DNA of 64,000 bases, from the NCBI GenBank assembly GCA_000720535.1, contig JOAZ01000014.1:62001-126000 (forward strand). Reading direction: 5' to 3'. The translations under genes and the position numbers were made by a program. Below the pieces are notes generated by a model that searched no databases, was not told the DNA's origin, and saw only the letters and a list, made by a program, of their open reading frames with translations. This document shows, in pieces, positions 1 to 64,000 of this stretch. The DNA is from Streptomyces halstedii. GTDB taxonomy: Bacteria; Actinomycetota; Actinomycetes; Streptomycetales; Streptomycetaceae. Numbering within the stretch: position 1 is the first letter of the stretch; each line of letters starts with the position of its first letter.

Positions 1-1795
1 GGGCCGGGACGACGCCGCGGATCTGGTGGAGCCGCTCGGCGCCGGCCTCCAGGGAGACGACGGAGCCGAGGAGGCCGCGGCTGTAGTGGTGGGCGGGGTC
101 GGTGAGGACGGACCGGGTGTCACCGACCTCGGCGAGCCGGCCCGCGTACATGACCGCGACCCGGTGCGAGAGGTCGCCGACCAGGGCGAGGTCGTGCGAG
201 ACCAGGACCATGGCGAAGCCGAGTTCGTCCCGGAGCCGGATGAGGAGTTCGACGACCTGGGCCTGGACGGTGACGTCGAGGGCGGTGGTCGGTTCGTCCG
301 CGATCAGCAGGCGGGGGCTGCGGGACAGGGCCATGGCGATGAGGACGCGCTGGCGTTGTCCGCCGGAGAGCTCGTGCGGGTAGCTGCGCAGGGTGCGTTC
401 GGGCGAGAGGCCGACGAGTTCGAGGAGTTCGGCGGGGGTCTTGGTGCCGCCGCGCGAGGTCAGCTGCCTGAGCTGGGTGCCGACGAGTACGGAGGGGTTG
501 AGGGAGGAGAGCGCGTCCTGGTAGACCATCGCGATCTCGGGGCCCATCAGGGCGCGGCGTTCCTTGGGCGGGAGCGTCAGCAGGTCCCGGCCGCGGTAGA
601 GGATCTCGCCGCTGACCTCGGCGTTGCGGGCGAGGAGGCCCATGACGGCGAGGCTGGTGATGGACTTGCCGCAGCCGGACTCGCCGACCAGGCCGAGGGT
701 CTCGCCCTCGTGGACGGTGAAGTTCAGCTTGTCGACGACGGGGATGTCGCCGTAGCGGTCGGGGAAGCGGATCGCCAGGTCGCGTACGACGAGGAGTGGG
801 TCGGCGTCCTCGGGTACCGGGGTGATGGTGGGCCCGGTGGCGTGGATGTGCCGGGCGAGCTTGGCGAGGGCGGCGTCGATGTCGGCGGTGGAGGAGGCCT
901 CGACGGGGTCCGGTGCCGTGGCGGCGGGGGCGGTGGCGCGGCCGCTCCTGGGCGCGGCGGAGGCGTCGGTGAGGCCTTCGGAGAGGATGTTGAGCGCCAG
1001 GACGGTGATCAGGAGGGCCAGGCCGGGGAAGAAGGTGGCCCACCAGCCGCCGGCCAGGAGGATCTGCCGTCCGTAGGCGAGGACGCTGCCCCAGCTGGGG
1101 TCGGGGTCCTGCACGCCGGCTCCGATGAAGGAGAGGCTGGCCTCGAAGATGATGGCTTCGGCGACCATGACGGTGGCGAACACCATGACGGGGGCCATGC
1201 AGTTGACGGCGACGTGGCGGAGCACGATGTAGCCGCGCCGGGCCCCGATGACCTTCTCGGCGGCGACGTAGTCCTCTCCGTACTGGGCGAGGACGTTGGC
1301 GCGTACGACGCGGGCCAGGGAGGGGGTGTAGACGAAGGCGATGGTGAAGATGATGACGGGGATGCTGGTGCCGAAGACGGCAACCAGGACGGCCGCGAGG
1401 GCGATCGGCGGGAACGACATCACGACGTCGAGGGTGCGCATGACCGATTCGTCGCCGAGCTTGCGCGAGGTGGCGGCGAGCGAGCCGAGCACGGCCCCGG
1501 CGACCAGGGCGACGGCGGTGGCGCCGAGCCCGATGATCAGGGAGTAGCGCGATCCGTGGACCACGCGGGCGAAGACGTCGCGGCCCGCGCGGTCGGTGCC
1601 GAACCAGTGGTCGCCGCTGGGTGCTTGGACCGGGGTGCCCGTGGTGAGCGGGTCCTGGGTGAGCAGCGGGGCGAGTACGGCGCCGAGGAGGACGACGATC
1701 AGGACGCCGAGGGCGACGCGTGAGGTGACCGGGAGGGCGCGGAAGGCGATGCCCGGTCGGGAGAGCTTCTTGGCCAGTCGGCCCGTGGCGAACAT
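1..1795 (-). CDS. ABC importer permease-ATPase fusion (DppC-DppD / SiaG-like), partial
   Basis: One uninterrupted frame from ATG at 1795 to the window edge (598 residues, C-terminus missing). Residues 1-275 are a DppC-type inner-membrane permease with several hydrophobic segments. After an Ala/Pro-rich linker, residues from about 335 form an oligopeptide-type ATPase: Walker A GESGCGKS ending at S378, signature LSGGQ at about 476, Walker B LLIADEP at 496-502. It starts one base after the stop of the DppB-like permease, so the two are co-transcribed. A second ATPase gene probably lies outside the window. The same architecture (permease fused to ATPase) is known for the Corynebacterium sialic acid importer SiaEFGI, as I recall it, and the adjacent sialidase and nan genes suggest this is a sialate importer. 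Peptide transport is the alternative. Confidence 0.9.
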   Translation of the reverse strand, partial: MFATGRLAKKLSRPGIAFRALPVTSRVALGVLIVVLLGAVLAPLLTQDPLTTGTPVQAPSGDHWFGTDRAGRDVFARVVHGSRYSLIIGLGATAVALVAGAVLGSLAATSRKLGDESVMRTLDVVMSFPPIALAAVLVAVFGTSIPVIIFTIAFVYTPSLARVVRANVLAQYGEDYVAAEKVIGARRGYIVLRHVAVNCMAPVMVFATVMVAEAIIFEASLSFIGAGVQDPDPSWGSVLAYGRQILLAGGWWATFFPGLALLITVLALNILSEGLTDASAAPRSGRATAPAATAPDPVEASSTADIDAALAKLARHIHATGPTITPVPEDADPLLVVRDLAIRFPDRYGDIPVVDKLNFTVHEGETLGLVGESGCGKSITSLAVMGLLARNAEVSGEILYRGRDLLTLPPKERRALMGPEIAMVYQDALSSLNPSVLVGTQLRQLTSRGGTKTPAELLELVGLSPERTLRSYPHELSGGQRQRVLIAMALSRSPRLLIADEPTTALDVTVQAQVVELLIRLRDELGFAMVLVSHDLALVGDLSHRVAVMYAGRLAEVGDTRSVLTDPAHHYSRGLLGSVVSLEAGAERLHQIRGVVPA

Positions 1796-1796
1796 G

Positions 1797-2747
1797 TCAC
1801 ACCGTCCTGATGCGCGGGTTGACCAGCAGGTAGAGCAGGTCGACGATGACGTTGACCACCAGGAAGGCGATGGCGATGGTCAGTACGGTGCCCTGCACCA
1901 GGGCGACGTCGCCGCCGGTGACACCTTCGAGGATGAGTTTGCCCATGCCGGGGAGGTCGAAGATCGCCTCGATGACGACGGCGCCGCTGAGCAGGTAGCC
2001 GACCTTGACGCCGAGCACGGTGAGCGGGGTGACGAGCGCGTTGCGCAGGACCGAGCGGATCACCAGGAAGACCGGCAGGCCGTTGCCCTGGGCGGTACGG
2101 ACGTAGTCGCGGTCGAGTTCGGCGACCATCGAGGTGCGGACCAGGCGGGCGAGCGACGCCGCGACGGGCACCGCGAGTGAGACGGCGGGCAGGGCCATGG
2201 TGGTGAGCCAGCCGCTGAACGAGTCGGCGGGGTTGGTGTATCCGCCGGTCGGGAAGATCCGGGTGTTCAGGGCGAACTGCTGGATGAGCAGGACGCCGAG
2301 CCAGAACGACGGGACGGCGACCCCGGCCATGGACAGGATCCGGAAGAGCTGGTCGGGCCAGCGGTCGCGGTACATGGCGCCCAGGACGCCGCCGACGACG
2401 GCGAGGACGACGGCGATGACCAGACCGAGGATCGTCAGCTGGAGCGTGAGCGGGAAGGCCGCGGTGATGCGGTCGATCACGGGCTGGCTCGGCGGGACGG
2501 TCATCCCGAGGTCGAAGTGGAGCAGTTGGCCGAGGAAGTCGAAGTAGCGGATCGGCAGCGGGTCGTTGAGCCCGTTGGCCTCGGCGAAGGCCTCTCTGGC
2601 CTCGGGTGAGGCGCCCTCTCCGAGCGCGTTGAGGGCCGGGTCGGCCGGCGAGAACTGCAGCACCACGAAGACCAGCAGTGCGATGCCGAGGATCATCACC
2701 GGCATCATCGCGACGCGGCGCAGCGCGAGCCGGAGAAAAGCAACCAT
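1797..2747 (-). CDS. ABC importer permease, DppB family (SiaF-like)
   Basis: 316-residue inner-membrane permease of the peptide/nickel (SBP5) class. It has an N-terminal transmembrane helix, a periplasmic loop with the usual NDP-like segment (NGLNDPLPIRYF), five further membrane segments and the EAA-type loop ahead of the last helices (EAIFDLPGMGKL). It follows the binding-protein gene by 73 bp and precedes the permease-ATPase fusion by one base. It would form the heterodimeric channel with the permease half of that fusion. The substrate cannot be read from the sequence; sialic acid is inferred from the island context. Confidence 0.93.
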   Translation of the reverse strand: MVAFLRLALRRVAMMPVMILGIALLVFVVLQFSPADPALNALGEGASPEAREAFAEANGLNDPLPIRYFDFLGQLLHFDLGMTVPPSQPVIDRITAAFPLTLQLTILGLVIAVVLAVVGGVLGAMYRDRWPDQLFRILSMAGVAVPSFWLGVLLIQQFALNTRIFPTGGYTNPADSFSGWLTTMALPAVSLAVPVAASLARLVRTSMVAELDRDYVRTAQGNGLPVFLVIRSVLRNALVTPLTVLGVKVGYLLSGAVVIEAIFDLPGMGKLILEGVTGGDVALVQGTVLTIAIAFLVVNVIVDLLYLLVNPRIRTV

Positions 2748-2778
2748 CGTCGGGTTCCTTGCGATTGGGCGGACAGCG

Positions 2779-2812
2779 GGTCCGGGCCGCCGGGGAGGCG
2801 GCGGCCCGGACC
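2779..2812 (-). terminator. Intra-operon hairpin between binding protein and permease
   Basis: Perfect 13-bp inverted repeat (GGTCCGGGCCGCC at 2779-2791, complement at 2800-2812) with an 8-nt loop and no T-tract. It lies between the solute-binding-protein gene and the permease genes. Such hairpins commonly stabilise the upstream message or partly terminate, so that binding protein exceeds permease. This role is inferred. Confidence 0.6.
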
Positions 2813-2820
2813 GGTGGGCG

Positions 2821-4416
2821 TCAGGCGCGGCCGACGTCCACGAAGGACAGGCCCGTGGTGGGGAGCGGCTTGAAGCCGGTGAGGGCCTTGTCGTTCCACG
2901 CGGTGGGCAGCTTGCGGTGGAGGATCGGGTAGAGCGGGACCTCGTCGGCGATCAGGTCGGTGACCTCGCCCCACAGCTGCTTGCGGGTGGCCTCGTCGGC
3001 GGACTGCGCCGCCTTGTCGAGGAGCTGCTTGGTCTTCTTGTACTCGGCGCTCTTGCTCCAGTTGTAGCGGGTCTCGGGCCAGAGGCCGTAGTAGAACCAG
3101 CGCAGCAGGAGGTCGACGTCGTTGCCGAAGACGGACGGGTCGCCGGGGGCCACCAGGACCTCGTACTTGCCCGTGTCGACCTTGGCGTACTGGGCCGCGG
3201 ACTGGGCGATGTCGAGCTTCGCCTCGATGCCCGCCGCCGCCCAGCTCTCCTTGAGCAGGGGGGCGATGTCCTTGACCCAGCCGGTGTCGGTGGTCAGGAC
3301 GGTGAACTTGAGGTCCTTCACGCCGGCTTCGGCGAGCAGCTTCTTCGCCTTGGCCACGTCGTGGGTGTAGACCGTGGCGGCCTTGTGGTACTCGGGGTGG
3401 GTGGCGGGGACGTATCCCGTGGCGGCTGACGCGTTGCCGACCATGGCGGTCTTGATGATCTTCTCGGTGTCCAGCGCGTAGTGCAGGGCCTGGCGGACCC
3501 GCTTGTCGGCGAACCGCTTGTCGGCGGTGTTGAACATCAGGAAGAGCAGGCCGAAGGACTGCACGGAGTCGGTCTTCGCCGTGGCGGCGAGTCCGGCGAC
3601 GTCGATGTAGGGCACGTCCTCGATGGCCTGGACGCGGCCGGACTGCATGGCGCTGACGCGGGCCGACTGGTCCGCGATCAGCCGCCAGATCATCTTCTTG
3701 GCCTTGGCGGGGTGGGGGCCGTTGTACGTGTCGTACTTCTCGAAGACGATCTTGTCCTCGCGGGTGGCCGAGATGAACTTGTAGGGGCCCGAGCCGACGG
3801 GCTTGGCGTCGAATCCCTTGACGTCGGCCTCGACGATCTTCTTGGGCACGATGCGGGCGACGGCGATGCGGGAGGGGAAGAGCGCGAAGGCGTACTTGAG
3901 CTTGAACTCGACCGTCTTGGTGTCGACGGCGGTGATCGTGTCGATGAAGGGCACGAACTGCGCCATCAGCGAGGAGTTCCTCGGGTCCAGGATGCGTTCG
4001 AAGCTGAAGACCACGTCCTCGGCGGTGACCGGGGAGCCGTCGTGGAAGGTCGCGCCGTCCCGCAGGGTGGCGCGGTAGGTGGTGGCGTTGATCTTCTTCG
4101 GCATCTCCGTGGCGAGCGCGGGCGCGGCCACGAGTGTTGCCGGATCGAGATCCACGAGGCCCTCGAAGATGTGCATATTGGCGGCGTACGGCGTGGCGCC
4201 CGAGGTGATCATCGGGTCGAACCCGGTCGACAGGGGGTACGAGAGACCGGCCTCGATGGTGCCGCTGCCATCGCCCTTGCCCGCCGCGCCGTCGGCGGTC
4301 GAGGAGGGTCCACCGCACGCGGAAAGGCTTGCCGTGATGGCGGCGGCCGCGCCGATGACGCCGGTGTAACGCAGGAAGGTGCGGCGCTCGACGCCGGCTG
4401 GCCTCAGCTCGGGCAC
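2821..4416 (-). CDS. SBP family 5 lipoprotein, ABC importer (SiaE-like)
   Basis: 531-residue extracellular substrate-binding lipoprotein of the DppA/OppA class. The N-terminus has a twin-arginine-type motif (RRTFLRYTG, residues 11-19) and a lipobox LSAC with acceptor Cys34. It is therefore probably Tat-exported and lipid-anchored. The body shows the class-5 hallmarks (the YRATLRDGATFHDGSPVTAEDVVFSFER segment family, cut here). GTG start at 4416 is preceded by GGAGGA. It is the first gene of the minus-strand transporter operon, with a candidate promoter and operator about 90-140 bp upstream. SBP5 proteins bind peptides, nickel or sugars. Sialic acid is inferred from the divergent regulator and the nearby sialidase and lyase genes. 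Confidence 0.92.
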   Translation of the reverse strand: MPELRPAGVERRTFLRYTGVIGAAAAITASLSACGGPSSTADGAAGKGDGSGTIEAGLSYPLSTGFDPMITSGATPYAANMHIFEGLVDLDPATLVAAPALATEMPKKINATTYRATLRDGATFHDGSPVTAEDVVFSFERILDPRNSSLMAQFVPFIDTITAVDTKTVEFKLKYAFALFPSRIAVARIVPKKIVEADVKGFDAKPVGSGPYKFISATREDKIVFEKYDTYNGPHPAKAKKMIWRLIADQSARVSAMQSGRVQAIEDVPYIDVAGLAATAKTDSVQSFGLLFLMFNTADKRFADKRVRQALHYALDTEKIIKTAMVGNASAATGYVPATHPEYHKAATVYTHDVAKAKKLLAEAGVKDLKFTVLTTDTGWVKDIAPLLKESWAAAGIEAKLDIAQSAAQYAKVDTGKYEVLVAPGDPSVFGNDVDLLLRWFYYGLWPETRYNWSKSAEYKKTKQLLDKAAQSADEATRKQLWGEVTDLIADEVPLYPILHRKLPTAWNDKALTGFKPLPTTGLSFVDVGRA

Positions 4417-4502
4417 GGGTCCTCCAAGGGACGTGAGGGGTGGGGGATGGATGAGGAAAGGGCTGTTTCGACGGCTGTCGGGGACCGATGAACCGCCGAG
4501 CG

Positions 4503-4553
4503 TCAGACGTCAGATGTCTGATGCCTTGATAGCGTGGGAACGTAGCTTGACAA
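4503..4553 (-). promoter_or_regulatory. Transporter promoter with GntR-type operator (site A)
   Basis: Reading the minus strand, TTGTCA (4553-4548) and TATCAA (4531-4526) are 16 bp apart. Eight bases after the -10 begins the 13-bp near-palindrome GACATCTGACGTC (4518-4506), embedded in a 19-bp sequence with outer arms TCAGAC/GTCTGA (4503-4521). The same core recurs at 5419 and 12181 in the same position relative to putative promoters. A repressor bound here would block transcription initiation of the importer, and it may also affect the divergent regulator gene. Confidence 0.65.
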
Positions 4554-4585
4554 TCGAGAGGGGTCAAGAGGTGGGGAGTTCAGAT

Positions 4586-5317
4586 ATGTCCGGCACACGA
4601 CCCGGTCGCACCCTGTTGCGGCAGGAAGTCGTCGAGGGCATCAAGCGCTACATCCTCGACGAGCGGCTGCGCCCCGGGGACCCGCTGCCGACGGAGCCGG
4701 CCCTGTGCGAGGCGCTGGGCGCCAGCCGTTCCAGCGTCCGGGAGGCCGTCAAGATCCTCGACGCCCTGGACATCGTGGAGGTGCGCCACGGCCACGGAAC
4801 GTACGTGGGCCGGCTCAGCCTGTCCGCGCTGGTGGAGAGCCTGACCTTCCGCGGGCTGCTCTCCCCCGACGACGACTTCCAGGTGATGGCCGACCTCGTG
4901 GACGTGCGGGAGCTCTTCGAGCGGGGCATGGCCGACCGGATCGTCTCCTCGCTGAGCGCGGAGCAGCTCGACACCCTGGAGGGCCTGGTCGGGACCATGC
5001 GGGCCACCGGGGTGGGCGACGGGCACGGCTTCGTGGCGGCGGACCGGGCCTTCCACGCGCTGCTCGTGGCCCCCCTCGGCAACGAGCTGATCGGCCAGCT
5101 GTCGATGGCCTTCTGGGACGTGTACACGATCGTCGCGCCGCATCTGGACGGCTTCACCCACGCCGACGAGACGGAGACGATCACCGCCCACCAGAACATC
5201 GTGGACGCGGCCCGGGCCGGGGACATCAGCGCGTTCCTCAAGGCCCTCGGCGAGCACTACGCACCGGTCAGGCGGCGGATCGCCGAGGCCAGGGCGCGCG
5301 GGGCGGACCAGGTCTGA
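4586..5317 (+). CDS. FadR-type GntR regulator 1, probable NanR-like repressor
   Basis: 243 residues. The N-terminal GntR winged helix (residues about 12-75; DPLPTEPALCEALGASRSS, then REAVKILDALDIVEVRHGHGTYVG) is followed by an all-helical FCD effector domain with the metal/ligand-type His and Asp residues of the family (DRAFH, later AHQNI). ATG at 4586 is preceded by GGGGAG. A longer frame exists upstream, but it runs through the operator. The gene is divergent from the sialate-type importer and upstream of the esterase-sialidase genes, both of which carry the GACATCTGACGTC site. It is therefore the best candidate for the regulator of the island, with sialate or a derivative as inducer (inference). 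The second FadR-type protein at 11335 is the rival. Confidence 0.9.
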   Translation: MSGTRPGRTLLRQEVVEGIKRYILDERLRPGDPLPTEPALCEALGASRSSVREAVKILDALDIVEVRHGHGTYVGRLSLSALVESLTFRGLLSPDDDFQVMADLVDVRELFERGMADRIVSSLSAEQLDTLEGLVGTMRATGVGDGHGFVAADRAFHALLVAPLGNELIGQLSMAFWDVYTIVAPHLDGFTHADETETITAHQNIVDAARAGDISAFLKALGEHYAPVRRRIAEARARGADQV

Positions 5318-5374
5318 CCGGGGACGCCCCGTCCCGCCCCACCCCGGGGCGGGAGCCCCTCCCCCGCCCCACCC

Positions 5375-5431
5375 TTGACGCCCGGCCGCGAAGCTCTCTA
5401 GGGTCCCGTTGCCACCAGGACATCTGACGTC
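5375..5431 (+). promoter_or_regulatory. Promoter and operator (site B) of esterase-sialidase genes
   Basis: TTGACG (5375-5380), 18 bp, then TAGGGT (5399-5404) gives a good Streptomyces vegetative promoter. The core GACATCTGACGTC at 5419-5431 falls at about +8 to +20. It matches the reverse complement of site A perfectly over 13 bp. Repression of the 5472-9303 genes is the likely outcome. Confidence 0.7.
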
Positions 5432-5471
5432 TTCTGTCCTGCCGCTTCCCGTACCCCTGGAGGGCACAGCC

Positions 5472-6476
5472 ATGCCGTCGGCCGATCTCCCGCTCGCGGA
5501 CTGCCTCACCTACCGGCCCGAACTCCCGCTGCCGGACGGCTTCGACGACTTCTGGTCCGCCACGCTCGCCGAGGCGCCCCACGACGGAACACCGGACAAG
5601 CCGCGGTTCAAGGAGGTCGACTGCGGGCTGACACAGGTGCGTACGTACGACGTGAGCATCCCTGGGTACGGCGGCCGTCCGGTGCGCGGCTGGCTGCGGA
5701 TGCCAGCCGGGGCCACCGAACCACTGGGCTGCGTCGTGGAGTTCCTCGGTTACGGGCGCGGACGGGGGCTGGCGCACGAGCAGTTGACCTGGGCCTGCGC
5801 CGGATACGCGCACCTGGTCATGGACACCCGGGGGCAGGGCTGGTCGGCGGCGGGCGGGGTCACCGCCGACACCGACCCCGGGGCGTCCGGGACCGTGCCG
5901 GGCTTCCTGACCCGGGGCGTCGAGAGCCCCGAAACGTACTACTACCGGCGGGTGTTCACCGACGCGGTGCGCTGCGTGGAGGCGATGCGCGAGCACCCCG
6001 AGGTCGATCCCGCCCGCGTCGTGGTGACCGGGGTGAGCCAGGGCGGCGGTATCGCGCTGGCGGTCGCCGGGCTGGTGGACGGGCTGGCCGGGGTGATGCC
6101 GGACGTGCCGTTCCTCTGCAACATCCCCCGGGCCGCGCGGATCGCCGGAGCCCCGCCGTACACCGAGATCGCCGCCTACCTCCAGCTCCACCGTGACCGC
6201 ACCGCGTCCGTCTTCCGCACGCTGTCGTACTTCGACGCGGCGCACCACGCCACCCGGGCGACCGCGCCCGCGCTGTTCTCCATCGCGATGATGGACGAGA
6301 TCTGTCCGCCCTCCACCTGCTTCACGGCCTACCACCGCTACGCGGGCCCCAAGGACGTGCGGGTCTACGAGTTCAACGGCCACGAGGGCGGCACCGAGCA
6401 CCACCGGGCGGAACAACTGGCCTGGGTGCGCTCCCTGTTCGCCGGCCTGCCGACCGGGCAGGCCGCCCTCTCCTGA
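5472..6476 (+). CDS. Acetyl esterase, CE7 family (cephalosporin-C deacetylase/acetylxylan esterase type)
   Basis: 334-residue alpha/beta hydrolase with all three CE7 signatures: RGQ (120-122), GVSQG (187-191, nucleophile Ser189) and HE near the C-terminus (NGHEGG), plus the acid Asp in MMDEICPP. There is no signal peptide, so it is cytoplasmic. Start ATG 5472 follows CTGGAGGG; an upstream in-frame TTG would overlap the operator. CE7 enzymes remove acetyl groups from small acetylated sugars. Being first in a sialidase operon under site B, it may de-O-acetylate imported sialic acid, but activity on xylo-oligosaccharides or other acetyl esters cannot be excluded. Confidence 0.88.
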   Translation: MPSADLPLADCLTYRPELPLPDGFDDFWSATLAEAPHDGTPDKPRFKEVDCGLTQVRTYDVSIPGYGGRPVRGWLRMPAGATEPLGCVVEFLGYGRGRGLAHEQLTWACAGYAHLVMDTRGQGWSAAGGVTADTDPGASGTVPGFLTRGVESPETYYYRRVFTDAVRCVEAMREHPEVDPARVVVTGVSQGGGIALAVAGLVDGLAGVMPDVPFLCNIPRAARIAGAPPYTEIAAYLQLHRDRTASVFRTLSYFDAAHHATRATAPALFSIAMMDEICPPSTCFTAYHRYAGPKDVRVYEFNGHEGGTEHHRAEQLAWVRSLFAGLPTGQAALS

Positions 6477-6490
6477 CCGGAGGAAGCTCC

Positions 6491-7786
6491 GTGCGCAGAC
6501 GTTCCATGCTCCTTGCCGCAGGGGCGGCGGCCCTGACCGGCCCCCTGGCCGGCCACGCCTTCGCCGCTTCCACCAGCGGCCCGCTGGTGGACCACGGCAC
6601 AGCCGTGGACCTGGACGGGGGCGGGCAGGTCGACCTGTCGCCCCAGGTGGGGGCCGTGGCCCCACTCACCACGGGAACGATCCTCGTCACCTTCCGCACC
6701 ACGAGCCACCACGACGCGATGACGCTGATCAGCGCGTCCGATCCGTCCACCCCTTCCTCCAACCTCACGCTGAACCTCAGCGGCGGAGCCCTGCAGTTCT
6801 CGGTACGGCAGCGGGGCGCCGTACTCGTCAATGTCATGACCAGGACACGGTACGACGACGGGCGGCAGCACACCGTCGCCGTCACCGTGGACGGCACCGG
6901 AACCCGCCTCCACGCGGGCGGCCACGTGGTGTTCGAGACGGCGAGCCGTCCGTTCTTCGGCAGCGTGTCAGGGCTGACCGCCCTGACGCTCGGAGCGAAC
7001 CGGGACAGTGACCACCCGTCCGGCGAATGGTTCTTCACCGGCACCGTCGAGCGGGCCGCGGTCTGGGACCGGGTGCTCGACGCGGGCGAACTGGTGGCCC
7101 AGTGCCCGCGACCGGTCGTCCCCGACCACGGCCGGATCTCCACGATCCTCAACAGCGACACCCCCGCCACCTGGGTCTTCACCGGCGACAGCATCACCCA
7201 CGGCGCCCAGCACACCAACGGCTGGCGCAGCTACCCGGAGCACTGGACCGAGCGCGTCCGCTGGGAACTGGGCAAGCCGAAGAACCGCGACTTCGTGATC
7301 GATTCGGGGGTGAGCGGTGCCACGAGCGCCGATCTCACCGCCTCCTTCGGCGATCGGGTCACCGCCTTCTCGCCGAAGGTCGTCTCGATCATGATCGGGA
7401 CCAACGACATCGCGACGTCGGGCCTCGGCCTGGAGGCCTACCGGGCCAATCTCGTCTCGCTGGTCGGTTCGGTGCGCGCGTTGCCCGGATCGCCGGTGCC
7501 CGTCCTACAGGCGCCCAACCCGGTCGATCCGGCCAAGTGGCCCGGCCGGGTCGCCCTCTCGGGCTACGCGCGGGTCATGGGCGAGGTGGCCGCGCAGCAG
7601 AACGTGGTCTTCGTCGACCACTACGACGACTGGCTGACCGGAAACGGCGGCCAGGTCCCCCTGTCCCTGCTCAACGACGGGCTCCACCCCAACGAGCGGG
7701 GCCATCACCGGATCGCCCTGAAGATGATCGAGGAACTGCAGATCTTCGACTCCGGCAGCCGGGTGTGCACCCTTTCCATCCCCTGA
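6491..7786 (+). CDS. Secreted LamG-SGNH esterase
   Basis: 431 residues. The N-terminus is a twin-arginine-like signal (RRRSMLLAAG...HAFA). A concanavalin/LamG-like beta-sandwich spans about residues 30-205 and would bind glycans. A GDSL/SGNH hydrolase domain follows, with block I GDSIT (Ser234), block III GTND (303-306) and block V DGLH (396-399). GTG start follows GGAGGA, 14 bp after the CE7 esterase gene and 71 bp before the sialidase. A carbohydrate-binding secreted esterase next to a sialidase would fit removal of O-acetyl groups from sialoglycans, opening them to the sialidase. That substrate is an inference. Confidence 0.87.
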   Translation: MRRRSMLLAAGAAALTGPLAGHAFAASTSGPLVDHGTAVDLDGGGQVDLSPQVGAVAPLTTGTILVTFRTTSHHDAMTLISASDPSTPSSNLTLNLSGGALQFSVRQRGAVLVNVMTRTRYDDGRQHTVAVTVDGTGTRLHAGGHVVFETASRPFFGSVSGLTALTLGANRDSDHPSGEWFFTGTVERAAVWDRVLDAGELVAQCPRPVVPDHGRISTILNSDTPATWVFTGDSITHGAQHTNGWRSYPEHWTERVRWELGKPKNRDFVIDSGVSGATSADLTASFGDRVTAFSPKVVSIMIGTNDIATSGLGLEAYRANLVSLVGSVRALPGSPVPVLQAPNPVDPAKWPGRVALSGYARVMGEVAAQQNVVFVDHYDDWLTGNGGQVPLSLLNDGLHPNERGHHRIALKMIEELQIFDSGSRVCTLSIP

Positions 7787-7857
7787 CGCGTCGGCCCGTC
7801 ACGCCGCGCTCCGCTCCCTCTCCGCACCTCTCCCCCTCACAAGAAGAGAGATCGTTC

Positions 7858-9303
7858 ATGCAGCGCAGAGTCACCGTCGCCATGCTGTCCGCCGCCCTCA
7901 TGGTGGCCACCGCGGCCGACACCGCCCACGGCGCCCCCACCACCGCCGCCGCGGGCGAACTGACCTTCCAGGACATCGCCACCGCGGGCGTCGGGTCCCC
8001 TTACTACCGCATCCCCGCGCTGACCACCTCCACCAAGGGCACCCTGCTCGCCGCCTACGACGCCCGGCCCACACTCGGTGACCTGCCCGGCAACCTCGGG
8101 GTCGTCCTGCGCCGCAGCACCGACGGCGGGACCACCTGGCAGACCCAGCAGGTCGTCCGCAAGGAGGCCGCCCCCAAGGGCTTCGGCGACCCGAGCCTGC
8201 TCACCGACACCACCACGGGCCGGATCTTCGTCTTCTACGCGAGCTCCGTGAACCAGGGCTTCTTCGGATCGGCCACCGGCAACGACGAGAACGACCCGGA
8301 CGTCCTCCAGGCCGACTACAGCTACTCGGACGACGACGGGGTGACCTGGACCCACCGCCGCATCACCCAGCAGATCAAGAACCCCGCCTGGGCCGGGATG
8401 TTCGCCGCCTCCGGCCAGGGCATCCAGCTGCGCAACGGCCCGTACAAGGGCCGGCTGATCCAGCAGTACGCCATCCGCCACGACGGGGCCAACTACGCGG
8501 TCAGCGCGTACAGCGACGACCACGGCGAGACGTGGAAGACGGGCCGGCCGGTCGGGCCGGGCGGCGACGAGAACAAGACCGTCGAGCTGAACGACGGGCG
8601 GATCATGCTCAACAACCGCTCCGCGCCGTACCGCACCGTCGCCTACTCCTCCGACGGCGGCGTCACCTACACGCCGTTCACGCAGGACACCAACCTGCCC
8701 GACCCGGCGAACAACGGCTCGGTCATCCGCTACGCCCCCGACGCGGCCGCGTCCGACCCGCAGTCCTCGTGGCTGCTGTTCAGCAACACGGAGAGCACCT
8801 TCTCGCGGCGCAACCTCACCGTGAAGATGTCCTGCGACAACGGGAAGACCTGGCCGATCCGGAAGGTCGTCGATCCCGGCAGCGCCGCGTACTCCACGCT
8901 GACGCGGCTGCCCGACGGCCGGCTCGGGCTGCTCTACGAGCGCGGCGACGTCCAGCACATCACCTACTCCTCCTTCGACCTGAAGTGGCTAGGCGGCACC
9001 TGCGCGGACATCACCATCACCCCGCCGGCCACACTGAAGGCGGGAACGGCCACGGAGATCACCGTCCGCGTCGTCAACCGGATGGACGTGACCCGCAGCG
9101 CCGGGACGCTCGACCTGGCGGTGCCCAGCGGCTGGACGACGAAGCGGGTGGCGTTCCCGGCGACCCGGCCGGGTGAGGGCGCGAACATCAAGGTCCCCGT
9201 CACGATCCCGGCCGGCGCCTACGGGAACGCCGAGCTGACCGTTACGTACACCTCCGACGGCAAGCAGGCCTCGGGGCGCCGGACGGTGACCGTGACGCCG
9301 TAG
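7858..9303 (+). CDS. Secreted exo-alpha-sialidase (GH33) with C-terminal NEW3-like domain
   Basis: 481 residues. Sec-type signal with likely cleavage after AHG (residue 25). The six-bladed propeller carries the YRIP motif (Arg51), Asp in YDAR (about 68), and five Asp boxes (87-94, 157-164, 219-226, 264-271, 325-332). It also has VELNDGRIMLNNR with Glu243 and Arg254, the nucleophile-type Tyr345 (YSTLT) and Glu361 (YERG). These are the known GH33 catalytic residues. Residues about 383-481 form an immunoglobulin-like NEW3 domain seen in secreted actinobacterial glycosidases. It releases terminal sialic acid from host or environmental glycoconjugates. It is the third gene of the site-B operon and ends at a strong hairpin. 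Confidence 0.95.
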   Translation: MQRRVTVAMLSAALMVATAADTAHGAPTTAAAGELTFQDIATAGVGSPYYRIPALTTSTKGTLLAAYDARPTLGDLPGNLGVVLRRSTDGGTTWQTQQVVRKEAAPKGFGDPSLLTDTTTGRIFVFYASSVNQGFFGSATGNDENDPDVLQADYSYSDDDGVTWTHRRITQQIKNPAWAGMFAASGQGIQLRNGPYKGRLIQQYAIRHDGANYAVSAYSDDHGETWKTGRPVGPGGDENKTVELNDGRIMLNNRSAPYRTVAYSSDGGVTYTPFTQDTNLPDPANNGSVIRYAPDAAASDPQSSWLLFSNTESTFSRRNLTVKMSCDNGKTWPIRKVVDPGSAAYSTLTRLPDGRLGLLYERGDVQHITYSSFDLKWLGGTCADITITPPATLKAGTATEITVRVVNRMDVTRSAGTLDLAVPSGWTTKRVAFPATRPGEGANIKVPVTIPAGAYGNAELTVTYTSDGKQASGRRTVTVTP

Positions 9304-9326
9304 GCACCGGACAAAGGCGGCGCCTC

Positions 9327-9362
9327 CCGTCCCGGCTCCGCGTCATGCCGGAGCCGGGACGG
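9327..9362 (+). terminator. Terminator after sialidase
   Basis: Perfect 14-bp stem (9327-9340 with 9349-9362), 8-nt loop, 24 bp after the sialidase stop and before the convergent GNAT gene. No T-run, as usual in Streptomyces. It can serve both directions. Confidence 0.75.
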
Positions 9363-9418
9363 CCGTGTCTCGGCCGAGGACTCCTCGGCGTCCGCTCACG
9401 GCTGCCGTTCCACGGTGC

Positions 9419-9997
9419 TCAAGGAGCCGGAGCGCCGTGCGCCGGCGGCGTGGGGCGGTCCAGGCGCCAGACCACCTCGACGCCGCTGCCGGAGGGGACC
9501 ACGGGCGGCGCCGCCCGTTCACGCCGGACCTCGGTGAACCCCAGCCGGCGCGGTACGGCGGCGCTGGCGGTGTTGGCCAGATCGTGCGTGATCTCCAGGT
9601 ACTCCACGTCCGGCAGGGCGAACATCTCGGCCACCAGCCCCGCCGTCGCCCGCGTGGCTGTGCCCTGGCCGACGGCGGCGGGGTGCAGCCAGTACCCCAT
9701 CCGCCATCCCCCGGGTACGGGCCCCCGGTAGCTCTGGCACATCCCGATGAACGTGCCGTCCCTGACGACGCCGTAGGTGTAGACCTCGCCGCGCGCCCAC
9801 TTCGTCTCGGCCTTCGCCAGAAGATCCCGGGTGCTCTTCCCGCTGAGCGGGGCGACCCACGGCATCCACGGGCGCAGGTGGTCCAGGGACTCCTCGGTCA
9901 GTCTGAACACCTGGGCGAAGTCGCGCTGTCCGCGCAGACGCCGCAGGAGGAAGTCTCCGCAGGGGATGATCTGACTCGGCCGGTCCATGACGGCCAT
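9419..9997 (-). CDS. GNAT N-acetyltransferase (RimJ/RimL-like)
   Basis: 192-residue cytoplasmic acetyltransferase. It has a RimJ-like N-terminus (FLLRRLRGQRDFAQVF...HLRPWMPW), the acetyl-CoA loop region (GYWLHPAAVGQGTATRAT) and the C-terminal LEITHDLANTASAAVPRRLGF-type segment. Start at 9997 (ATG) is chosen; ATG 9988 is equally possible because neither has a clear ribosome site. It probably acetylates a ribosomal-protein N-terminus or small amine. It sits inside the sialic acid island without an obvious role there. Confidence 0.82.
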   Translation of the reverse strand: MAVMDRPSQIIPCGDFLLRRLRGQRDFAQVFRLTEESLDHLRPWMPWVAPLSGKSTRDLLAKAETKWARGEVYTYGVVRDGTFIGMCQSYRGPVPGGWRMGYWLHPAAVGQGTATRATAGLVAEMFALPDVEYLEITHDLANTASAAVPRRLGFTEVRRERAAPPVVPSGSGVEVVWRLDRPTPPAHGAPAP

Positions 9998-10174
9998 GAT
10001 TGTTTCGCGGAACGGTCCACCGCAACGAGGTACGGGGATCCGGGCGGCCCGCCTGTCCGTTCGAGCGGCGCGCGCAGGCGGGTGGCCGGGCCCGGAAACA
10101 CCTGTGCCCGCCCCCGGCCGGCTGCGACGATACGGGGACGGCACCTCCCGGGACGACGGACAGGCGGCAGCTCC

Positions 10175-11413
10175 ATGGCGGCGACGGGTTTACGGATGGG
10201 CGTGGTCGGCGGCAGCGTCGCCGGGTGCGCGATGGCGGTCGCGGGCGTCCGGGCCGGGGCGGACGTCACGGTGTACGAGCGCAGCGCGGGCGCGCTCCAG
10301 GACCGGGGGCTCGGCATCGTCGTCCCGCCCGCACTGTACGCACGGCTGGTCGGCTCGGGCTATCTGGACGCGGCCATGCCGACGGCCCCCGTGGCGACCC
10401 GTGTCTGGCTGACCCGGGAGCCGGGGGGACGGTCGGCGCGTGAGTTCGCCCGTCAGCCCAGCCCGGTGACCCCGTGCAACTGGGGTCTGCTGTGGCAGGC
10501 GTTGCGCGCCGCCACCACCGGCGCGCGCTACCACCGGGGGCGCCCGGTCCTCTCCCTCGGACGGACGGCCGCCGGGCGCGCGGTCGTGCGTACGGCCGAG
10601 GGCGAGGAGACGTACGACGTCGTCGCGGGCGCCGACGGGCACCGCTCGCTCACCCGCCGCCTGCTCGCCCCCTCGCTGCGGGCCTCCCCGGCCGGGTACG
10701 CGGTGTGGCGCGGCACGCTTCCGCCGAGCGCCCTCGCGGAGCACCCACGGCCGCTGGAACTGCTGCGCGAGGCCTGGGTCACGATCGGCTTCCCCGGCGG
10801 ACACGGCATCTTCTACCTGATCCCCCGGGGCGGCGGCGCCGGGCCCGGCGACCGTCTGCTCGCCTACGCGATCTACGCGACGCCGCCCGGCCGGTCCCCG
10901 GGCGAGGTCGCCCACGTACGGGAGATCGCCGAGCGGTACTTCCCCGCGGAGTGGGCCGGGATCGTGGCCCGCGGCGAGCACACCGCGATGACCTGCCACC
11001 CCGTCGCCGACGTGCGCGCGCCCCTCACCGCGGACCCGCCGTTCCTGCTGGCGGGGGACGCGGCGGGGGTCACCCGCCCGCACACGGCGAGCGGCGCCGT
11101 CAAGGCGCTCCAGGACGCCCTGTGCCTGGAGGAGGCGCTGCGGACGTCCGCCTCACCCGCCGAGGCCCTGCGCTCCTACGCGCGCGAGCGCACCCCCGAG
11201 GTGGCACGGCTGGTGGAGCTGGGCCGCAGGCTGGGCCGCGCCCAGGTGGAACGGGCCCCGGACTGGACCGCGATGGACCAGGGCGCGGTGGAGGCGTGGT
11301 GCCGGGCCACCCTGGCGGGCGCCACCAGCTACCTCTACGCGGAGGCGGAGGCGGACGCGGCTCCGGGGGCGGCTCCGGGCACGGTTCCCGAGGGGGCTCC
11401 CGGGGCGGGCTGA
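10175..11413 (+). CDS. FAD-dependent monooxygenase, with N-terminal TTA codon
   Basis: 412-residue aromatic-hydroxylase-type flavoprotein. It has a dinucleotide fold GVVGGSVAGCAMAVAG with VYER, a DG motif (GADGHRS) and a GD motif (LLAGDAAGVTRPHTASG). It is divergent from the GNAT gene. With the ATG at 10175, codon 6 (10190-10192) is TTA, the rare leucine codon read by bldA tRNA. An alternative ATG at 10196 would exclude it; neither start has a strong ribosome site. The Ala/Pro/Gly-rich tail overlaps the opposite-strand regulator gene by 79 bp. The substrate is unknown and no biosynthetic cluster is visible nearby. Confidence 0.86.
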   Translation: MAATGLRMGVVGGSVAGCAMAVAGVRAGADVTVYERSAGALQDRGLGIVVPPALYARLVGSGYLDAAMPTAPVATRVWLTREPGGRSAREFARQPSPVTPCNWGLLWQALRAATTGARYHRGRPVLSLGRTAAGRAVVRTAEGEETYDVVAGADGHRSLTRRLLAPSLRASPAGYAVWRGTLPPSALAEHPRPLELLREAWVTIGFPGGHGIFYLIPRGGGAGPGDRLLAYAIYATPPGRSPGEVAHVREIAERYFPAEWAGIVARGEHTAMTCHPVADVRAPLTADPPFLLAGDAAGVTRPHTASGAVKALQDALCLEEALRTSASPAEALRSYARERTPEVARLVELGRRLGRAQVERAPDWTAMDQGAVEAWCRATLAGATSYLYAEAEADAAPGAAPGTVPEGAPGAG

Positions 11414-12096
11414 GGTTCGAGCCGGGCGCGGATGCCGTCGAAGTGCGTGCGCATGGCGCGCACCGCGCGCACGCCGTCCGCCGCCGCGACCGCCTCGACG
11501 ATCTCGTGGTGCTGGGCGCAGGTGACGGCGGGGTCCTGGTGGCCGTCGTCCACGTCCTCGCGCACCCGGTCCATGGCCGCCCAGAAGGCGTCCAGCACCT
11601 CGCTCAGGAGGTGGTTGTCGAGCGAGGAGTAGAGCGCGAGGTGGAAGGCGCGGTCGGTGGCGCGGGCGACCCGGCCGTCCCGGGCGGCCTCGGACTCCAT
11701 GGTGGCGACCAGCGCCCGCAGCACGGCCAGGTCCTCCGCGGGCACGCCCGCGGTGACGGGGCCGATCAGGCCGGTCTCCAGCGCCTCGCGCACCTTCATC
11801 AGCTCCAGCAGGCCCGGCTCCCCCTGACCGTGCCGGACGGCGGCCCGGAAGGCCAGCCCCTCGACGAAGGGCGACAGGGAGAGCGAGCCGACGAACGTGC
11901 CGAAGCCGCGCCGGATCTCGACGACGTTCATGGCCTGGAGCGCCTTGAGCGCTTCGCGCACGGAGACCCGTCCGGCGGCGAACAGCTCCATCAACTCGGC
12001 CTCGGTGGGCAGCGGGTCACCGGGGCCGAGCCTGCGTTCGAGGATCAGTTCCTTGATCCTTCGCTCGATGTCCTGAGCCATGGTGGGGCGGGCCAC
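11335..12096 (-). CDS. FadR-type GntR regulator 2
   Basis: 253 residues. GntR winged helix at 10-75 (DPLPTEAELMELF, VSVREALKALQAMNVVEIRRGFGTFVG), then an FCD domain with DRAFH and QHHEIV ligand-type residues, and a low-complexity Ala/Gly/Pro/Ser tail of about 25 residues. GTG start at 12096 follows AGGAGGA. It is divergent from nanA across 210 bp containing site C and a second inverted repeat. It resembles regulator 1 in length and recognition helix, so the two may share or compete for operators. Its C-terminal coding region overlaps the end of the monooxygenase gene. Confidence 0.9.
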   Translation of the reverse strand: MARPTMAQDIERRIKELILERRLGPGDPLPTEAELMELFAAGRVSVREALKALQAMNVVEIRRGFGTFVGSLSLSPFVEGLAFRAAVRHGQGEPGLLELMKVREALETGLIGPVTAGVPAEDLAVLRALVATMESEAARDGRVARATDRAFHLALYSSLDNHLLSEVLDAFWAAMDRVREDVDDGHQDPAVTCAQHHEIVEAVAAADGVRAVRAMRTHFDGIRARLEPQPAPGAPSGTVPGAAPGAASASASA

Positions 12097-12134
12097 TACG
12101 GTCCTCCTGAGGTGTCGCCGGGTGCCGGTGCCTC

Positions 12135-12194
12135 TTGACCGGCCGCCGGGGCATCTGTCTAAGGTAAGCCTCAGACATAGGACATCTTACGTCT
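12135..12194 (+). promoter_or_regulatory. nanAKE promoter and operator (site C)
   Basis: TTGACC (12135-12140) and TAAGGT (12160-12165) are separated by 19 bp. GACATCTTACGTC at 12181-12193 differs from site B at one base in the 13-bp core, and the distance from the -35 to the operator (46 bp) is almost the same as at site B (44 bp). A second repeat, TGTCT-N12-AGACA (12156-12177), brackets the -10 region and may be the target of the divergent GntR protein. Confidence 0.65.
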
Positions 12195-12306
12195 CATGTT
12201 CTGGTCCGTCTCCCCTTCCGGACGGCCCTCCGGAGGTCTTCCGGAGGACGTGCCGGAGGATTCCGGAAGACGGGCCGATGTTCCGAACGAGCTGGAGCCC
12301 CTCACC

Positions 12307-13266
12307 ATGTCCCTGACCGCACCGCTGCACGGCGTCGTCCCGCCGGTCTGCACCCCGCTCGACGCACGCGGGGAGGTCGACACGGCCTCGCTCGCCCGGC
12401 TCGTCGGCCACCTCGTCGACGGCGGCGTCCACGGACTCTTCGCCCTCGGTTCGACCAGCGAGGTCGCCTATCTGACCGACGCCCAGCGCGCCACCGCCCT
12501 GGAGACCGTGGTCACCGCGGCCGCCGGGCGGGTCCCGGTGCTGGCCGGCGTCATCGACACGACGACCGCCCGGGTCATCGAGCACGCACGGGCCGCGGCC
12601 GAGCTGGGCGCGGACGCCCTCGTGGCGACCGCGCCGTTCTACACCCGTACGCACCCCAAGGAGATCGCCGCGCACTTCCGCCGGCTGCGCGCCGCCGTCG
12701 ACCTCCCGCTGTTCGCCTACGACATCCCGGTGGCGGTGCACTCCAAGCTCTCCGCCGCCCTGGTGCGCGAGCTGGCGGAGGACGGCACCCTGGCCGGGCT
12801 CAAGGACAGCAGCGGTGACGAGGGCGGGCTGCGCCGGATGATCGTGGAGCTCGGCGGCCGCGAGGGCCGGTCCCGGGGGCCCGTGCCGCACTTCAGCGTG
12901 CTGACCGGTTCCGAACTCACCGTGGACGCCGCGCTGCTGGCCGGGGCGGACGGTGTGGTGCCCGGCATCGGCAACGTGGACCCGGCCGGCTACGTCCGGC
13001 TGTACGACGCCGCGCGGGCCGGGGACTGGGTGCTCGCCGCCCGGGAGCAGGAGCGGCTCGTCGAACTGTTCGCCATGGTGGACGCCGGTCCGGAGGAGGA
13101 CATGGGCCGCAGCTCCTCGGCGCTCGGCTCCTTCAAGGAGGCGCTGCGGCTGCTCGGTGTGATCGACGACGGCGCCACCGCCTTCCCGCAGATCCCGCTG
13201 TCCGCCGAGTCCGTCGCGCTGGTCGCGGAGCGGCTGCGCGGCGCCGGTCTGCCGCCGGTCCGATGA
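12307..13266 (+). CDS. nanA: N-acetylneuraminate lyase (DHDPS/NAL family)
   Basis: 319-residue TIM-barrel Schiff-base aldolase. The carboxylate-binding motif is GSTSE (48-52), where the family has G-T-T/S-G-E. Catalytic Tyr138 (FAYDIP) and Schiff-base Lys166 (GLKDSSGD) are present. It cleaves sialic acid to N-acetylmannosamine and pyruvate in the cytoplasm. Its place ahead of a ROK kinase and NanE, each overlapping by four bases, makes the lyase assignment much likelier than dihydrodipicolinate synthase. It is regulated from the site-C promoter. Confidence 0.9.
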   Translation: MSLTAPLHGVVPPVCTPLDARGEVDTASLARLVGHLVDGGVHGLFALGSTSEVAYLTDAQRATALETVVTAAAGRVPVLAGVIDTTTARVIEHARAAAELGADALVATAPFYTRTHPKEIAAHFRRLRAAVDLPLFAYDIPVAVHSKLSAALVRELAEDGTLAGLKDSSGDEGGLRRMIVELGGREGRSRGPVPHFSVLTGSELTVDAALLAGADGVVPGIGNVDPAGYVRLYDAARAGDWVLAAREQERLVELFAMVDAGPEEDMGRSSSALGSFKEALRLLGVIDDGATAFPQIPLSAESVALVAERLRGAGLPPVR

Positions 13267-14207
13267 GCGCCCGGGCGACCGGGGCCGTGGTGATCGGCCT
13301 CGACCTCGGCGGGACGAAGATCGCGGCCGCGCTCTTCGCCGCCGACGGCACGGTGCTGGCCCGGCACACCCGGCCCACCCCCGCGCGGGACGGGGCCGGG
13401 GCGGTGCTCGACGCGCTCGCCGGGGCGGCGGCCGAGGTGGACCCGGGCCGGCTGGCCACGGCGCTCGGCATCGCCGCCGCCGGGGTCGTCGATCCCCGCA
13501 GCGGCCTGGTCACCAGTGCCACCGACTCGATCCGCGGCTGGGCGGGCACCGCGCTCGGCGCCGGTCTCGCGGACCGTACGGGGCTGCCGGTGGCCTGCGA
13601 CAACGACGTACGCGCGACCGCCGGTCCCGAGCTGGCCGCGCTGGCAGACGGCCGGGGTTCGCTGCTGTTCGCGGCCGTCGGTACGGGCGTGGGCGGCGCG
13701 CTGGCCGTCGACGGCCGGATGCTGCACGGCGCGTACGGCATCGCCGGCCACCTCGGCCATCTGCCCAGCGCGGAGGCGGCCGGGCTGCCCTGCACCTGCG
13801 GCGCCACCGGGCACCTGGAGGTCATCGCCTCCGGCCCCGGCATCGCCGCCCACTACGAGCGGCTCACCGGCGCCCCCGTGGACCGGCTCGAAACGGTCGC
13901 CGCCCGCGCCGCCGCGGGCGAAGCGGCCGCCGTACGCGCCGTCACCACCGGTGCCACGGCGGCCGGACGGGTCCTCGGGGGACTCGCCAACGCGCTCGGC
14001 CCCGACCGGGTCGTCGTCGGCGGCGGTGTCCCGAGGATCGGACCGCTGTACGGCGACGCGCTGGCCGCCGCCTTCGCGGCCGAGCTGATGCCACCGCTGC
14101 GCGGGCTCCTGCCCGAGCCCCCGCTCTTCGGCCACGACGCCGCCGTGACCGGCGCCGCGGCCCTGACCACCACCCTTCCCCTCCACCACCCGGGAGCCCT
14201 CCGATGA
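13263..14207 (+). CDS. nanK: N-acetylmannosamine kinase (ROK family)
   Basis: 314 residues, start overlapping the nanA stop (ATGA). N-terminal phosphate-binding motif LDLGGTKIAAALF, catalytic DND-type segment (ACDNDVRA) and the ROK zinc segment GLPCTCGATGHLE. In the last, one of the usual cysteines is His, so zinc binding may be altered. It phosphorylates ManNAc to ManNAc-6-phosphate for NanE. Glucokinase activity is the family alternative, but the operon position between lyase and epimerase settles the role. Confidence 0.9.
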   Translation: MSARATGAVVIGLDLGGTKIAAALFAADGTVLARHTRPTPARDGAGAVLDALAGAAAEVDPGRLATALGIAAAGVVDPRSGLVTSATDSIRGWAGTALGAGLADRTGLPVACDNDVRATAGPELAALADGRGSLLFAAVGTGVGGALAVDGRMLHGAYGIAGHLGHLPSAEAAGLPCTCGATGHLEVIASGPGIAAHYERLTGAPVDRLETVAARAAAGEAAAVRAVTTGATAAGRVLGGLANALGPDRVVVGGGVPRIGPLYGDALAAAFAAELMPPLRGLLPEPPLFGHDAAVTGAAALTTTLPLHHPGALR

Positions 14208-14884
14208 CCGCTCAGGATCTCGCCGACACCCTCCGGGGCCGGCTGATCGTCTCCTGCCAGGCGCCCCCCGGCGACCCGATGCGGGAGACCGCCACCCTGG
14301 TACGCCTCGCCCTCTCGGCCGTCGCCGGCGGCGGCAGCGCGATCCGCGCCAACGGACCCGAGGTCGTCGCCGCGATCGTGAAGGCCGTGGACCTGCCGGT
14401 CATCGGCCTGTGGAAGGACGGCGACACCGGCGTCTACATCACCCCGACCGTCCGGCACGCCCTGGCGATCGTCGAGGCCGGTGCGGCCGTGGTCGCCGCC
14501 GACGCCACCGACCGGCCGCGCCCCGACGGCTCGGACTTCGCCGAGCTGGTCACCGCCGTGCACGCGGCGGGCGCCCTGGTCATGGCGGACGTCTCCACCC
14601 TCGACGAGGGGATCGCCGCCGCCGCGCTGGGGGCGGACTTCGTCTCCACGACGCTGTCCGGCTATGTGCCCGGAACCCCCGAGCAGACCGGCCCTGACCT
14701 GGACCTTGTGACATCTCTCTCGGCCGCGATCTCTGTACCGGTCGTCGCCGAAGGCCGTATCAATACCCCCGGGGAGGCTGCCGAGGCGATCGCCCGGGGC
14801 GCGCACAGCGTCGTGGTCGGTACGGCCATCACCGCACCCACCGCCCTGACCGCCCGCTTCGTCGCCGGCCTCGCCCGGCCCTGA
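14204..14884 (+). CDS. nanE: N-acetylmannosamine-6-phosphate 2-epimerase
   Basis: 226-residue TIM barrel overlapping nanK by four bases. It has the NanE-type N-terminus GRLIVSCQAPPGDPM, the catalytic-lysine region (VIGLWKDGDTGVYITPT), the ADATDRPRPDG loop, and a phosphate-binding end VVAEGRINTPGEAAEA...GAHSVVVGTAIT. It yields N-acetylglucosamine-6-phosphate. The next enzymes, NagA and NagB, are not in the window and must be supplied elsewhere. Confidence 0.94.
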   Translation: MTAQDLADTLRGRLIVSCQAPPGDPMRETATLVRLALSAVAGGGSAIRANGPEVVAAIVKAVDLPVIGLWKDGDTGVYITPTVRHALAIVEAGAAVVAADATDRPRPDGSDFAELVTAVHAAGALVMADVSTLDEGIAAAALGADFVSTTLSGYVPGTPEQTGPDLDLVTSLSAAISVPVVAEGRINTPGEAAEAIARGAHSVVVGTAITAPTALTARFVAGLARP

Positions 14885-14902
14885 GCGGCCTGTCCCACCC
14901 CC

Positions 14903-14938
14903 GCGGGACGGCTGCCCGGCGACGAGACGCCGTCCCGC
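14903..14938 (+). promoter_or_regulatory. Hairpin between nanE and nanT-like gene
   Basis: GCGGGACGGC (14903-14912) pairs with GCCGTCCCGC (14929-14938) around a 16-nt loop. It ends three bases before an ATG and 15 bases before the preferred GTG start of the transporter gene. It could be an attenuator or lower transporter translation relative to nanAKE. Confidence 0.5.
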
Positions 14939-14953
14939 ACCATGGAGCGCACC

Positions 14954-16420
14954 GTGCATTCACCACCCCCCACGCTCCCCTGGTACCGCGAGGTGAGCGG
15001 TACCCAGTGGAAGTCCTTCTTCGCCGCCTGGATCGGCTACGTCCTCGACGGTTTCGACTTCGTCCTGATCACCCTGGTCCTCACCGAGATCAGCGACGAC
15101 TTCGGGCTGAGCACGGTGCAGGCGGCCGGTCTGGTCTCCGGCGCCTTCGTCACCCGGTGGCTGGGCGGGGCGGTGCTGGGCGCCCTCGGCGACCGCTACG
15201 GCCGCAAGCTCTCCATGGTGCTGAGCATCCTGCTCTACTCACTGGGCACCTTCGCCTGCGGGTTCGCGTGGAACTACCACAGCCTCTTCGCCGCCCGGCT
15301 CGCCATCGGCATGGGCATGGCGGGTGAGTACAGCGCCAGCGCCACGTACGTCATGGAGAGCTGGCCGGCCCGGCTGCGCGGCCGGGCGAGCGGCTTCCTG
15401 ATCTCCGGTTTCTCCGTCGGCTCGGTCCTCGCCGCGCAGGTCTACACCTGGGTGGTGCCCTCCCTCGGCTGGCGCTGGATGTTCTATCTGGGGCTGGTCC
15501 CGATCGCGGTCGCGCTGTGGATGCGGCGGGCCCTGCCGGAGGCCGAGGAGTGGACCGCGGACGTCGCGGAGCGGGGTGCCAGGCCGAACCCGTTCCGGCC
15601 GCTGTTCCGGACCCCGCGGCCGGCGCTGGTCAACACCGTCCTGGTGGTCGCCGCCACGCTCTCGCTCTTCCTGGTCTTCACCCCCGGCGGCGCGGGCCTG
15701 GTGCCGGTGCTGTCGGTGGTCGCGGGCCTCGCCCTCGTCGCGTTCGCGGTGCAGTTGGGCGGGAAGCGCGGCTGGCTGCTGTACGTGTCGATGATCGTGA
15801 CGCTGTTCTTCGCGTTCCTGTACTCCTGGCCCATCCAGGCGCTCCTGCCCACCTACCTCAAGTCCGAACTGGGCTACAGCACCGGCCAGGTCACCGACGT
15901 CCTGTACTTCGCGGGTTTCGGCACCATGGCGGGCTGCTGGACGGCGGGCTTCCTGGGCGACCGGATCGGCGCGAAGAAGGCGTACGCGGTGACCCTGCTG
16001 GCCTCGCTGGCCTTCGTCTTCCCGGTCTTCATGGTGCACGACAACCTGTTGCTGCTGGGCTGTCTGCTCTTCCTGCTCCAGGCGACGAGCTTCGGGATCT
16101 CGGGGCTGCTGCCGCGCTGGATCGGCGGCCACTTCCCCACCGCGAGCCGTGGTGCCGCGCTGGGCTTCACGTACAACGTGGGGGCGCTCGGCGGGGCCGT
16201 GGCACCGGTCCTCGGCGCGCGGCTGGCGTCCGGGATGGACCTGGGGCAGGCGCTCGCGGTGCTGACCTTCGCGGGGACGGTGATCGTGGTGGTGCTGGTC
16301 GGCTTCGACGTCCCGGCCCGGCTGAACCGGCTGGTCGACCCGGACGCCACCGACGACCATCTCGCGGCGGCGGACCTGTCCGAGGGACTGCCCCGGCCGG
16401 AACCGGCGAGCCGCCGGTGA
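14954..16420 (+). CDS. nanT: MFS sialate:H+ symporter, NanT-like
   Basis: About 488 residues. MFS motif A (GALGDRYGRK) after TM2, and a second copy-like DRIGAKKAY in the other half. A long central region with two extra hydrophobic stretches (NTVLVVAATLSLFLVF, VLSVVAGLALVAFAV) resembles the 14-segment layout of E. coli NanT rather than 12 TMs. GTG 14954 has GGAG six bases upstream; ATG 14942 lies in frame but lacks a ribosome site. It follows nanE by under 70 bp and ends at a strong hairpin. With the ABC importer, the island would have two sialate uptake routes. Other carboxylic acids are possible substrates. Confidence 0.82.
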   Translation: MHSPPPTLPWYREVSGTQWKSFFAAWIGYVLDGFDFVLITLVLTEISDDFGLSTVQAAGLVSGAFVTRWLGGAVLGALGDRYGRKLSMVLSILLYSLGTFACGFAWNYHSLFAARLAIGMGMAGEYSASATYVMESWPARLRGRASGFLISGFSVGSVLAAQVYTWVVPSLGWRWMFYLGLVPIAVALWMRRALPEAEEWTADVAERGARPNPFRPLFRTPRPALVNTVLVVAATLSLFLVFTPGGAGLVPVLSVVAGLALVAFAVQLGGKRGWLLYVSMIVTLFFAFLYSWPIQALLPTYLKSELGYSTGQVTDVLYFAGFGTMAGCWTAGFLGDRIGAKKAYAVTLLASLAFVFPVFMVHDNLLLLGCLLFLLQATSFGISGLLPRWIGGHFPTASRGAALGFTYNVGALGGAVAPVLGARLASGMDLGQALAVLTFAGTVIVVVLVGFDVPARLNRLVDPDATDDHLAAADLSEGLPRPEPASRR

Positions 16421-16426
16421 CGGCCC

Positions 16427-16459
16427 GGGGCCGCTCACCGTGCCACGGTGAGCGGCCCC
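16427..16459. terminator. Bidirectional terminator
   Basis: Perfect 15-bp stem (GGGGCCGCTCACCGT at 16427-16441, complement 16445-16459) with a 3-nt loop, placed between the convergent nanT-like and MaoC genes. Confidence 0.85.
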
Positions 16460-16478
16460 GCCCTGCGGACACCGTTCC

Positions 16479-16937
16479 TCAGGGGGAGAAGTACGTCAGG
16501 GACTCGGCGACGCAGACCGGCTTCGGCGATCCCTCGCGTTCGAAGGTGAAGGCGCGGGTCATCCGCACCCCGCCCCGGGCCGCCTCCCGCACGTCGGTGA
16601 CCGTGGCGTGCAGCCGGACGCGGCTGCCGACGGGGACGGGCGCCGGGTACCTGACCCGGTCCGCCCCGTAGTTGAGCGCGCGCCCCACGCCGGTGACCTG
16701 GAGGAGTTCCGCGAACATCGGGATGCCCCAGCTCAGCACCATGTGGCCGTGGGCGATGGTGCGTCCGTAGGGCCCCTCGGCGGCTCGGGCGGTGTCGGTG
16801 TGGATCCACTGGTGGTCCCCGGAGACGTGGGCGTAGGCGTCGATGAGCTCCTGGGTGACCTCCTTCCAGCCGGAGTGCCCGAGGTCGCGCCCGCCGAGGG
16901 CGAGGATCTCCGGGAGGCCGTGGACGGTCAGGGGCAT
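16479..16937 (-). CDS. MaoC-family (R)-enoyl-CoA hydratase
   Basis: 152-residue hot-dog fold protein. The hydratase-2 motif GDHQWIH (40-46) supplies catalytic Asp41 and His46. The IAHGHM segment and the YPAPVPVGSRVRL strand are typical of single-domain MaoC enzymes. It hydrates trans-2-enoyl-CoA to the 3-hydroxyacyl-CoA. Start 16937 has GGAG upstream. It is last in a minus-strand series behind an MHS transporter and a thiolase, suiting a beta-oxidation-like route. Confidence 0.88.
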   Translation of the reverse strand: MPLTVHGLPEILALGGRDLGHSGWKEVTQELIDAYAHVSGDHQWIHTDTARAAEGPYGRTIAHGHMVLSWGIPMFAELLQVTGVGRALNYGADRVRYPAPVPVGSRVRLHATVTDVREAARGGVRMTRAFTFEREGSPKPVCVAESLTYFSP

Positions 16938-16970
16938 CGGTGGTTTCTCCGTTCGGTGCGTCGGGGCGGG

Positions 16971-18314
16971 TCAGGCGGCGACGGGGGCGGTACGGGGACC
17001 GGCGGCCGCGTCGGCGGCCAGCTCGTCGTGGTTGGGGCGCCGGAGCAGCAGGAGCATGCAGCCGAGGGTCAGCGCCACCTGGAAGACGGCGTACACGATG
17101 ACCGCGGTGATGGAGCCGGTCCGGTTGAGGAGGAACTGGCCGATGATCGGGGTCGTGCCGCCCAGCAGGGTGCCGCAGAGCTGGTAGCAGAGCGAGATGC
17201 CGGTGTAGCGGACGTGCGCGGGGAAGCGGCTGGCGAGCATGCCGGCGAGGGCCGCGTAGTACAGGCAGTGCGGGATGGTGGCGACGGCGACACCGAGCAT
17301 GGCGAGGCCGTAGTTCTCGGTGCTGATGAGGACGAACATCAGCGGCATCAGGACCAGTTCGGGCACCAGCATGACGACGACCGCGCGCGACCAGCTCTTC
17401 ATCCTCATGGCGATGACCGCGCCGAAGGGCTGGACGAGGATCTGGGTGATGTTGGCGACCAGGATGATCGTCAGGAACGAGCTGCGGTCGAAACCGAGCG
17501 AGCTGGTCGCCCAGGACAGCGCGAACGTCGACTTGAAGTACGTGGCCGAGAGCCCGATGGTGCAGGCGCCGATGCCGAGGACGATCAGCATGGGGTGCTT
17601 GCGCAGGACCTCGGTCAGCGGGAGCTTGACGACCTCCTTCTTCTTGATGAGGCCGGCCATGGCGGGCGATTCGGCGACCTTCAGACGCACGAGGAGACCG
17701 ACGACGACCAGGGCAGCGGAGGCGAGGAACGGCACGCGCCAGCCCCAGGCGACGAAGGCGTCGTCGGGCAGCTGGCTGATGGCCAGGAAGCTCAGGGTGG
17801 ACAGGGTGTTGCCGACGGGCGAGCCCTGCTGGGCGAACGCCCCGTACAGCACCGACTTGCCCTTGGGGGCGTGTTCGGAGGCGATCAGGACGGAGCCGCC
17901 CCACTCACCGCCGAGGCCGATGCCCTGGATCATGCGGATGCAGACCAGCAGGACCGGGGCGGCGACGCCGATGGAGGCGTAGCCGGGCAGGAGGCCGATG
18001 GCGGTGGTGGAGACGCCCATCAGCAGCAGGGTGATGACCAGGGTCTTCTTGCGGCCGAGCCGGTCGCCGTAGTGGCCGAAGATGACGCCGCCGAGGGGGC
18101 GGGCGAGGAAGCCGACCCAGAAGGTGGCGAAGGCGACCAGGGTGCCTATGGGGCCTTCGAGTTCGGGGAAGAACACCTTGTCGAAGACGAGGGCCGCCGC
18201 TGTCCCGTAGATGTAGAAGTCGAACCACTCGATGGTGGAGCCGATGAAGGCCCCGAACCCCGCGCGGTTGGCGGCTCTCGTCTTCTCGCGTGCGGTGGCG
18301 GTGGACGCACTCAT
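16971..18314 (-). CDS. MHS-family (metabolite:H+ symporter) MFS importer
   Basis: 447 residues with 12 membrane segments. It has the MHS opening GSTIEWFDFYIYG, motif A FGHYGDRLGRKKTL, and the charged loop after TM4 (GIGLGGEWGG). MHS proteins import organic acids such as shikimate, alpha-ketoglutarate, aromatic acids, proline or betaine. Start 18314 has GGGAG upstream. Flanked by thiolase and MaoC genes, it probably brings in the acid that the CoA-transferase at 20878-22661 activates. The substrate is unresolved. Confidence 0.92.
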   Translation of the reverse strand: MSASTATAREKTRAANRAGFGAFIGSTIEWFDFYIYGTAAALVFDKVFFPELEGPIGTLVAFATFWVGFLARPLGGVIFGHYGDRLGRKKTLVITLLLMGVSTTAIGLLPGYASIGVAAPVLLVCIRMIQGIGLGGEWGGSVLIASEHAPKGKSVLYGAFAQQGSPVGNTLSTLSFLAISQLPDDAFVAWGWRVPFLASAALVVVGLLVRLKVAESPAMAGLIKKKEVVKLPLTEVLRKHPMLIVLGIGACTIGLSATYFKSTFALSWATSSLGFDRSSFLTIILVANITQILVQPFGAVIAMRMKSWSRAVVVMLVPELVLMPLMFVLISTENYGLAMLGVAVATIPHCLYYAALAGMLASRFPAHVRYTGISLCYQLCGTLLGGTTPIIGQFLLNRTGSITAVIVYAVFQVALTLGCMLLLLRRPNHDELAADAAAGPRTAPVAA

Positions 18315-18445
18315 GGGTGGCTCCCGTGGACATCGTTGATCAAGCGGATGAGGGCATGACGGACCGGGGCGTCGCCCGGGGACGCCCTGCGCCGCGCGGG
18401 GTGGTACGGGGACGGCGGCGCGGTGGAACGGGTGGTGAGGGAGAG

Positions 18446-19672
18446 TCAGGCGGTGACGCGCTCGAAGACCGCGGCGAGGCCCTGACCGCCGCCGACGCAC
18501 ATGGTCTCCAGGCCGTAGCGGGCCTGGCCGCGGTGCATCTCGTGGGCGAGGGTGGCGAGGACGCGGGCACCGGTGGCCCCGACCGGGTGGCCGAGGGAGA
18601 CGCCGGAGCCGTTGACGTTGATCCGCTGCTCGTGGTCGCTCTCGCCGAGGCCGAGTTCGCGGGTGCAGGCCAGGACCTGGGCGGCGAACGCCTCGTTGAT
18701 CTCGATCAGGTCGAGGTCGGCGAGGGTGAGCCCGGCGCGGCCGAGGGCGGCGCGGGTGGCCGGTACGGGGCCGAGGCCCATGGTCGCGGCGGGCACTCCG
18801 GCGCGGGCGAAGGAGACGAGGCGGACCAGCGGGGTGAGGCCGAGCCGTTCGGCGGTGGCGGCGCTGGTGACCAGGCAGGCGGCGGCCGCGTCGTTCTGGC
18901 CGCTGGCGTTGCCGGCGGTGACGGTGGCCTCCGGGTCGCTCTTGGCCATGATCGGGCGCAGCGCGGCGAGTTGCTCGGCGGTGGTGTCGGGGCGGGGGTG
19001 CTCGTCGGCGGTGACGGTGGTCTCGGCCTTGCGGGTGCGTACGGTCACGGGGACGATCTCCGCGTCGTAGCGCCCCTCCCGTACGGCGCGGGCGGCGCGG
19101 GCCTGGGAGCGCAGGGCCAGGGCGTCCTGGTCGGCGCGGCTGATGCCGTAGGCGCGGCGGAGGTTCTCGGCGGTCTCGATCATGCCGCCGGGCACGGGGT
19201 GGTGGACGCCGCCCGCGGTGACCCGGCCGCGGGCGAGGGAGTCGTGGAGCTGGAGGCCGGGGCCCTTGATGCCCCAGCGGCCGTCGTGGGTGTAGTAGGG
19301 GGCGGCACTCATCACGTCCACCCCGCCCGCGACGACGACGTCGCTGAAGCCGGCCCGGATCTGCATGGCGGCGTCCAGGACGGCCTGGAGGCCGGAGCCG
19401 CAGCGGCGGTCGGTCTGGAGGCCGGTGACGGTGTCGGGGAGCCCCGCGTCGAGCGCGGCGACGCGGCCGACGGCCGGTGCCTCGGCGCTGGGGTAGGCGT
19501 GGCCGAGGATCACCTCGTCGACCCGGTCGGGGTCGATCCCCGTACGGGCGACGACCTCGGCGATGACGCGTGCGGCCAGCGCGGCGGGCGTCTGCCCGGC
19601 GAAGACCCCGCCGAAACGCCCGATGGGGGTGCGCAGCGGTTCGCAGATGACGACATCGGTCTGATCGGGCAC
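18446..19672 (-). CDS. Acyl-CoA thiolase (PcaF/acetyl-CoA acetyltransferase type)
   Basis: 408 residues with the complete thiolase set: nucleophile Cys91 (RRCGSGL), NEAFAAQ, GHPVGATGAR with catalytic His, and the second Cys in CVGGGQG near the C-terminus. It cleaves a 3-oxoacyl-CoA with CoA to give acetyl-CoA. GTG start. A LysR-type box lies 63 bp upstream. Together with the CoA-transferase pair the arrangement resembles pcaIJ-pcaF of the beta-ketoadipate route, but the transferase is of another subfamily. Confidence 0.93.
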   Translation of the reverse strand: MPDQTDVVICEPLRTPIGRFGGVFAGQTPAALAARVIAEVVARTGIDPDRVDEVILGHAYPSAEAPAVGRVAALDAGLPDTVTGLQTDRRCGSGLQAVLDAAMQIRAGFSDVVVAGGVDVMSAAPYYTHDGRWGIKGPGLQLHDSLARGRVTAGGVHHPVPGGMIETAENLRRAYGISRADQDALALRSQARAARAVREGRYDAEIVPVTVRTRKAETTVTADEHPRPDTTAEQLAALRPIMAKSDPEATVTAGNASGQNDAAAACLVTSAATAERLGLTPLVRLVSFARAGVPAATMGLGPVPATRAALGRAGLTLADLDLIEINEAFAAQVLACTRELGLGESDHEQRINVNGSGVSLGHPVGATGARVLATLAHEMHRGQARYGLETMCVGGGQGLAAVFERVTA

Positions 19673-19734
19673 GGCGGAACACCTTTCGGCGGCTCGGGTG
19701 TGTGGGCCGACCTTCGCACCCGACCACTGAGTCG

Positions 19735-19749
19735 GTCCAATATCGAGTT
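19735..19749. promoter_or_regulatory. LysR box upstream of thiolase gene
   Basis: GTCCAATATCGAGTT, matching 13 of 15 positions of the reverse complement of the site at 20790-20804 in the LysR/CoA-transferase intergenic region. The minus-strand reading contains TTGGAC, which could be the -35 of the thiolase promoter. Likely bound by the LysR protein encoded next door. Confidence 0.6.
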
Positions 19750-19844
19750 GGCCGTCCTTCCAGACGCCGGGCGTCTCAATCCTGGTGACGGGGCCGGGCG
19801 CCGGGCGTCCCGGTCCGGACGACGGGGCCCCGGAGCCGTGCGTC

Positions 19845-20747
19845 TCAGTCGGGGTGACGGGGTGTCGGCAGGGCGTGCTCGGCGACCGCCAGCACGGCCC
19901 GCAGCGCCGGTGAGGGGTTGTCGGTGCGCCACGCGAGGGCCGCCTGCCGCCGGACGGGCGGGCCGGCCAGGGACCGGTAGACGAGTCCGCTCTGCTGGAT
20001 GTGCCGGACCGAGGAGACGGTGAGCGTGACGCCGACGCCCGCGGCGACGAGGGCCAGGATCGTGTACGAGTCGGGCGCCTCCTGCACCACGCGCGGGTTG
20101 AAGCCGGCCGACTCGCAGACCTGGACCATCGCGTCGCGCACCGAGGAGCCGGCGTTCGCGGGGAAGGAGACGAAGGGCTCGTCGGCCAGGACCGCGATGG
20201 GGACGCTGTCCAGGCCGGCCAGGTGGTGGTCGGAGGGCAGCGCGCACAGCAGCTCCTCCTCGTCGATGACCCGGTGGGCCACGCCCGGCTGGGTCACCGG
20301 GAGACGGACGAACCCCAGGTCCAGGGAGCCGTCGGCGACCCGGGACAGGGCGACGTTGGCGTAGGTCTGCCCCTTCATGACCAGCTCCAGGGCGGGGTGG
20401 GCCGCCCGCACCGCCCGGGTCAGCCGGGGCAGGGTCTCGTGGCTGGAGGCCCCGGCGAAGCCGACGGTGACGCGGCCGTACTCCCCGCGCCCGGCGGCCT
20501 TGGCCGCCCGTACCGCCGTGTCGAGGTCCTCCAGGACCGCGCGGACGGGTTCGAGGAACGACTCCCCCGCGCCGGTGAGCCGGACGGACCGGGTGTTGCG
20601 CTCGAAGAGCTGGACGCCCAGCTCCTTCTCCAGCTGGCGGATCTGCTGGCTGAGCGGGGGCTGCGCCATCTGGAGGCGCCTGGCTGCCCGGCCGAAGTGC
20701 AGCTCCTCGGCCACGGCGGTGAACGCGGTGAGGTGACGCAGTTCCAT
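19845..20747 (-). CDS. LysR-family regulator of CoA-thioester catabolic genes
   Basis: 300 residues. Winged helix-turn-helix at 1-60 (MELRHLTAFTAVAEELHFGRAARRL, PPLSQQIRQLE) and a periplasmic-binding-like effector domain from about 90. Start ATG 20747 gives the canonical LysR N-terminus. Divergent from the CoA-transferase genes across 130 bp with a candidate box, and upstream of the thiolase on its own strand. It is related to the CatR/BenM group by its QPPLSQQIRQLE segment, whose members respond to muconate-type acids. An aromatic or dicarboxylic inducer is plausible. Confidence 0.93.
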   Translation of the reverse strand: MELRHLTAFTAVAEELHFGRAARRLQMAQPPLSQQIRQLEKELGVQLFERNTRSVRLTGAGESFLEPVRAVLEDLDTAVRAAKAAGRGEYGRVTVGFAGASSHETLPRLTRAVRAAHPALELVMKGQTYANVALSRVADGSLDLGFVRLPVTQPGVAHRVIDEEELLCALPSDHHLAGLDSVPIAVLADEPFVSFPANAGSSVRDAMVQVCESAGFNPRVVQEAPDSYTILALVAAGVGVTLTVSSVRHIQQSGLVYRSLAGPPVRRQAALAWRTDNPSPALRAVLAVAEHALPTPRHPD

Positions 20748-20789
20748 CGGACCCGTCCATTCATTGCTCTGCGGTCTTGACGGGACCCT

Positions 20790-20804
20790 AATTCGGTATT
20801 GGAC
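20790..20804. promoter_or_regulatory. LysR box in divergent intergenic region
   Basis: AATTCGGTATTGGAC; its reverse complement GTCCAATACCGAATT matches the site at 19735 at 13 of 15 positions. It lies between lysR and the CoA-transferase A gene and ends in TTGGAC, a possible -35 for the plus-strand promoter. Confidence 0.6.
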
Positions 20805-20877
20805 AGCAATCAATAGCCGCTGACACGGTAGGAGGACACCCCCTGGGGACACCCCCGCACACTCGCCGAGGAGCACC

Positions 20878-21834
20878 GTGGAACGGACGGATACCGCCGC
20901 CGGAGCCGGCGTGGTCATGTCGATGAGGGAGGCCGTCGCCTCCTTCGTGCACGACGGCGCCACCGTCAGTCTCGAAGGCTTCACCCACCTCGTCCCCACC
21001 GCCGCCGGGCACGAGATCATCCGGCAGGGCCGCCGCGACCTCACGGTGGTGCGGATGACGGCGGACATCGTGGTGGACCAGATGATCGCCGCGGGCTGTG
21101 TCTCGCGGCTGGTCTCCTCCTTCGTGGGCAACTCCTCCGCCGGTTCGCTCGGTGAGCTCCGGCGCAGGATCGAGCGCGCCGACCCGGCACCGCTGGCCTT
21201 CGAGGAGTACAGCCACTACGGGATGGTCTGCCGCTACCTCGCCGGTGCGCAGCGCCTGCCCTTCTACCCGCTGCGCAGCTACGGCGGCAGCGACCTGCCG
21301 GGGGTCAACAGCGACCTGCGCACGGTGACCTCGCCCTATCCGGGGCCGGACGGCGAGCCGGAGCGGATCTACGTCGTCCCGCCGGTCAACCCGGACGTGA
21401 CGATCGTCCACGCCCAGCGGGCGGACCGCCGGGGCAACACCCAGCTGTGGGGGCTGACCGGCGTCCAGGCGGAGGCGGTCTACGCGGCGGACAAGGCGAT
21501 CGTCGTCGTGGAGGAGGTCGTCGCCGACGCGGTGGTGCGCTCCGACCCCAACCGCACCCTGATCCCCGCGCACGCGGTGGACGCCGTGGTGGTCTGCCCG
21601 CGCGGCGCGCACCCGTCCTTCGCGCAGGGCTACTACGACCGCGACAACGCCTTCTACCGCGCCTGGTCGCACATCAGCAAGGACCCGGAGCGGCTGCGGG
21701 AGTGGCTCCGGGAGTGGGTGTACGGCACGGAGGACCACGCCGCGTACGTCGACAAGCTGGGCGAGGAGTTCTGGGCGGGGCTCGCGGTCGGCGAGGCGCT
21801 CAGCGAACCGGTGGACTACGGGCGGCGGCTGTGA
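20878..21834 (+). CDS. CoA-transferase subunit A (GctA/IpdA class)
   Basis: 318 residues. Class I CoA-transferase alpha subunit with the glycine-rich N-terminal strand region (VSLEGFTHLVPTAAGHEIIRQG) and PDVTIVHAQRADRRGNTQLWG near residue 180, which is typical of the longer glutaconate/IpdA type rather than the short PcaI type. GTG start follows GAGGAGC. The beta subunit follows after 26 bp. It activates a carboxylic acid by transfer of CoA. In the IpdAB subgroup some members instead open a ring, so transferase activity on a free acid is an inference. Confidence 0.88.
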   Translation: MERTDTAAGAGVVMSMREAVASFVHDGATVSLEGFTHLVPTAAGHEIIRQGRRDLTVVRMTADIVVDQMIAAGCVSRLVSSFVGNSSAGSLGELRRRIERADPAPLAFEEYSHYGMVCRYLAGAQRLPFYPLRSYGGSDLPGVNSDLRTVTSPYPGPDGEPERIYVVPPVNPDVTIVHAQRADRRGNTQLWGLTGVQAEAVYAADKAIVVVEEVVADAVVRSDPNRTLIPAHAVDAVVVCPRGAHPSFAQGYYDRDNAFYRAWSHISKDPERLREWLREWVYGTEDHAAYVDKLGEEFWAGLAVGEALSEPVDYGRRL

Positions 21835-21860
21835 GCGCGCCGAGGGAGAGGGAACGGGTC

Positions 21861-22661
21861 ATGACCACCACACCACCGGACACGGGCACCACCGCCCCCG
21901 GCACGTCCGTCACGTCGTCGGAGCTGCTCTCCGTCGTCGCCTCCCGCGAACTGGCCGCGCGTCGCGCGGTGTTCGCCGGGATCGGGCTGCCGACCCTCGC
22001 CACCGAGCTGGCCCGTCTGACGGTCGCACCGGAGATCGAGGTCGTCTACGAGTCCGGGGTGTGCGGGGCGCACCCCTCGCATCTGCCGGAGACGATCGCC
22101 GACGCGGTGCTGATCTCCGGTGCGGAGGCCGTGCTGTCGATGCCGGCGCTGTTCGGCTATGTGCTCCAGGGCGGGCACATCGACGTCGGGTTCCTGGGGG
22201 CCGCGCAGATCGACCGGTGGGGCAATCTCAACACCTCGGTGATCGGGGACTGGGAGCGCCCCGAGGTACGGCTGCCGGGCTCCGGCGGCGCGGTCGAGGT
22301 GATGGCCGGCTCCCGGGAGGTCTTCGTGGTGATGCGCCGTCACAACCCGCGCTCCTTCACGGAGTTCCTCGACTTCTGCACCACGCCGGGCCCGGACCGG
22401 GCGCTGGCGGAGGGCATCCGGCCGCGGGGCGCGGGGGTCACCCGGGTCATCACCGAACTGGGCGTCCTGGCCCGCGAGGGCGTCGGTGACCAACTGCGTC
22501 TGGTCGCCACACACCCCGGGGTGACGGTGGATCAGGTGCGGGCGGCGACCGGCTGGGAGCTGGCGGTAACCGACCGGGTGGCGACCGTGCCGCCGCCGAC
22601 CGCGGCCGAACTGCGGCTGCTGCGCGAGGACGTGGACCCCGGTCGGGTCTATCTTCGCTGA
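21861..22661 (+). CDS. CoA-transferase subunit B
   Basis: 266-residue beta subunit. The EVVYESG segment places a Glu where class I CoA-transferases have the thioester-forming glutamate. The gene also has GGHIDVGFLGAAQIDRWGN and the Arg-rich RHNPRSF stretch seen in IpdB/GctB-like proteins. ATG 21861 is preceded by GGGAGAGGGAA. It forms the enzyme with subunit A encoded immediately upstream. Confidence 0.88.
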   Translation: MTTTPPDTGTTAPGTSVTSSELLSVVASRELAARRAVFAGIGLPTLATELARLTVAPEIEVVYESGVCGAHPSHLPETIADAVLISGAEAVLSMPALFGYVLQGGHIDVGFLGAAQIDRWGNLNTSVIGDWERPEVRLPGSGGAVEVMAGSREVFVVMRRHNPRSFTEFLDFCTTPGPDRALAEGIRPRGAGVTRVITELGVLAREGVGDQLRLVATHPGVTVDQVRAATGWELAVTDRVATVPPPTAAELRLLREDVDPGRVYLR

Positions 22662-22713
22662 GACGGCACACCGTCGCGCACCCGTTCGCTTCAACGAGAG
22701 GACCGCACCCGTC

Positions 22714-24240
22714 ATGCGCATCAGGATCGTCGGCGCCGGAGCCATGGGCCGAGGCATCGCCCAGTGGGCGGCCGTCGCCGGACACACCGTCGAGCTGGCC
22801 GACGTACGGCAGGAGGCGGTGACGGCGGCCGTGGACTTCGTACGGTCCATGCTGGAGCGGGCGGTGGCCAAGGGCCGGATGCCGGAATCCGGGCTCCCGG
22901 CGGCCCTGGAGCGGCTGGTCCCGCTGGAGGACCCGTGGGCCCCGGGACCGGACGTCGCGCTGGTCGTCGAGGCCGTACGGGAGGACCTGGAGACCAAGGC
23001 CGAGGTGTTCGGCCGGCTGGAGAAGGCCCTGCCCGCCTCCACGGTCTTCGCCACCAACACCTCGTCCCTCTCCGTGACCCGGATCGCCGCCACCCTGGAG
23101 GACCCGACGCGGCTGGCGGGGCTGCACTTCTTCAATCCGGTACCGCTGATGAGGATCGTCGAGGTGGTGCCGGGCGCGGCCACCCGGCCGGAGATCGCGC
23201 CGTTCCTCACCGAGCTGGTGACCGGCTGCGGCCACCGCGCGGTCACGGTCTCCGACACCCCGGGCTTCCTGGTCAACCACGCGGGCCGGGGCCTGGTCAC
23301 GGAGGCGCTGGCGCTGCTGGAGGAGTCGGTGGCCGGGCCCGCCGTCATCGACCGGATCGCGCGGGACGTGCTGGGGCTGCGGATGGGCCCCTTCGAGCTG
23401 ATGGACCTCACCGGGCTGGACGTCACGGCGGCGGTCATCGACTCGATCTGGGAGGGCTTCCGGTACGAGGACCGGCTGCGCCCCTCCTTCCTCACCCCGA
23501 ACCGGGTCGCGGCGGGGCTGCACGGCCGCAAGACCGGCCGGGGCTGGTACGCGTACGGCCCCGGGGCCCCGGCTCCGGCCGCCGAGGCGGCGGTGACCGG
23601 CGACCCGGACCGCCCGGTCTTCGTGGCGGGCGGGGACCCCGCGTACGCCGGGGCGCTGGCCGCCGCCGGGGCGACGGTGGAGGACGGCCCGCGGCCGTCG
23701 GCGCGGGCGCTGGTCCTGGTCCCGGTCTGGGGCACCACCGTGGCCTCCGCCGTGGCGGAGCTGGGCCTGCCCGCCGACCGGACCTTCGGGGTGGACCCGC
23801 TGCCCCCGGCGGGCCGGCGCCGGGTCCTCGCGGTGACCCCGGCGGCCGATCCCGACGCGGCCCGGGACGCGCGGGCGGTGCTGGCCAGGGCGGCGGACGG
23901 CGAGGAGCCGTACGCCGTGTCGGTGGTCCGGGACACGGCGGGCTCGGTGGCGCAGCGGCTGCTGGCCTCCGTGGTGTCCGTCGCCACCTCGATCGCGGAG
24001 CGCTCGCTCGCCGCGCCGTCGGACATCGACCTGGCGGTGACGACGGGACTGGGATACCCGGTGGGGCCGCTGGCCTGGGGCGACCGGATCGGGGCCGGCC
24101 GGATGCTGGAGCTCCAGCGGGCCCTGCACGCCACGACCGGCGACCCGCGCCACCGCCCGACCCGCTGGCTGACCGAACGCGCGCACCTGGGCCTGCCGCT
24201 GACCGGAGCGGGCACCTCCCCGGAGGACTGCGCCGGGTGA
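22714..24240 (+). CDS. 3-hydroxyacyl-CoA dehydrogenase (PaaH/HbdA type)
   Basis: 508 residues. Rossmann domain IVGAGAMGRGIAQ at the very N-terminus, catalytic region LHFFNPVPLMRIVEVV, then two helical 3HCDH C-terminal domains. The second domain (from about 390) makes it longer than the 290-residue single-domain enzymes and like PaaH. It oxidises a 3-hydroxyacyl-CoA with NAD+, feeding the thiolase. Last gene of the plus-strand operon. Its last coding bases and stop lie in a direct repeat. Confidence 0.92.
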   Translation: MRIRIVGAGAMGRGIAQWAAVAGHTVELADVRQEAVTAAVDFVRSMLERAVAKGRMPESGLPAALERLVPLEDPWAPGPDVALVVEAVREDLETKAEVFGRLEKALPASTVFATNTSSLSVTRIAATLEDPTRLAGLHFFNPVPLMRIVEVVPGAATRPEIAPFLTELVTGCGHRAVTVSDTPGFLVNHAGRGLVTEALALLEESVAGPAVIDRIARDVLGLRMGPFELMDLTGLDVTAAVIDSIWEGFRYEDRLRPSFLTPNRVAAGLHGRKTGRGWYAYGPGAPAPAAEAAVTGDPDRPVFVAGGDPAYAGALAAAGATVEDGPRPSARALVLVPVWGTTVASAVAELGLPADRTFGVDPLPPAGRRRVLAVTPAADPDAARDARAVLARAADGEEPYAVSVVRDTAGSVAQRLLASVVSVATSIAERSLAAPSDIDLAVTTGLGYPVGPLAWGDRIGAGRMLELQRALHATTGDPRHRPTRWLTERAHLGLPLTGAGTSPEDCAG

Positions 24241-24274
24241 CGGGACCGGGCACCTCCCCGGAGGACTGCGCCGG
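24209..24274 (+). repeat. Duplicated 3' end of the dehydrogenase gene
   Basis: A 28-bp sequence at 24209-24236 recurs exactly at 24247-24274 (38-bp period). The first copy encodes the final residues before the stop; the second lies beyond it and also runs into a TGA. A partial third copy follows near 24283. Confidence 0.85.
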
Positions 24275-24345
24275 CTGAGGGCACCGGGCCCTCCCCGGAC
24301 ACGGCGCCGGTGTGACGGCCCCCGGCGCGCCGCCACACCGCGGGG

Positions 24346-25539
24346 TCAGTGCTCGTGGCCGTCCGGGGACTCCCCGGCGCCTTTCCCGCCTCCTCCGGGG
24401 CCCTTGGGGTCCTTCGGGTCGCGGCCGGTGTGCAGCCGGGCCTTCACGTCGTCCGGGGGCAGGAAGCGGGACCAGCGCTCGGGGAACTCGGACGGCATGG
24501 AGACGTCGTCCTCGTCGTCCTCGTCGTCCGCGTAGGCCTCCCAGTTGGCCGCCTGGGCACGTGCGACGAGTTCGGCGGCCTGCGCGGTGCGGGCGCGCTC
24601 GGTGGCCTCCCGGGCCTCGGCGGTGGCCAGGGACGGCCAGACCCGGTCGATCGCGGCGTTGACGGCGGCGCCGACCAGCACGGCGAAGGCCGAGATCCCT
24701 ATCCACAGCAGGACGGCGATGGGGGCGGCCAGCGAACCGTAGATCGTGGGCCCCTCGACCGTGCTCGTGAGGTAGATCCGCAGCAGGAAGCTGCCCACGA
24801 CCCACATCCCCAGGGCCACCAGGGCGCCGGGCACATCCTCCAGCCAGGGCGAACGCACGGGTACGGACACGTGGTAGAGCGTCGTCAGGAACGCGATGGA
24901 CAGCACGATGACCAGGGGCCAGTACAGGACGGCGAGCACCTCGGTGCCCCACGGGACGTACCGCACGACCCGGTCCGGCCCGACCACCAGCAGCGGCAGC
25001 ACCACGGAGCCGAGCACCAGCGCGACCACGTACAGCAGGAAGGCGAGCAGCCGGGTCTTGACGATGCCGCGGTGCCCGTCGAGCCCGTACATCACGGTGA
25101 TGGTGTCGATGAAGACGTTCACCGCGCGTGAGCCCGACCAGAGGGCGATGGCGAAACCGATGGAGATGACGTCGGGGCGGGCCCCGGTGGTGACGTCCTC
25201 CAGCAGCGGTTTGGCGATCTCGTTGACGCCGCGCTCGGACAGCACCGTCTGCACGGCGCTCAGGATGTTGCGTTCGATGGAGGCCACCGTGGTGGTGGAC
25301 GTCCACTCGTCGACGTAGCCGAGCAGTCCGATCAGGCCGAGCAGCAGCGGGGGCAAGGACAGCAGGGTGAAGAACGCGGCCTCCGCGGCGAGACCGAGGA
25401 TGCGGTACTCCATGCACGAATTGACCGTGTCCTTGAGCAAGTGCCACACCATCCGCCGCTTGGATACGTTGCGGTAGAGGACGCGCGCCCGGTGGAGCCG
25501 GCCCGATGGGCGTTCGGGTGTTTCTTTTGCTGCCTGCAC
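24346..25539 (-). CDS. YihY/BrkB-family inner-membrane protein
   Basis: 397 residues with about six membrane segments (for example FFTLLSLPPLLLGLIGLLGYV, LLAFLLYVVALVLGSVVL, APIAVLLWIGISAFAVLVGAAVNAAI, trimmed) in the BrkB/YihY order. The cytoplasmic tail from about 300 is charged and includes DDEDDEDD and a Gly/Lys/Pro-rich end. The GTG at 25539 is preferred because it gives a compact N-terminus and sits six bases after a TACGGT. Function in this family is poorly established; it is not an RNase BN. It is divergent from the acyl-CoA dehydrogenase gene. Confidence 0.88.
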   Translation of the reverse strand: MQAAKETPERPSGRLHRARVLYRNVSKRRMVWHLLKDTVNSCMEYRILGLAAEAAFFTLLSLPPLLLGLIGLLGYVDEWTSTTTVASIERNILSAVQTVLSERGVNEIAKPLLEDVTTGARPDVISIGFAIALWSGSRAVNVFIDTITVMYGLDGHRGIVKTRLLAFLLYVVALVLGSVVLPLLVVGPDRVVRYVPWGTEVLAVLYWPLVIVLSIAFLTTLYHVSVPVRSPWLEDVPGALVALGMWVVGSFLLRIYLTSTVEGPTIYGSLAAPIAVLLWIGISAFAVLVGAAVNAAIDRVWPSLATAEAREATERARTAQAAELVARAQAANWEAYADDEDDEDDVSMPSEFPERWSRFLPPDDVKARLHTGRDPKDPKGPGGGGKGAGESPDGHEH

Positions 25540-25556
25540 CTCTTTACCGTATCGGC
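25540..25556. promoter_or_regulatory. 17-bp divergent start region with overlapping -10 elements
   Basis: Only 17 bases separate GTG 25539 (minus) from ATG 25557 (plus). TACCGT (25545-25550) on plus and TACGGT (25551-25546) on minus each end six bases before the respective start codon, as expected for -10 boxes of leaderless transcripts. No good -35 hexamers are visible. Confidence 0.5.
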
Positions 25557-27191
25557 ATGGCAGCAACCACCCACACAGTGACCAACCAGGTTCCGCCGCT
25601 GGTCGGCTATGACGTCTTCGCCGCCGACCGGGTGCTGGCCGAGGCCGTCGAGCGGCATCTGGAGCCCGGAATCCACTCCGGGGCACGGGAGGAACTGGAG
25701 ACGCTCGGGCGCTCCGCCGGGTCCGCCCAGGCCCAGACCTGGGGGACGCAGGCGAACGAGAACCCGCCGAGAGCGCGCACGTACGACCGGTACGGGCACC
25801 GGCTGGACGAGGTGGAGTTCCACCCCGCCTGGCACCGGCTGCTCGGGCACGCGGTGTCGGCCGGTCTGACCGACGCCTGGGGCAGGCCAGGCGGCCATGT
25901 GCGCCGGGCCGCCGGATTCCTGGTGTGGACGCAGGTCGAGGCCGGCCACGGCTGCCCGCTGTCCATGACGCACGCGGCGGTGCCCGCGCTGCGGACCGAC
26001 CCGGCGCTGGCCGCCGAGTGGGAGCCGCTGCTCACCTCGCACGTGTACGAGGAGGGACTGCGGCCCGCCCGGGAGAAGGCCGGGGTGCTCTTCGGGATGG
26101 GCATGACGGAGAAGCAGGGCGGCACCGACGTACGCTCCAACACCACCCGCGCCGAACCGCTGGACGGCGACGGGGAGTACCTGCTGACCGGCCACAAGTG
26201 GTTCTGCTCGGCGCCGATGTCCGACGGGTTCCTGGTGCTGGCGCAGGCACCGGGCGGGCTGAGCTGCTTCCTCGTCCCGCGCGTCCTGCCCGACGGTGTC
26301 CGCAACGTCTTCGCGATCCAGCGGCTCAAGGACAAGCTGGGCAACCGGTCCAACGCCTCCGCCGAGGTCGAGTTCGACGGGACCTGGGCCCGTCTGGTCG
26401 GGGAGGAGGGGCGGGGGGTGCGCACCATCATCGAGATGGTGGCGGCGACCCGGCTGGACTGTGTGGTGGGTTCGGCGGCGCTGATGCGGCAGGCGGTGGC
26501 GCAGGCGGTCCACCACAGCGCCTATCGCAGCGCGTTCGGCGGCCTGCTGATCGAGAAGCCGCTGATGCGGAACGTGCTGGCGGACCTGGCCGTGGAGTCG
26601 GAGGCGGCGACGACGCTGGCGCTGCGGCTGGCCGCCGCGTACGACGCGGACACCGAGGCGGAGCGGGCCTTCCTGCGGATCGCGGTGCCGACGGCGAAGT
26701 ACTGGGTGACCAAGCGGTGCACCGCGGTCGTCGGCGAGGCGCTGGAGTGCCTGGGCGGCAACGGGTACGTCGAGGAGTCCGGGATGCCGCGGCTGCTGCG
26801 CGAGGCCCCGCTCAACTCGATCTGGGAGGGCTCGGGCAACGTCCAGGCGCTCGACGTCCTGCGGGCGCTCCGGCGCGAGCCGCAGGCCCTCGACGCCTTC
26901 CTCCGGGAGGTGGGCAAGGCGCGCGGCGCCGATCACCGGCTGGACGCGGCGATCAAGGACCTGCTGACCGAACTCGCGGACCTGGACGCCGTCGAGGCGC
27001 GGGCCCGGCGGCTGGTCGAGCGGATGGCGCTGGTGCTCCAGGGGTCGCTGCTGCTGCGCTGGGCGCCGCCCGAGGTCGCGGACGTGTTCTGCGCCTCACG
27101 GCTGGGCGGGGACTGGGGCGCCGCCTTCGGGACGCTGCCGCACAGCCTGGACCTGGCCGCCGTCGTGGAGCGCGCACGGGCCCACGTGTAG
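25557..27191 (+). CDS. Acyl-CoA dehydrogenase, AidB-like
   Basis: 544 residues, the length of the AidB group rather than the 380-residue housekeeping enzymes. AidB-like N-terminal extension (VTNQVPPLVGYDVF), FAD-binding FGMGMTEKQGGTDVRSNTT and GHKWFCSAPMSDGFLVLAQ, then VVGEALECLGGNGYVEE and WEGSGNVQALDVLR, where the last segment marks AidB/IVD-like enzymes. It could protect DNA in the manner of E. coli AidB or oxidise an unidentified acyl-CoA. ATG 25557 lacks a ribosome site and is probably leaderless. Confidence 0.88.
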   Translation: MAATTHTVTNQVPPLVGYDVFAADRVLAEAVERHLEPGIHSGAREELETLGRSAGSAQAQTWGTQANENPPRARTYDRYGHRLDEVEFHPAWHRLLGHAVSAGLTDAWGRPGGHVRRAAGFLVWTQVEAGHGCPLSMTHAAVPALRTDPALAAEWEPLLTSHVYEEGLRPAREKAGVLFGMGMTEKQGGTDVRSNTTRAEPLDGDGEYLLTGHKWFCSAPMSDGFLVLAQAPGGLSCFLVPRVLPDGVRNVFAIQRLKDKLGNRSNASAEVEFDGTWARLVGEEGRGVRTIIEMVAATRLDCVVGSAALMRQAVAQAVHHSAYRSAFGGLLIEKPLMRNVLADLAVESEAATTLALRLAAAYDADTEAERAFLRIAVPTAKYWVTKRCTAVVGEALECLGGNGYVEESGMPRLLREAPLNSIWEGSGNVQALDVLRALRREPQALDAFLREVGKARGADHRLDAAIKDLLTELADLDAVEARARRLVERMALVLQGSLLLRWAPPEVADVFCASRLGGDWGAAFGTLPHSLDLAAVVERARAHV

Positions 27192-27247
27192 GGGCGCCCG
27201 GCCCACACGTAGGGGCGCTCAGCCCATGCGTAGGGGCGCCCGGCTCT
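27185..27247 (+). repeat. Three tandem 21-bp repeats spanning the stop codon
   Basis: Units at 27185-27205, 27206-27226 and 27227-27247, each containing GTAGGGGCGC. The TAG in unit 1 is the stop of the acyl-CoA dehydrogenase gene. Because the period is a multiple of three, each later unit carries another in-frame TAG. Confidence 0.85.
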
Positions 27248-27400
27248 GATCCGCCGGACACCCCGGGGCAAACGACGGAGGGTGGTGCTGCGCCGACACG
27301 GCACCACCCTCCACGCTTGTACGCACCGCACGGTGGCGTCGTCGGACACCGCCGCGTGGTGTTCTGCCACTCTTGTACGGTCCGCGGCCGGTCACCAGAG

Positions 27401-27416
27401 TTGCAATGGGTTGCAA
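27401..27416. promoter_or_regulatory. TTGCAA-N4-TTGCAA inverted repeat upstream of GAF regulator
   Basis: TTGCAATGGGTTGCAA lies 110 bp before the GAF-regulator start. TTGCAA is self-complementary, so the element is both a direct and an inverted repeat with 10-bp spacing, one helical turn. AT-rich for this genome. A candidate operator, possibly autoregulatory. The rest of the 27248-27525 gap shows nothing else I can support. Confidence 0.5.
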
Positions 27417-27525
27417 ACCATTCGTGGACTGCGAGGTCAACAGGGCCCGGGAGACGGCAGGATGGGGTTCCGGGCCGGGTAGCTCACTTCCCGAGCGGGC
27501 CCGCGCGCTGTCTTGGGGGGCCGTC

Positions 27526-28788
27526 ATGGAAACACGTCCTGTCGTCACCGGCACCGTCCGTCCGGTGCGCCGGGCCCGTGAGGCCCGGCTCGCGGGCGGC
27601 CGCGCGGTGCCCGCGCCGCGCGCCGAGATCGACGCGTCCTGGGAGCGGGTGCTGCGCATCGGCGTCGATCCGGAGCAGTCGCCGGGGAGCGAACTGCTGG
27701 AGATGGACGAGATCGAACACCGCCGCAGGACGTCGGCGCTGGGCGGGGTGATGCCGGTGCTGCGGGACGGGCTGGCCGCGATCGCCGACGCCGCGCAGCA
27801 GATCCTGGTCGTGACGGACCCGGAGGGCCGGGTGCTGTGGCGCCAGGGCCACGCGGCGGTGATGCGCCGGGCCAAGGACATCTGCCTGGAGGAGGGGGCC
27901 GCCTGGTCGGAGTCGACGACCGGGACGAACGCGATCGGGACCGCGCTGGCCACCCGGGCGCCCGTCCAGGTGCACTCCGCCGAGCACTTCATCCGCGCCC
28001 TGCACGGCTGGACGTGTGCGGCGGCTCCGGTACGCGATCCGCGGGACGGCAAGCTGATGGGCATCGTGGACATCAGCGGCCCGGTGTCCACCTTCCATCC
28101 CGCGACGCTCGCCCTGGTCGGTTCGGTGGCCGCGCTCGCGGAGGGCGAGATGCGCGCGCGGCATCTGGTCGCCATCGAGCGGCTGCGGTCGGTGGCCGCC
28201 CCGATCCTGTGCCGGCTGGGCGGGCGGGCCCTGGTGGTGGACGGCCACGGGTGGCTGGCCGCCGTGAGCGGGATGCCGCCGGTGGACCGTCTGCCGCTGC
28301 CGAAGTCGCTGGGGCCTGGCCGGGTGTGGCTGGCCTCGCTGGGGATGTGCCGGGTGGAGCCGTTGCCGGGCGGCTGGCTGGTGCAGGTGGCCGAGGGCCA
28401 GCGGGACGCGCCGCCGCGCCGGGTGGTGCTCGACCTGAGCCGGCCGCGGGGGCTGGTGGCGCATGTGGCGGGGCCGGTGGGCACCTGGACGGTGCGGCTC
28501 TCGCCCCGGCACGCGGAGCTGCTGTACGCGCTCGCCGTGCACCGGGAGGGGCGCACCGCCGCGGAACTGGCCCAGGACGTGTTCGGCGACCCGACCAGGA
28601 CGGTGACGGTACGGGCGGAGATCTCGCGGATACGCCGCCACCTGGCGGAGGTGCTCGCCCACCGCCCGTACCGCTTCGGGGAGGGCGTCGAGGTGGAGGT
28701 GGTCCACCCCGACCAGCCGGCGGACCTGCTGCCCCGCTCGACGGCCCCGGTGGTGCTCGGGGCCCGCGCCTCCATACGCCGGATCTGA
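27526..28788 (+). CDS. GAF-domain transcriptional regulator
   Basis: 420 residues. The N-terminal helical lead (residues about 25-70, SWERVLRIGVDPEQ) precedes a GAF domain (about 85-215) with the AcoR-like SESTTGTNAIGTALATR and GWTCAAAPVRDPRDGKLMGIVDISGP. A middle beta-rich part and a C-terminal winged helix (TAAELAQDVFGD, VRAEISRIRRHLAEV) follow. It has no AAA+ sigma-54 domain, unlike AcoR of other bacteria, as is usual in actinobacteria. Such proteins often control alcohol or aldehyde dehydrogenase genes. Here no obvious target is adjacent, and the palindrome upstream suggests autoregulation. Confidence 0.85.
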   Translation: METRPVVTGTVRPVRRAREARLAGGRAVPAPRAEIDASWERVLRIGVDPEQSPGSELLEMDEIEHRRRTSALGGVMPVLRDGLAAIADAAQQILVVTDPEGRVLWRQGHAAVMRRAKDICLEEGAAWSESTTGTNAIGTALATRAPVQVHSAEHFIRALHGWTCAAAPVRDPRDGKLMGIVDISGPVSTFHPATLALVGSVAALAEGEMRARHLVAIERLRSVAAPILCRLGGRALVVDGHGWLAAVSGMPPVDRLPLPKSLGPGRVWLASLGMCRVEPLPGGWLVQVAEGQRDAPPRRVVLDLSRPRGLVAHVAGPVGTWTVRLSPRHAELLYALAVHREGRTAAELAQDVFGDPTRTVTVRAEISRIRRHLAEVLAHRPYRFGEGVEVEVVHPDQPADLLPRSTAPVVLGARASIRRI

Positions 28789-28804
28789 GGGGCGGGGGGC
28801 CGGT

Positions 28805-28855
28805 CCCGGAGGCAGCCCGGACCCGGAGGCAGCCCGGACCCGGAGGCGGTCCAGG
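28805..28855 (+). repeat. 17-bp tandem repeat, three units
   Basis: CCCGGAGGCAGCCCGGA at 28805-28821 and 28822-28838 (identical), then a 14/17 copy at 28839-28855. Non-coding, just after the GAF regulator gene. Confidence 0.85.
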
Positions 28856-28910
28856 CGGTCGTGCGGGGCGCGCGGTGCGGCGGCCGTACGGTCCGGCAGG
28901 CCGGCCAGTC

Positions 28911-28961
28911 GTGCGGGCCGGACGGTCGCGCGGGCCGGACGATCGCGCGAGCCGGGACATG
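28911..28961 (+). repeat. Second 17-bp tandem repeat, three units
   Basis: GTGCGGGCCGGACGGTC (28911-28927), a 15/17 copy (28928-28944) and a diverged third (28945-28961). Same unit length as the array 56 bp upstream but a different sequence. Upstream of the GNAT gene. Confidence 0.8.
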
Positions 28962-29026
28962 TGACATGGCACCTCGCGGCCGACCCGGTGTGCGGGACGG
29001 GACGGCGGCGTGGTTTTCTGGCGGCC

Positions 29027-29653
29027 ATGAGCAACGCCACGCACCCCGCGCCCGCCGCCCCCGAGACGGCCCCCGCCGAGGTGGAGGTGACGATCTGGTC
29101 CCTTGAGCAGACCTCCTCCTCCGACCTGTGCCCGGCCGCCGCCCCGGCGGGCGACGTACGGATCGTGTGCGCGCGGACGCCACTGCCGGAGTTCAGCCGC
29201 TTCCTGTACGCGGCGGTCGGCGGGGACATCCGGTGGACGGACCGGCTCGGCCTGTCGTACGCCCAGTGGCAGGAGATCCTCGGGCGTCCCGCGGCCGAGA
29301 CGTGGGTGGCGTACGAGAACGGCACCCCCGCCGGTTTCATCGAGCTCGACCCCCAGGAGGACGGCGTGGTCGAGATCGCGTACTTCGGGCTGATCCCCGC
29401 CTTCCGGGGCCGCCGGATCGGCGGCCACCTCCTGTCGTACGGGGTGGCCCGCGCCTGGGACCTGGCCGAGCGGCACGAGGGCCGGGCGGCGACCACCCGG
29501 GTATGGCTGCACACCTGCTCCGACGACGGTCCGCACGCCATGGAAAACTACCTGCGGCGCGGATTCCGGCTCTTCGACACCCGTACCGTGCGGGAGGCGG
29601 ACGTCGAGGCCCCTGGCCCCTGGCCCGGCGCGTACCCGCCCCCCACCGCCTGA
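29027..29653 (+). CDS. GNAT N-acetyltransferase
   Basis: 208 residues. The acetyl-CoA-binding core is FGLIPAFRGRRIGGHLLSYGVARAWDL (trimmed in motif terms to RGRRIGGHLL), followed by TTRVWLHTC and the YLRRGFRLF closing segment. The N-terminal 20 residues are Ala/Pro-rich. Start ATG 29027 chosen over an upstream in-frame ATG because the segment between reads as non-coding repeat. The substrate is unknown. It stands alone between repeat arrays and the sulfur operon. Confidence 0.83.
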   Translation: MSNATHPAPAAPETAPAEVEVTIWSLEQTSSSDLCPAAAPAGDVRIVCARTPLPEFSRFLYAAVGGDIRWTDRLGLSYAQWQEILGRPAAETWVAYENGTPAGFIELDPQEDGVVEIAYFGLIPAFRGRRIGGHLLSYGVARAWDLAERHEGRAATTRVWLHTCSDDGPHAMENYLRRGFRLFDTRTVREADVEAPGPWPGAYPPPTA

Positions 29654-29663
29654 GCGCCCGGAA

Positions 29664-29732
29664 GACCGGCCCTGGCGCCCGAGCGTTCCGGACGGGACCG
29701 GCCCTGACACGCGAGCTTTCCGGACCGGCCCT
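29664..29732 (+). repeat. Decayed repeat GACCGGCCCT, three copies
   Basis: GACCGGCCCT at 29664, 29696 and 29723, each of the later two preceded by related TTCCG-containing sequence. Lies right after the GNAT stop. A 7-bp hairpin (TGGGTCG/CGACCCA, 29748-29767) follows and may terminate. Confidence 0.55.
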
Positions 29733-29869
29733 TTCCGTTTCCCGTAATGGGTCGCTTTGTCGACCCACGGAGCGTGACCGACCCCACACCATCTCACCCT
29801 TCGGGACCATCTCGTCCACATGATGGATCGTGGTGGACTGGCCCGAGATCCGCGTGACACGCTTCCGCC

Positions 29870-29953
29870 ATGTCTGGAACTGGAATTGCCTTGGTGAGTC
29901 GGCGGCACGTCGACCTCGGCCGCATGTCCAGCGCCATCTGTCCGGCCCGCTGA
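29870..29953 (+). CDS. Putative leader peptide upstream of sulfite reductase operon
   Basis: 27-codon frame, ATG 29870 to TGA 29953, containing RRHVDLGRMSSAICPAR with one Cys near the end. Streptomyces genomes carry many short ORFs with a His-Val-Asp-Leu...Ser-Ala-x-Cys-Pro core ahead of sulfur and other genes, annotated as putative leader peptides (from memory). It is 117 bp upstream of sirA. By analogy with the cysteine-responsive leader peptides of mycobacteria, it could couple translation at the Cys codon to sulfite reductase expression. Confidence 0.75.
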   Translation: MSGTGIALVSRRHVDLGRMSSAICPAR

Positions 29954-30070
29954 GAGTTTTCCAGCACTGCCGCGATCCCTTTTCCCCGCACCACCCCTGC
30001 GCACCGCCGCGCCTCACGCGAGTGTGCAGCTCAAAGCCGCCCTCCTGCAGTCCCGAAGGACGTATTCGCC

Positions 30071-31765
30071 ATGGCCACCACCGAACAGCCCCCTGCCGTG
30101 ACGCCCCGCCGCAAGGTCAGCCGGCACCGTGGCGAGGGCCAGTGGGCCATGGGGCACTTCACTCCGCTCAACGGGAACGAGCAGTTCAAGAAGGACGACG
30201 ACAGTCTCAACGTGCGGACGCGCATTGAGACGATCTACTCCAAGCGCGGGTTCGACTCGATCGACCCGAACGACCTGCGCGGACGGATGCGCTGGTGGGG
30301 CCTCTACACGCAGCGCCGGGCGGGCATCGACGGCGGCAAGACCGCGGTGCTGGAGCCCGAGGAGCTGGAGGACTCCTACTTCATGATGCGGGTGCGCATC
30401 GACGGCGGAAGCCTGACGACCGCTCAACTGCGGGCGATCGGCGAGGTGTCCGAGGAGTACGCGCGCGGTACGGCCGACATCACCGACCGTCAGAACGTCC
30501 AGATGCACTGGGTCCGCATCGAGGACGTTCCCGCGATCTGGGAGAAGCTGGAGGCCGTCGGGCTCTCCACCACCGAGGCCTGCGGCGACTGCCCGCGTGT
30601 GATCATCGGCTCGCCGGTGGCCGGCATCGCGGCCGACGAGATCATCGACGGCACCCCCGCGGTGGACGAGATCCACGAGCGGTACATCGGCAGCCCGGAG
30701 TTCTCCAACCTGCCGCGCAAGTTCAAGACCGCGATCTCCGGCTCCCCCGTCCAGGACGTGGTGCACGAGATCAACGACATCGCGTTCGTCGGGGTCGAGC
30801 ACCCCGAGCACGGCCCCGGCTTCGACCTCTGGGTCGGCGGCGGGCTCTCCACCAACCCGCGACTGGCCGAACGCCTGGGCGCCTGGGTGCCGTTGGACGA
30901 GGTCGCGGACGTCTGGGCCGGTGTCGTCGGGATCTTCCGCGACTACGGATACCGTCGGCTGCGCAACCGCGCCCGGCTGAAGTTCCTGGTCGCCGACTGG
31001 GGCGTGGAGAAGTTCCGTCAGGTGCTTCAGGACGAGTACCTGAAGCGTCCGCTGCTGGACGGTCCCGCCCCCGCCGAGCCCTCCTCCCGCTGGCGCGACC
31101 ACGTCGGCGTCCACCGCCAGCGGGACGGCCGCTTCTACGTGGGCTTCGCCCCGCGCGTGGGACGGGTGGACGGATCCACCCTGGCCAAGATCGCGGAGCT
31201 GGCCGAGGCACACGGCTCGGGCCGGGTGCGGACCACGGTCGAGCAGAAGATGATCATCCTCGATGTGGAGCGGGACCGGGTGGAGTCGCTGACCGCGGGG
31301 CTGGAGGCGCTGGACTTCCAGGTCCACCCCTCCCCGTTCCGGCGCGGCACGATGGCCTGCACCGGGATCGAGTTCTGCAAGCTCGCGATCGTCGAGACGA
31401 AGGCGCGCGGCGCCGCGCTCATCGACGAACTGGAGCGCCGCCTCCCGGACTTCGACGAGCCGCTCACCATCAACATCAACGGCTGCCCCAACGCGTGCGC
31501 CCGCATCCAGACCGCCGACATCGGACTCAAGGGCCAGCTCATGCTGGACGCCGACGGCAAGCAGGTCGAGGGCTACCAGGTGCACCTCGGTGGCGCGCTG
31601 GGCCTGGACGCCGGCTTCGGCCGCAAGGTCCGCGGCCTGAAGGTGACCTCGGACGAACTCCCCGACTACGTCGAGCGGGTCCTCGGCAGGTTCCAGGAGG
31701 AGCGCGAGGACGGGGAGCGCTTCGCCACCTGGGCGGCCCGCGCCTCGGCGGAGTCCCTGTCATGA
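30071..31765 (+). CDS. sirA: Ferredoxin-sulfite reductase (SirA/NirA type)
   Basis: 564 residues. Two NirA half-repeats hold siroheme and one [4Fe-4S] cluster. The cluster cysteines are C430, C436 (MACTGIEFCK) and C472, C476 (NGCPNACAR). Tyr79 (WWGLYTQ) and Cys171 (EACGDCP) lie where mycobacterial SirA/NirA has its unusual Tyr-Cys cross-link. It reduces sulfite to sulfide with six electrons from ferredoxin. Start ATG 30071 has GAAGGA upstream. It heads an operon with overlapping starts through APS reductase, so sulfite rather than nitrite is the substrate. Confidence 0.95.
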   Translation: MATTEQPPAVTPRRKVSRHRGEGQWAMGHFTPLNGNEQFKKDDDSLNVRTRIETIYSKRGFDSIDPNDLRGRMRWWGLYTQRRAGIDGGKTAVLEPEELEDSYFMMRVRIDGGSLTTAQLRAIGEVSEEYARGTADITDRQNVQMHWVRIEDVPAIWEKLEAVGLSTTEACGDCPRVIIGSPVAGIAADEIIDGTPAVDEIHERYIGSPEFSNLPRKFKTAISGSPVQDVVHEINDIAFVGVEHPEHGPGFDLWVGGGLSTNPRLAERLGAWVPLDEVADVWAGVVGIFRDYGYRRLRNRARLKFLVADWGVEKFRQVLQDEYLKRPLLDGPAPAEPSSRWRDHVGVHRQRDGRFYVGFAPRVGRVDGSTLAKIAELAEAHGSGRVRTTVEQKMIILDVERDRVESLTAGLEALDFQVHPSPFRRGTMACTGIEFCKLAIVETKARGAALIDELERRLPDFDEPLTININGCPNACARIQTADIGLKGQLMLDADGKQVEGYQVHLGGALGLDAGFGRKVRGLKVTSDELPDYVERVLGRFQEEREDGERFATWAARASAESLS

Positions 31766-31941
31766 GCGGGCGGGCCGCTCCGTTCCACTGCCCCTACTGC
31801 GGCGAGGAGGACCTGCGTCCGCACGAGGCCGGACACGGCGCCTGGGAATGCGCCTCCTGCAATCGCGCGTTCCAGCTGAGGTTCCTGGGCCTGCTGGCCC
31901 GGGGCCTGACGGCCGACGACCGTGAAGGGGACGGGACATGA
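31762..31941 (+). CDS. Small zinc-ribbon protein in the sulfite reductase operon
   Basis: 59 residues, overlapping sirA by four bases (ATGA) and cysH by four bases (ATGA). It has CPYC (10-13) and CASC (30-33), a four-cysteine metal site, followed by an aromatic/leucine helix (FQLRFLGLLARGL). I do not recognise a characterised homologue. Small proteins of this kind appear between sirA and cysH in other Streptomyces, as I recall. It could be a chaperone, redox partner or regulator of the reductases. Confidence 0.85.
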   Translation: MSGRAAPFHCPYCGEEDLRPHEAGHGAWECASCNRAFQLRFLGLLARGLTADDREGDGT

Positions 31942-32654
31942 CGGATACTCTGCACACCCGTGAACGCACCGACGAGGAGCTGCGGGAGCTGGCCGAGCGT
32001 GCCGGGCGCGAGCTGGAGGACGCCTCCGCGCTCGACGTCCTGACGTGGGCCACCGAGACCTTCGGCAGCCGCTTCTGCGTCACCTCCTCCATGGAGGACG
32101 CGGTCGTCGCCCACCTCGCCTCCCGGGTACTGCCCGGTGTGGACGTGGTGTTCCTCGACACCGGCTACCACTTCGAGGAGACGATCGGGACCCGGGACGC
32201 GGTCGAGGCCGTGATGGACGTCAACCTCATCACCCTGACGCCCCGTCAGTCGGTGGCCGAGCAGGACGCCGAGTACGGGCCGAAGCTGCACGACCGGAAC
32301 CCCGACCTGTGCTGCGCGCTGCGCAAGGTCGCCCCGCTCCAGGAGGGCCTCACCGGCTACACCGCCTGGGCGACCGGGCTGCGCCGCGACGAGTCCCCGA
32401 CCCGGGCGAACACCCCGGTGGTCGGCTGGGACGCCAAGCGCCGCAAGGTCAAGGTCTCCCCGATCGCCCGCTGGACCCAGGACGACGTGGACGCCTACGT
32501 CGCCGAACACGGCGTACTGACCAACCCGTTGCTGATGGACGGATACGCCTCCGTCGGCTGCGCGCCCTGCACCCGGCGGGTGCGGGAGGGCGAGGACACG
32601 CGCGCCGGCCGGTGGGCCGGGCGCGGCAAGACGGAATGCGGGCTGCACGGCTGA
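31938..32654 (+). CDS. cysH: Adenylyl-sulfate (APS) reductase, [4Fe-4S] type
   Basis: 238 residues. The iron-sulfur signature of plant/actinobacterial APS reductases is complete: C125-C126 and C208/C211 (GCAPC), with the catalytic nucleophile C234 in the C-terminal TECGLHG. The PP-loop region is SSMEDAVVAHL (50-60). It makes sulfite from APS with thioredoxin. The cysteine pairs mark APS rather than PAPS as substrate, which makes the role of the next gene, APS kinase, a branch rather than an obligatory step. Confidence 0.94.
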   Translation: MTDTLHTRERTDEELRELAERAGRELEDASALDVLTWATETFGSRFCVTSSMEDAVVAHLASRVLPGVDVVFLDTGYHFEETIGTRDAVEAVMDVNLITLTPRQSVAEQDAEYGPKLHDRNPDLCCALRKVAPLQEGLTGYTAWATGLRRDESPTRANTPVVGWDAKRRKVKVSPIARWTQDDVDAYVAEHGVLTNPLLMDGYASVGCAPCTRRVREGEDTRAGRWAGRGKTECGLHG

Positions 32655-32677
32655 TGACGACTGATCAGGAGATATCG

Positions 32678-33223
32678 ATGAGCGTGACGGAGACGGGCGC
32701 CACGGTGTGGCTCACCGGTCTGCCGAGCGCGGGCAAGACCACCATCGCCTACGAGCTGGCCGCCCGGCTGCGGGGTGAGGGCCACCGGGTCGAGGTGCTG
32801 GACGGCGACGAGATCCGGGAGTTCCTCTCCGCGGGCCTCGGCTTCTCCCGCGAGGACCGGCACACCAACGTGGGACGGATCGGTTTCGTCGCCGGGCTGC
32901 TGGCCGCCCACGGGGTGAAGGTGCTCGTCCCGGTCATCGCACCGTACGCCGACAGCCGTGACGCGGTCCGCAAGCGCCATCTGGCCGAGGGCACCACGTA
33001 TCTGGAGGTGCACGTCGCGACCCCCGTCGAGGTGTGCTCGGTACGCGACGTGAAGGGGCTGTACGCCAAGCAGGCGGCGGGCGAACTGCGGGGCCTGACC
33101 GGGGTGGACGACCCCTACGAGGCACCTCAGTCGCCGGACCTGCGGATCGAATCGCACCAGCAGACCGTGCAGGAGTCCGCAGCGGCGCTGCACGCGCTGC
33201 TCACCGAGAGGGGACTGGCGTGA
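32678..33223 (+). CDS. cysC: Adenylylsulfate kinase
   Basis: 181 residues. P-loop GLPSAGKTT, the DGDEIRE motif, and the FSREDRHTNVGRIGFVA and IAPYADSRDAVRKRH segments of APS kinases. The start at 32678 is chosen for its AGGAGA site; an ATG 24 bases earlier overlaps the cysH stop but has no such site. It phosphorylates APS to PAPS. Since the APS reductase uses APS directly, PAPS is probably for sulfotransferases. The stop overlaps the GTG of cysD. Confidence 0.93.
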   Translation: MSVTETGATVWLTGLPSAGKTTIAYELAARLRGEGHRVEVLDGDEIREFLSAGLGFSREDRHTNVGRIGFVAGLLAAHGVKVLVPVIAPYADSRDAVRKRHLAEGTTYLEVHVATPVEVCSVRDVKGLYAKQAAGELRGLTGVDDPYEAPQSPDLRIESHQQTVQESAAALHALLTERGLA

Positions 33224-34155
33224 GCACCGTCGCCATCGTGCCGGAAGGCACCGACCACCCGTACGCGCTCAGCCACCTGGACTCGCTGGAGTCGGAGGCG
33301 GTGCACATCTTCCGTGAGGTGGCGGGTGAGTTCGAGCGGCCGGTGATCCTGTTCTCCGGCGGCAAGGACTCGATCCTGATGCTGCACCTCGCGCTGAAGG
33401 CGTTCGCGCCCGCCGCGATCCCCTTCTCCCTCCTGCACGTGGACACCGGGCACAACTTCCCCGAGGTCCTGGACTACCGCGACCGGACCGTCGAGAAGCA
33501 CGGTCTGCGGCTGCACGTCGCCTCCGTCCAGGAGTACATCGACGCGGGCACCCTGCGCGAGCGCCCCGACGGCACCCGTAACCCGCTCCAGACCGTGCCG
33601 CTCACCGAGGCCATCCAGCGGCACCGCTTCGACGCCGTGTTCGGCGGGGGCCGCCGCGACGAGGAGAAGGCCCGCGCCAAGGAGCGGGTCTTCTCGCTGC
33701 GCGACGAGTTCTCCCAGTGGGACCCCCGCCGCCAGCGGCCCGAACTGTGGCAGCTCTACAACGGCCGGCACGCCCCCGGTGAGCACGTCCGGGTCTTCCC
33801 GATCTCCAACTGGACCGAGCTGGACGTCTGGCAGTACATCGCGCGGGAGGGCATCGAGCTTCCCGGGATCTACTTCGCCCACGACCGCGAGGTCTTCGAC
33901 CGCGACGGCATGTGGCTCACCGCGGGCGACTGGGGCGGCCCCAAGGAGCACGAGAGCGTCGAGCGGCGCCAGGTCCGGTACCGCACCGTCGGCGACATGT
34001 CCTGCACCGGCGCCGTCGACTCCGACGCCACCACCCTGGACGCGGTGATCACCGAGATCGCGGCCTCCCGGCTCACCGAACGCGGGGCCACCCGCGCCGA
34101 CGACAAGATGTCCGAGGCCGCGATGGAGGACCGCAAGCGCGAGGGGTACTTCTAG
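33220..34155 (+). CDS. cysD: Sulfate adenylyltransferase subunit 2
   Basis: 311 residues. PP-loop FSGGKDS near residue 46, and the CysD-specific VFGGGRRDEEKARAKER and DMSCTGAVDSDA segments. GTG 33220 overlaps the cysC stop. It adenylates sulfate with ATP, driven by the GTPase CysN. A 169-bp gap, GC-rich with no clear hairpin, separates it from cysN, wider than the usual tight spacing. Confidence 0.96.
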   Translation: MSTVAIVPEGTDHPYALSHLDSLESEAVHIFREVAGEFERPVILFSGGKDSILMLHLALKAFAPAAIPFSLLHVDTGHNFPEVLDYRDRTVEKHGLRLHVASVQEYIDAGTLRERPDGTRNPLQTVPLTEAIQRHRFDAVFGGGRRDEEKARAKERVFSLRDEFSQWDPRRQRPELWQLYNGRHAPGEHVRVFPISNWTELDVWQYIAREGIELPGIYFAHDREVFDRDGMWLTAGDWGGPKEHESVERRQVRYRTVGDMSCTGAVDSDATTLDAVITEIAASRLTERGATRADDKMSEAAMEDRKREGYF

Positions 34156-34324
34156 GCCCGCCCGGCACCCCGCCTCGCCGCGGCGCCCCGTCGCCCCGGC
34201 CCAGCCACCGGGCACCGCCCCGCCCCGCGACGGCCTCCACCGTCCGAGGGGCGCGGGAGGTGCCCCCGCCCCCGCCACCGGCCCCGCTTCCCGATCCGGC
34301 CTGATCCACACGAGAGGCCCGCCC

Positions 34325-35674
34325 ATGACCCTCACCACCGAGCAGCTCTCGGCCACCACCCTCCTGCGGTTCGCCACCGCGGGCTCCGTCGACGACGGCA
34401 AGTCCACTCTGGTCGGACGCCTCCTGCACGACTCCAAGTCGGTCCTCACCGACCAGCTCGAAGCCGTGGAGCACGCCTCGCGCAACCGTGGCCAGGAGGC
34501 CCCGGACCTCGCCCTGCTCACCGACGGGCTGCGGGCCGAGCGCGAGCAGGGCATCACCATCGACGTGGCCTACCGCTACTTCGCCACCCCCCGCCGCCGC
34601 TTCATCCTCGCCGACACCCCCGGCCATGTGCAGTACACCCGCAACATGGTCACCGGCGCCTCCACCGCGGAGCTCGCCGTGGTCCTGGTCGACGCCCGCA
34701 ACGGGGTCGTCGAGCAGACCCGCAGGCACGCCGCCGTGGCCGCCCTGCTGCGTGTCCCGCACGTCGTCCTCGCCGTCAACAAGATGGACCTCGTGGACTA
34801 CGCGGAGCCGGTCTTCGCCGCGATCGCGAAGGAGTTCACCGCGTACGCCGCCTCGCTGGGCGTCCCGGAGGTCACCGCCGTGCCGATCTCGGCGCTGGCC
34901 GGGGACAACGTGGTGGAGCCCTCCGCCCACATGGACTGGTACGGCGGCCCGACCGTGCTGGAGCACCTGGAGACCGTGCCGGTCAGCCACGACCTCACCG
35001 AGTGCCCGGCCCGCTTCCCCGTGCAGTACGTCATCCGCCCGCAGACCGCCGAGCACCCCGACTACCGGGGATACGCCGGACAGATCGCCTCGGGTGTGCT
35101 GCGGGTCGGCGAGAGCGTCACCGTGCTGCCCTCGGGCCGTACCTCGGCCATCGCCGGCATCGACGCGCTCGGGGAGAGCGTCGACGTGGCCTGGGCGCCG
35201 CAGTCCGTCACCCTGCGGCTCGACGACGACCTGGACATCTCGCGCGGTGACCTGATCGCGCCGAGCGCGGACGCGCCGGGCACCACCCAGGACGTCGAGG
35301 CGACCGTCTGCCACGTGGCGGACCGGCCGCTCGCCGTCGGCCAGCGGGTGCTGCTGAAGCACACCACCCGCACGGTCAAGGCGATCGTCAAGGAGATCCC
35401 CTCGCGGCTCACCCTGGACGACCTCTCCCAGCACGCGGCCCCCGGGCAGCTGGCCGCCAACGACATCGGCCGGGTCGTGGTGCGCACGGCCGAGCCGCTC
35501 GCGCTCGACGCCTACGCCGCCTCCCGGCGTACCGGATCGTTCCTGCTGATCGATCCGTCCGACGGCACGACGCTGACGGCCGGTATGGCGGGCGCGTCGT
35601 TCGGCGCCGCAGGCAAGGACGCCGGGACCGCCGAGGGCACCACGGGCGACGACGACGCGGGGTGGGACTTCTGA
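34325..35674 (+). CDS. cysN: Sulfate adenylyltransferase subunit 1 (GTPase)
   Basis: 449 residues, EF-Tu-like. G1 GSVDDGKST (about 21-29), G3 DTPGH, G4 NKMD, then two beta-barrel domains. It ends after these without a fused APS kinase, consistent with the separate cysC. The last 25 residues are Gly/Asp-rich. It couples GTP hydrolysis to CysD. Confidence 0.96.
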   Translation: MTLTTEQLSATTLLRFATAGSVDDGKSTLVGRLLHDSKSVLTDQLEAVEHASRNRGQEAPDLALLTDGLRAEREQGITIDVAYRYFATPRRRFILADTPGHVQYTRNMVTGASTAELAVVLVDARNGVVEQTRRHAAVAALLRVPHVVLAVNKMDLVDYAEPVFAAIAKEFTAYAASLGVPEVTAVPISALAGDNVVEPSAHMDWYGGPTVLEHLETVPVSHDLTECPARFPVQYVIRPQTAEHPDYRGYAGQIASGVLRVGESVTVLPSGRTSAIAGIDALGESVDVAWAPQSVTLRLDDDLDISRGDLIAPSADAPGTTQDVEATVCHVADRPLAVGQRVLLKHTTRTVKAIVKEIPSRLTLDDLSQHAAPGQLAANDIGRVVVRTAEPLALDAYAASRRTGSFLLIDPSDGTTLTAGMAGASFGAAGKDAGTAEGTTGDDDAGWDF

Positions 35675-35914
35675 TGCGTAGGGACTTCTTCTCGACCTTC
35701 GCGAAGGAGGGCGGCCGGGTCGGCAGCGGCGCCCTCGGCAGCGGTCAGGGCGGGGTCGGGCGATGTGCGGCATGACGTACGCGCACTGCCCGCGCGCCCG
35801 CTCGCACGACCACCCGCACCACCGTCGCAGACGAAGACGACCAGCCGACGACCCGGCCGCGCCCCCGTACCTCCGGGGGACGTGAGGACCGGGCCGACGA
35901 GAGGAAGACCTCCC

Positions 35915-37024
35915 GTGCCAGCCCCTCGCACCACCCTTCGCCGCGGCCTCGCCGCTGCCGCCGCCCTGCCGCTGCTCGCCGTGGCGCTCACCGCCTGCGG
36001 CTACGGTTCCGACGCGGAGGAGGACGACACCAAGAACCTCTCCGCCGGCGGGGAGAAGCTCTCCGCGGACAGCGTGAAGATCGGCTACTTCCCGAACCTC
36101 ACGCACGCCACCGCCCTGGTCGGTATCCAGGAAGGGCTCATCGCCAAGGAGTTGGGCGGCACCTCGGTGAAGCCCTCCACGTTCAACGCCGGGCCCTCCG
36201 AGATCGAGGCGCTCAACGCGGGCTCGATCGACATCGGCTTCATCGGCCCCTCCCCCTCGATCAACGGATACACCAAGTCCAAGGGCCAGAGCCTGCGCAT
36301 CATCGGCGGGTCGGCCTCCGGCGGGGTGAAGCTGGTCGTCAACCCGGACAAGATCAAGTCGCTGGACGATCTCAAGGGCAAGAAGATCGCCACCCCGCAG
36401 CTCGGCAACACCCAGGACGTGGCCTTCCTCAACTGGATCTCCGAGAAGGGCTGGAAGGTCGACGCCCAGAGCGGCAAGGGCGACGTCTCCGTGGTCCGCT
36501 CGGACAACAAGGTGACCCCGGACGCCTACAAGTCCGGTTCCCTGGACGGCGCCTGGGTCCCCGAACCGACCGCCTCCAAGCTGGTCGCCGAGGGCGGCGA
36601 GGTGCTGCTGGACGAGTCCACGCTGTGGCCCGACGACCAGTTCGTGATCACCAACATCATCGTGTCGCAGAAGTTCCTCGACGCGCACCCGGACGTCGTC
36701 GAGGCGGTGCTGCGGGGCACGGTGAACACCAACAAGTGGATCAACGCCAACCCCGAGAAGGCCAAGGCGTCGGCCAACACCGCGCTGGAGAAGCTGAGCG
36801 GCAAGGCGCTGCCGGCCGAGATCCTCGACCCGGCGTGGGAGTCCATCAAGATCACGGACGACCCGCTGGCGGCGACGCTGGACGCACAGGCCCAGCACGC
36901 GGTGAAGGCCGGTCTGCTGGACGAGCCCGACCTCAAGGGCATCTACGACCTGAAGCCGCTGAACAAGATCCTGAAGGCCGCGGGCGAGCCCGAGGTCGCC
37001 GACGCCGGTCTCGGCGTCAAGTAG
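35915..37024 (+). CDS. Sulfonate/taurine-type ABC substrate-binding lipoprotein (SsuA-like)
   Basis: 369 residues. Lipobox LTAC with Cys28, then an SsuA/TauA-like body (VKIGYFPNLTHATALVGIQEG, GSIDIGFIGPSPSINGY, trimmed). GTG start 35915 with GAGAGGAAG upstream; a longer frame is rejected because its N-terminus is Pro/Arg-rich. The anchored protein would capture alkanesulfonates or sulfate esters. The position behind sulfate-reduction genes suggests organosulfur or possibly sulfate uptake. The NMT1/SsuA fold also occurs in nitrate and thiamine systems. Confidence 0.9.
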   Translation: MPAPRTTLRRGLAAAAALPLLAVALTACGYGSDAEEDDTKNLSAGGEKLSADSVKIGYFPNLTHATALVGIQEGLIAKELGGTSVKPSTFNAGPSEIEALNAGSIDIGFIGPSPSINGYTKSKGQSLRIIGGSASGGVKLVVNPDKIKSLDDLKGKKIATPQLGNTQDVAFLNWISEKGWKVDAQSGKGDVSVVRSDNKVTPDAYKSGSLDGAWVPEPTASKLVAEGGEVLLDESTLWPDDQFVITNIIVSQKFLDAHPDVVEAVLRGTVNTNKWINANPEKAKASANTALEKLSGKALPAEILDPAWESIKITDDPLAATLDAQAQHAVKAGLLDEPDLKGIYDLKPLNKILKAAGEPEVADAGLGVK

Positions 37025-37082
37025 CCCGTCCGGCAGGCAACCGGATTCCCGAGAGCACCGAGATCCCCAGGAGGTGACGACC

Positions 37083-37874
37083 ATGGCGACCACCACCCTC
37101 ACCAAGGCCGAGGACCGTGCGACGGTCGAGCACGCCGCTCGTATCACCCACGTCTCCAAGTCCTTCGCAGGCCCCTCGGGGCAGCAGCTGGTCCTGGACG
37201 ACATCACGCTCGATGTCGCCCCGGGCGAGTTCGTCACCCTTCTGGGGGCCTCCGGGTGCGGTAAGTCGACCCTGCTCAACCTGGTGGCCGGACTCGACCG
37301 CCCGAGCGCGGGGTCCATCGAGACCCCCGGCGGGCGGCCGGCCCTGATGTTCCAGGAGCACGCCCTCTTCCCGTGGCTGACCGCGGGCAAGAACATCGAA
37401 CTCGCCCTGCGGCTGCGCGGGGTGGCCAAGTCGGACCGCCGCACGGAGGCGGAGCGGCTGCTCGAACTCGTACGCCTGGGCGGGGCGTACGGCAAGCGGG
37501 TGCACGAGCTGTCGGGCGGGATGCGGCAGCGGGTGGCGATGGCCCGCGCGCTCGCCCAGGACAGCCAACTCCTGCTGATGGACGAGCCGTTCGCGGCGCT
37601 CGATGCCATCACCCGCGATGTGCTGCACGACGAGCTGACCCGTATCTGGCGCGAGACGCACGCCTCGGTGCTCTTCGTCACCCACAACGTGCGCGAGGCG
37701 GTGCGGCTGGCGCAGCGGGTCGTGCTGCTGTCGTCGCGGCCGGGCCGGATCGCCCGTGAGTGGACGGTCGACATCGAGCAGCCGCGCCGTATCGAGGACA
37801 CCGCCGTGGCGGAGCTGTCCGTCGAGATCACCGAAGAACTGCGTGGGGAGATCCGCCGTCATGGCCAGCACTGA
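37083..37874 (+). CDS. ABC importer ATPase (SsuB-like)
   Basis: 263 residues. Walker A GASGCGKST, signature LSGGMRQRV, Walker B LLLMDEPFAALD, H-loop FVTHN. ATG 37083 follows AGGAGGT. It is 58 bp behind the binding protein and overlaps the permease gene by 14 bp. It energises the sulfonate-type importer. Confidence 0.94.
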   Translation: MATTTLTKAEDRATVEHAARITHVSKSFAGPSGQQLVLDDITLDVAPGEFVTLLGASGCGKSTLLNLVAGLDRPSAGSIETPGGRPALMFQEHALFPWLTAGKNIELALRLRGVAKSDRRTEAERLLELVRLGGAYGKRVHELSGGMRQRVAMARALAQDSQLLLMDEPFAALDAITRDVLHDELTRIWRETHASVLFVTHNVREAVRLAQRVVLLSSRPGRIAREWTVDIEQPRRIEDTAVAELSVEITEELRGEIRRHGQH

Positions 37875-38739
37875 CACCAAGCCCGACGATCTGGCCGGGC
37901 TGGAGGCCGGGCTGGACGCCCTGGACGCCGTACAGGTGCGCCGGACCCCGCTCCGCGAGGTCCTGGTGGCCAAGGTCCTGCCTCCGGTGGTCGCGGTGGT
38001 CCTGGTGGTCCTCGTCTGGCAACTACTGGTCTGGGGCGAGGTCACCGACGACTACAAGCTGCCTCCGCCGTCGGCCGTCTGGGACAGCCTGCGGGACATG
38101 TGGCTGAAGGGCACGCTGCTCGAAGTCGTCTGGACGAGCGTCTCGCGCGGTCTGCTCGGCTTCCTGATGGCCGTGGCGATCGGCACGCCGCTGGGCCTGC
38201 TGGTGGCCCGGGTGAAGGTGGTCCGGGCCGCGCTGGGCCCGATCCTGTCGGGGCTCCAGTCGCTTCCCTCGGTGGCGTGGGTGGCCCCGGCGGTGATCTG
38301 GCTCGGCCTCAACGACAAGATGATGTACGCGGTGATCCTGCTGGGCGCGGTGCCGTCCGTCGCCAACGGCCTGGTCTCCGGTGTTGACCAGGTACCGCCG
38401 CTGTTCCTGCGCGCGGGCCGCACCATCGGGGCGACCGGGCTGCGCGGGACCTGGCACATCGTCCTGCCGGCCGCCCTGCCGGGCTACCTGGCGGGGCTCA
38501 AGCAGGGCTGGGCGTTCTCCTGGCGGTCGCTGATGGCCGCCGAGATCATCGCCTCCTCACCCGATCTGGGCCTGGGGCTGGGCCAGTTGCTGGAGAACGG
38601 CCGCAACAACTTCGACATGCCGGGGATCTTCCTGGCCATCCTGCTCATCCTGTTCGTCGGCATCGCGATCGACCTGCTGATCTTCAGTCCGCTGGAGCGC
38701 CGGGTCCTGCGCGGCCGCGGCCTCCTCGTCAAGAACTGA
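37861..38739 (+). CDS. ABC importer permease (SsuC-like)
   Basis: 292 residues. A cytoplasmic N-terminal stretch of about 35 residues, then six membrane segments with the EAA-like loop AGRTIGATGLRGTWHIVLPAALP (trimmed). The ATG lies inside the ATPase gene. It is the channel of the sulfonate-type transporter. No SsuD/TauD-type oxygenase gene is adjacent. Confidence 0.94.
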   Translation: MASTDTKPDDLAGLEAGLDALDAVQVRRTPLREVLVAKVLPPVVAVVLVVLVWQLLVWGEVTDDYKLPPPSAVWDSLRDMWLKGTLLEVVWTSVSRGLLGFLMAVAIGTPLGLLVARVKVVRAALGPILSGLQSLPSVAWVAPAVIWLGLNDKMMYAVILLGAVPSVANGLVSGVDQVPPLFLRAGRTIGATGLRGTWHIVLPAALPGYLAGLKQGWAFSWRSLMAAEIIASSPDLGLGLGQLLENGRNNFDMPGIFLAILLILFVGIAIDLLIFSPLERRVLRGRGLLVKN

Positions 38740-38746
38740 GCCCGCC

Positions 38747-39517
38747 ATGACTGCCCCGGTCCTCCTCGTCATCGCCCACGGCAGCCGCGACCCGCGGCAC
38801 GCGGCGACCGTGCACGCGCTCACCGCGCGGGTACGGTCGCTGCGCCCCGGGCTGCGGGTGGAGACGGGCTTCCTGGAGTTCAACGCGCCGTCGGTGCACC
38901 GGGTGCTGGAGCGCCTGGCGGCGGACGGCGCGGGCGAGGTCGTCGCTTTGCCGCTGCTGCTGACCCGGGCCTTCCACGCCAAGTCCGACATCCCGTCGGT
39001 GCTGCGCGAGGCCCGGACCCGGCTGCCGAGGCTGCGGGTGCGGCAGGGCGGGGTCCTCGGCCCGTCGCCGCTGCTGAACACGGCACTGGAACAGCGGTTG
39101 TACGAGGCGGGTCTCTCCCCCGCCGACAAGAGCTCGACCGGGCTGGTCCTGGCCTCGGCGGGCTCCACAGATCCGGAGGCGAGCGCAGTGATCGCTGAAA
39201 TCGCGCGGGAGCTGCGGCACACCGGTTGGTGCGCCGTGCGGCCTGCGTTCGCCTCCGCCGTGACCGCCGGCGGCTTCCCCCGCACCGAGGACGCGGTGCG
39301 GGCGCTGCGGGCCGAGGGGGTGCGGCGGGTGGCGGTGGCCCCGTACGTCATCGCGCCCGGCCGCCTTCCGGACCGTATCGTCGCGGGCGCGGCCGGGGCG
39401 GATGTGCTCTCCGGTGTCCTGGGCCCGTCCCCCGCGCTCGCCCGGCTGCTGCTGGCCCGGTACGCCGAGGCGTGTGCCTCGGCGGCCGGTGCGCCCTCGG
39501 AGCGGCTGAGCGCGTAG
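38747..39517 (+). CDS. CbiX/SirB-type chelatase, probable sirohydrochlorin ferrochelatase
   Basis: 256 residues with two CbiX halves. The first has the metal-site histidines AHGSRD (His11) and FHAKSD (about 79). The second lacks the first His (LASAGSTDP). It is 7 bp behind the permease. In this operon it probably inserts iron into sirohydrochlorin to make the siroheme of SirA. Cobalt insertion for cobalamin is the alternative. Confidence 0.88.
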   Translation: MTAPVLLVIAHGSRDPRHAATVHALTARVRSLRPGLRVETGFLEFNAPSVHRVLERLAADGAGEVVALPLLLTRAFHAKSDIPSVLREARTRLPRLRVRQGGVLGPSPLLNTALEQRLYEAGLSPADKSSTGLVLASAGSTDPEASAVIAEIARELRHTGWCAVRPAFASAVTAGGFPRTEDAVRALRAEGVRRVAVAPYVIAPGRLPDRIVAGAAGADVLSGVLGPSPALARLLLARYAEACASAAGAPSERLSA

Positions 39518-39547
39518 CGGCGGGATCCGGCCGCGGCGCACACGGCA

Positions 39548-39576
39548 GCGGACCGCGCTCCGGGAGCGCGGTCCGC
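39548..39576. terminator. Bidirectional terminator after sulfur operon
   Basis: Perfect 13-bp stem GCGGACCGCGCTC with a 3-nt loop between the convergent chelatase and protease genes. Confidence 0.85.
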
Positions 39577-39609
39577 CGGGGGTGAGCCGGGCCGGGTGGG
39601 ACGTGGGGG

Positions 39610-40515
39610 TCAGAAGACCTGGACGCCGTAGGCGTTCAGCGCTTCCACGACGGGCTGGAAGAACGTGGTGCCGCCCGAGGAGCAGTTGCCGCTGCCGCCC
39701 GAGGTGAGGCCGAGGGCGGTGCTGCCCGCGAAGAGCGAGCCACCGCTGTCACCGGGCTCGGCGCAGACGTTGGTCTGGATGAGGCCGGAGACGATGTCGC
39801 CGCCGCCGTAGTTCACGGTCGCGTTCAGGCCGGTGACCGTACCGCTGTGGACGCCGGTGGTGGAGCCGCTGCGCTTGACCGCCTGGCCGACCGTGGGGTT
39901 GGCGGCCGAGGTGATGTCCTGGTAGCTGCCGTTGTAGAGGTAGACCCGGCCGTCCGCGTTGGCGGAGTTGGAGTGCCGGATGAGCCCGTAGTCGTTACCG
40001 GGGAAGCTGGAGCCGGCGCGCGTGCCGAGGCTCGCGGTTCCGGAGGAGTTGGTGTACCAGGTGCTGCCGATCGAGGTGCAGTGCCCGGCGGTCAGCGCGT
40101 AGTAGGTGCTGCCGCTGCGGACGTTGAAGCCGAGGGAGCAGCGGCCGCCGCTGGCGTAGATGGCCTCGCCACCGGCGATGAGCTTGTTGAACTGGCCCTC
40201 GGTGCGCTTGATGTCGATCTTCGCGCCTGAGTCGGTGACCGACTTCTCGATCGTGGCGAGCTCGGCCGCGGTGACCGTGCTGTCGGCCGTCACGACGACC
40301 TTGCCGGTCTTCGCGTCGGTGTACCAGGCGGTGCCCGCGATGTCCGCGCCGCGCACGGCCGAACTCGCGTCCGCCAGGGCCGCCTTGGTCACGGCGGTGT
40401 CCTGGGCGGGCTGGGCGACCGCGGTCGGGGCCGCGAGCGCGACGGCGGCGGCCAGACCGGAGGTGACGGCGACGATCCGAGCGCGTCTGGAGAGGGAGCC
40501 GAGGGTGAAGGTCAC
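39610..40515 (-). CDS. Streptogrisin-type secreted serine protease (S1 family)
   Basis: 301 residues. Secretion signal (1-36, cleavage near VAQPAQ), an alpha-lytic-type propeptide (to about 112) and a mature enzyme starting at Ile113 ([18 protein letters not shown]). Triad His145 (TAGHC), Asp175 (NDYG), Ser257 (GDSGG), with the disulfides of streptogrisins A/B. The mature part mixes features of both SGPA and SGPB. GTG 40515 is preferred because GGAGGA lies five bases upstream; the ATG at 40527 would put that site inside the coding region. Confidence 0.95.
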
Positions 40516-40999
40516 GAAATCCTCCATGGATGGGGGGTGTCGCTGACCGCTGGGTGGGCGGCCGCGGTGTGCGGTCCTCCACGGACCAGGTGGGTCTGGT
40601 CGTGAACCTGCCAACCGCACGGCCCGAATCCTTGACTCCGCTTGAACCGCTGACAAGGGTGCCGCCCGGATCGGTGACGGAAAACGGACGGTGAACCCCG
40701 ATACGCGGCGAGGTGGCCCGCGGACGGTCCCGTCCGCTCACCGGACGGGGGGTGGCCGCGACCGTCCGGGGCCGGCCCGTGGGGCGCTGACGAGGACTCC
40801 TGACGGTCGGCGCGGCAGAGGTCCGGGCGCGGCCCGCCGGGCGCGGGGGCGGGACGGGGCGCGTTGTGGGGCCGGCGTGGAGAGCCACGCCTTCGCCCCG
40901 CTTCGTCACCGGTCGGCCGCGCGACCGCGATTGGCCGGAAACAGACCCCTGGGGGCGTACCTCATCCCGGGCGGGGGGCGGTGCCCGGGGCGGCGGCCG
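40516..40999. other. Intergenic region upstream of streptogrisin
   Basis: About 480 bp without a credible gene. A CTTGA direct repeat with 10-bp period (40631-40645) lies about 115 bp before the protease and may be part of its promoter region. Nothing else supported. Confidence 0.5.
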
Positions 41000-41389
41000 T
41001 CAGATCTCGGCGAAGGGGTCGTCGATGAAGGGGGTGGCCTGGTGGAAGTAGAGGCGCCAGCCGCTTCCGGTCAGCCGCCACAGCGAGCTGCGGTGCGAAC
41101 GCAGTCCCCGGGACTCGGTGTCGAAGGTGAGATGCACCAGGTCGTCGGCGAGCTCCTCGCCGCGCATCCGCGAGGCGGTCAGCGGTCCGGGGCGCGGCGC
41201 GTCCGGGTCAGGGGTGGTGAGCGCCCTGATGATGGTGTCCCGGTCCCAGAGGCGGCCGCTGGTGCCGATCTCCCGGAAGCCGGGGTGCAGCATCCTCGCC
41301 AGCTGTTCCGCCGAGGCCCGGACGACGGGGTCGAGGAGGCGGAGCTCACCCTCGATGGCTGCGGCCACGGCGGGCGAGGGGTCAGTCAC
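41000..41389 (-). CDS. NTF2-like / DUF4440-family protein
   Basis: 129 residues with the cone-shaped NTF2-like pattern: helical start (AIEGELRLLDPVVRASAEQLARML, trimmed), FREIGTSGRLWDRDTIIRAL, and a closing LWRLTGSGWRLYFHQATP strand pair. GTG start overlaps the stop of the DUF1697 gene by eight bases, so the two are co-translated. Function not known for this group. Confidence 0.82.
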   Translation of the reverse strand: MTDPSPAVAAAIEGELRLLDPVVRASAEQLARMLHPGFREIGTSGRLWDRDTIIRALTTPDPDAPRPGPLTASRMRGEELADDLVHLTFDTESRGLRSHRSSLWRLTGSGWRLYFHQATPFIDDPFAEI

Positions 41390-41930
41390 GCGTCATCTCC
41401 ACGAGTCGCACCACGGTGTTCCAGTTGCGGGAGGTGCCGAGGAGGCCGCGGTTGAGCGCGGGCCGCCCGAGGGCGGCGGCAAGCTTGGACCGGCCGAGCC
41501 CGTCCGGGGCGTACAGGTACAGCTCCCGGCGGCCGAGCCGGAACTCCTCGGGGAGGAAGGCCTGGGCGTCCAGCGAGGCGTACCGCGCCGCGTCCACGGG
41601 CCGGTCGAAGAAGGTGACGTGCAGGTGCCTGCCCTCGATCCGGTCGGCCGGGAAGGGGCAGTCCTCGGCCGTCGCCGCAAGATCGGGGCCCGAGCGCACC
41701 AGGATCTCGACCGGGAATCCGAAGTGCTCCTCCACCGCCCGCTCCAGGCCGGCGGCGAGAGCGCTCTCGTCGCCCGAGGCGCTGCGGAAGACGGCGTTGC
41801 CGCTCTGCAGATGGGTGGCGACGTCGCCGTACCCCAGTTCCGTGAGCAGCGCCCGCAGTTCGGGCATCGGGACTCTTCGGTGGCCGCTGACGTTGATTCC
41901 GCGCAGCAGCGCCGCGTACATCGTGCTCAT
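41382..41930 (-). CDS. DUF1697 protein
   Basis: 182 residues, with the family opening YAALLRGINVSGHRRVPMPELRALL (trimmed) and the SRNWNTVVRL end. Starts at 41942, 41930 or 41921 are all possible; 41930 gives the commonest length. Function of DUF1697 is not established. Followed by the overlapping NTF2-like gene. Confidence 0.88.
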   Translation of the reverse strand: MSTMYAALLRGINVSGHRRVPMPELRALLTELGYGDVATHLQSGNAVFRSASGDESALAAGLERAVEEHFGFPVEILVRSGPDLAATAEDCPFPADRIEGRHLHVTFFDRPVDAARYASLDAQAFLPEEFRLGRRELYLYAPDGLGRSKLAAALGRPALNRGLLGTSRNWNTVVRLVEMTRD

Positions 41931-42026
41931 ACTCCCCACCATAAGACGATCTTCTCAGCCGGTGAGCGCCGCCGCGCCCCGTGGGGGAGGGCGCGGCGGC
42001 CACTGCCGACCGGTGCTGCCGTGCGG

Positions 42027-43229
42027 TTACTCGACGATCTTCAGGAGCTTGTTCGCGGTGCCCTGGGTCGCGTTGGATATCGCGTCCGGGGTGGCCCCCT
42101 CGGTGAGCGCGTCGGAGACCTGCTCCGGGGTGGCGTCCGGGTGGCCGGCGAGGTAGACGGCCGCGGCGCCGACGACGTGCGGGGTCGCCATGGACGTCCC
42201 CGAGATGGTGTTCGTCCCGTCGTCGCTGTCGTTCCAGTCGGAGGTGATGTTCGAGCCGGGGGCGTAGATGTCCACGACCGAACCGTAGTTGGAGAACGAC
42301 GACTGCTGGTCGTCGATGGTGGACGAGGCGACCGTGATGGCCTCGGGCACGCGCGAGGGGGAGCCCCCGCCCGCGTCGCTCGACTCGTTGCCCGCGGCCA
42401 CCCCGAAGGTGACACCGGACGCGATCGCCTTCTGGACAGCGGCGTCGAGGGCCGGGTCCGCGCCGCCGCCGAGGCTCATGTTGGCGACGGAGGGGCCCTC
42501 GTGGTGGGCGGTCACCCAGTCGATGCCCGCGACGACCTGCTCGGTGGTCCCCGAGCCGGAGTCGTCCAGCACGCGGACGGCCACGATCTTGGCCTTCTTG
42601 GCGACTCCGTGCGCCGCGCCCGCGATGGTGCCGGCCACGTGGGTGCCGTGTCCGTTGCCGTCGTCGGCGTCGTCGTCGTTGTCCACGGCGTCGAAGCCGG
42701 AGGTGGCCCGGCCCTCGAAGTCCTCGTGCGTGACGCGGACCCCGGTGTCGATCACGTACGCCGTGACGCCCTCACCGGCGGCGTCCGGGTAGGTGTACGC
42801 GTCGTCGCCGGCGGTCTCGGTCTGGTCGATCCGGTCCAGGCCCCAGGACGGCGGGTTCTCCTGGGTGGTGTTGATGTGGAACTTCTTGTTCTGGACGACC
42901 TTGGAGACGGCCGGGTCGGCCGCGAGGCGCTTGGCCTCGGTCTCGGACAGGCCGCTGGCCGAGAAGCCGTTGATGGCCGAGCTGTAGTTCCGCTGGAGCG
43001 TGCCGCCGTACTGCGCGGCGAGCTCGGCCTTGTCGGTCTTCTCGGCCAGCATGACGATGTAGCTGCCGGACACGGCGGTCGCCGCGTCGGCGCCGTAGAC
43101 GGTACCCATGGCGGGGGCCGGGGCGGCTCCCGCGAACGACGTGCCGAACAGGGTGACACCGGCGGCCGCCGCCACGGCGGTGATGGCGGCGGTGAGCTTG
43201 GTCCGGCGTGCGCGCTGGTGAATGGCCAT
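42027..43229 (-). CDS. Secreted subtilisin-like serine protease (S8, proteinase K group)
   Basis: 400 residues. Signal peptide (1-36, AGA), an I9 inhibitor propeptide (about 55-120) and a catalytic domain with Asp161 (VIDTG), His194 (GHGTHVAG) and Ser346 (SGTSMATPH), oxyanion Asn281 (AAGNES). Like aqualysin and proteinase K without extra C-terminal domains. GAGGAG lies about 11 bases ahead of ATG 43229. Extracellular protein degradation. Confidence 0.95.
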   Translation of the reverse strand: MAIHQRARRTKLTAAITAVAAAAGVTLFGTSFAGAAPAPAMGTVYGADAATAVSGSYIVMLAEKTDKAELAAQYGGTLQRNYSSAINGFSASGLSETEAKRLAADPAVSKVVQNKKFHINTTQENPPSWGLDRIDQTETAGDDAYTYPDAAGEGVTAYVIDTGVRVTHEDFEGRATSGFDAVDNDDDADDGNGHGTHVAGTIAGAAHGVAKKAKIVAVRVLDDSGSGTTEQVVAGIDWVTAHHEGPSVANMSLGGGADPALDAAVQKAIASGVTFGVAAGNESSDAGGGSPSRVPEAITVASSTIDDQQSSFSNYGSVVDIYAPGSNITSDWNDSDDGTNTISGTSMATPHVVGAAAVYLAGHPDATPEQVSDALTEGATPDAISNATQGTANKLLKIVE

Positions 43230-43577
43230 GAAGAGGGGTTCTCCTCGTCATTCTTTGTGGGGGGATTGGCCCTCGGCCGGAAAATCTCCGGGGGCTGCCT
43301 CGAAACCCTGCTCGATTGACGCGCCCAGATCAAGGTCTTCATGTACCCGTCACGCAGTCGCCCGGCTCTCTCCACAGAAAACCGAAACACTCCCGGCCAA
43401 GTCGGACAGCTCCCCCGACGTCCCTTGTGCGCACGGCACTTCACCGCATGTGCGGCCGCCGCCGGGGCCGGCCGCCGGGCTCCGCCCCGATCCGTCCGGC
43501 CGCCCGCCGCGCGCCCCCTCCTGCCGCCGTCCGCCCTCGCGCGCGGGCCCGCCCGCGTGGATGCGAAAATACAGGTC
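43230..43577. other. Divergent intergenic region (S8 protease / phosphotransferase)
   Basis: 348 bp holding the start regions of both genes. Parts near 43260-43400 are less GC-rich than the flanks, as for promoters. No convincing hexamer pair, repeat or small gene seen. Confidence 0.4.
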
Positions 43578-44444
43578 ATGGACGAGATGCGTGCCCGCGA
43601 GGTACTGACCGCCGCCGGGCTGCCCGCCGGGGCCGAGCTGCTGGCGCTCGGCGAGAACGCGGTGTTCGCCGTCGGGGACCTGGTGGCCAAGGTGGGACGG
43701 GCGGCGACCACGCATCCGGAGCTGCGGGAGCGGGCCGAGCGTGAGGTGGCCGTCGCACGGTGGCTCGCCGACTCGGGCGTCCCCGCCGTCCGCGCGGCCG
43801 AGCCCGCGCCGCGCCTGGCCGAGGGGCACCCGGTGACCCTCTGGCACCGGCTGCCGAAGGCCGTGCGCCCGCCCGAGCCCCGGGACCTGGCCCCGCTGCT
43901 CACCCAGGTCCACGCGCTGCCCCCGCCCGAGCACTTCACGCTGCCGCGCCGGGAGCTGCTGGGCGGTGTGGAGCGCTGGCTGCGGCTCGCGGGGGACGCC
44001 ATCGACCCCGCCGACGCCGACTACCTGCGCGGCCGGCGCGACGGTTTCGCCAAGGCCGCGGCGGCCCTCGCCCCGCACCTGCCCCCCGGGCCCATCCACG
44101 GCGACGCGCTCCCCCGCAACGTCCACATCGGCCCGGACGGGCCGGTCCTGGTCGACCTGGAGACCTTCTCCGCCGACTTCCGGGAACACGACCTGGTGGT
44201 CCTCGCCCTCTCCCGCGACCGCTACGGTCTGCCTGCCGAGGCGTACGACGCGTTCACCGCGGCCTACGGCTGGGACGTGCGCGCGTGGGCGGGGTGCGCG
44301 GTGCTGCGCGGGGCCCGCGAGACGGCGAGCTGCGCCTGGGTCTCCCAGCACGCCCCGACCAACCCGAAGGCGCTGGCCGAATTCCGGCGCCGGGTGGCGT
44401 CGTTGCGCGAGGACGACCCCGAGGTGCGCTGGTACCCGTTCTGA
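43578..44444 (+). CDS. Aminoglycoside-phosphotransferase-like kinase
   Basis: 288 residues with the APH/choline-kinase fold. Catalytic loop IHGDALPRNVHI (His-Gly-Asp...Asn) and metal-binding DLETF. The N-lobe is short and its nucleotide loop GENAVFAVGDLVAKVGR has the ATP-anchoring Lys. ATG 43578 gives the natural N-terminus. Members phosphorylate antibiotics, sugars or choline; the substrate cannot be inferred here. Confidence 0.85.
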   Translation: MDEMRAREVLTAAGLPAGAELLALGENAVFAVGDLVAKVGRAATTHPELRERAEREVAVARWLADSGVPAVRAAEPAPRLAEGHPVTLWHRLPKAVRPPEPRDLAPLLTQVHALPPPEHFTLPRRELLGGVERWLRLAGDAIDPADADYLRGRRDGFAKAAAALAPHLPPGPIHGDALPRNVHIGPDGPVLVDLETFSADFREHDLVVLALSRDRYGLPAEAYDAFTAAYGWDVRAWAGCAVLRGARETASCAWVSQHAPTNPKALAEFRRRVASLREDDPEVRWYPF

Positions 44445-44527
44445 CGGCTGTCGAGGACACGGCCTCCCGGGACGGGGACGGCCGCCGTCCGCGTCCGCGA
44501 AGAGCCGGTGAAGGGACCCGCACGCGG

Positions 44528-45046
44528 CTACGGGAGGAGCGTCTCCTTCGGGGCGCGGGAACCCGGGTCGTGCAGAAAGGCGAGGACGTCGGCGAACCGC
44601 TCGAAGAAGAAGCTGTTCCCCTCACCGGTCCACCAGAAGCGCTCCTCGGCCTGGCCGGCGGCGTCGATCAGGAAGATCCCCTCACTGCGGTCGGCGTTGA
44701 CCGCCACCGGGAAGAGAGGTGTCCCGGGGGCCAGTCCCACGTCCTCCGGACCGCTGTCCAGCACCGTCTCCCGGAACTCCTCGGCGGCCTCGCCCATGCC
44801 ACCGGGTTCCCGGTCCTGGCAGCCGAGCAGCAGAAGGGGGAAGCCCTCCAGACCGTCCGTGAGCGACAGGAACTCGCGGTACCCCGCCTCGAACGACTGG
44901 CCGGACCGGCGTTCCAGCCGGTCCACCGCCCCGGGGTCGGCGGGTGGACGGATCGCCGGGCGAGGGCCGGTGCCCACCGGTGACTCCGCGAAGTATTCCT
45001 TCACCAGAGCGGCCACCACCTGGCCGACGCGCTCTCTCATCCGCAT
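44528..45046 (-). CDS. SMI1/KNR4 (SUKH) family protein
   Basis: 172 residues. SUKH pattern with YREFLSLTDGLEGFPLLLLG and a terminal FFFERFADVLAFLHDP helix. ATG 45046 has AGGAGG six bases upstream, so it is preferred to the ATGs upstream. SUKH proteins often act as immunity proteins to polymorphic toxins, but no toxin gene is near, so a housekeeping role is as likely. Confidence 0.75.
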   Translation of the reverse strand: MRMRERVGQVVAALVKEYFAESPVGTGPRPAIRPPADPGAVDRLERRSGQSFEAGYREFLSLTDGLEGFPLLLLGCQDREPGGMGEAAEEFRETVLDSGPEDVGLAPGTPLFPVAVNADRSEGIFLIDAAGQAEERFWWTGEGNSFFFERFADVLAFLHDPGSRAPKETLLP

Positions 45047-45198
45047 GGTGCGCCTCCTCATGACCGCGCGCCCGGCGGACACCGTACGTGCCCGCGAACC
45101 CCCGTCTTCCCATGCGGTCGGGCGCGGGCCCGGCAGGTATGCCCCCCGTCACCCGCCGCGAACTGACTTCCGGTCCGCCCGCCGGTGCGCCCGGCCGC

Positions 45199-45930
45199 TC
45201 AGGAGGCGTGCGCCGGGGCGAGCTCGCGCAGCGGCCAGCGGCCGTCGATCACCGCGTCCGCCGAGCCCTTGCGGCGCAGGAACTCCTGGAAGTCTGCGGC
45301 CCAGTCCGCGTACCACCCGATCTGACGGCCGTGCAGCTCGGCGGCGGTCAGGGCGGCCACCGACGCGTGCCGCCCGGCTATCGCGTACGCCACGCGCGCC
45401 GCGGCCAGCGCGTCGGCCGCCGCGTCATGGGCTCCGCCGTGCACCACGCCGTACTCGACGCAGACGGCCTCCAGGGTGCGCTTGCCCTTGCGGTAGCGGT
45501 CGACGGCCCGGTCGATGGTGTACGGGTCGATGACGGGGCCGATGCCCGCGCCGCCCAGCCGGTCGCTCAGCGAGGGCAGCCCGTGGCGCCGCAACTCGGC
45601 CGAGAGCAGCGTCAGATCGAACGCCGCGTTGTACGCGACGACGGGCACGCCCGCCCGCCAGTGCTCCACGAGGGCGCCGGCGACCTCGTCGGCCACCTCC
45701 CGCACCGGCCGCCCCTCGGCCGCCGCGCGCTCGCTGCTGATGCCGTGGATCGCCGAGGCCTGCTCGGGGATCCTGACTCCCGGGTCCGCCAGCCAGGTGC
45801 GGCACCGGACGGGATCGCCGTCCGTGCTCTCCACCGCGACGACCGCGGCCGTGACGATGCGGGCCTCCAGCGGATCCGTGCCGGTCGTCTCCAGGTCGAA
45901 CCCGGCCAGACGCTCCCGGTGCCAGCTCAT
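45199..45930 (-). CDS. DnaQ-like 3'-5' exonuclease
   Basis: 243 residues. Exo I FDLETTGTD, Exo II AYNAAFDLTLL and Exo III HDAAADALAAARV give the complete DEDDh active site. ATG 45930 with GGAGGT five bases upstream. Streptomyces carry several such stand-alone proofreading-type exonucleases. On the same strand as the SUKH gene, 152 bp away. Confidence 0.92.
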   Translation of the reverse strand: MSWHRERLAGFDLETTGTDPLEARIVTAAVVAVESTDGDPVRCRTWLADPGVRIPEQASAIHGISSERAAAEGRPVREVADEVAGALVEHWRAGVPVVAYNAAFDLTLLSAELRRHGLPSLSDRLGGAGIGPVIDPYTIDRAVDRYRKGKRTLEAVCVEYGVVHGGAHDAAADALAAARVAYAIAGRHASVAALTAAELHGRQIGWYADWAADFQEFLRRKGSADAVIDGRWPLRELAPAHAS

Positions 45931-46025
45931 CCCGTACCTCCTTCGGTGGTGCTCTCCCCCATGTGACGACCACCATCGCACGGCCCACTGACAACGCAGG
46001 AGGGGGCGTCAGAAGACGTGAGGAG

Positions 46026-47411
46026 TCAGGACACGGGCCGCGAATCGATCCAAACCGACTCGAACTCCTCGCGGTAGGTCTCGAAGAGTCCGTGTTCGCT
46101 GTCCTGGCCCGCGCGGACCACCGCCCGCCCGCCGCCCCGCAGCACGAACACGGGCGCCTCCATGCCTCGCGCCCGCCGGAGATAGGGCTGGACGACCCCG
46201 ACCGCGTCCGGCCCGTCGCCGTCCACCAGATAGGCCGTGAAGCGGGGCGTCTCGTCGAAGACCTGGATCTGGAAGGCGTCCGGGTCGCGGAGCTTGGAGC
46301 GCACCCGTCGCATGTGGAGGATGTTCATCTCCACCGAGCGGCTCAGCTCGCCCTTCTTGAGGCCCAGTTCCCGCTCCCGGCGCTTGACGGCGCTGCTCGC
46401 CGGGTTGATGAAGAGCAGCCGCACCCGGCAGCCCGACTCGGCGAGCCGCACCAGCCGGCGTCCCGAGAAGTTCTGGGTGAGGAGGTTGAGGCCTATGCCG
46501 ATCGCGTCCAGCCGCCGGGCGCCGCCGAACAGGTCCTCGGCGGGAATCTGGCGCTGGAGCCGCACCCGGTCGGGGTGGACGGAGACCACGTCGGCGTACC
46601 GGTCGCCCACCAGCTCCTCCACCGCGTCCACCGGCAGCCGGTCGGCGGACGGGACGGACGCCCCGGTGCCCAGGATCTCCAGCAGCCGCGCGGAGGCCCG
46701 TTCGGCCTGCGCGAGGACCGCCTCGTTGAGGGCGCGGTTGCGGGAGACGACGTTGCGGGCCACCTCCAGCTCGTCGAGGGCGAGCTCCACCTCGCGGCGG
46801 TCGTCGAAGTACGGTTCGAAACACGGCCAGTGCTGGACCATCAGCTCCCGGAGCTGAGGGAGCGTCAGAAAGCTGAGGACGTTGTCGTCGGCCGGGTCGA
46901 GGAGGTAGCCCTTGCGGCGCGAGACCTCACGGACGGCCACGGCGCGCTGGACCCACTCCTGTCCGGCGGGCCCGGCGGCGGCCACCACCCAGTCGTCGCC
47001 GTGCACCGGCTCGTAGATCGGCCGGATCACCGCGGAGACCACGGCCCGCAACCGCTGTTCGACCAGATTCAGCCAGATATAGGCCCGCCCGGCCCGCTGG
47101 GCCCGGGTGCGCACCTCGTTCCAGGCGTCGGCCCCCCAGTCCAGCGCCACCCCGATCTCCATGGGCTGCGCGAGGGATACCGCCCCCGGCGGGGCATCGG
47201 TCGGCTCCCCCTCGTGACCTGCGTCACCTGGGGGCAGCTCGAACCCTCCCGAGCTCACCCGCGTACCGCCTTCCGCTCCCCCACCAACGATCAAGGAAGG
47301 GTACTCCGGGAGCGGGAGCCGGTGCAGCCGGTTGCACAGGCTCCTCACCCAACTCCCCCGCCAGTCACTCCCCTTCCCCGTGGCGAGATCGGGCGGAGTG
47401 AGCTGATTCAT
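46026..47411 (-). CDS. SAV2148-family HEPN-domain protein
   Basis: 461 residues, recognised as the SAV2148-type actinobacterial family. A variable N-terminus (1-95), then a long helical HEPN-like region (AWNEVRTRAQRAGRAYIWLNLVEQRLR, trimmed) and a C-terminal alpha/beta part with LARLAESGCRVRLLFINPAS-like phospholipase D flavour. Function is unknown in detail. ATG 47411 has no clear ribosome site. It is divergent from glgX across 227 bp. Confidence 0.82.
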   Translation of the reverse strand: MNQLTPPDLATGKGSDWRGSWVRSLCNRLHRLPLPEYPSLIVGGGAEGGTRVSSGGFELPPGDAGHEGEPTDAPPGAVSLAQPMEIGVALDWGADAWNEVRTRAQRAGRAYIWLNLVEQRLRAVVSAVIRPIYEPVHGDDWVVAAAGPAGQEWVQRAVAVREVSRRKGYLLDPADDNVLSFLTLPQLRELMVQHWPCFEPYFDDRREVELALDELEVARNVVSRNRALNEAVLAQAERASARLLEILGTGASVPSADRLPVDAVEELVGDRYADVVSVHPDRVRLQRQIPAEDLFGGARRLDAIGIGLNLLTQNFSGRRLVRLAESGCRVRLLFINPASSAVKRRERELGLKKGELSRSVEMNILHMRRVRSKLRDPDAFQIQVFDETPRFTAYLVDGDGPDAVGVVQPYLRRARGMEAPVFVLRGGGRAVVRAGQDSEHGLFETYREEFESVWIDSRPVS

Positions 47412-47638
47412 AGGGATTGGCCGCCCCGCGCACCCGGCATTCCGGACACCTTCGCGGACCGGTCGCCCCGTCTCACCCCCGGGCGACCGGAAGGTGTCCG
47501 AAGTTGACCGGCGGAGCGGCGTCCGAGGCGACGGCACCCGACCGCACCGGCCGACGTACTAGGTACGGACGCATCTTTCGGGGATTATCGGGGCAACAAC
47601 CCCGAAGCACCCGGATCAGAAGTGGAAGAGTCCTATCT

Positions 47639-49795
<2,157 letters not shown>

Positions 49796-49805
49796 GGCCC
49801 CGGCG

Positions 49806-49843
49806 GGCCGTCCCCGTGGGCCGATCGGGTCACGGGGACGGCC
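49806..49843 (+). terminator. Hairpin between glgX and treY
   Basis: Perfect 13-bp stem (GGCCGTCCCCGTG at 49806-49818 with 49831-49843), 12-nt loop. Separates the glgX and treY transcription units or lowers read-through. Confidence 0.65.
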
Positions 49844-49906
49844 GGCCCGCCGCCCACCGGCCCCCGGGGTGACACAGAAGCCGCCGGGCTGGGTACGTAC
49901 GTGTCC

Positions 49907-52312
49907 ATGACGCCCACCGCCACCTACCGGCTCCAGCTCCAGCCGGACTTCCCGTTCGCCGCCGCGGCGGACGCCGTGCCCTATCTCGCCGGGCTCGGCG
50001 TCTCGCATCTGCATCTGTCCCCGGTCCTGGAGGCCGTGCCCGGCTCCGGGCACGGCTACGACGTGGTCGACCACAGCCGGGTGCGGGCCGAGCTGGGCGG
50101 GGAGGAGGGCCTGCGGGACCTGGCCGCCACGGCGCGCGCGCACGGGCTCGGGCTGGTCGTGGACATCGTGCCGAACCACATGGCGGCCTCCCCCCGGCAC
50201 AACCGGCAGCTGTGGGAGGTCCTGCGGGAGGGCCCCGGCTCCCCGTACGCGCGCTGGTTCGACGTCGACTGGGAGGCGGGCGGCGGGCGGGTGCTGCTGC
50301 CCGTCCTCGCGGGGCGGATCGGTGAGGAGAGCGACCGCCTCGTGACGGGCGCCCGGGACGACGGCACGCCGGTCCTGCGCTACGGGGAGCAGGAGTTCCC
50401 GTTGCGCGAGGGCACCGCGCACCTTCCGCTCCCGGAGCTGCTGGACGCCCAGCACTACCGGCTGGGGTGGTGGCGGCTGGCCCGTACGGAGCTGAACTAC
50501 CGGCGCTTCTTCACCGTCTCGGACCTCATCGGGGTCCGGGTGGAGGACCCGGAGGTCTTCGAGGCCACCCACGCCAAGATCCTGGAGCTGCTGGCCGACC
50601 GGGTCCTGGACGGGCTGCGGATCGACCATCCGGACGGGCTCGCCGACCCGGCCGGCTACCTCGAACGGCTCGACGGGGCGACCGGCGGGCGGTGGACGGT
50701 GGTGGAGAAGATCCTCACCGCCGAGGAGGCGCTGCCGGCCGGCTGGGCGGTGGCGGGGACGACCGGGTACGACGCCCTGCGCCGGATCGACGGGCTGTTC
50801 ACGGACCCGGCGGGCGCGGCGGACCTGCTGGGCCGCTACCGGGACTTCGCGGGGCCCCCGGGGGACCGCGGCGGCTACTGGACGGCGACCGTGCGCCGGG
50901 CCGCCTACCGGGTGGTCACCCATGAGCTGGCCGCCGAGACGGCGTGGCTGACCCGGATCGCCGTCCGGGTCAGCTCCGGGGACACCGCGCTGGGGGACCA
51001 CGCCCCGTGGGCGCTGCGTACGGCGATCCGGGAACTGCTGGTCCGGGTCCCCGTCTACCGTCCGTACGTCACGGCGGGGGCCCGGCCGACGGACGTCGCG
51101 GAGTCCACGCTGCCGCCCCAGGCGGTACGGGACGCCAAGGCGGCGTTCTCCGTACCCCAGGAGGCGGCGGCCGTGGACGTGGTGCGCGACCTGGCGCTGG
51201 GCCGGCTCGGCGCGGGGCCGGAGCAGGCGGAGTTCTGCGCCCGGTTCGCGCAGACGGCGTCGGCGCTGCACGCCAAGTCGGTGGAGGACACGGCGTTCTA
51301 CCGGTACGTCCCGCTGATCTCGGCGGCCGAGGTGGGCGGCGACCCGGGCCGGCCGTCCGTGCGCCCGGACGAGTTCCACGCGTACTGCGCGCGGATCGCC
51401 CGGGACTGGCCCGCCACCGGCACGGTGCTGACCACGCACGACACCAAGCACAGCGGGGACACGCGGGCCCGGATCGCCGTGCTGTCCGAGTGCCCGGAGC
51501 GTTGGTCCGCGCTGGTGGCCCAGTTGTCCCGGGCGACCGGGGTGGCGGCCCCGGACCCCCAGCTGGCCTGGCGGGCCTGGCAGTCGGCGTACGGCTGCGC
51601 GGGGCTGACGGACGGGGAGGCGGCGGGCAGGCTGGAACCGGCGCTGCTGAAGGCGGTGCGTGAGGCGGGCCTGTTCACCAGCTGGACCGAGCCGGATCCG
51701 GCGTACGAGCGCGCGGTGACGGACTTCGTGGCGGCCGGGCCGGGCAGCGGTACGGGGGAGGCGCACGCCGCGCTGGCCCGGTTCACCGCGGCGCTCGGAC
51801 CGTTCGTCCGGGCCAATGTGCTGGGGGCGGCGCTGGTGCAGCTCATGATGCCCGGGGTGCCCGATCTGTACCAGGGCACGGAGCGGGAGTACATCGCGCT
51901 GGTCGACCCGGACAACCGCCGCCCGTTCACCCGCCCGCCCGAGGGGCACGACGAGAAGGCCGAGGTCACGGCGGCGGCGCTGCGGCTGCGCCGGGACCGC
52001 CCCGAGCTCTTCGACGAGTCGGGCACCTACGCCCCGGTGGCCGCGCGGGGCCCGGCGGCCGAGCACTGCCTGGCGTTCTGCCGGTCCGGTGAGGTGGTCA
52101 CGGCGGTGACCCGGCTGTCGCTGCGGCTCTCGGAGGAGGGCGGCTGGCGCGACACGGCGCTGACGCTGCCCGAGGGCGGGCGGTGGCGCGATCTGCTGTC
52201 CCCGGAGCGGGAGTTCACCGGTCCGGGGGTCGCCGTGGCGGAGCTGTTCGCCGAGCGGCCGGTGGCCCTGCTCATGAGGGCGGGGGGCGGGGCGCCGCCG
52301 GACCGGGGGTGA
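49907..52312 (+). CDS. treY: Maltooligosyl trehalose synthase
   Basis: 801 residues. GH13_26 features: ATYRLQLQPDFPFAAAADAVPYL opening (trimmed), DIVPNHMA, GLRIDHPDGLADP with the nucleophile Asp, VVEKIL with the acid Glu, and THDTKHSGDTRAR near residue 510. It isomerises the reducing-end linkage of maltodextrin to alpha,alpha-1,1. A GTG six bases upstream is an alternative start; neither has a ribosome site. Ends 10 bp from the convergent FHA gene. Confidence 0.94.
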   Translation: MTPTATYRLQLQPDFPFAAAADAVPYLAGLGVSHLHLSPVLEAVPGSGHGYDVVDHSRVRAELGGEEGLRDLAATARAHGLGLVVDIVPNHMAASPRHNRQLWEVLREGPGSPYARWFDVDWEAGGGRVLLPVLAGRIGEESDRLVTGARDDGTPVLRYGEQEFPLREGTAHLPLPELLDAQHYRLGWWRLARTELNYRRFFTVSDLIGVRVEDPEVFEATHAKILELLADRVLDGLRIDHPDGLADPAGYLERLDGATGGRWTVVEKILTAEEALPAGWAVAGTTGYDALRRIDGLFTDPAGAADLLGRYRDFAGPPGDRGGYWTATVRRAAYRVVTHELAAETAWLTRIAVRVSSGDTALGDHAPWALRTAIRELLVRVPVYRPYVTAGARPTDVAESTLPPQAVRDAKAAFSVPQEAAAVDVVRDLALGRLGAGPEQAEFCARFAQTASALHAKSVEDTAFYRYVPLISAAEVGGDPGRPSVRPDEFHAYCARIARDWPATGTVLTTHDTKHSGDTRARIAVLSECPERWSALVAQLSRATGVAAPDPQLAWRAWQSAYGCAGLTDGEAAGRLEPALLKAVREAGLFTSWTEPDPAYERAVTDFVAAGPGSGTGEAHAALARFTAALGPFVRANVLGAALVQLMMPGVPDLYQGTEREYIALVDPDNRRPFTRPPEGHDEKAEVTAAALRLRRDRPELFDESGTYAPVAARGPAAEHCLAFCRSGEVVTAVTRLSLRLSEEGGWRDTALTLPEGGRWRDLLSPEREFTGPGVAVAELFAERPVALLMRAGGGAPPDRG

Positions 52313-52321
52313 CCGGGGGCC

Positions 52322-52888
52322 TCAGGCGGGAGGCGCCGGGGGCGGGGCGGAGAGCAGGAAGGCCATGCGGCCGAAGCTCACCTGGTCGCCGTCGCGCACG
52401 GGGACGGCCCCGATGACCCGCTGCCCGTTGACGCACGTGCCGTTGGTCGAGCCGAGGTCACGCAGGATCCACCGGCTGCCGTGGGCGGTCAGCTCGGCGT
52501 GCCGCCGGGAGACGGTCTCGTGGCTGAGCCGCAGTCCGTTGCCCGGGTCGCGGCCTATGTGCAGCGGGTGCGGGCCGGGCGCGGGCAGCAGGAGCTTGGG
52601 CAGCCGCTCGGACTGCCAGGCGCGCCGCAGCCGGGCCGGAAAGGCGGAGACACCGCCCACCACCCGGAACAGTCCCCGCGAGAGACGGCCTCCGCTCTCC
52701 AGGTCGGCGGTGAGCGCGTACAACTCCTCGGAGCGCCTGGCGGCCAGGGCGAGTTCCATCCGCCGCAGGAAGGTGTCGTGCGAGAGCCTGCCCTGCGCCG
52801 CGCCGTCCCGGAGCACCCCGAGGACCCGGTCGCGCTGGGCGTCCGACAGCCGCGCGGGATACGTGGAGTGCTCGAAGGAAGACGTCAC
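52322..52888 (-). CDS. DUF1707-FHA domain protein
   Basis: 188 residues. DUF1707 (about 10-60; RLSDAQRDRVLGVLRDGAAQGRL, trimmed, then RRMELALAARRSEEL) and a C-terminal FHA domain (about 108-178) with the phosphothreonine-binding IGRD, SRRHAEL and STNGTCVNG. It probably reads Ser/Thr-kinase signals. Convergent with treY and divergent from a GNAT gene. No kinase gene is nearby. Confidence 0.92.
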   Translation of the reverse strand: MTSSFEHSTYPARLSDAQRDRVLGVLRDGAAQGRLSHDTFLRRMELALAARRSEELYALTADLESGGRLSRGLFRVVGGVSAFPARLRRAWQSERLPKLLLPAPGPHPLHIGRDPGNGLRLSHETVSRRHAELTAHGSRWILRDLGSTNGTCVNGQRVIGAVPVRDGDQVSFGRMAFLLSAPPPAPPA

Positions 52889-53051
52889 AGTGCCGATTGT
52901 CGGGCCAGGGTGTGCGGGTGTCCAGAAGAACCCCGGTTTCGTGCCTCCTGACCTGCGTGGGAGCGGTTAATTCCGGGCGGCGGCGGGGCGGGTGCTGTTA
53001 CCGTCGCGCGCCGCGGTCCCCCGACCGCGGTCCCCGTACCGAGGAGCCTTT

Positions 53052-54005
53052 GTGACCCCAGCACCACCGGAACTGATCCTCCGCCCGCTCTCCGGAGCCG
53101 ACGAGCTCGGTCTCTTCCTCCGCCTTCCCTACGTCCTGGACCATGAGCTGGCCGACGACCTCGCGACCGGCCGCCGCCGGCCCGAGTGGATGTGGGTGGC
53201 CCTGCGCGGTGAGCGCGTCGTGGCACGGATCGCCTGGTGGACCCGGCCGGGCGGCGCCGAGCCGCTGCTGCTCGACTTCTTCGACCTGGACGACACCCTG
53301 CCCGAGCCCGAGCGCACCGGGACCGGGCTGCGGCTGCTGGAGGCGGCGACCGCCGCCGTGGTACCGGCCGGGGCGGTCCGGCCCGAGTACGGGCGGTTCG
53401 TCCCGGCCGACTGGCGGGACGATCCGGTGGCGCGTGACGCCGTCGAGGCCCGGACGCGGGTCATGGCGGCGAGCGGCGCCCGGGTCCTGGTGGAACGGCT
53501 GCGCCTGGAGTGGCGGGCGGGTACGCCGGTGCCCGAGGACAGCGGGCGGCTGGTGTTCCGTCAGGTCGTGGACCGTGAGGACCTCCTCGCCCTCATGACG
53601 CCGGTGATGGAGGGGACCCTCGACGCGCACGGGCAGAAGGACCTGGCCTCCGGGATGAGCGCCCGGCAGGCCGCGGAGCGTCAGTACGAGGAGGAGTTCA
53701 CCGGGCACAGGTCGCCCCGGGAGTGGTGGCGGATCGCCGAACTGCCGAGCGGCGAACCGGTCGGCTTCGTACTCCCGGCGCGCAACAACTACCACCCGAT
53801 GATCGGCTACATCGGCGTGCTGCCGGCGCACCGGGGCCACGGCTACATCGACGACATCCTGGCCGAGGGCACCCGGGTGCTCGCGGCACGGGACGTGGAG
53901 CGGATCAGGGCCGCCACCGACCTCGGGAACGTCCCGATGGCCCGGTCCTTCGCCCGCCTGGGGTACGTGAACTTCGAGCGGGCCATCGACATGGTGTGGG
54001 ACTGA
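53052..54005 (+). CDS. Two-domain GNAT acetyltransferase
   Basis: 317 residues with a degenerate N-terminal GNAT half and a functional-looking C-terminal half (IGYIGVLPAHRGHGYIDDILAEG, trimmed: RGHGYIDDIL, then RAATDLGNVPMARSFARLGY). GTG 53052 follows GAGGAGC. The asparagine in DLGNVPM and the Gly-loop match acetyl-CoA binding. Substrate unknown. It lies between treY and treZ without an evident trehalose role. Confidence 0.85.
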   Translation: MTPAPPELILRPLSGADELGLFLRLPYVLDHELADDLATGRRRPEWMWVALRGERVVARIAWWTRPGGAEPLLLDFFDLDDTLPEPERTGTGLRLLEAATAAVVPAGAVRPEYGRFVPADWRDDPVARDAVEARTRVMAASGARVLVERLRLEWRAGTPVPEDSGRLVFRQVVDREDLLALMTPVMEGTLDAHGQKDLASGMSARQAAERQYEEEFTGHRSPREWWRIAELPSGEPVGFVLPARNNYHPMIGYIGVLPAHRGHGYIDDILAEGTRVLAARDVERIRAATDLGNVPMARSFARLGYVNFERAIDMVWD

Positions 54006-54265
54006 CCGGGAACGGCTGACGTGACGCCCCGTCAGGCCGGCACCGCCATCTCGGCCTCCAGCAGCCGTCAGAGGGACCTGGTACGCGTTCCGGGTGCGTC
54101 CACGCATGTCTGCTACGTATGAGCGGAAGCCGGTAGGGCAATGATCAGGACCAGACCTTAATGGCCAGGTACGGACTCGCTCCAGTGTTCCGGGGACCGT
54201 GCGTGCGACTTCCGCCGAACATGGGGCCCGAGCGGGTCCTGTCGGTCGTGGACGAGGAGTGGTGG

Positions 54266-56026
54266 ATGCAGTTCGAGGTGTGGGCCCCTCGGGCCGAGTC
54301 GGTCCTGCTGGCGACGCGGGGCGGCCGCCTGCCGATGGAGGCCGATCCGCTGCGCGCGGGCTGGTGGACGGTCTCGGCCGAGGCGGTGGACGGCGACCGC
54401 TACGGCTTCGTGCTGGACGGCGGCCCCGTCCTGCCCGACCCGCGCTCGCGCCGCCAGCCGGACGGCCCGGACGGTGAGAGCGCGGTGGTCGACCACGCGG
54501 CGTACGCCTGGCGGAACGAGTGGGCCGGGCGCGGGCTGCCGGGCGCCGTCCTGTACGAGCTGCACATCGGTACGTTCACCGAGGAGGGCACCTTCGACGC
54601 GGCCGCCGGACGCCTCGGCCACCTGGTGGACCTGGGCGTCACCCATGTGTCGCTGATGCCGGTCTGCCCCTTCCCCGGTACCCACGGGTGGGGGTACGAG
54701 GGGGTGTCGCCGTGGGCGGTGCACGAGCCGTACGGCGGACCGGCGGGCCTGAAGCGCTTCGTGGACGCGGCGCACGGCCGGGGCCTGGCCGTCGTGCTGG
54801 ACGTGGTGCACAACCACCTCGGCCCCTCGGGCAACCACCTCCCGGCCTTCGGCCCGTACTTCACCGACACCCACCACACGCCCTGGGGCGCGGCCGTCAA
54901 CCTGGACGCCCCCGGCTCGGACGAGGTGCGCGCGTATCTGCTGGACAGCGCGCTGGCCTGGCTGCGGGACTACCGGCTCGACGGGCTGCGGCTGGACGCG
55001 GTGCACGCGCTCGCGGACGGCCGGGCGCTGACCTTCCTGGAGGAGCTGTCCGCGGCGGTGGACGCGCTCGCGGCGGTGCTGGGCCGCCCGCTGCCGCTGA
55101 TCGCCGAGTCCGACCTGTGCGACCCGCGGACGACGACGCCGAGGGCCGAGGGCGGGCTCGGGCTGCACGCCCAGTGGAACGACGACTTCCACCACGCCCT
55201 GCACACCGCGCTGACCGGTGAGTCCCAGGGGTACTACGCCGACTTCGCGGACGCCCCGCTGGCCGCGCTCGCCAAGACGGTGACGGCCGCGTTCTTCCAC
55301 AACGGCACGTACTCCAGCTTCCGGGGCCGTACGCACGGCCGCCCCGTGGACATCACCCGGGCCCCCGCCCACCGCTTCGTCGGGTACGCCCAGACGCACG
55401 ACCAGATCGGCAACCGGGCGCTCGGCGACCGGCTCGCCTCGTCCCTCTCCCCCGGGCTCCAGGCGTGCGCGGCGGCCCTGGTGCTCACCGGGCCGTTCAC
55501 CCCGATGCTCTTCATGGGCGAGGAGTGGGGCGCCCGCACCCCGTGGCAGTTCTTCACCGACCACACCGATCCGGCCCTGGCGCGGGCCGTACGGGAGGGC
55601 AGGCGGCGGGAGTTCGCGGCGCACGGCTGGGCCGCCGAGGACATCCCCGACCCGCAGGATCCGGGGACCCGGGCCCGTTCGTGCCTCGACTGGAGCGAAC
55701 CCGAGCGGGAGCCGCACGCCCGGATGCGGGCCTGGTACCGCGAACTGATCGCGCTGCGCCACGCCATGCCCGACCTGTGCGATCCGGACCTGGCCTCGGT
55801 CCGGACCGCGTACGACGAGCGGGCCCGCTGGATCGCGTACCGCCGGGGCGATCTGCGGATCGCCGTCAACCTCGCCGGCCGGCCCGCCGCCCTTCCCCTG
55901 GGCCTCGGCCGGCACCGCGCGGGCGGGGGCCGGGTGCTGGCCGCCTGGACGCCGGTCGAGGCGCCCGGCGCGGACGGTGTGCTGCACCTGCCGCCGGAGT
56001 CGTCCGTGGTGCTGGCCGACGACTGA
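54266..56026 (+). CDS. treZ: Maltooligosyl trehalose trehalohydrolase
   Basis: 586 residues. CBM48-like N-terminus from MQFEVWAPRAESV, then a GH13_10 barrel: DVVHNHLG, GLRLDAVHAL with nucleophile Asp, IAESDLCD with Glu, YAQTHDQIGNRALGDR with the third acid. It frees trehalose from TreY's product. ATG 54266 with GAGGAG upstream is chosen over an in-frame ATG 35 codons earlier. Ends 21 bp from the convergent M24 gene. Confidence 0.95.
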   Translation: MQFEVWAPRAESVLLATRGGRLPMEADPLRAGWWTVSAEAVDGDRYGFVLDGGPVLPDPRSRRQPDGPDGESAVVDHAAYAWRNEWAGRGLPGAVLYELHIGTFTEEGTFDAAAGRLGHLVDLGVTHVSLMPVCPFPGTHGWGYEGVSPWAVHEPYGGPAGLKRFVDAAHGRGLAVVLDVVHNHLGPSGNHLPAFGPYFTDTHHTPWGAAVNLDAPGSDEVRAYLLDSALAWLRDYRLDGLRLDAVHALADGRALTFLEELSAAVDALAAVLGRPLPLIAESDLCDPRTTTPRAEGGLGLHAQWNDDFHHALHTALTGESQGYYADFADAPLAALAKTVTAAFFHNGTYSSFRGRTHGRPVDITRAPAHRFVGYAQTHDQIGNRALGDRLASSLSPGLQACAAALVLTGPFTPMLFMGEEWGARTPWQFFTDHTDPALARAVREGRRREFAAHGWAAEDIPDPQDPGTRARSCLDWSEPEREPHARMRAWYRELIALRHAMPDLCDPDLASVRTAYDERARWIAYRRGDLRIAVNLAGRPAALPLGLGRHRAGGGRVLAAWTPVEAPGADGVLHLPPESSVVLADD

Positions 56027-56047
56027 GTTCCGGGGACGCCGCCGGTC

Positions 56048-57184
56048 CTACTCGACGACCGCCAGCTCGCGCGGGGTGGTGTTCAGCCGCCGTCCGCCGT
56101 CCCCGGTGACCGTGACGATGTCCTCGATCCGGACGCCGAAGCGGCCCGGGAGGTAGATACCCGGCTCCACGGAGAAGCACATGCCCGGTACCAGGGGCTG
56201 TTCCTCGCCCTCGATCATGTAGGGCGGTTCATGGGTGGTGACGCCGATGCCGTGGCCGGTGCGGTGGATGAACCGCTCGCCGTAACCGAATTCGGTGATG
56301 ACGGCACGAGCCGCCCGGTCGACGTCCTGGCAGGCGGCCCCGGGGCGCACGGCACGGAAACCGGCCTCCTGGGCCTCGCGCACGATGTCGTGGACCCGCT
56401 GCTCCTCGGCGGTGGGCTCGCCGACGTGCACCGTGCGGGAGGTGTCGGAGCCGTAGCCGTGCTTGAGGCCTCCGAAGTCCAGGACGACCATGTCGCCCCG
56501 CTCGATGGTGCGTTCACCTGCCTCGTGGTGCGGGTTGGCGCCGTTCGGTCCGGAACCGACCACGGTGAAGTCGACCTGTTCGTGGCCGTACTCCTGGAGG
56601 AGGGACGCCAGATCGGCGGCCACGTCGGTCTCCCGGCGGCCGGAGAAGCGGACCTTCAGGATCCGCTCGTACGTGGCGTCGGCGGCGGCCCCCGCGGCCG
56701 CGAGCCGTTCCAGTTCGGCCGTGTCCTTCACCGCCCGGAGCATCGGCAGGGCGGCGGTCAGCGAGGCGTAGGCGGTGCCCGGGAGGAGTTGTTGGAGGGC
56801 CAGCAGGTGCAGGGCCCAGGCGTTGTCACTGACCGCGAACCTGCCGGTGTCGCCCAGCAGCCCGGCGGACAGGGCGTACGGATCGGCGGCGTCGGTCCAG
56901 TCCCGCACGGTGAACGCGGGTGCGCCGACCGCGCGTTCGGCGTCCGCCGCCTCCAGGGCGGGGACCACCAGGACGGGGTCGTGGCCGGCCCGCAGGACGA
57001 GCAGGGTGAGCCGCTCGGTGGCCGCGGTCGGGCGGTATCCGGTGAGGTGGACGAGGTCGGGGCCGGGGGCGACGAGGACGCCCGCAAGCCCCGCGGCGTC
57101 GGCGGCCCCGGCCGCGCGTGCCATCCGGGCCCGGTAGTCGTCGGCGGTGAAGGGGACGGGCCGGTCGGTTCCGGTGCTGGTCAT
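56048..57184 (-). CDS. M24 metallopeptidase, Xaa-Pro aminopeptidase type
   Basis: 378 residues. Creatinase-like N-domain (1-145) and a pita-bread catalytic domain with the five metal ligands: Asp in VVLDFGG and GSDTSRTV, His in RTGHGIG, Glu in SVEPGIY and RIEDIV. Start 57184 with AAGGAGG. It removes the N-terminal residue before proline. The 240 bp upstream hold no gene. Confidence 0.93.
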   Translation of the reverse strand: MTSTGTDRPVPFTADDYRARMARAAGAADAAGLAGVLVAPGPDLVHLTGYRPTAATERLTLLVLRAGHDPVLVVPALEAADAERAVGAPAFTVRDWTDAADPYALSAGLLGDTGRFAVSDNAWALHLLALQQLLPGTAYASLTAALPMLRAVKDTAELERLAAAGAAADATYERILKVRFSGRRETDVAADLASLLQEYGHEQVDFTVVGSGPNGANPHHEAGERTIERGDMVVLDFGGLKHGYGSDTSRTVHVGEPTAEEQRVHDIVREAQEAGFRAVRPGAACQDVDRAARAVITEFGYGERFIHRTGHGIGVTTHEPPYMIEGEEQPLVPGMCFSVEPGIYLPGRFGVRIEDIVTVTGDGGRRLNTTPRELAVVE

Positions 57185-57425
57185 GGGAGCCTCCTTGCGG
57201 GACGGTGGCACGAGGCCGTGGACCGCCTACGGGCGACGGCACGGCAGACAGCATCCTGCCCGGCCGCCCCGGACGACGCGAACGGTATCGGGGGCGTGCC
57301 GGGTGACGGCCCACGCGCGCCGGGACCGGGACGGGCACGAGCACGGCGACGCGCACGCCCGTCCTCCGGTACGGCGGCACCCTGTCCGGGACCGGGACGG
57401 GCCGCCGGAGCGCGGTGTCTCCGGC

Positions 57426-58085
57426 TCACGCCACCCGTACCACCAGGTCGGCCCGGTCGCGGTGCCGGTCCACCAGCCGGGCGTTGCGCTCGTCGGAGCC
57501 GGTGACCCAGCGTTCGGCGTACGGGCGGGGCTTGCCGAACCGCACGTGCCGGTCCACCAGCCGGCGCACCCGCACGTCCGGGTCGGCGTCCAGGAACCAG
57601 ACCTCGTCCAGCAGCCCGCGCACCGGTGCCCAGGGGCCCTCGTCCAGCAGCAGGTAGTTGCCCTCGGTCACCACGAGCGGGACGTCCGGGGGCACGGGCA
57701 CCGCCCCGGCGACCGGCTCCTCCAGCTTCCGGTCGAAGGCGGGCGCGTACACCGCCTCCGGCCCCTCCGCGTGCCGCAGCCGCCGGAGCAGCGCCGCGTA
57801 CCCGGCGGCGTCGAAGGTGTCGGGGGCGCCCTTGCGCTCCGCGCGCCCGAGTCGGTCCAGCTCGGCCCCGGCCAGGTGGAAGCCGTCCATCGGGACCAGC
57901 ACCGCCCGCCCGTCGAGGGCGTCCACGAGCCGGGCGGCCAGGGTGGACTTCCCGGAGCCGGGCGCCCCGGTGATCCCCAGGAGGCCGCGGGTCCCGGGAG
58001 CGGCGAGGCGTCGGGCGCGGGCCGTCAGCCAGGCCAGGTCCGGAACGGTGGCGGGGGTGGGGGCGCTCGTGTCCATGGCGGGCAT
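57426..58085 (-). CDS. Nucleoside/nucleotide kinase-family P-loop protein
   Basis: 219 residues. Walker A ITGAPGSGKST, then VPMDGFHLAGAEL, YAPAFDRKLEEPVAG and VVTEGNYLLLDEGPW, which mark the uridine-kinase/phosphoribulokinase-like fructose-kinase-type group. DPDVRVRRLVDRHVRFGK is the lid. ATG 58085 or 58076. It phosphorylates an unknown small substrate, such as pantothenate-, uridine- or sugar-like compounds. Confidence 0.88.
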   Translation of the reverse strand: MPAMDTSAPTPATVPDLAWLTARARRLAAPGTRGLLGITGAPGSGKSTLAARLVDALDGRAVLVPMDGFHLAGAELDRLGRAERKGAPDTFDAAGYAALLRRLRHAEGPEAVYAPAFDRKLEEPVAGAVPVPPDVPLVVTEGNYLLLDEGPWAPVRGLLDEVWFLDADPDVRVRRLVDRHVRFGKPRPYAERWVTGSDERNARLVDRHRDRADLVVRVA

Positions 58086-58180
58086 TGTCCCCGGGTGGTG
58101 CGGGACCGCGTCAGCGCGGGGCGCGGGCCGGGCGCGCCGCACCGCGTCACACCGCCCGCGCCGCGCCGGGGCCCGCACGC

Positions 58181-58840
58181 TCAGAGGGTGTCCCGGCCCT
58201 CCAGATAGGCCAGGACGGCGAGGACCCGCCGGTGCACGGTGCCGTCGTCGGGTTCCAGGCCCAGCTTGGCGAAGATCGAGCCGATGTGCTTGCTCACGGC
58301 CCGTTCGGTCACCACGAGTTCGGCGGCGATCGTGCCGTTGGCCTTGCCCTGCGCCATGTGTTCCAGCACCTCGCGTTCCCTGGCCGTGAGGCTCTGGAGG
58401 GGCCCCGCGGACGCCTTGCGGGTCAGCAGCTGGGAGACCACCTCGGGGTCGAGCGCGGTGCCGCCCGCGGCGACCCGTTCCAGGGCCTGGAGGAACTGTT
58501 CGACGCGGCCCACCCGGTCCTTGAGCAGGTAGCCGATGCCCTGCGCGCCCCTGGCCAGCAGCTCGGCGGCGTAGGTCTCCTCGACGTACTGGGAGAGGAC
58601 CAGGATCGGCAGGCCGGGCATCGCGGCGCGGGCGGCGAGCGCGGCGCGCAGGCCCTCGTCACGGAAGGTCGGGGGCAGGCGTACGTCCAGGACGGCGGCG
58701 TCCGGGCGGTGTTCCAGCAGCGCGGGCAGCACCTCGGGTCCGGTGGCCACGTCGGCGACCACCTCGTGCCCCGAGCTGGTGAGCAGCAGGATGATGCCCT
58801 CCCTCAGCAACGCGTTGTCCTCGGCGATCACGATCCGCAC
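58181..58840 (-). CDS. NarL/LuxR-family response regulator
   Basis: 219 residues. Receiver domain with acidic pocket AEDN, phosphoacceptor Asp52 (VLDVRLPP) and Lys in YLLKD; LuxR helix-turn-helix from about 150 (LTAREREVLEHMAQGKANGTIA, trimmed). GTG start overlaps the end of the sensor kinase by 13 bp. It probably controls the divergent ABC exporter genes. Confidence 0.93.
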   Translation of the reverse strand: MRIVIAEDNALLREGIILLLTSSGHEVVADVATGPEVLPALLEHRPDAAVLDVRLPPTFRDEGLRAALAARAAMPGLPILVLSQYVEETYAAELLARGAQGIGYLLKDRVGRVEQFLQALERVAAGGTALDPEVVSQLLTRKASAGPLQSLTAREREVLEHMAQGKANGTIAAELVVTERAVSKHIGSIFAKLGLEPDDGTVHRRVLAVLAYLEGRDTL

Positions 58841-60057
58841 GGCAGCTCCACCTCGATGTCCGTCGGCCCCCCGGCGGGGCTGCTGATCCGGGTGGTCCCG
58901 TCCAGGGCGGCGACCCGCCGCCTGATCCCGACCAGCCCGCTGCCGGCGCGTTCGTCCGCGCCGCCGTGCCCATCGTCGCCGATGTGTACGCGCAGCGTGC
59001 CCGCGCCCCTGCCGATCCGGACGGTCGCCGTCGTCGCCCCGCTGTGCTTGCTGATGTTGGTGAGTGCCTCGGCGATCACGAAGTAGGCGGCGGCCTCGAT
59101 CGCGGCGGGGAGCCGCCGGCCGTCCTCCACCTCGTCGAGTTCCGCCTCGACGGGGACGGCCACGTCGGCCGCCAACGCCCGTACAGCGCCCGCGAGTCCA
59201 CGGTCCGTCAGCACCGGTGGGTGGATGCCGCGCACCACGTGCCGCAGTTCCGCCAGGGCCGCGTCCGCGCCGTCCTGGGCCTCGTCGAGGCGGATCCTGG
59301 CCGCCGCCGGGTCGCGGTCCAGGAGCTGCCTGGCCAGTCCGATGCGCAGTGACAGGGCGACGATCCTGGCCTGGGCGCCGTCGTGCAGATCCCGTTCGAT
59401 ACGGCGCAGTTCGGCCCCGTGGGCCTCGACCGCGCCGGCGCGGCTCTCGGTGAGCTGGGCGACGCGTTCCGTGAGGCCGTCGGTGACCGGGGCGGTGAGG
59501 ACCGAGCGGCTCCAGCTCGCCGACAGGTCGGCCAGGACGGGGTGCCAGCGCAGCACCCAGCCCCGGCGTACCGGGGGCGGCGTCCCGTATTCGTCGGCCG
59601 CCCGTCGGTCCAGCAGGTGGGCGACGGGAAGGGCGATGCCGTCCACGAGCAGCCCGACGGGCCACAGCACCATCGCGAGATAGGCCAGGGCGCCTCCGAC
59701 CACGGCCTGGAACGGCAGCCACAGCACGTCACGCCAGGTCGTGGGGTCGGTGAGGACACGGCGCACCCGCTCCCCCAGCTCGCCCGTGTCGAGCGGGAGG
59801 TACGGCGCGGGCCGGTGGGGTTCACCGAGCCGCGCCGCCGTCCTGCGCCGCTCCCAGCCGGTGAGCCGGCGCAGCAGCGCGGCGGCCTCGGGCAGCGCGG
59901 GCAGGCCGATGACCACGGCCGCGAAGAGCAGGACCGCCGCCACGAGGAACGTGAGGACATAGCCGGCGAGCCCCAGCAGCAGGCCGGTGAAGAGGAACGT
60001 CGAGGCGTCCCACGAACGCTGGACGGCCGCCGGGAGCGGGGCGGGAGTGGAGCTCAT
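58828..60057 (-). CDS. Sensor histidine kinase (HisKA_3)
   Basis: 409 residues. Membrane segments near 22-55 and 118-145, then the DHp motif RRIERDLHDGAQARIVALS with phospho-His, and a HATPase (EALTNISKHSGA, DDGHGG, SGLVGIRRRV). The short extracytoplasmic loops suggest sensing within the membrane, as in cell-envelope-stress systems. Divergent from an FtsX-type exporter, 163 bp apart. Confidence 0.93.
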   Translation of the reverse strand: MSSTPAPLPAAVQRSWDASTFLFTGLLLGLAGYVLTFLVAAVLLFAAVVIGLPALPEAAALLRRLTGWERRRTAARLGEPHRPAPYLPLDTGELGERVRRVLTDPTTWRDVLWLPFQAVVGGALAYLAMVLWPVGLLVDGIALPVAHLLDRRAADEYGTPPPVRRGWVLRWHPVLADLSASWSRSVLTAPVTDGLTERVAQLTESRAGAVEAHGAELRRIERDLHDGAQARIVALSLRIGLARQLLDRDPAAARIRLDEAQDGADAALAELRHVVRGIHPPVLTDRGLAGAVRALAADVAVPVEAELDEVEDGRRLPAAIEAAAYFVIAEALTNISKHSGATTATVRIGRGAGTLRVHIGDDGHGGADERAGSGLVGIRRRVAALDGTTRISSPAGGPTDIEVELPCGS

Positions 60058-60066
60058 GGCAGACCA

Positions 60067-60092
60067 CCGTACGGGGGTTGGCCCCCGTACGG
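60067..60092. promoter_or_regulatory. Inverted repeat upstream of sensor kinase
   Basis: CCGTACGGGGG-N4-CCCCCGTACGG, a perfect 11-bp inverted repeat 10 bp before the kinase start in the divergent intergenic region. It could be a response-regulator site or a leader hairpin. The remaining bases to 60220 show TAGCGT near 60180 as a possible -10 for the exporter. Confidence 0.6.
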
Positions 60093-60220
60093 AGTGGGGC
60101 GCTCACCCCTCCCGTGGTGGTGCCCGCTGAACCCCTGGTCCGGGAGTGCGCACCCTCGTCCCGAAGCCCCCGCCCGCCTAGCGTTTACGCAGGTCACAGA
60201 CGTACAGCGGAAGAGGGACA

Positions 60221-60946
60221 GTGAAGTCGACGGTGCGAGGGGTCACGGCGGTGCGGACGGCCGCGCTGAGTCTGGAGTCGGTGAGCCGGCGCTACGGGAA
60301 CCGGGGCGGCGACGGCCGCGTGACGACGGCGCTGGACGCGGTGAGCTGCGCGGTGCCGGCCGGGAGCTTCACCGCGGTGGTCGGGCCGTCCGGCTCCGGC
60401 AAGAGCACGTTCCTCCTGTGCGCGGCGGGGCTGGACCGGCCGACGTCCGGGACGGTGCGGATCGGCGGCACGGATCTGGGGGCGCTGTCGGAGGCGGCGC
60501 TGACCCGGCTGCGGCGGGACCGGGTCGGATTCGTCTTCCAGTCGCACGCGCTGAACCTGGTGCCCTCGCTGAGCATCGAGGAGAACGTCGTCCTTCCGCT
60601 CGTGCTGGCGGGCGCCGACCCGTCCGCCGCCGATGTGCTCGGCCGGGGACGGGAGTTGCTGGCCCGGGTGGGGCTCGGTGGGCGCGGTCCGGACGGGCCC
60701 TCGACGCTGTCGGGAGGACAGCAGCAGCGGGTCGCGGTGGCGCGGGCCCTGGTGACCGAGCCCGACGTGATCTTCGCGGACGAGCCGACGGCGTCGCTGG
60801 ACCCGGACTCGGCCGCGCTGGTGCTGGCCCTGCTGCGGGACGCGGTACGGATCGACGGGCGGACCGTCGTCATGGTCACCCATGACCCGGCGGCGGCCGA
60901 CCGGGCCGACACCGTGCTGACGATGCGCGACGGGCGGCTGCGATGA
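60221..60946 (+). CDS. ABC exporter ATPase (MacB/LolD-like)
   Basis: 241 residues. Walker A GPSGSGKST, LSGGQQQRV signature, Walker B VIFADEPTASLD, H-loop MVTHD. The residues FVFQSHALNLVPSLSIEENV mark the MacB/LolD group. GTG 60221 with AGAGGGA. It overlaps its permease by four bases. Confidence 0.95.
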   Translation: MKSTVRGVTAVRTAALSLESVSRRYGNRGGDGRVTTALDAVSCAVPAGSFTAVVGPSGSGKSTFLLCAAGLDRPTSGTVRIGGTDLGALSEAALTRLRRDRVGFVFQSHALNLVPSLSIEENVVLPLVLAGADPSAADVLGRGRELLARVGLGGRGPDGPSTLSGGQQQRVAVARALVTEPDVIFADEPTASLDPDSAALVLALLRDAVRIDGRTVVMVTHDPAAADRADTVLTMRDGRLR

Positions 60947-63543
60947 GCACGGGAAGGGGGTCCCGGGCGACGGCGGAACACGCGCCGCCCGTGACGGCCG
61001 TGCGGGCGGGCTCGCGGCGGGCGTCGGCGTTCCTCGCGCGGCGCTCGCTGGCGGCCCACCGGCGGTCCTGGGCCGCCGTGTTCGCGGCCGCGGGCGCGGC
61101 GGCGGCGCTGCTGGGCGCGTTCGCGCTCGTCCTGGGTTCGCTGCTGCTCGCCGGGCCGCCGGTGGAGCGGTACGCGGGCGCCGACGCGGTGGTGGCGGCG
61201 GACCAGAAGGTGTCGTACACGGCGAAGCCGTGGGGCAGCGAGCCGCGCACCGTGTCCGCGTATCTGCCGGAACGGGTGCGGCTGGACCGGGCGCTGGTGG
61301 CGAGGGCCGCGGCGGCGGAGGGGGTCGCGGCGGCCGTGGCGGACGACTCGGTGCCGGTGGCCCTGGGGGACGGTGCTCCGGCGACCGCCCGTTCCTGGGA
61401 GTCGGCGGCGCTCACCCCGTACCGGCTCACCGAGGGCCGGGCCCCGGGCGGAGCCGGTGAGGTCGTCCTGGACGCGGACGCGGCCCCGGCGGGTGTCCGG
61501 CCGGGCGGCACCGTCACGCTCCGGGCCGACGGAGCCGCCCGGAGCTACACGGTCAGCGGGCTCGCCGAGGCCAGGGGCGGCGCGGGCTCTCCGGCCGTCT
61601 TCCTCACCGAGGCCCGGCTGACGGAGCTGGCCGGGCACCCGCGCACGGTCGACGCGATCGGCGTCGTCGCCGAGCGGGGTGTCTCCGCCGGGGCGCTGCG
61701 GGACGCGCTGCGGGCCGCGCTCCCCGAGGCGACGGACCAGGGCCGCGCGGTGCGGGTGCTGACGGGCGCGGAGCGGGGCGAGGGCGAGCGGGTGGACGCG
61801 CTGGGCGGGCGGGGCGATCTGCTGGCGATGCTGGCCTCCGTCGCCGGGACGGTCGTGATGGTGGCGCTGCTGGTGATCGCCTCCACCCTCACCCAGGCCG
61901 TCCACCAGCGCTCCGGGGAGCTGGCCCTGCTGCGGGCGGTGGGCGCCTCCCCGCGCCAGTTGCGGTCGGCCGTCGGCCGGGAGGCGGGACGGGTCGCGGC
62001 GGTCGCCGCGGTCGTGGGCGGGATCGGCGCGCTGCCGCTGGGTCTGCTGATGCGCTCGCTGCTGGAGACCGAGGCGCTGGTGCTGCCCGTGCCGCCGTGG
62101 CTGCCGTTCGCCGCCGGGGCGGCGGGGGCGCTGCTGGTCGCCCTGGCCGCGCGGCCGGTGGCGATGCTCGCCGCCCGGCGCGTCACCCGGATGCGGCCGT
62201 CCGCCGCGCTGGGGGCGGCCGGGGCCCCGGAGCCGGGCGATCCGGGGCGGGTCCGCACGGTCGCGGGGCTGCTCCTGGCGCTGGCCGGGGTCGGTTCGGC
62301 GGGTGTGGCGACGGCGCAGGGCGGCCAGGCGGCCGCGCTCGCCGCGTCGAGTTCCGCGATGTCCCTGGTGATCGCGGTGGCGCTGCTGGGCCCGCGGATC
62401 GCCGGGGTGGCGGTGCGGGTGCTGGGGGCGCCGATGCGCCGGGCCGGCGGGGTCTCCGGGTTCCTGGCGGCCCGGTCCACCGCCGCGCACACCCGCCGGC
62501 TGGGCGTGGCGCTCACACCGGTGGTGCTGGTGGCCGCGTTCGTCTGCGTGCAGTTGGCGGCGACGTCCACGCTGGAGCGGGCCGCCGACCGGCAGGCCGC
62601 GGCCGCGCTCCGTGCCGACCTGATGGTGACCGCCCCGGGCGGCCTGCCGTCGGAGGTGGCCGGAACCGTACGCGGGGTCCCCGGGGTGACCGCGGCGACG
62701 GGCGTCCTGCGCTCCGCGGTGGTGCTGGCCCACCGCGAGGCGGGCGAGCCCGCGCTGGACCGGCTGCCGGTCCTGGGGGTGACGGCCGGACAGCTGGAGG
62801 GCACCCTCGACGCCGGGGTCACCGCGGGCGACCTCGGGGACCTGAGGGGCACCGACACGGTGGCGGTCGGCGCCGACCGGGCCGGCAGCCTGGACGCGGG
62901 CGTCGGCGACCGGGTGAAGCTGCGCCTGGGGGACGGTACGGAGGTGGCGCCCCGGGTCGTCGCCGTGTACGAACGCGCCCTGGGCGTGGGCGACTTCCTC
63001 TTCCCCCGGGAGGCGCTCGCCGCCCATGTGTCCGCCGCCCGCGACCACGCGGTGCTGATCCGCACGGACGGCACCGACCGGGACGCGACCGCCGCGGCCG
63101 TCCATGACGCGCTGGCCCCGTACGGCGGGGCGCGGACCGGCCCGGCGACGGACGACGCCGTACGGACCGCCCCGGCCACCTCCGGCGAGGACGACGCGCT
63201 GATGGTGATCGGCGTCGGGGTGATCGGCGGCTTCGCGCTCCTGGCGGTGGTCTCCACGCTCACCCTCATCTCGGTGGGCCGCCGCCGTGAGCTGCGGCTG
63301 CTGCGGCTGGTCGGCGCCGGACGCGGACAGCTGACACGGATGCTGGTGCTGGAGACGGCGCTGGTGGCGGTCGCCGGGCTGGCGCTCGGCACCCTGGTCG
63401 CCGCGATCCCGCTCACCGCGTTCTCGGTGGCGCTGGCCGGCTCGGCGCCGTACATGGAGCCCGCCCGGTACGGGGCGCTGGTGCTCGCCGTGGTGGTGGC
63501 CGCGGTGGCGGGGACGCTCCTGCCGGCCCGGTCGGGCCGCTGA
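60943..63543 (+). CDS. FtsX/MacB-like ABC permease
   Basis: 866 residues. Cytosolic start, TM1 (about 45-70), a large extracellular domain, three TM segments (about 300-400) forming the first FtsX unit, then a mirrored second unit with another extracellular domain and three TMs to the end. Type VII exporter fold: either mechanotransmission or export of lipids/peptides. Its two-component neighbour is typical of antibiotic-peptide or envelope-stress sensing. Confidence 0.94.
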   Translation: MSTGRGSRATAEHAPPVTAVRAGSRRASAFLARRSLAAHRRSWAAVFAAAGAAAALLGAFALVLGSLLLAGPPVERYAGADAVVAADQKVSYTAKPWGSEPRTVSAYLPERVRLDRALVARAAAAEGVAAAVADDSVPVALGDGAPATARSWESAALTPYRLTEGRAPGGAGEVVLDADAAPAGVRPGGTVTLRADGAARSYTVSGLAEARGGAGSPAVFLTEARLTELAGHPRTVDAIGVVAERGVSAGALRDALRAALPEATDQGRAVRVLTGAERGEGERVDALGGRGDLLAMLASVAGTVVMVALLVIASTLTQAVHQRSGELALLRAVGASPRQLRSAVGREAGRVAAVAAVVGGIGALPLGLLMRSLLETEALVLPVPPWLPFAAGAAGALLVALAARPVAMLAARRVTRMRPSAALGAAGAPEPGDPGRVRTVAGLLLALAGVGSAGVATAQGGQAAALAASSSAMSLVIAVALLGPRIAGVAVRVLGAPMRRAGGVSGFLAARSTAAHTRRLGVALTPVVLVAAFVCVQLAATSTLERAADRQAAAALRADLMVTAPGGLPSEVAGTVRGVPGVTAATGVLRSAVVLAHREAGEPALDRLPVLGVTAGQLEGTLDAGVTAGDLGDLRGTDTVAVGADRAGSLDAGVGDRVKLRLGDGTEVAPRVVAVYERALGVGDFLFPREALAAHVSAARDHAVLIRTDGTDRDATAAAVHDALAPYGGARTGPATDDAVRTAPATSGEDDALMVIGVGVIGGFALLAVVSTLTLISVGRRRELRLLRLVGAGRGQLTRMLVLETALVAVAGLALGTLVAAIPLTAFSVALAGSAPYMEPARYGALVLAVVVAAVAGTLLPARSGR

Positions 63544-63626
63544 GGCGGCCGGCCGGGGGCACGGCGGCAGAAGGCCCGGGGGCGCGGTTGGCGGCCGGCC
63601 CCGGGGACGCGGTTGGCGGGCCGGTG

Positions 63627-64000
63627 CTACGCCGGTCCCGCCGCCGCGCCCAGCGCGTCCAGGACCGGCTTGATCAGCGGGTGCCCCTCGGCGCCCCGTC
63701 GCACCGCGGCGAAGACCCGCCGGGTCGGCGCGACGCCCTCCACCGGACGGACGACCACACCGCCCCGCTCCGTGTCCCGCAGCGCCGACCGGGGCACCAG
63801 GGCCACCCCGGCGCCCGCGCCGGCCAGGGCGAGCACCGCGTGGAAGTCGTCCGAGGAGTGTTCGAGCCTCGGTGCGAACCCGGCGTACTCGCAGGCCAGG
63901 ACCACCACGTCATGGCAGGGGTTGCCCGGGTACGGGCCGATCCAGGGGTCGTCGGCGAGGTCGGCGACGGCGATGTGCGCGCGCCCGGCGAGGCGGTGGC
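63627..64000 (-). CDS. LysR-family regulator, C-terminal part (gene cut by window edge)
   Basis: 124 residues of a LysR effector domain in one open frame to the edge: HRLAGR at the edge, IAVADLADDPWIG, GFAPRLEHSSDDFHAVLALAGAGAGVALVP (trimmed). The helix-turn-helix lies beyond the window. Target unknown. Confidence 0.88.
   Translation of the reverse strand, partial: HRLAGRAHIAVADLADDPWIGPYPGNPCHDVVVLACEYAGFAPRLEHSSDDFHAVLALAGAGAGVALVPRSALRDTERGGVVVRPVEGVAPTRRVFAAVRRGAEGHPLIKPVLDALGAAAGPA

Follow-up and report, generated by a model that had tools for sequence, protein, structure and literature searches.

Genes and Promoters of the Sialic Acid Locus

The window, that is, the whole 64-kb stretch of DNA analysed here, holds genes that probably serve a soil Streptomyces in the import, freeing and consumption of sialic acid. 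On the minus strand lie an importer permease (1797–2747, assigned from sequence and position, without a domain scan) and the importer substrate-binding protein of the SBP_bac_5 type (2821–4416). On the plus strand, gntR1 (4586–5317), which encodes a FadR-type GntR regulator of 243 aa with GntR and FCD domains, is followed by an acetyl esterase of the AXE1 family (5472–6476), a secreted GDSL esterase with a laminin-G-like domain (6491–7786), and an exo-sialidase with BNR repeats (7858–9303). A second regulator gene of the same type, gntR2 (11335–12096, minus strand, 253 aa), stands beside a plus-strand group comprising a nanA-like lyase of the DHDPS family (12307–13266), a nanK-like ROK kinase (13263–14207), the ManNAc-6-P epimerase gene nanE (14204–14884) and a sialate:H+ symporter of the MFS (14942–16420), the last two scoring above the NCBIfam cut-off.

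A preliminary description of this DNA reported a 13-bp near-palindrome at three positions, and its coordinates are confirmed: GACATCTGACGTC is found at 4506–4518 (minus strand) and, in the opposite orientation, at 5419–5431 (plus strand), and GACATCTTACGTC, one base different, at 12181–12193 (plus strand). We call these candidate operators 1 and 2 (G-type) and 3 (T-type). Each had been placed 8 to 16 bases past a putative −10 element, and the measured distances are 8 for operator 1 (TATCAA, 4526–4531, minus strand), 15 for operator 2 (TAGGGT, 5399–5404) and 16 for operator 3 (TAAGGT, 12160–12165). The spacings claimed for the −35 elements agree as well, with TTGACG at 5375 being 44 bp before operator 2 and TTGACC at 12135 being 46 bp before operator 3. 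The putative esterase-sialidase promoter is accordingly TTGACG-N18-TAGGGT (5375–5404, plus strand) and that of nanAKE is TTGACC-N19-TAAGGT (12135–12165, plus strand). In alignments with relatives, the −35 and −10 elements of both are conserved, and the operator lies 12–15 nt behind the −10. The importer promoter (4526–4553, minus strand) combines the −10 TATCAA (4531–4526), a block conserved in the alignment, with a −35 TTGTCA (4553–4548) that was read by eye, the hexamer scan having favoured other pairs. Directly beside operator 1 is a divergent candidate gntR1 promoter, TTGATA-N17-GACAAT (4526–4554, plus strand; 9/12, with 0.2 expected in the region).

The 13-mer in the Genome and as the Core of a Longer Operator

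Scatter over unrelated loci, which the preliminary description had named as an observation that would speak against the motif, is not seen: a genome pattern search returned only three exact GACATCTKACGTC matches in 7.74 Mb, all within the sialic acid locus. Two further places elsewhere in the genome come within one mismatch. One, C17:29165, was set aside because it lies inside a long open reading frame that reads as a threonine-deaminase-like gene. The other, C31:16656 (GACATCAGACATCTTATGTC), is located ~40 bp before a Gfo/Idh/MocA-type oxidoreductase, for which a search of 40 other genomes gave no relative at E ≤ 1e-80. Within the 64-kb window, allowing two mismatches gives 5 matches against 2.5 expected, and 9 of 100 shuffles contain as many. 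This excess is not striking; what carries weight for the motif is its conservation and the count of exact matches over the whole genome. A looser genome scan with GACRTCNKAYGTC and one mismatch yielded 129 forward and 129 reverse matches, where the reversed pattern had 15 (forward) and 17 (reverse), and was dropped as a means of widening the regulon because the pattern is too loose.

The proposal that the 13-mer is the operator stands as to the site itself, but the 13-mer is not the whole of it: weaker half-sites, set exactly 7 bp to the outside, make it the core of a longer operator. Across 91 G-type sites, the offset of 7 carries GAC in 25% and GTC in 19% of cases, versus at most 7% at offsets 3–6 and 8–14; across 28 T-type sites, the values are 64% and 50%. 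In the window, operator 3 (12174–12200, plus strand) has four half-sites and, by eye, 11/12 letters of GAC-N4-GAC-N7-GTC-N4-GTC. Operator 1 (4499–4525, minus strand) and operator 2 (5412–5438, plus strand) each have 9/12 by eye, and operator 2 has the right outer half-site and lacks the left. The outer half-sites of operators 1 and 2 are weak, an observation that we count against the explanation favoured below.

Conservation in Relatives

The preliminary description had also made its proposal depend on conservation upstream of nan genes, and this is what relatives display. Within the genus, a site with at most one mismatch is present between the importer and gntR1 in 34/36 loci, after gntR1 in 32/36 and before nanA in 30/38, the counts leaving out L080–L082, L084–L089 and others without the genes concerned. 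L040 and L055 retain gntR1 but lack a good site in the interval from it to the importer position. Of 72 regions upstream of nan-linked GntR genes outside the genus, 50 contain the motif, whereas none of 60 column permutations of it matched more than 3; the other 22 regions have no site within one mismatch. The interpretation of the locus as a sialic acid regulon is thus supported as far as sequence comparison reaches. Closely similar sites, which we read as operators, stand at sialic acid genes of many actinobacteria, in two versions, each associated with one of two related repressors.

In a sample of 392 genomes from the genus, a NanE match was obtained for 55, and the other 337 form a NanE-negative set. 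In this set, 38 genomes together carry 39 exact G-form copies, as might be expected if the sites were chance repeats or served a general regulator. We regard this as extremely improbable: exact copies of the T form number 0 in the same 337 genomes, and in the 13 of the 38 genomes inspected, no G-form copy has nan genes or a gntR1 orthologue as neighbours, with 10 of the 13 falling inside a mechanical open reading frame. In one of the inspected cases, L230, a 27% GntR match lies near the copy.

The Two Regulators

Both GntR proteins score above the Pfam gathering thresholds for an N-terminal GntR winged helix-turn-helix and a C-terminal FCD domain. The best NCBIfam match of each is NanR (NF003011), at 98 bits for GntR1 and 115.9 bits for GntR2, below the curated cut-off of 260 bits. 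The Zn ligands of Escherichia coli NanR (Asp172, His176, His222 and His244) and Arg128, which forms a salt bridge with Neu5Ac, are kept in both window proteins; in the 116 regulator rows of the tree described below, the Arg, the Asp and the first two His are present in 116/116 and the last His in 115/116, with one gap. Other Neu5Ac contacts are partly lost, more so in GntR1 than in GntR2. GntR1 has Ala at the positions of both Arg203 and Gln221, which leaves some doubt whether Neu5Ac is its ligand; GntR2 keeps the Arg and the Gln.

The nan-linked GntR repressors split into two clades (SH-aLRT 99) in a tree from which 27 of 143 regulator rows had been dropped (near-duplicates, plus every row of 18 loci listed by number). 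Clade 1, that of GntR1, is mostly found with GACRTCWGAYGTC (75 rows: 56 G, 3 T, 16 none) and clade 2, that of GntR2, with GACRTC[CT]TAYGTC (41 rows: 32 T, 2 G, 7 none). The recognition-helix residue 39, which corresponds to Ser49 of GntR1 and is a position that the FadR section of Suvorova et al. (PMC4494728) links to central operator bases, is Ser in 74/75 clade 1 rows and Asn (26) or Val (14) in 40/41 clade 2 rows. Five rows break the clade–operator pattern with residue 39 unchanged, namely L058 and L063 (clade 2, G-type, Val) and L159, L185 and L187 (clade 1, T-type, Ser), which weakens residue 39 as the sole determinant.

One explanation of these data is a strict division of labour, in which GntR1 would act at operators 1 and 2 (import and sialidase) and GntR2 at operator 3 (catabolism), and the two would answer to separate inducers. 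We hold this to be conceivable, at somewhat less than even odds. It accords with the residue 39 difference, with the Arg and Gln of the Neu5Ac pocket in GntR2 where GntR1 has Ala, and with the co-occurrence of the G-type at gntR1 and the T-type at gntR2 within a single cluster, seen in the window and 19/21 relatives with both genes (20/22). Against it stand the five off-pattern rows and the history of the association, which takes 4 changes on the tree and is essentially a single split rather than many independent ones. In addition, G066 and G282 have an exact T-type site at nanA and no gntR2 was found in either genome; GntR2 therefore cannot be the only reader of the T-type, and the strict rule that it reads T only is weakened.

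The same two genomes favour the alternative that GntR1 alone reads all three operators, GntR2 having arrived late and either acting elsewhere or doing no more than fine-tune nanAKE, and the T of operator 3 having no regulator-specific meaning. So do G308 and G161, in which GACGTCTTATGTC precedes nanA, the cluster includes gntR1, and gntR2 is represented only by a 55% relative elsewhere, and the distribution of the genes among 28 nan-positive genomes chosen from the 55, with gntR1 orthologues (at least 63%) in 28/28 versus gntR2 orthologues (at least 66%) in 8/28. We find this rather doubtful, however, since T-type sites go with clade 2 across genera, for example in Arthrobacter and relatives, 22/25 gntR2–nanA regions of the genus keep GACATCTTACGTC, and the G/T split recurs in the two-gene clusters.

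Proposed Mechanism

From the sites, their conservation, the promoter geometry, the operator–clade association and the conserved metal ligands, we infer, with a probability of roughly 0.8, that FadR-type repressors control a sialic acid regulon through the three sites, which would serve as its operators. Dimers of GntR1, and very likely of GntR2, would bind the RT-CWG-AY core, which resembles GT-N3-AC. The core spans about +1 to +20 of the predicted importer, esterase-sialidase and nanAKE transcripts, where a bound repressor would block the start by RNA polymerase. Because operator 1 abuts the divergent gntR1 promoter, GntR1 would be expected to repress its own gene. The half-sites 7 bp out, strongest at nanA, would admit a second dimer, and Neu5Ac or a breakdown product may bind the metal-containing FCD domain and release the repressor. 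GntR1 would be the main regulator, with GntR2 probably added beside nanA, together with its own operator version, in one Streptomyces lineage. Besides the weak outer half-sites of operators 1 and 2, the loci and regions that lack a site, the T-type sites of G066 and G282 and the two Ala residues of GntR1 count against this model.

The position of the core at or just past the expected transcription start, and its self-complementarity, would also suit a hairpin in the 5' leader RNA. This is very improbable, as the core beside the gntR1 promoter would not be transcribed from that promoter, the bases vary with the regulator clade, and such short hexamers would pair poorly as a single hairpin. Beyond the repressor model, we tentatively entertain a broader proposal, which may well fail: two NanR lineages of Actinobacteria would have separated anciently, with G and T dialects that differ beside the centre of the palindrome as residue 39 of the recognition helix differs. 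Some Streptomyces would keep both in one cluster, where two repressors, whose sites overlap in part and whose inducers may differ, would set import and sialidase on the one hand and catabolism on the other, giving a two-input switch for a single sugar.

Relation to Known Systems

FadR-subfamily operators have been described as a GT-N3-AC core with accessory boxes 7–12 nt from the site centre (Suvorova et al. 2015, PMC4494728). The three-base spacing and the accessory half-sites recur here, whereas the core is RT-CWG-AY, C replaces T/K before it, and the T-type is asymmetric; in the window sites, one half of the core is degenerate (A for G). The earlier suggestion of a NanR-type FadR repressor site is refined in that the site is a FadR-subfamily palindrome and does not have the form of the E. 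coli NanR operator. The latter is reported as direct repeats, (GGTATA)3, to which three dimers bind via a 32-residue N-terminal extension (PMC8012715). The regulators share with E. coli NanR the FadR-type GntR and FCD architecture, the sialic acid regulon, the NCBIfam match and the ligand residues, but the window operators differ from the repeat and are palindrome-based, and the extension is absent, with the GntR domain starting at residue 12 in GntR1 and 7 in GntR2 (~11 and 6 residues ahead of it). Corynebacterium glutamicum NanR (cg2936), deletion of which is reported to derepress nagAB (PMC4974736), is likewise a GntR-family repressor near sialic acid and nag genes; our family search, which spanned 22 genomes of one family, reached no Corynebacterium cluster.

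Our literature search found no report of such an operator for Streptomyces, and a text search with six written-out motif variants returned no paper. Free-living strains of S. olivaceus are reported to grow on sialic acid, with nan clusters marking habitat (PMC8749437). An actinobacterial sialic acid regulon would gain a concrete conserved operator, with which nan regulons can be drawn in free-living soil species. GntR1 and GntR2, paralogous repressors whose operators differ by one base, offer a natural test bed for how recognition helices of GntR proteins change specificity.

Neither related sites in actinobacteria as a group nor NanR regulons are new, and the pairing counts as a variant; what appears to be new is the existence of two repressor clades with different operators. 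Bifidobacterium NanR regulons have been reconstructed (RegPrecise), and NanR of B. breve UCC2003 is described as a GntR-type N-acetylneuraminate-responsive repressor (PMC4746261, citing Egan 2015). Our comparison with this genus rests on loci searched here. Among nine loci titled Bifidobacterium, four have the exact core, one has it with one mismatch and four (L164, L174, L178 and L186) have neither a site nor an importer match. The exact core stands before importer genes in B. gallicum, B. cuniculi, B. biavatii and B. simiiventris, and the cluster GntR of these four groups with clade 1; unlike in the window, there is a single regulator, and the site is not directly upstream of its gene.

Probable operator sites in the Streptomyces halstedii cluster

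The preliminary description placed a 13-bp near-palindrome, below called the core, at three points of the sialic acid cluster, and the window sequence confirms each position: operator 1 (4506-4518) between the importer and gntR1, operator 2 (5419-5431) before the esterase, and operator 3 (12181-12193) between gntR2 and nanA. The importer operon (permease and SBP_bac_5 family substrate-binding protein) occupies the left end on the minus strand. It is followed on the plus strand by gntR1, which encodes one of two FadR-type GntR regulators, and by acetyl esterase, GDSL esterase and sialidase genes. After the sialidase comes a flavin monooxygenase-like gene, whose 3' end overlaps gntR2 tail to tail by 79 bp (11335-11413); gntR2 lies on the minus strand before nanA, and nanA, nanK, nanE and a sialate:H+ symporter gene continue to its right on the plus strand. 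A promoter scan predicts a gntR1 promoter at 4526-4554, directly adjoining operator 1, and the TATCAA of the importer consists of the same six base pairs as in the gntR1 promoter, on the opposite strand. Across the 7,740,838 bases of the genome (105 contigs), the three window sites are the only exact matches to GACATCTKACGTC, with two additional matches at one mismatch. Among the plasmid sequences closest to a 24-kb piece of the window are many from Streptomyces, at 80-84% identity, in keeping with the assignment to that genus.

Conservation and specificity of the proposed operator

NanE is present in 55 of 392 sampled genomes of the genus. We compared 55 stretches of 10-20 kb around NanE (loci L036-L090), our own genome among them; one genome contributes both of its NanE hits and one fragmentary genome is left out. 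With at most one mismatch, the core precedes gntR1 in 34 of the 36 loci having this gene in the expected direction (33 exact), L040 and L055 being the two without it. Behind gntR1 the core occurs in 32 of 36 loci, always exactly; it is absent from L040, L055, L036 and L050, where no esterase adjoining gntR1 was detected. Where nanA exceeds 70% identity, a site stands in front of it in 30 of 38 loci (27 exact). In the other eight (L065 and L068-L074) nanA lies 3' of the sialidase, and the two look like one operon with its site further upstream. The -35 and -10 hexamers that precede operators 2 and 3 are kept among relatives, mostly with 12-15 nt from -10 to core. An additional exact operator precedes a GDSL esterase gene at L045:5597-5609, and two stand in tandem at L060:10461-10507. 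A second nanA-like gene (about 54-66% identical) lies beyond the importer operon in L036-L042, L047, L049 and others, in the oriented 5' part; such a gene has been reported in some Streptomyces (PMC8754123).

The core has two versions, G-type and T-type, which differ at one base beside the palindrome centre. In the 55 NanE-positive genomes, 70 exact copies lie no more than 20 kb from NanE and 16 lie elsewhere; four of the latter, on small contigs of the fragmented genomes G116 and G147, may come from nan clusters that are split between contigs. The 337 NanE-negative genomes contain 39 exact G-type copies, spread over 38 genomes, and no exact T-type copy. In 13 of these 38 that we inspected, neither a nan cluster nor a gntR1 orthologue was found beside the site, and a mechanical ORF covers 10 of the 13 sites. 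Elsewhere in our own genome, GACATCAGACATCTTATGTC (C31:16649-16668; L092:9650-9669) lies some 40 bp 5' of a Gfo/Idh/MocA-type oxidoreductase gene and agrees with the half-sites at 11 of 12 letters in a single register. It is a possible outlying regulon member, and conservation of the site at this gene was not found.

In samples of the class and family, the exact palindrome lies upstream of gntR1 in eight of nine loci of other genera; in the ninth, L102, the sequence at this place departs by two mismatches, and a site with one mismatch precedes its importer gene. Among 80 named loci, the best of at least 414 candidates by NanE alignment, sites occur in Microbacterium, Georgenia, Oerskovia, Promicromonospora, Arthrobacter, Tessaracoccus, Micrococcus, Actinomyces, Bifidobacterium and others, and many of the 80 have no site, among them the coriobacterial ones and four of the nine titled Bifidobacterium. 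We also searched the 400 bp 5' of each of the 143 GntR genes linked to nan genes and, as a control, repeated the search with the motif columns permuted 60 times. Within the genus, 70 of 71 regions carry a site when one mismatch is allowed (62 exact; permutation maximum 1), and in other genera 50 of 72 do (27 exact; permutation maximum 3).

Two regulator clades and two operator versions

Of the 143 regulators, 116 entered a tree, built by a quick method and with several long branches, that splits into 75 rows of clade 1 (GntR1) and 41 of clade 2 (GntR2), with SH-aLRT 99 on both sides. Labelled by the site upstream of its own gene, clade 1 has 56 G-type, 3 T-type and 16 without a site, and clade 2 has 32 T-type, 2 G-type and 7 without, counts inflated by near relatives (44 of the 116 rows are from this genus). 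The label needs four changes on the tree, most of the association coming from a single deep split. Among Arthrobacter relatives, some T-type calls are weak because they have one mismatch and lie more than 300 bp upstream. The 25 genus clusters with gntR2 carry GACATCTTACGTC (22), GACATCCTACGTC (1) or a G-type site (2). Of the 22 clusters that hold both regulator genes, 20 pair a G-type site at gntR1 with a T-type site at gntR2.

Helix position 39 is Ser in 74 of 75 clade 1 proteins and Asn (26) or Val (14) in clade 2, with one Gly in each clade. This position has been tied to the bases flanking the operator centre, Asn preferring A/T (Suvorova et al., PMC4494728), and the base that differs between the two versions is one of these. 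Five loci (L058, L063, L159, L185 and L187) break the clade-operator pattern without a change at position 39, which is therefore at most part of the recognition code.

GntR proteins of the NanR type are known to control sialic acid genes in E. coli, Bifidobacterium and C. glutamicum; a fadR-type gene is reported in 226 of 234 nan clusters of class Actinomycetia (PMC8754123). In the open-access papers searched, we found no description of an operator for Streptomyces sialic acid genes. Paired putative repressors and two operator versions set this system apart from known NanR control.

Operator anatomy and possible inducer

Among 91 non-redundant exact G-type sites, 25% have GAC at 7 bp on the upstream side of the core and 19% have GTC at the same distance downstream, against at most 7% and 5% at the remaining offsets from 3 to 14. 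At 28 T-type sites the values are 64% and 50%; other offsets give at most 4% for GAC and up to 25%, at offset 13, for GTC. The fuller operator is therefore GAC-N4-GACRTC-N-KAYGTC-N4-GTC, about 27 bp, each hexamer of which is nearly self-complementary; one or two dimers could bind it. The centre, RT-CWG-AY, fits the GT-N3-AC rule of FadR-type regulators, for which additional, weaker boxes have been reported at 7-12 nt from the centre of the site (PMC4494728).

E. coli NanR binds Neu5Ac via Zn (Asp172, His176, His222, His244) and Arg128 (PMC8012715). All five positions are kept in GntR1 and GntR2 and in almost all members of both clades. At the positions of E. coli Arg203 and Gln221, GntR2 has Arg179 and Gln195, whereas GntR1 has Ala184 and Ala201. 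The NanR of B. breve reportedly responds to Neu5Ac (PMC4746261), and regulators of Bifidobacterium clusters other than B. breve fall in clade 1. The inducer may be Neu5Ac or a phosphorylated product.

Distribution of the two regulators

In 28 nan-positive genomes, hand-picked from the 55 and including all clusters without gntR2 of interest to the search, gntR1 orthologues (at least 63% identity) occur in all 28 and gntR2 orthologues (at least 66%) in eight. In three genomes the fetched cluster has gntR2 and lacks gntR1; the latter lies elsewhere, next to importer genes, esterase genes or both, again with sites of this kind. In genomes G066 and G282 an exact T-type site still precedes nanA, an unrelated gene occupies the expected gntR2 place and there is no gntR2 match at E<=1e-45, which speaks against GntR2 being the sole user of the T form. 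More distant gntR2 relatives (55-57% identity) occur in L216, L217 and L218, with no nan gene or operator nearby. Another (53-54%) is found at L219:8682-9389, in a genome with gntR1 as the only one of the two regulator genes in its main nan cluster. This relative lies beside a second nanA and a sialate symporter gene, with GACATCCTACGTC between them at L219:9460-9472.
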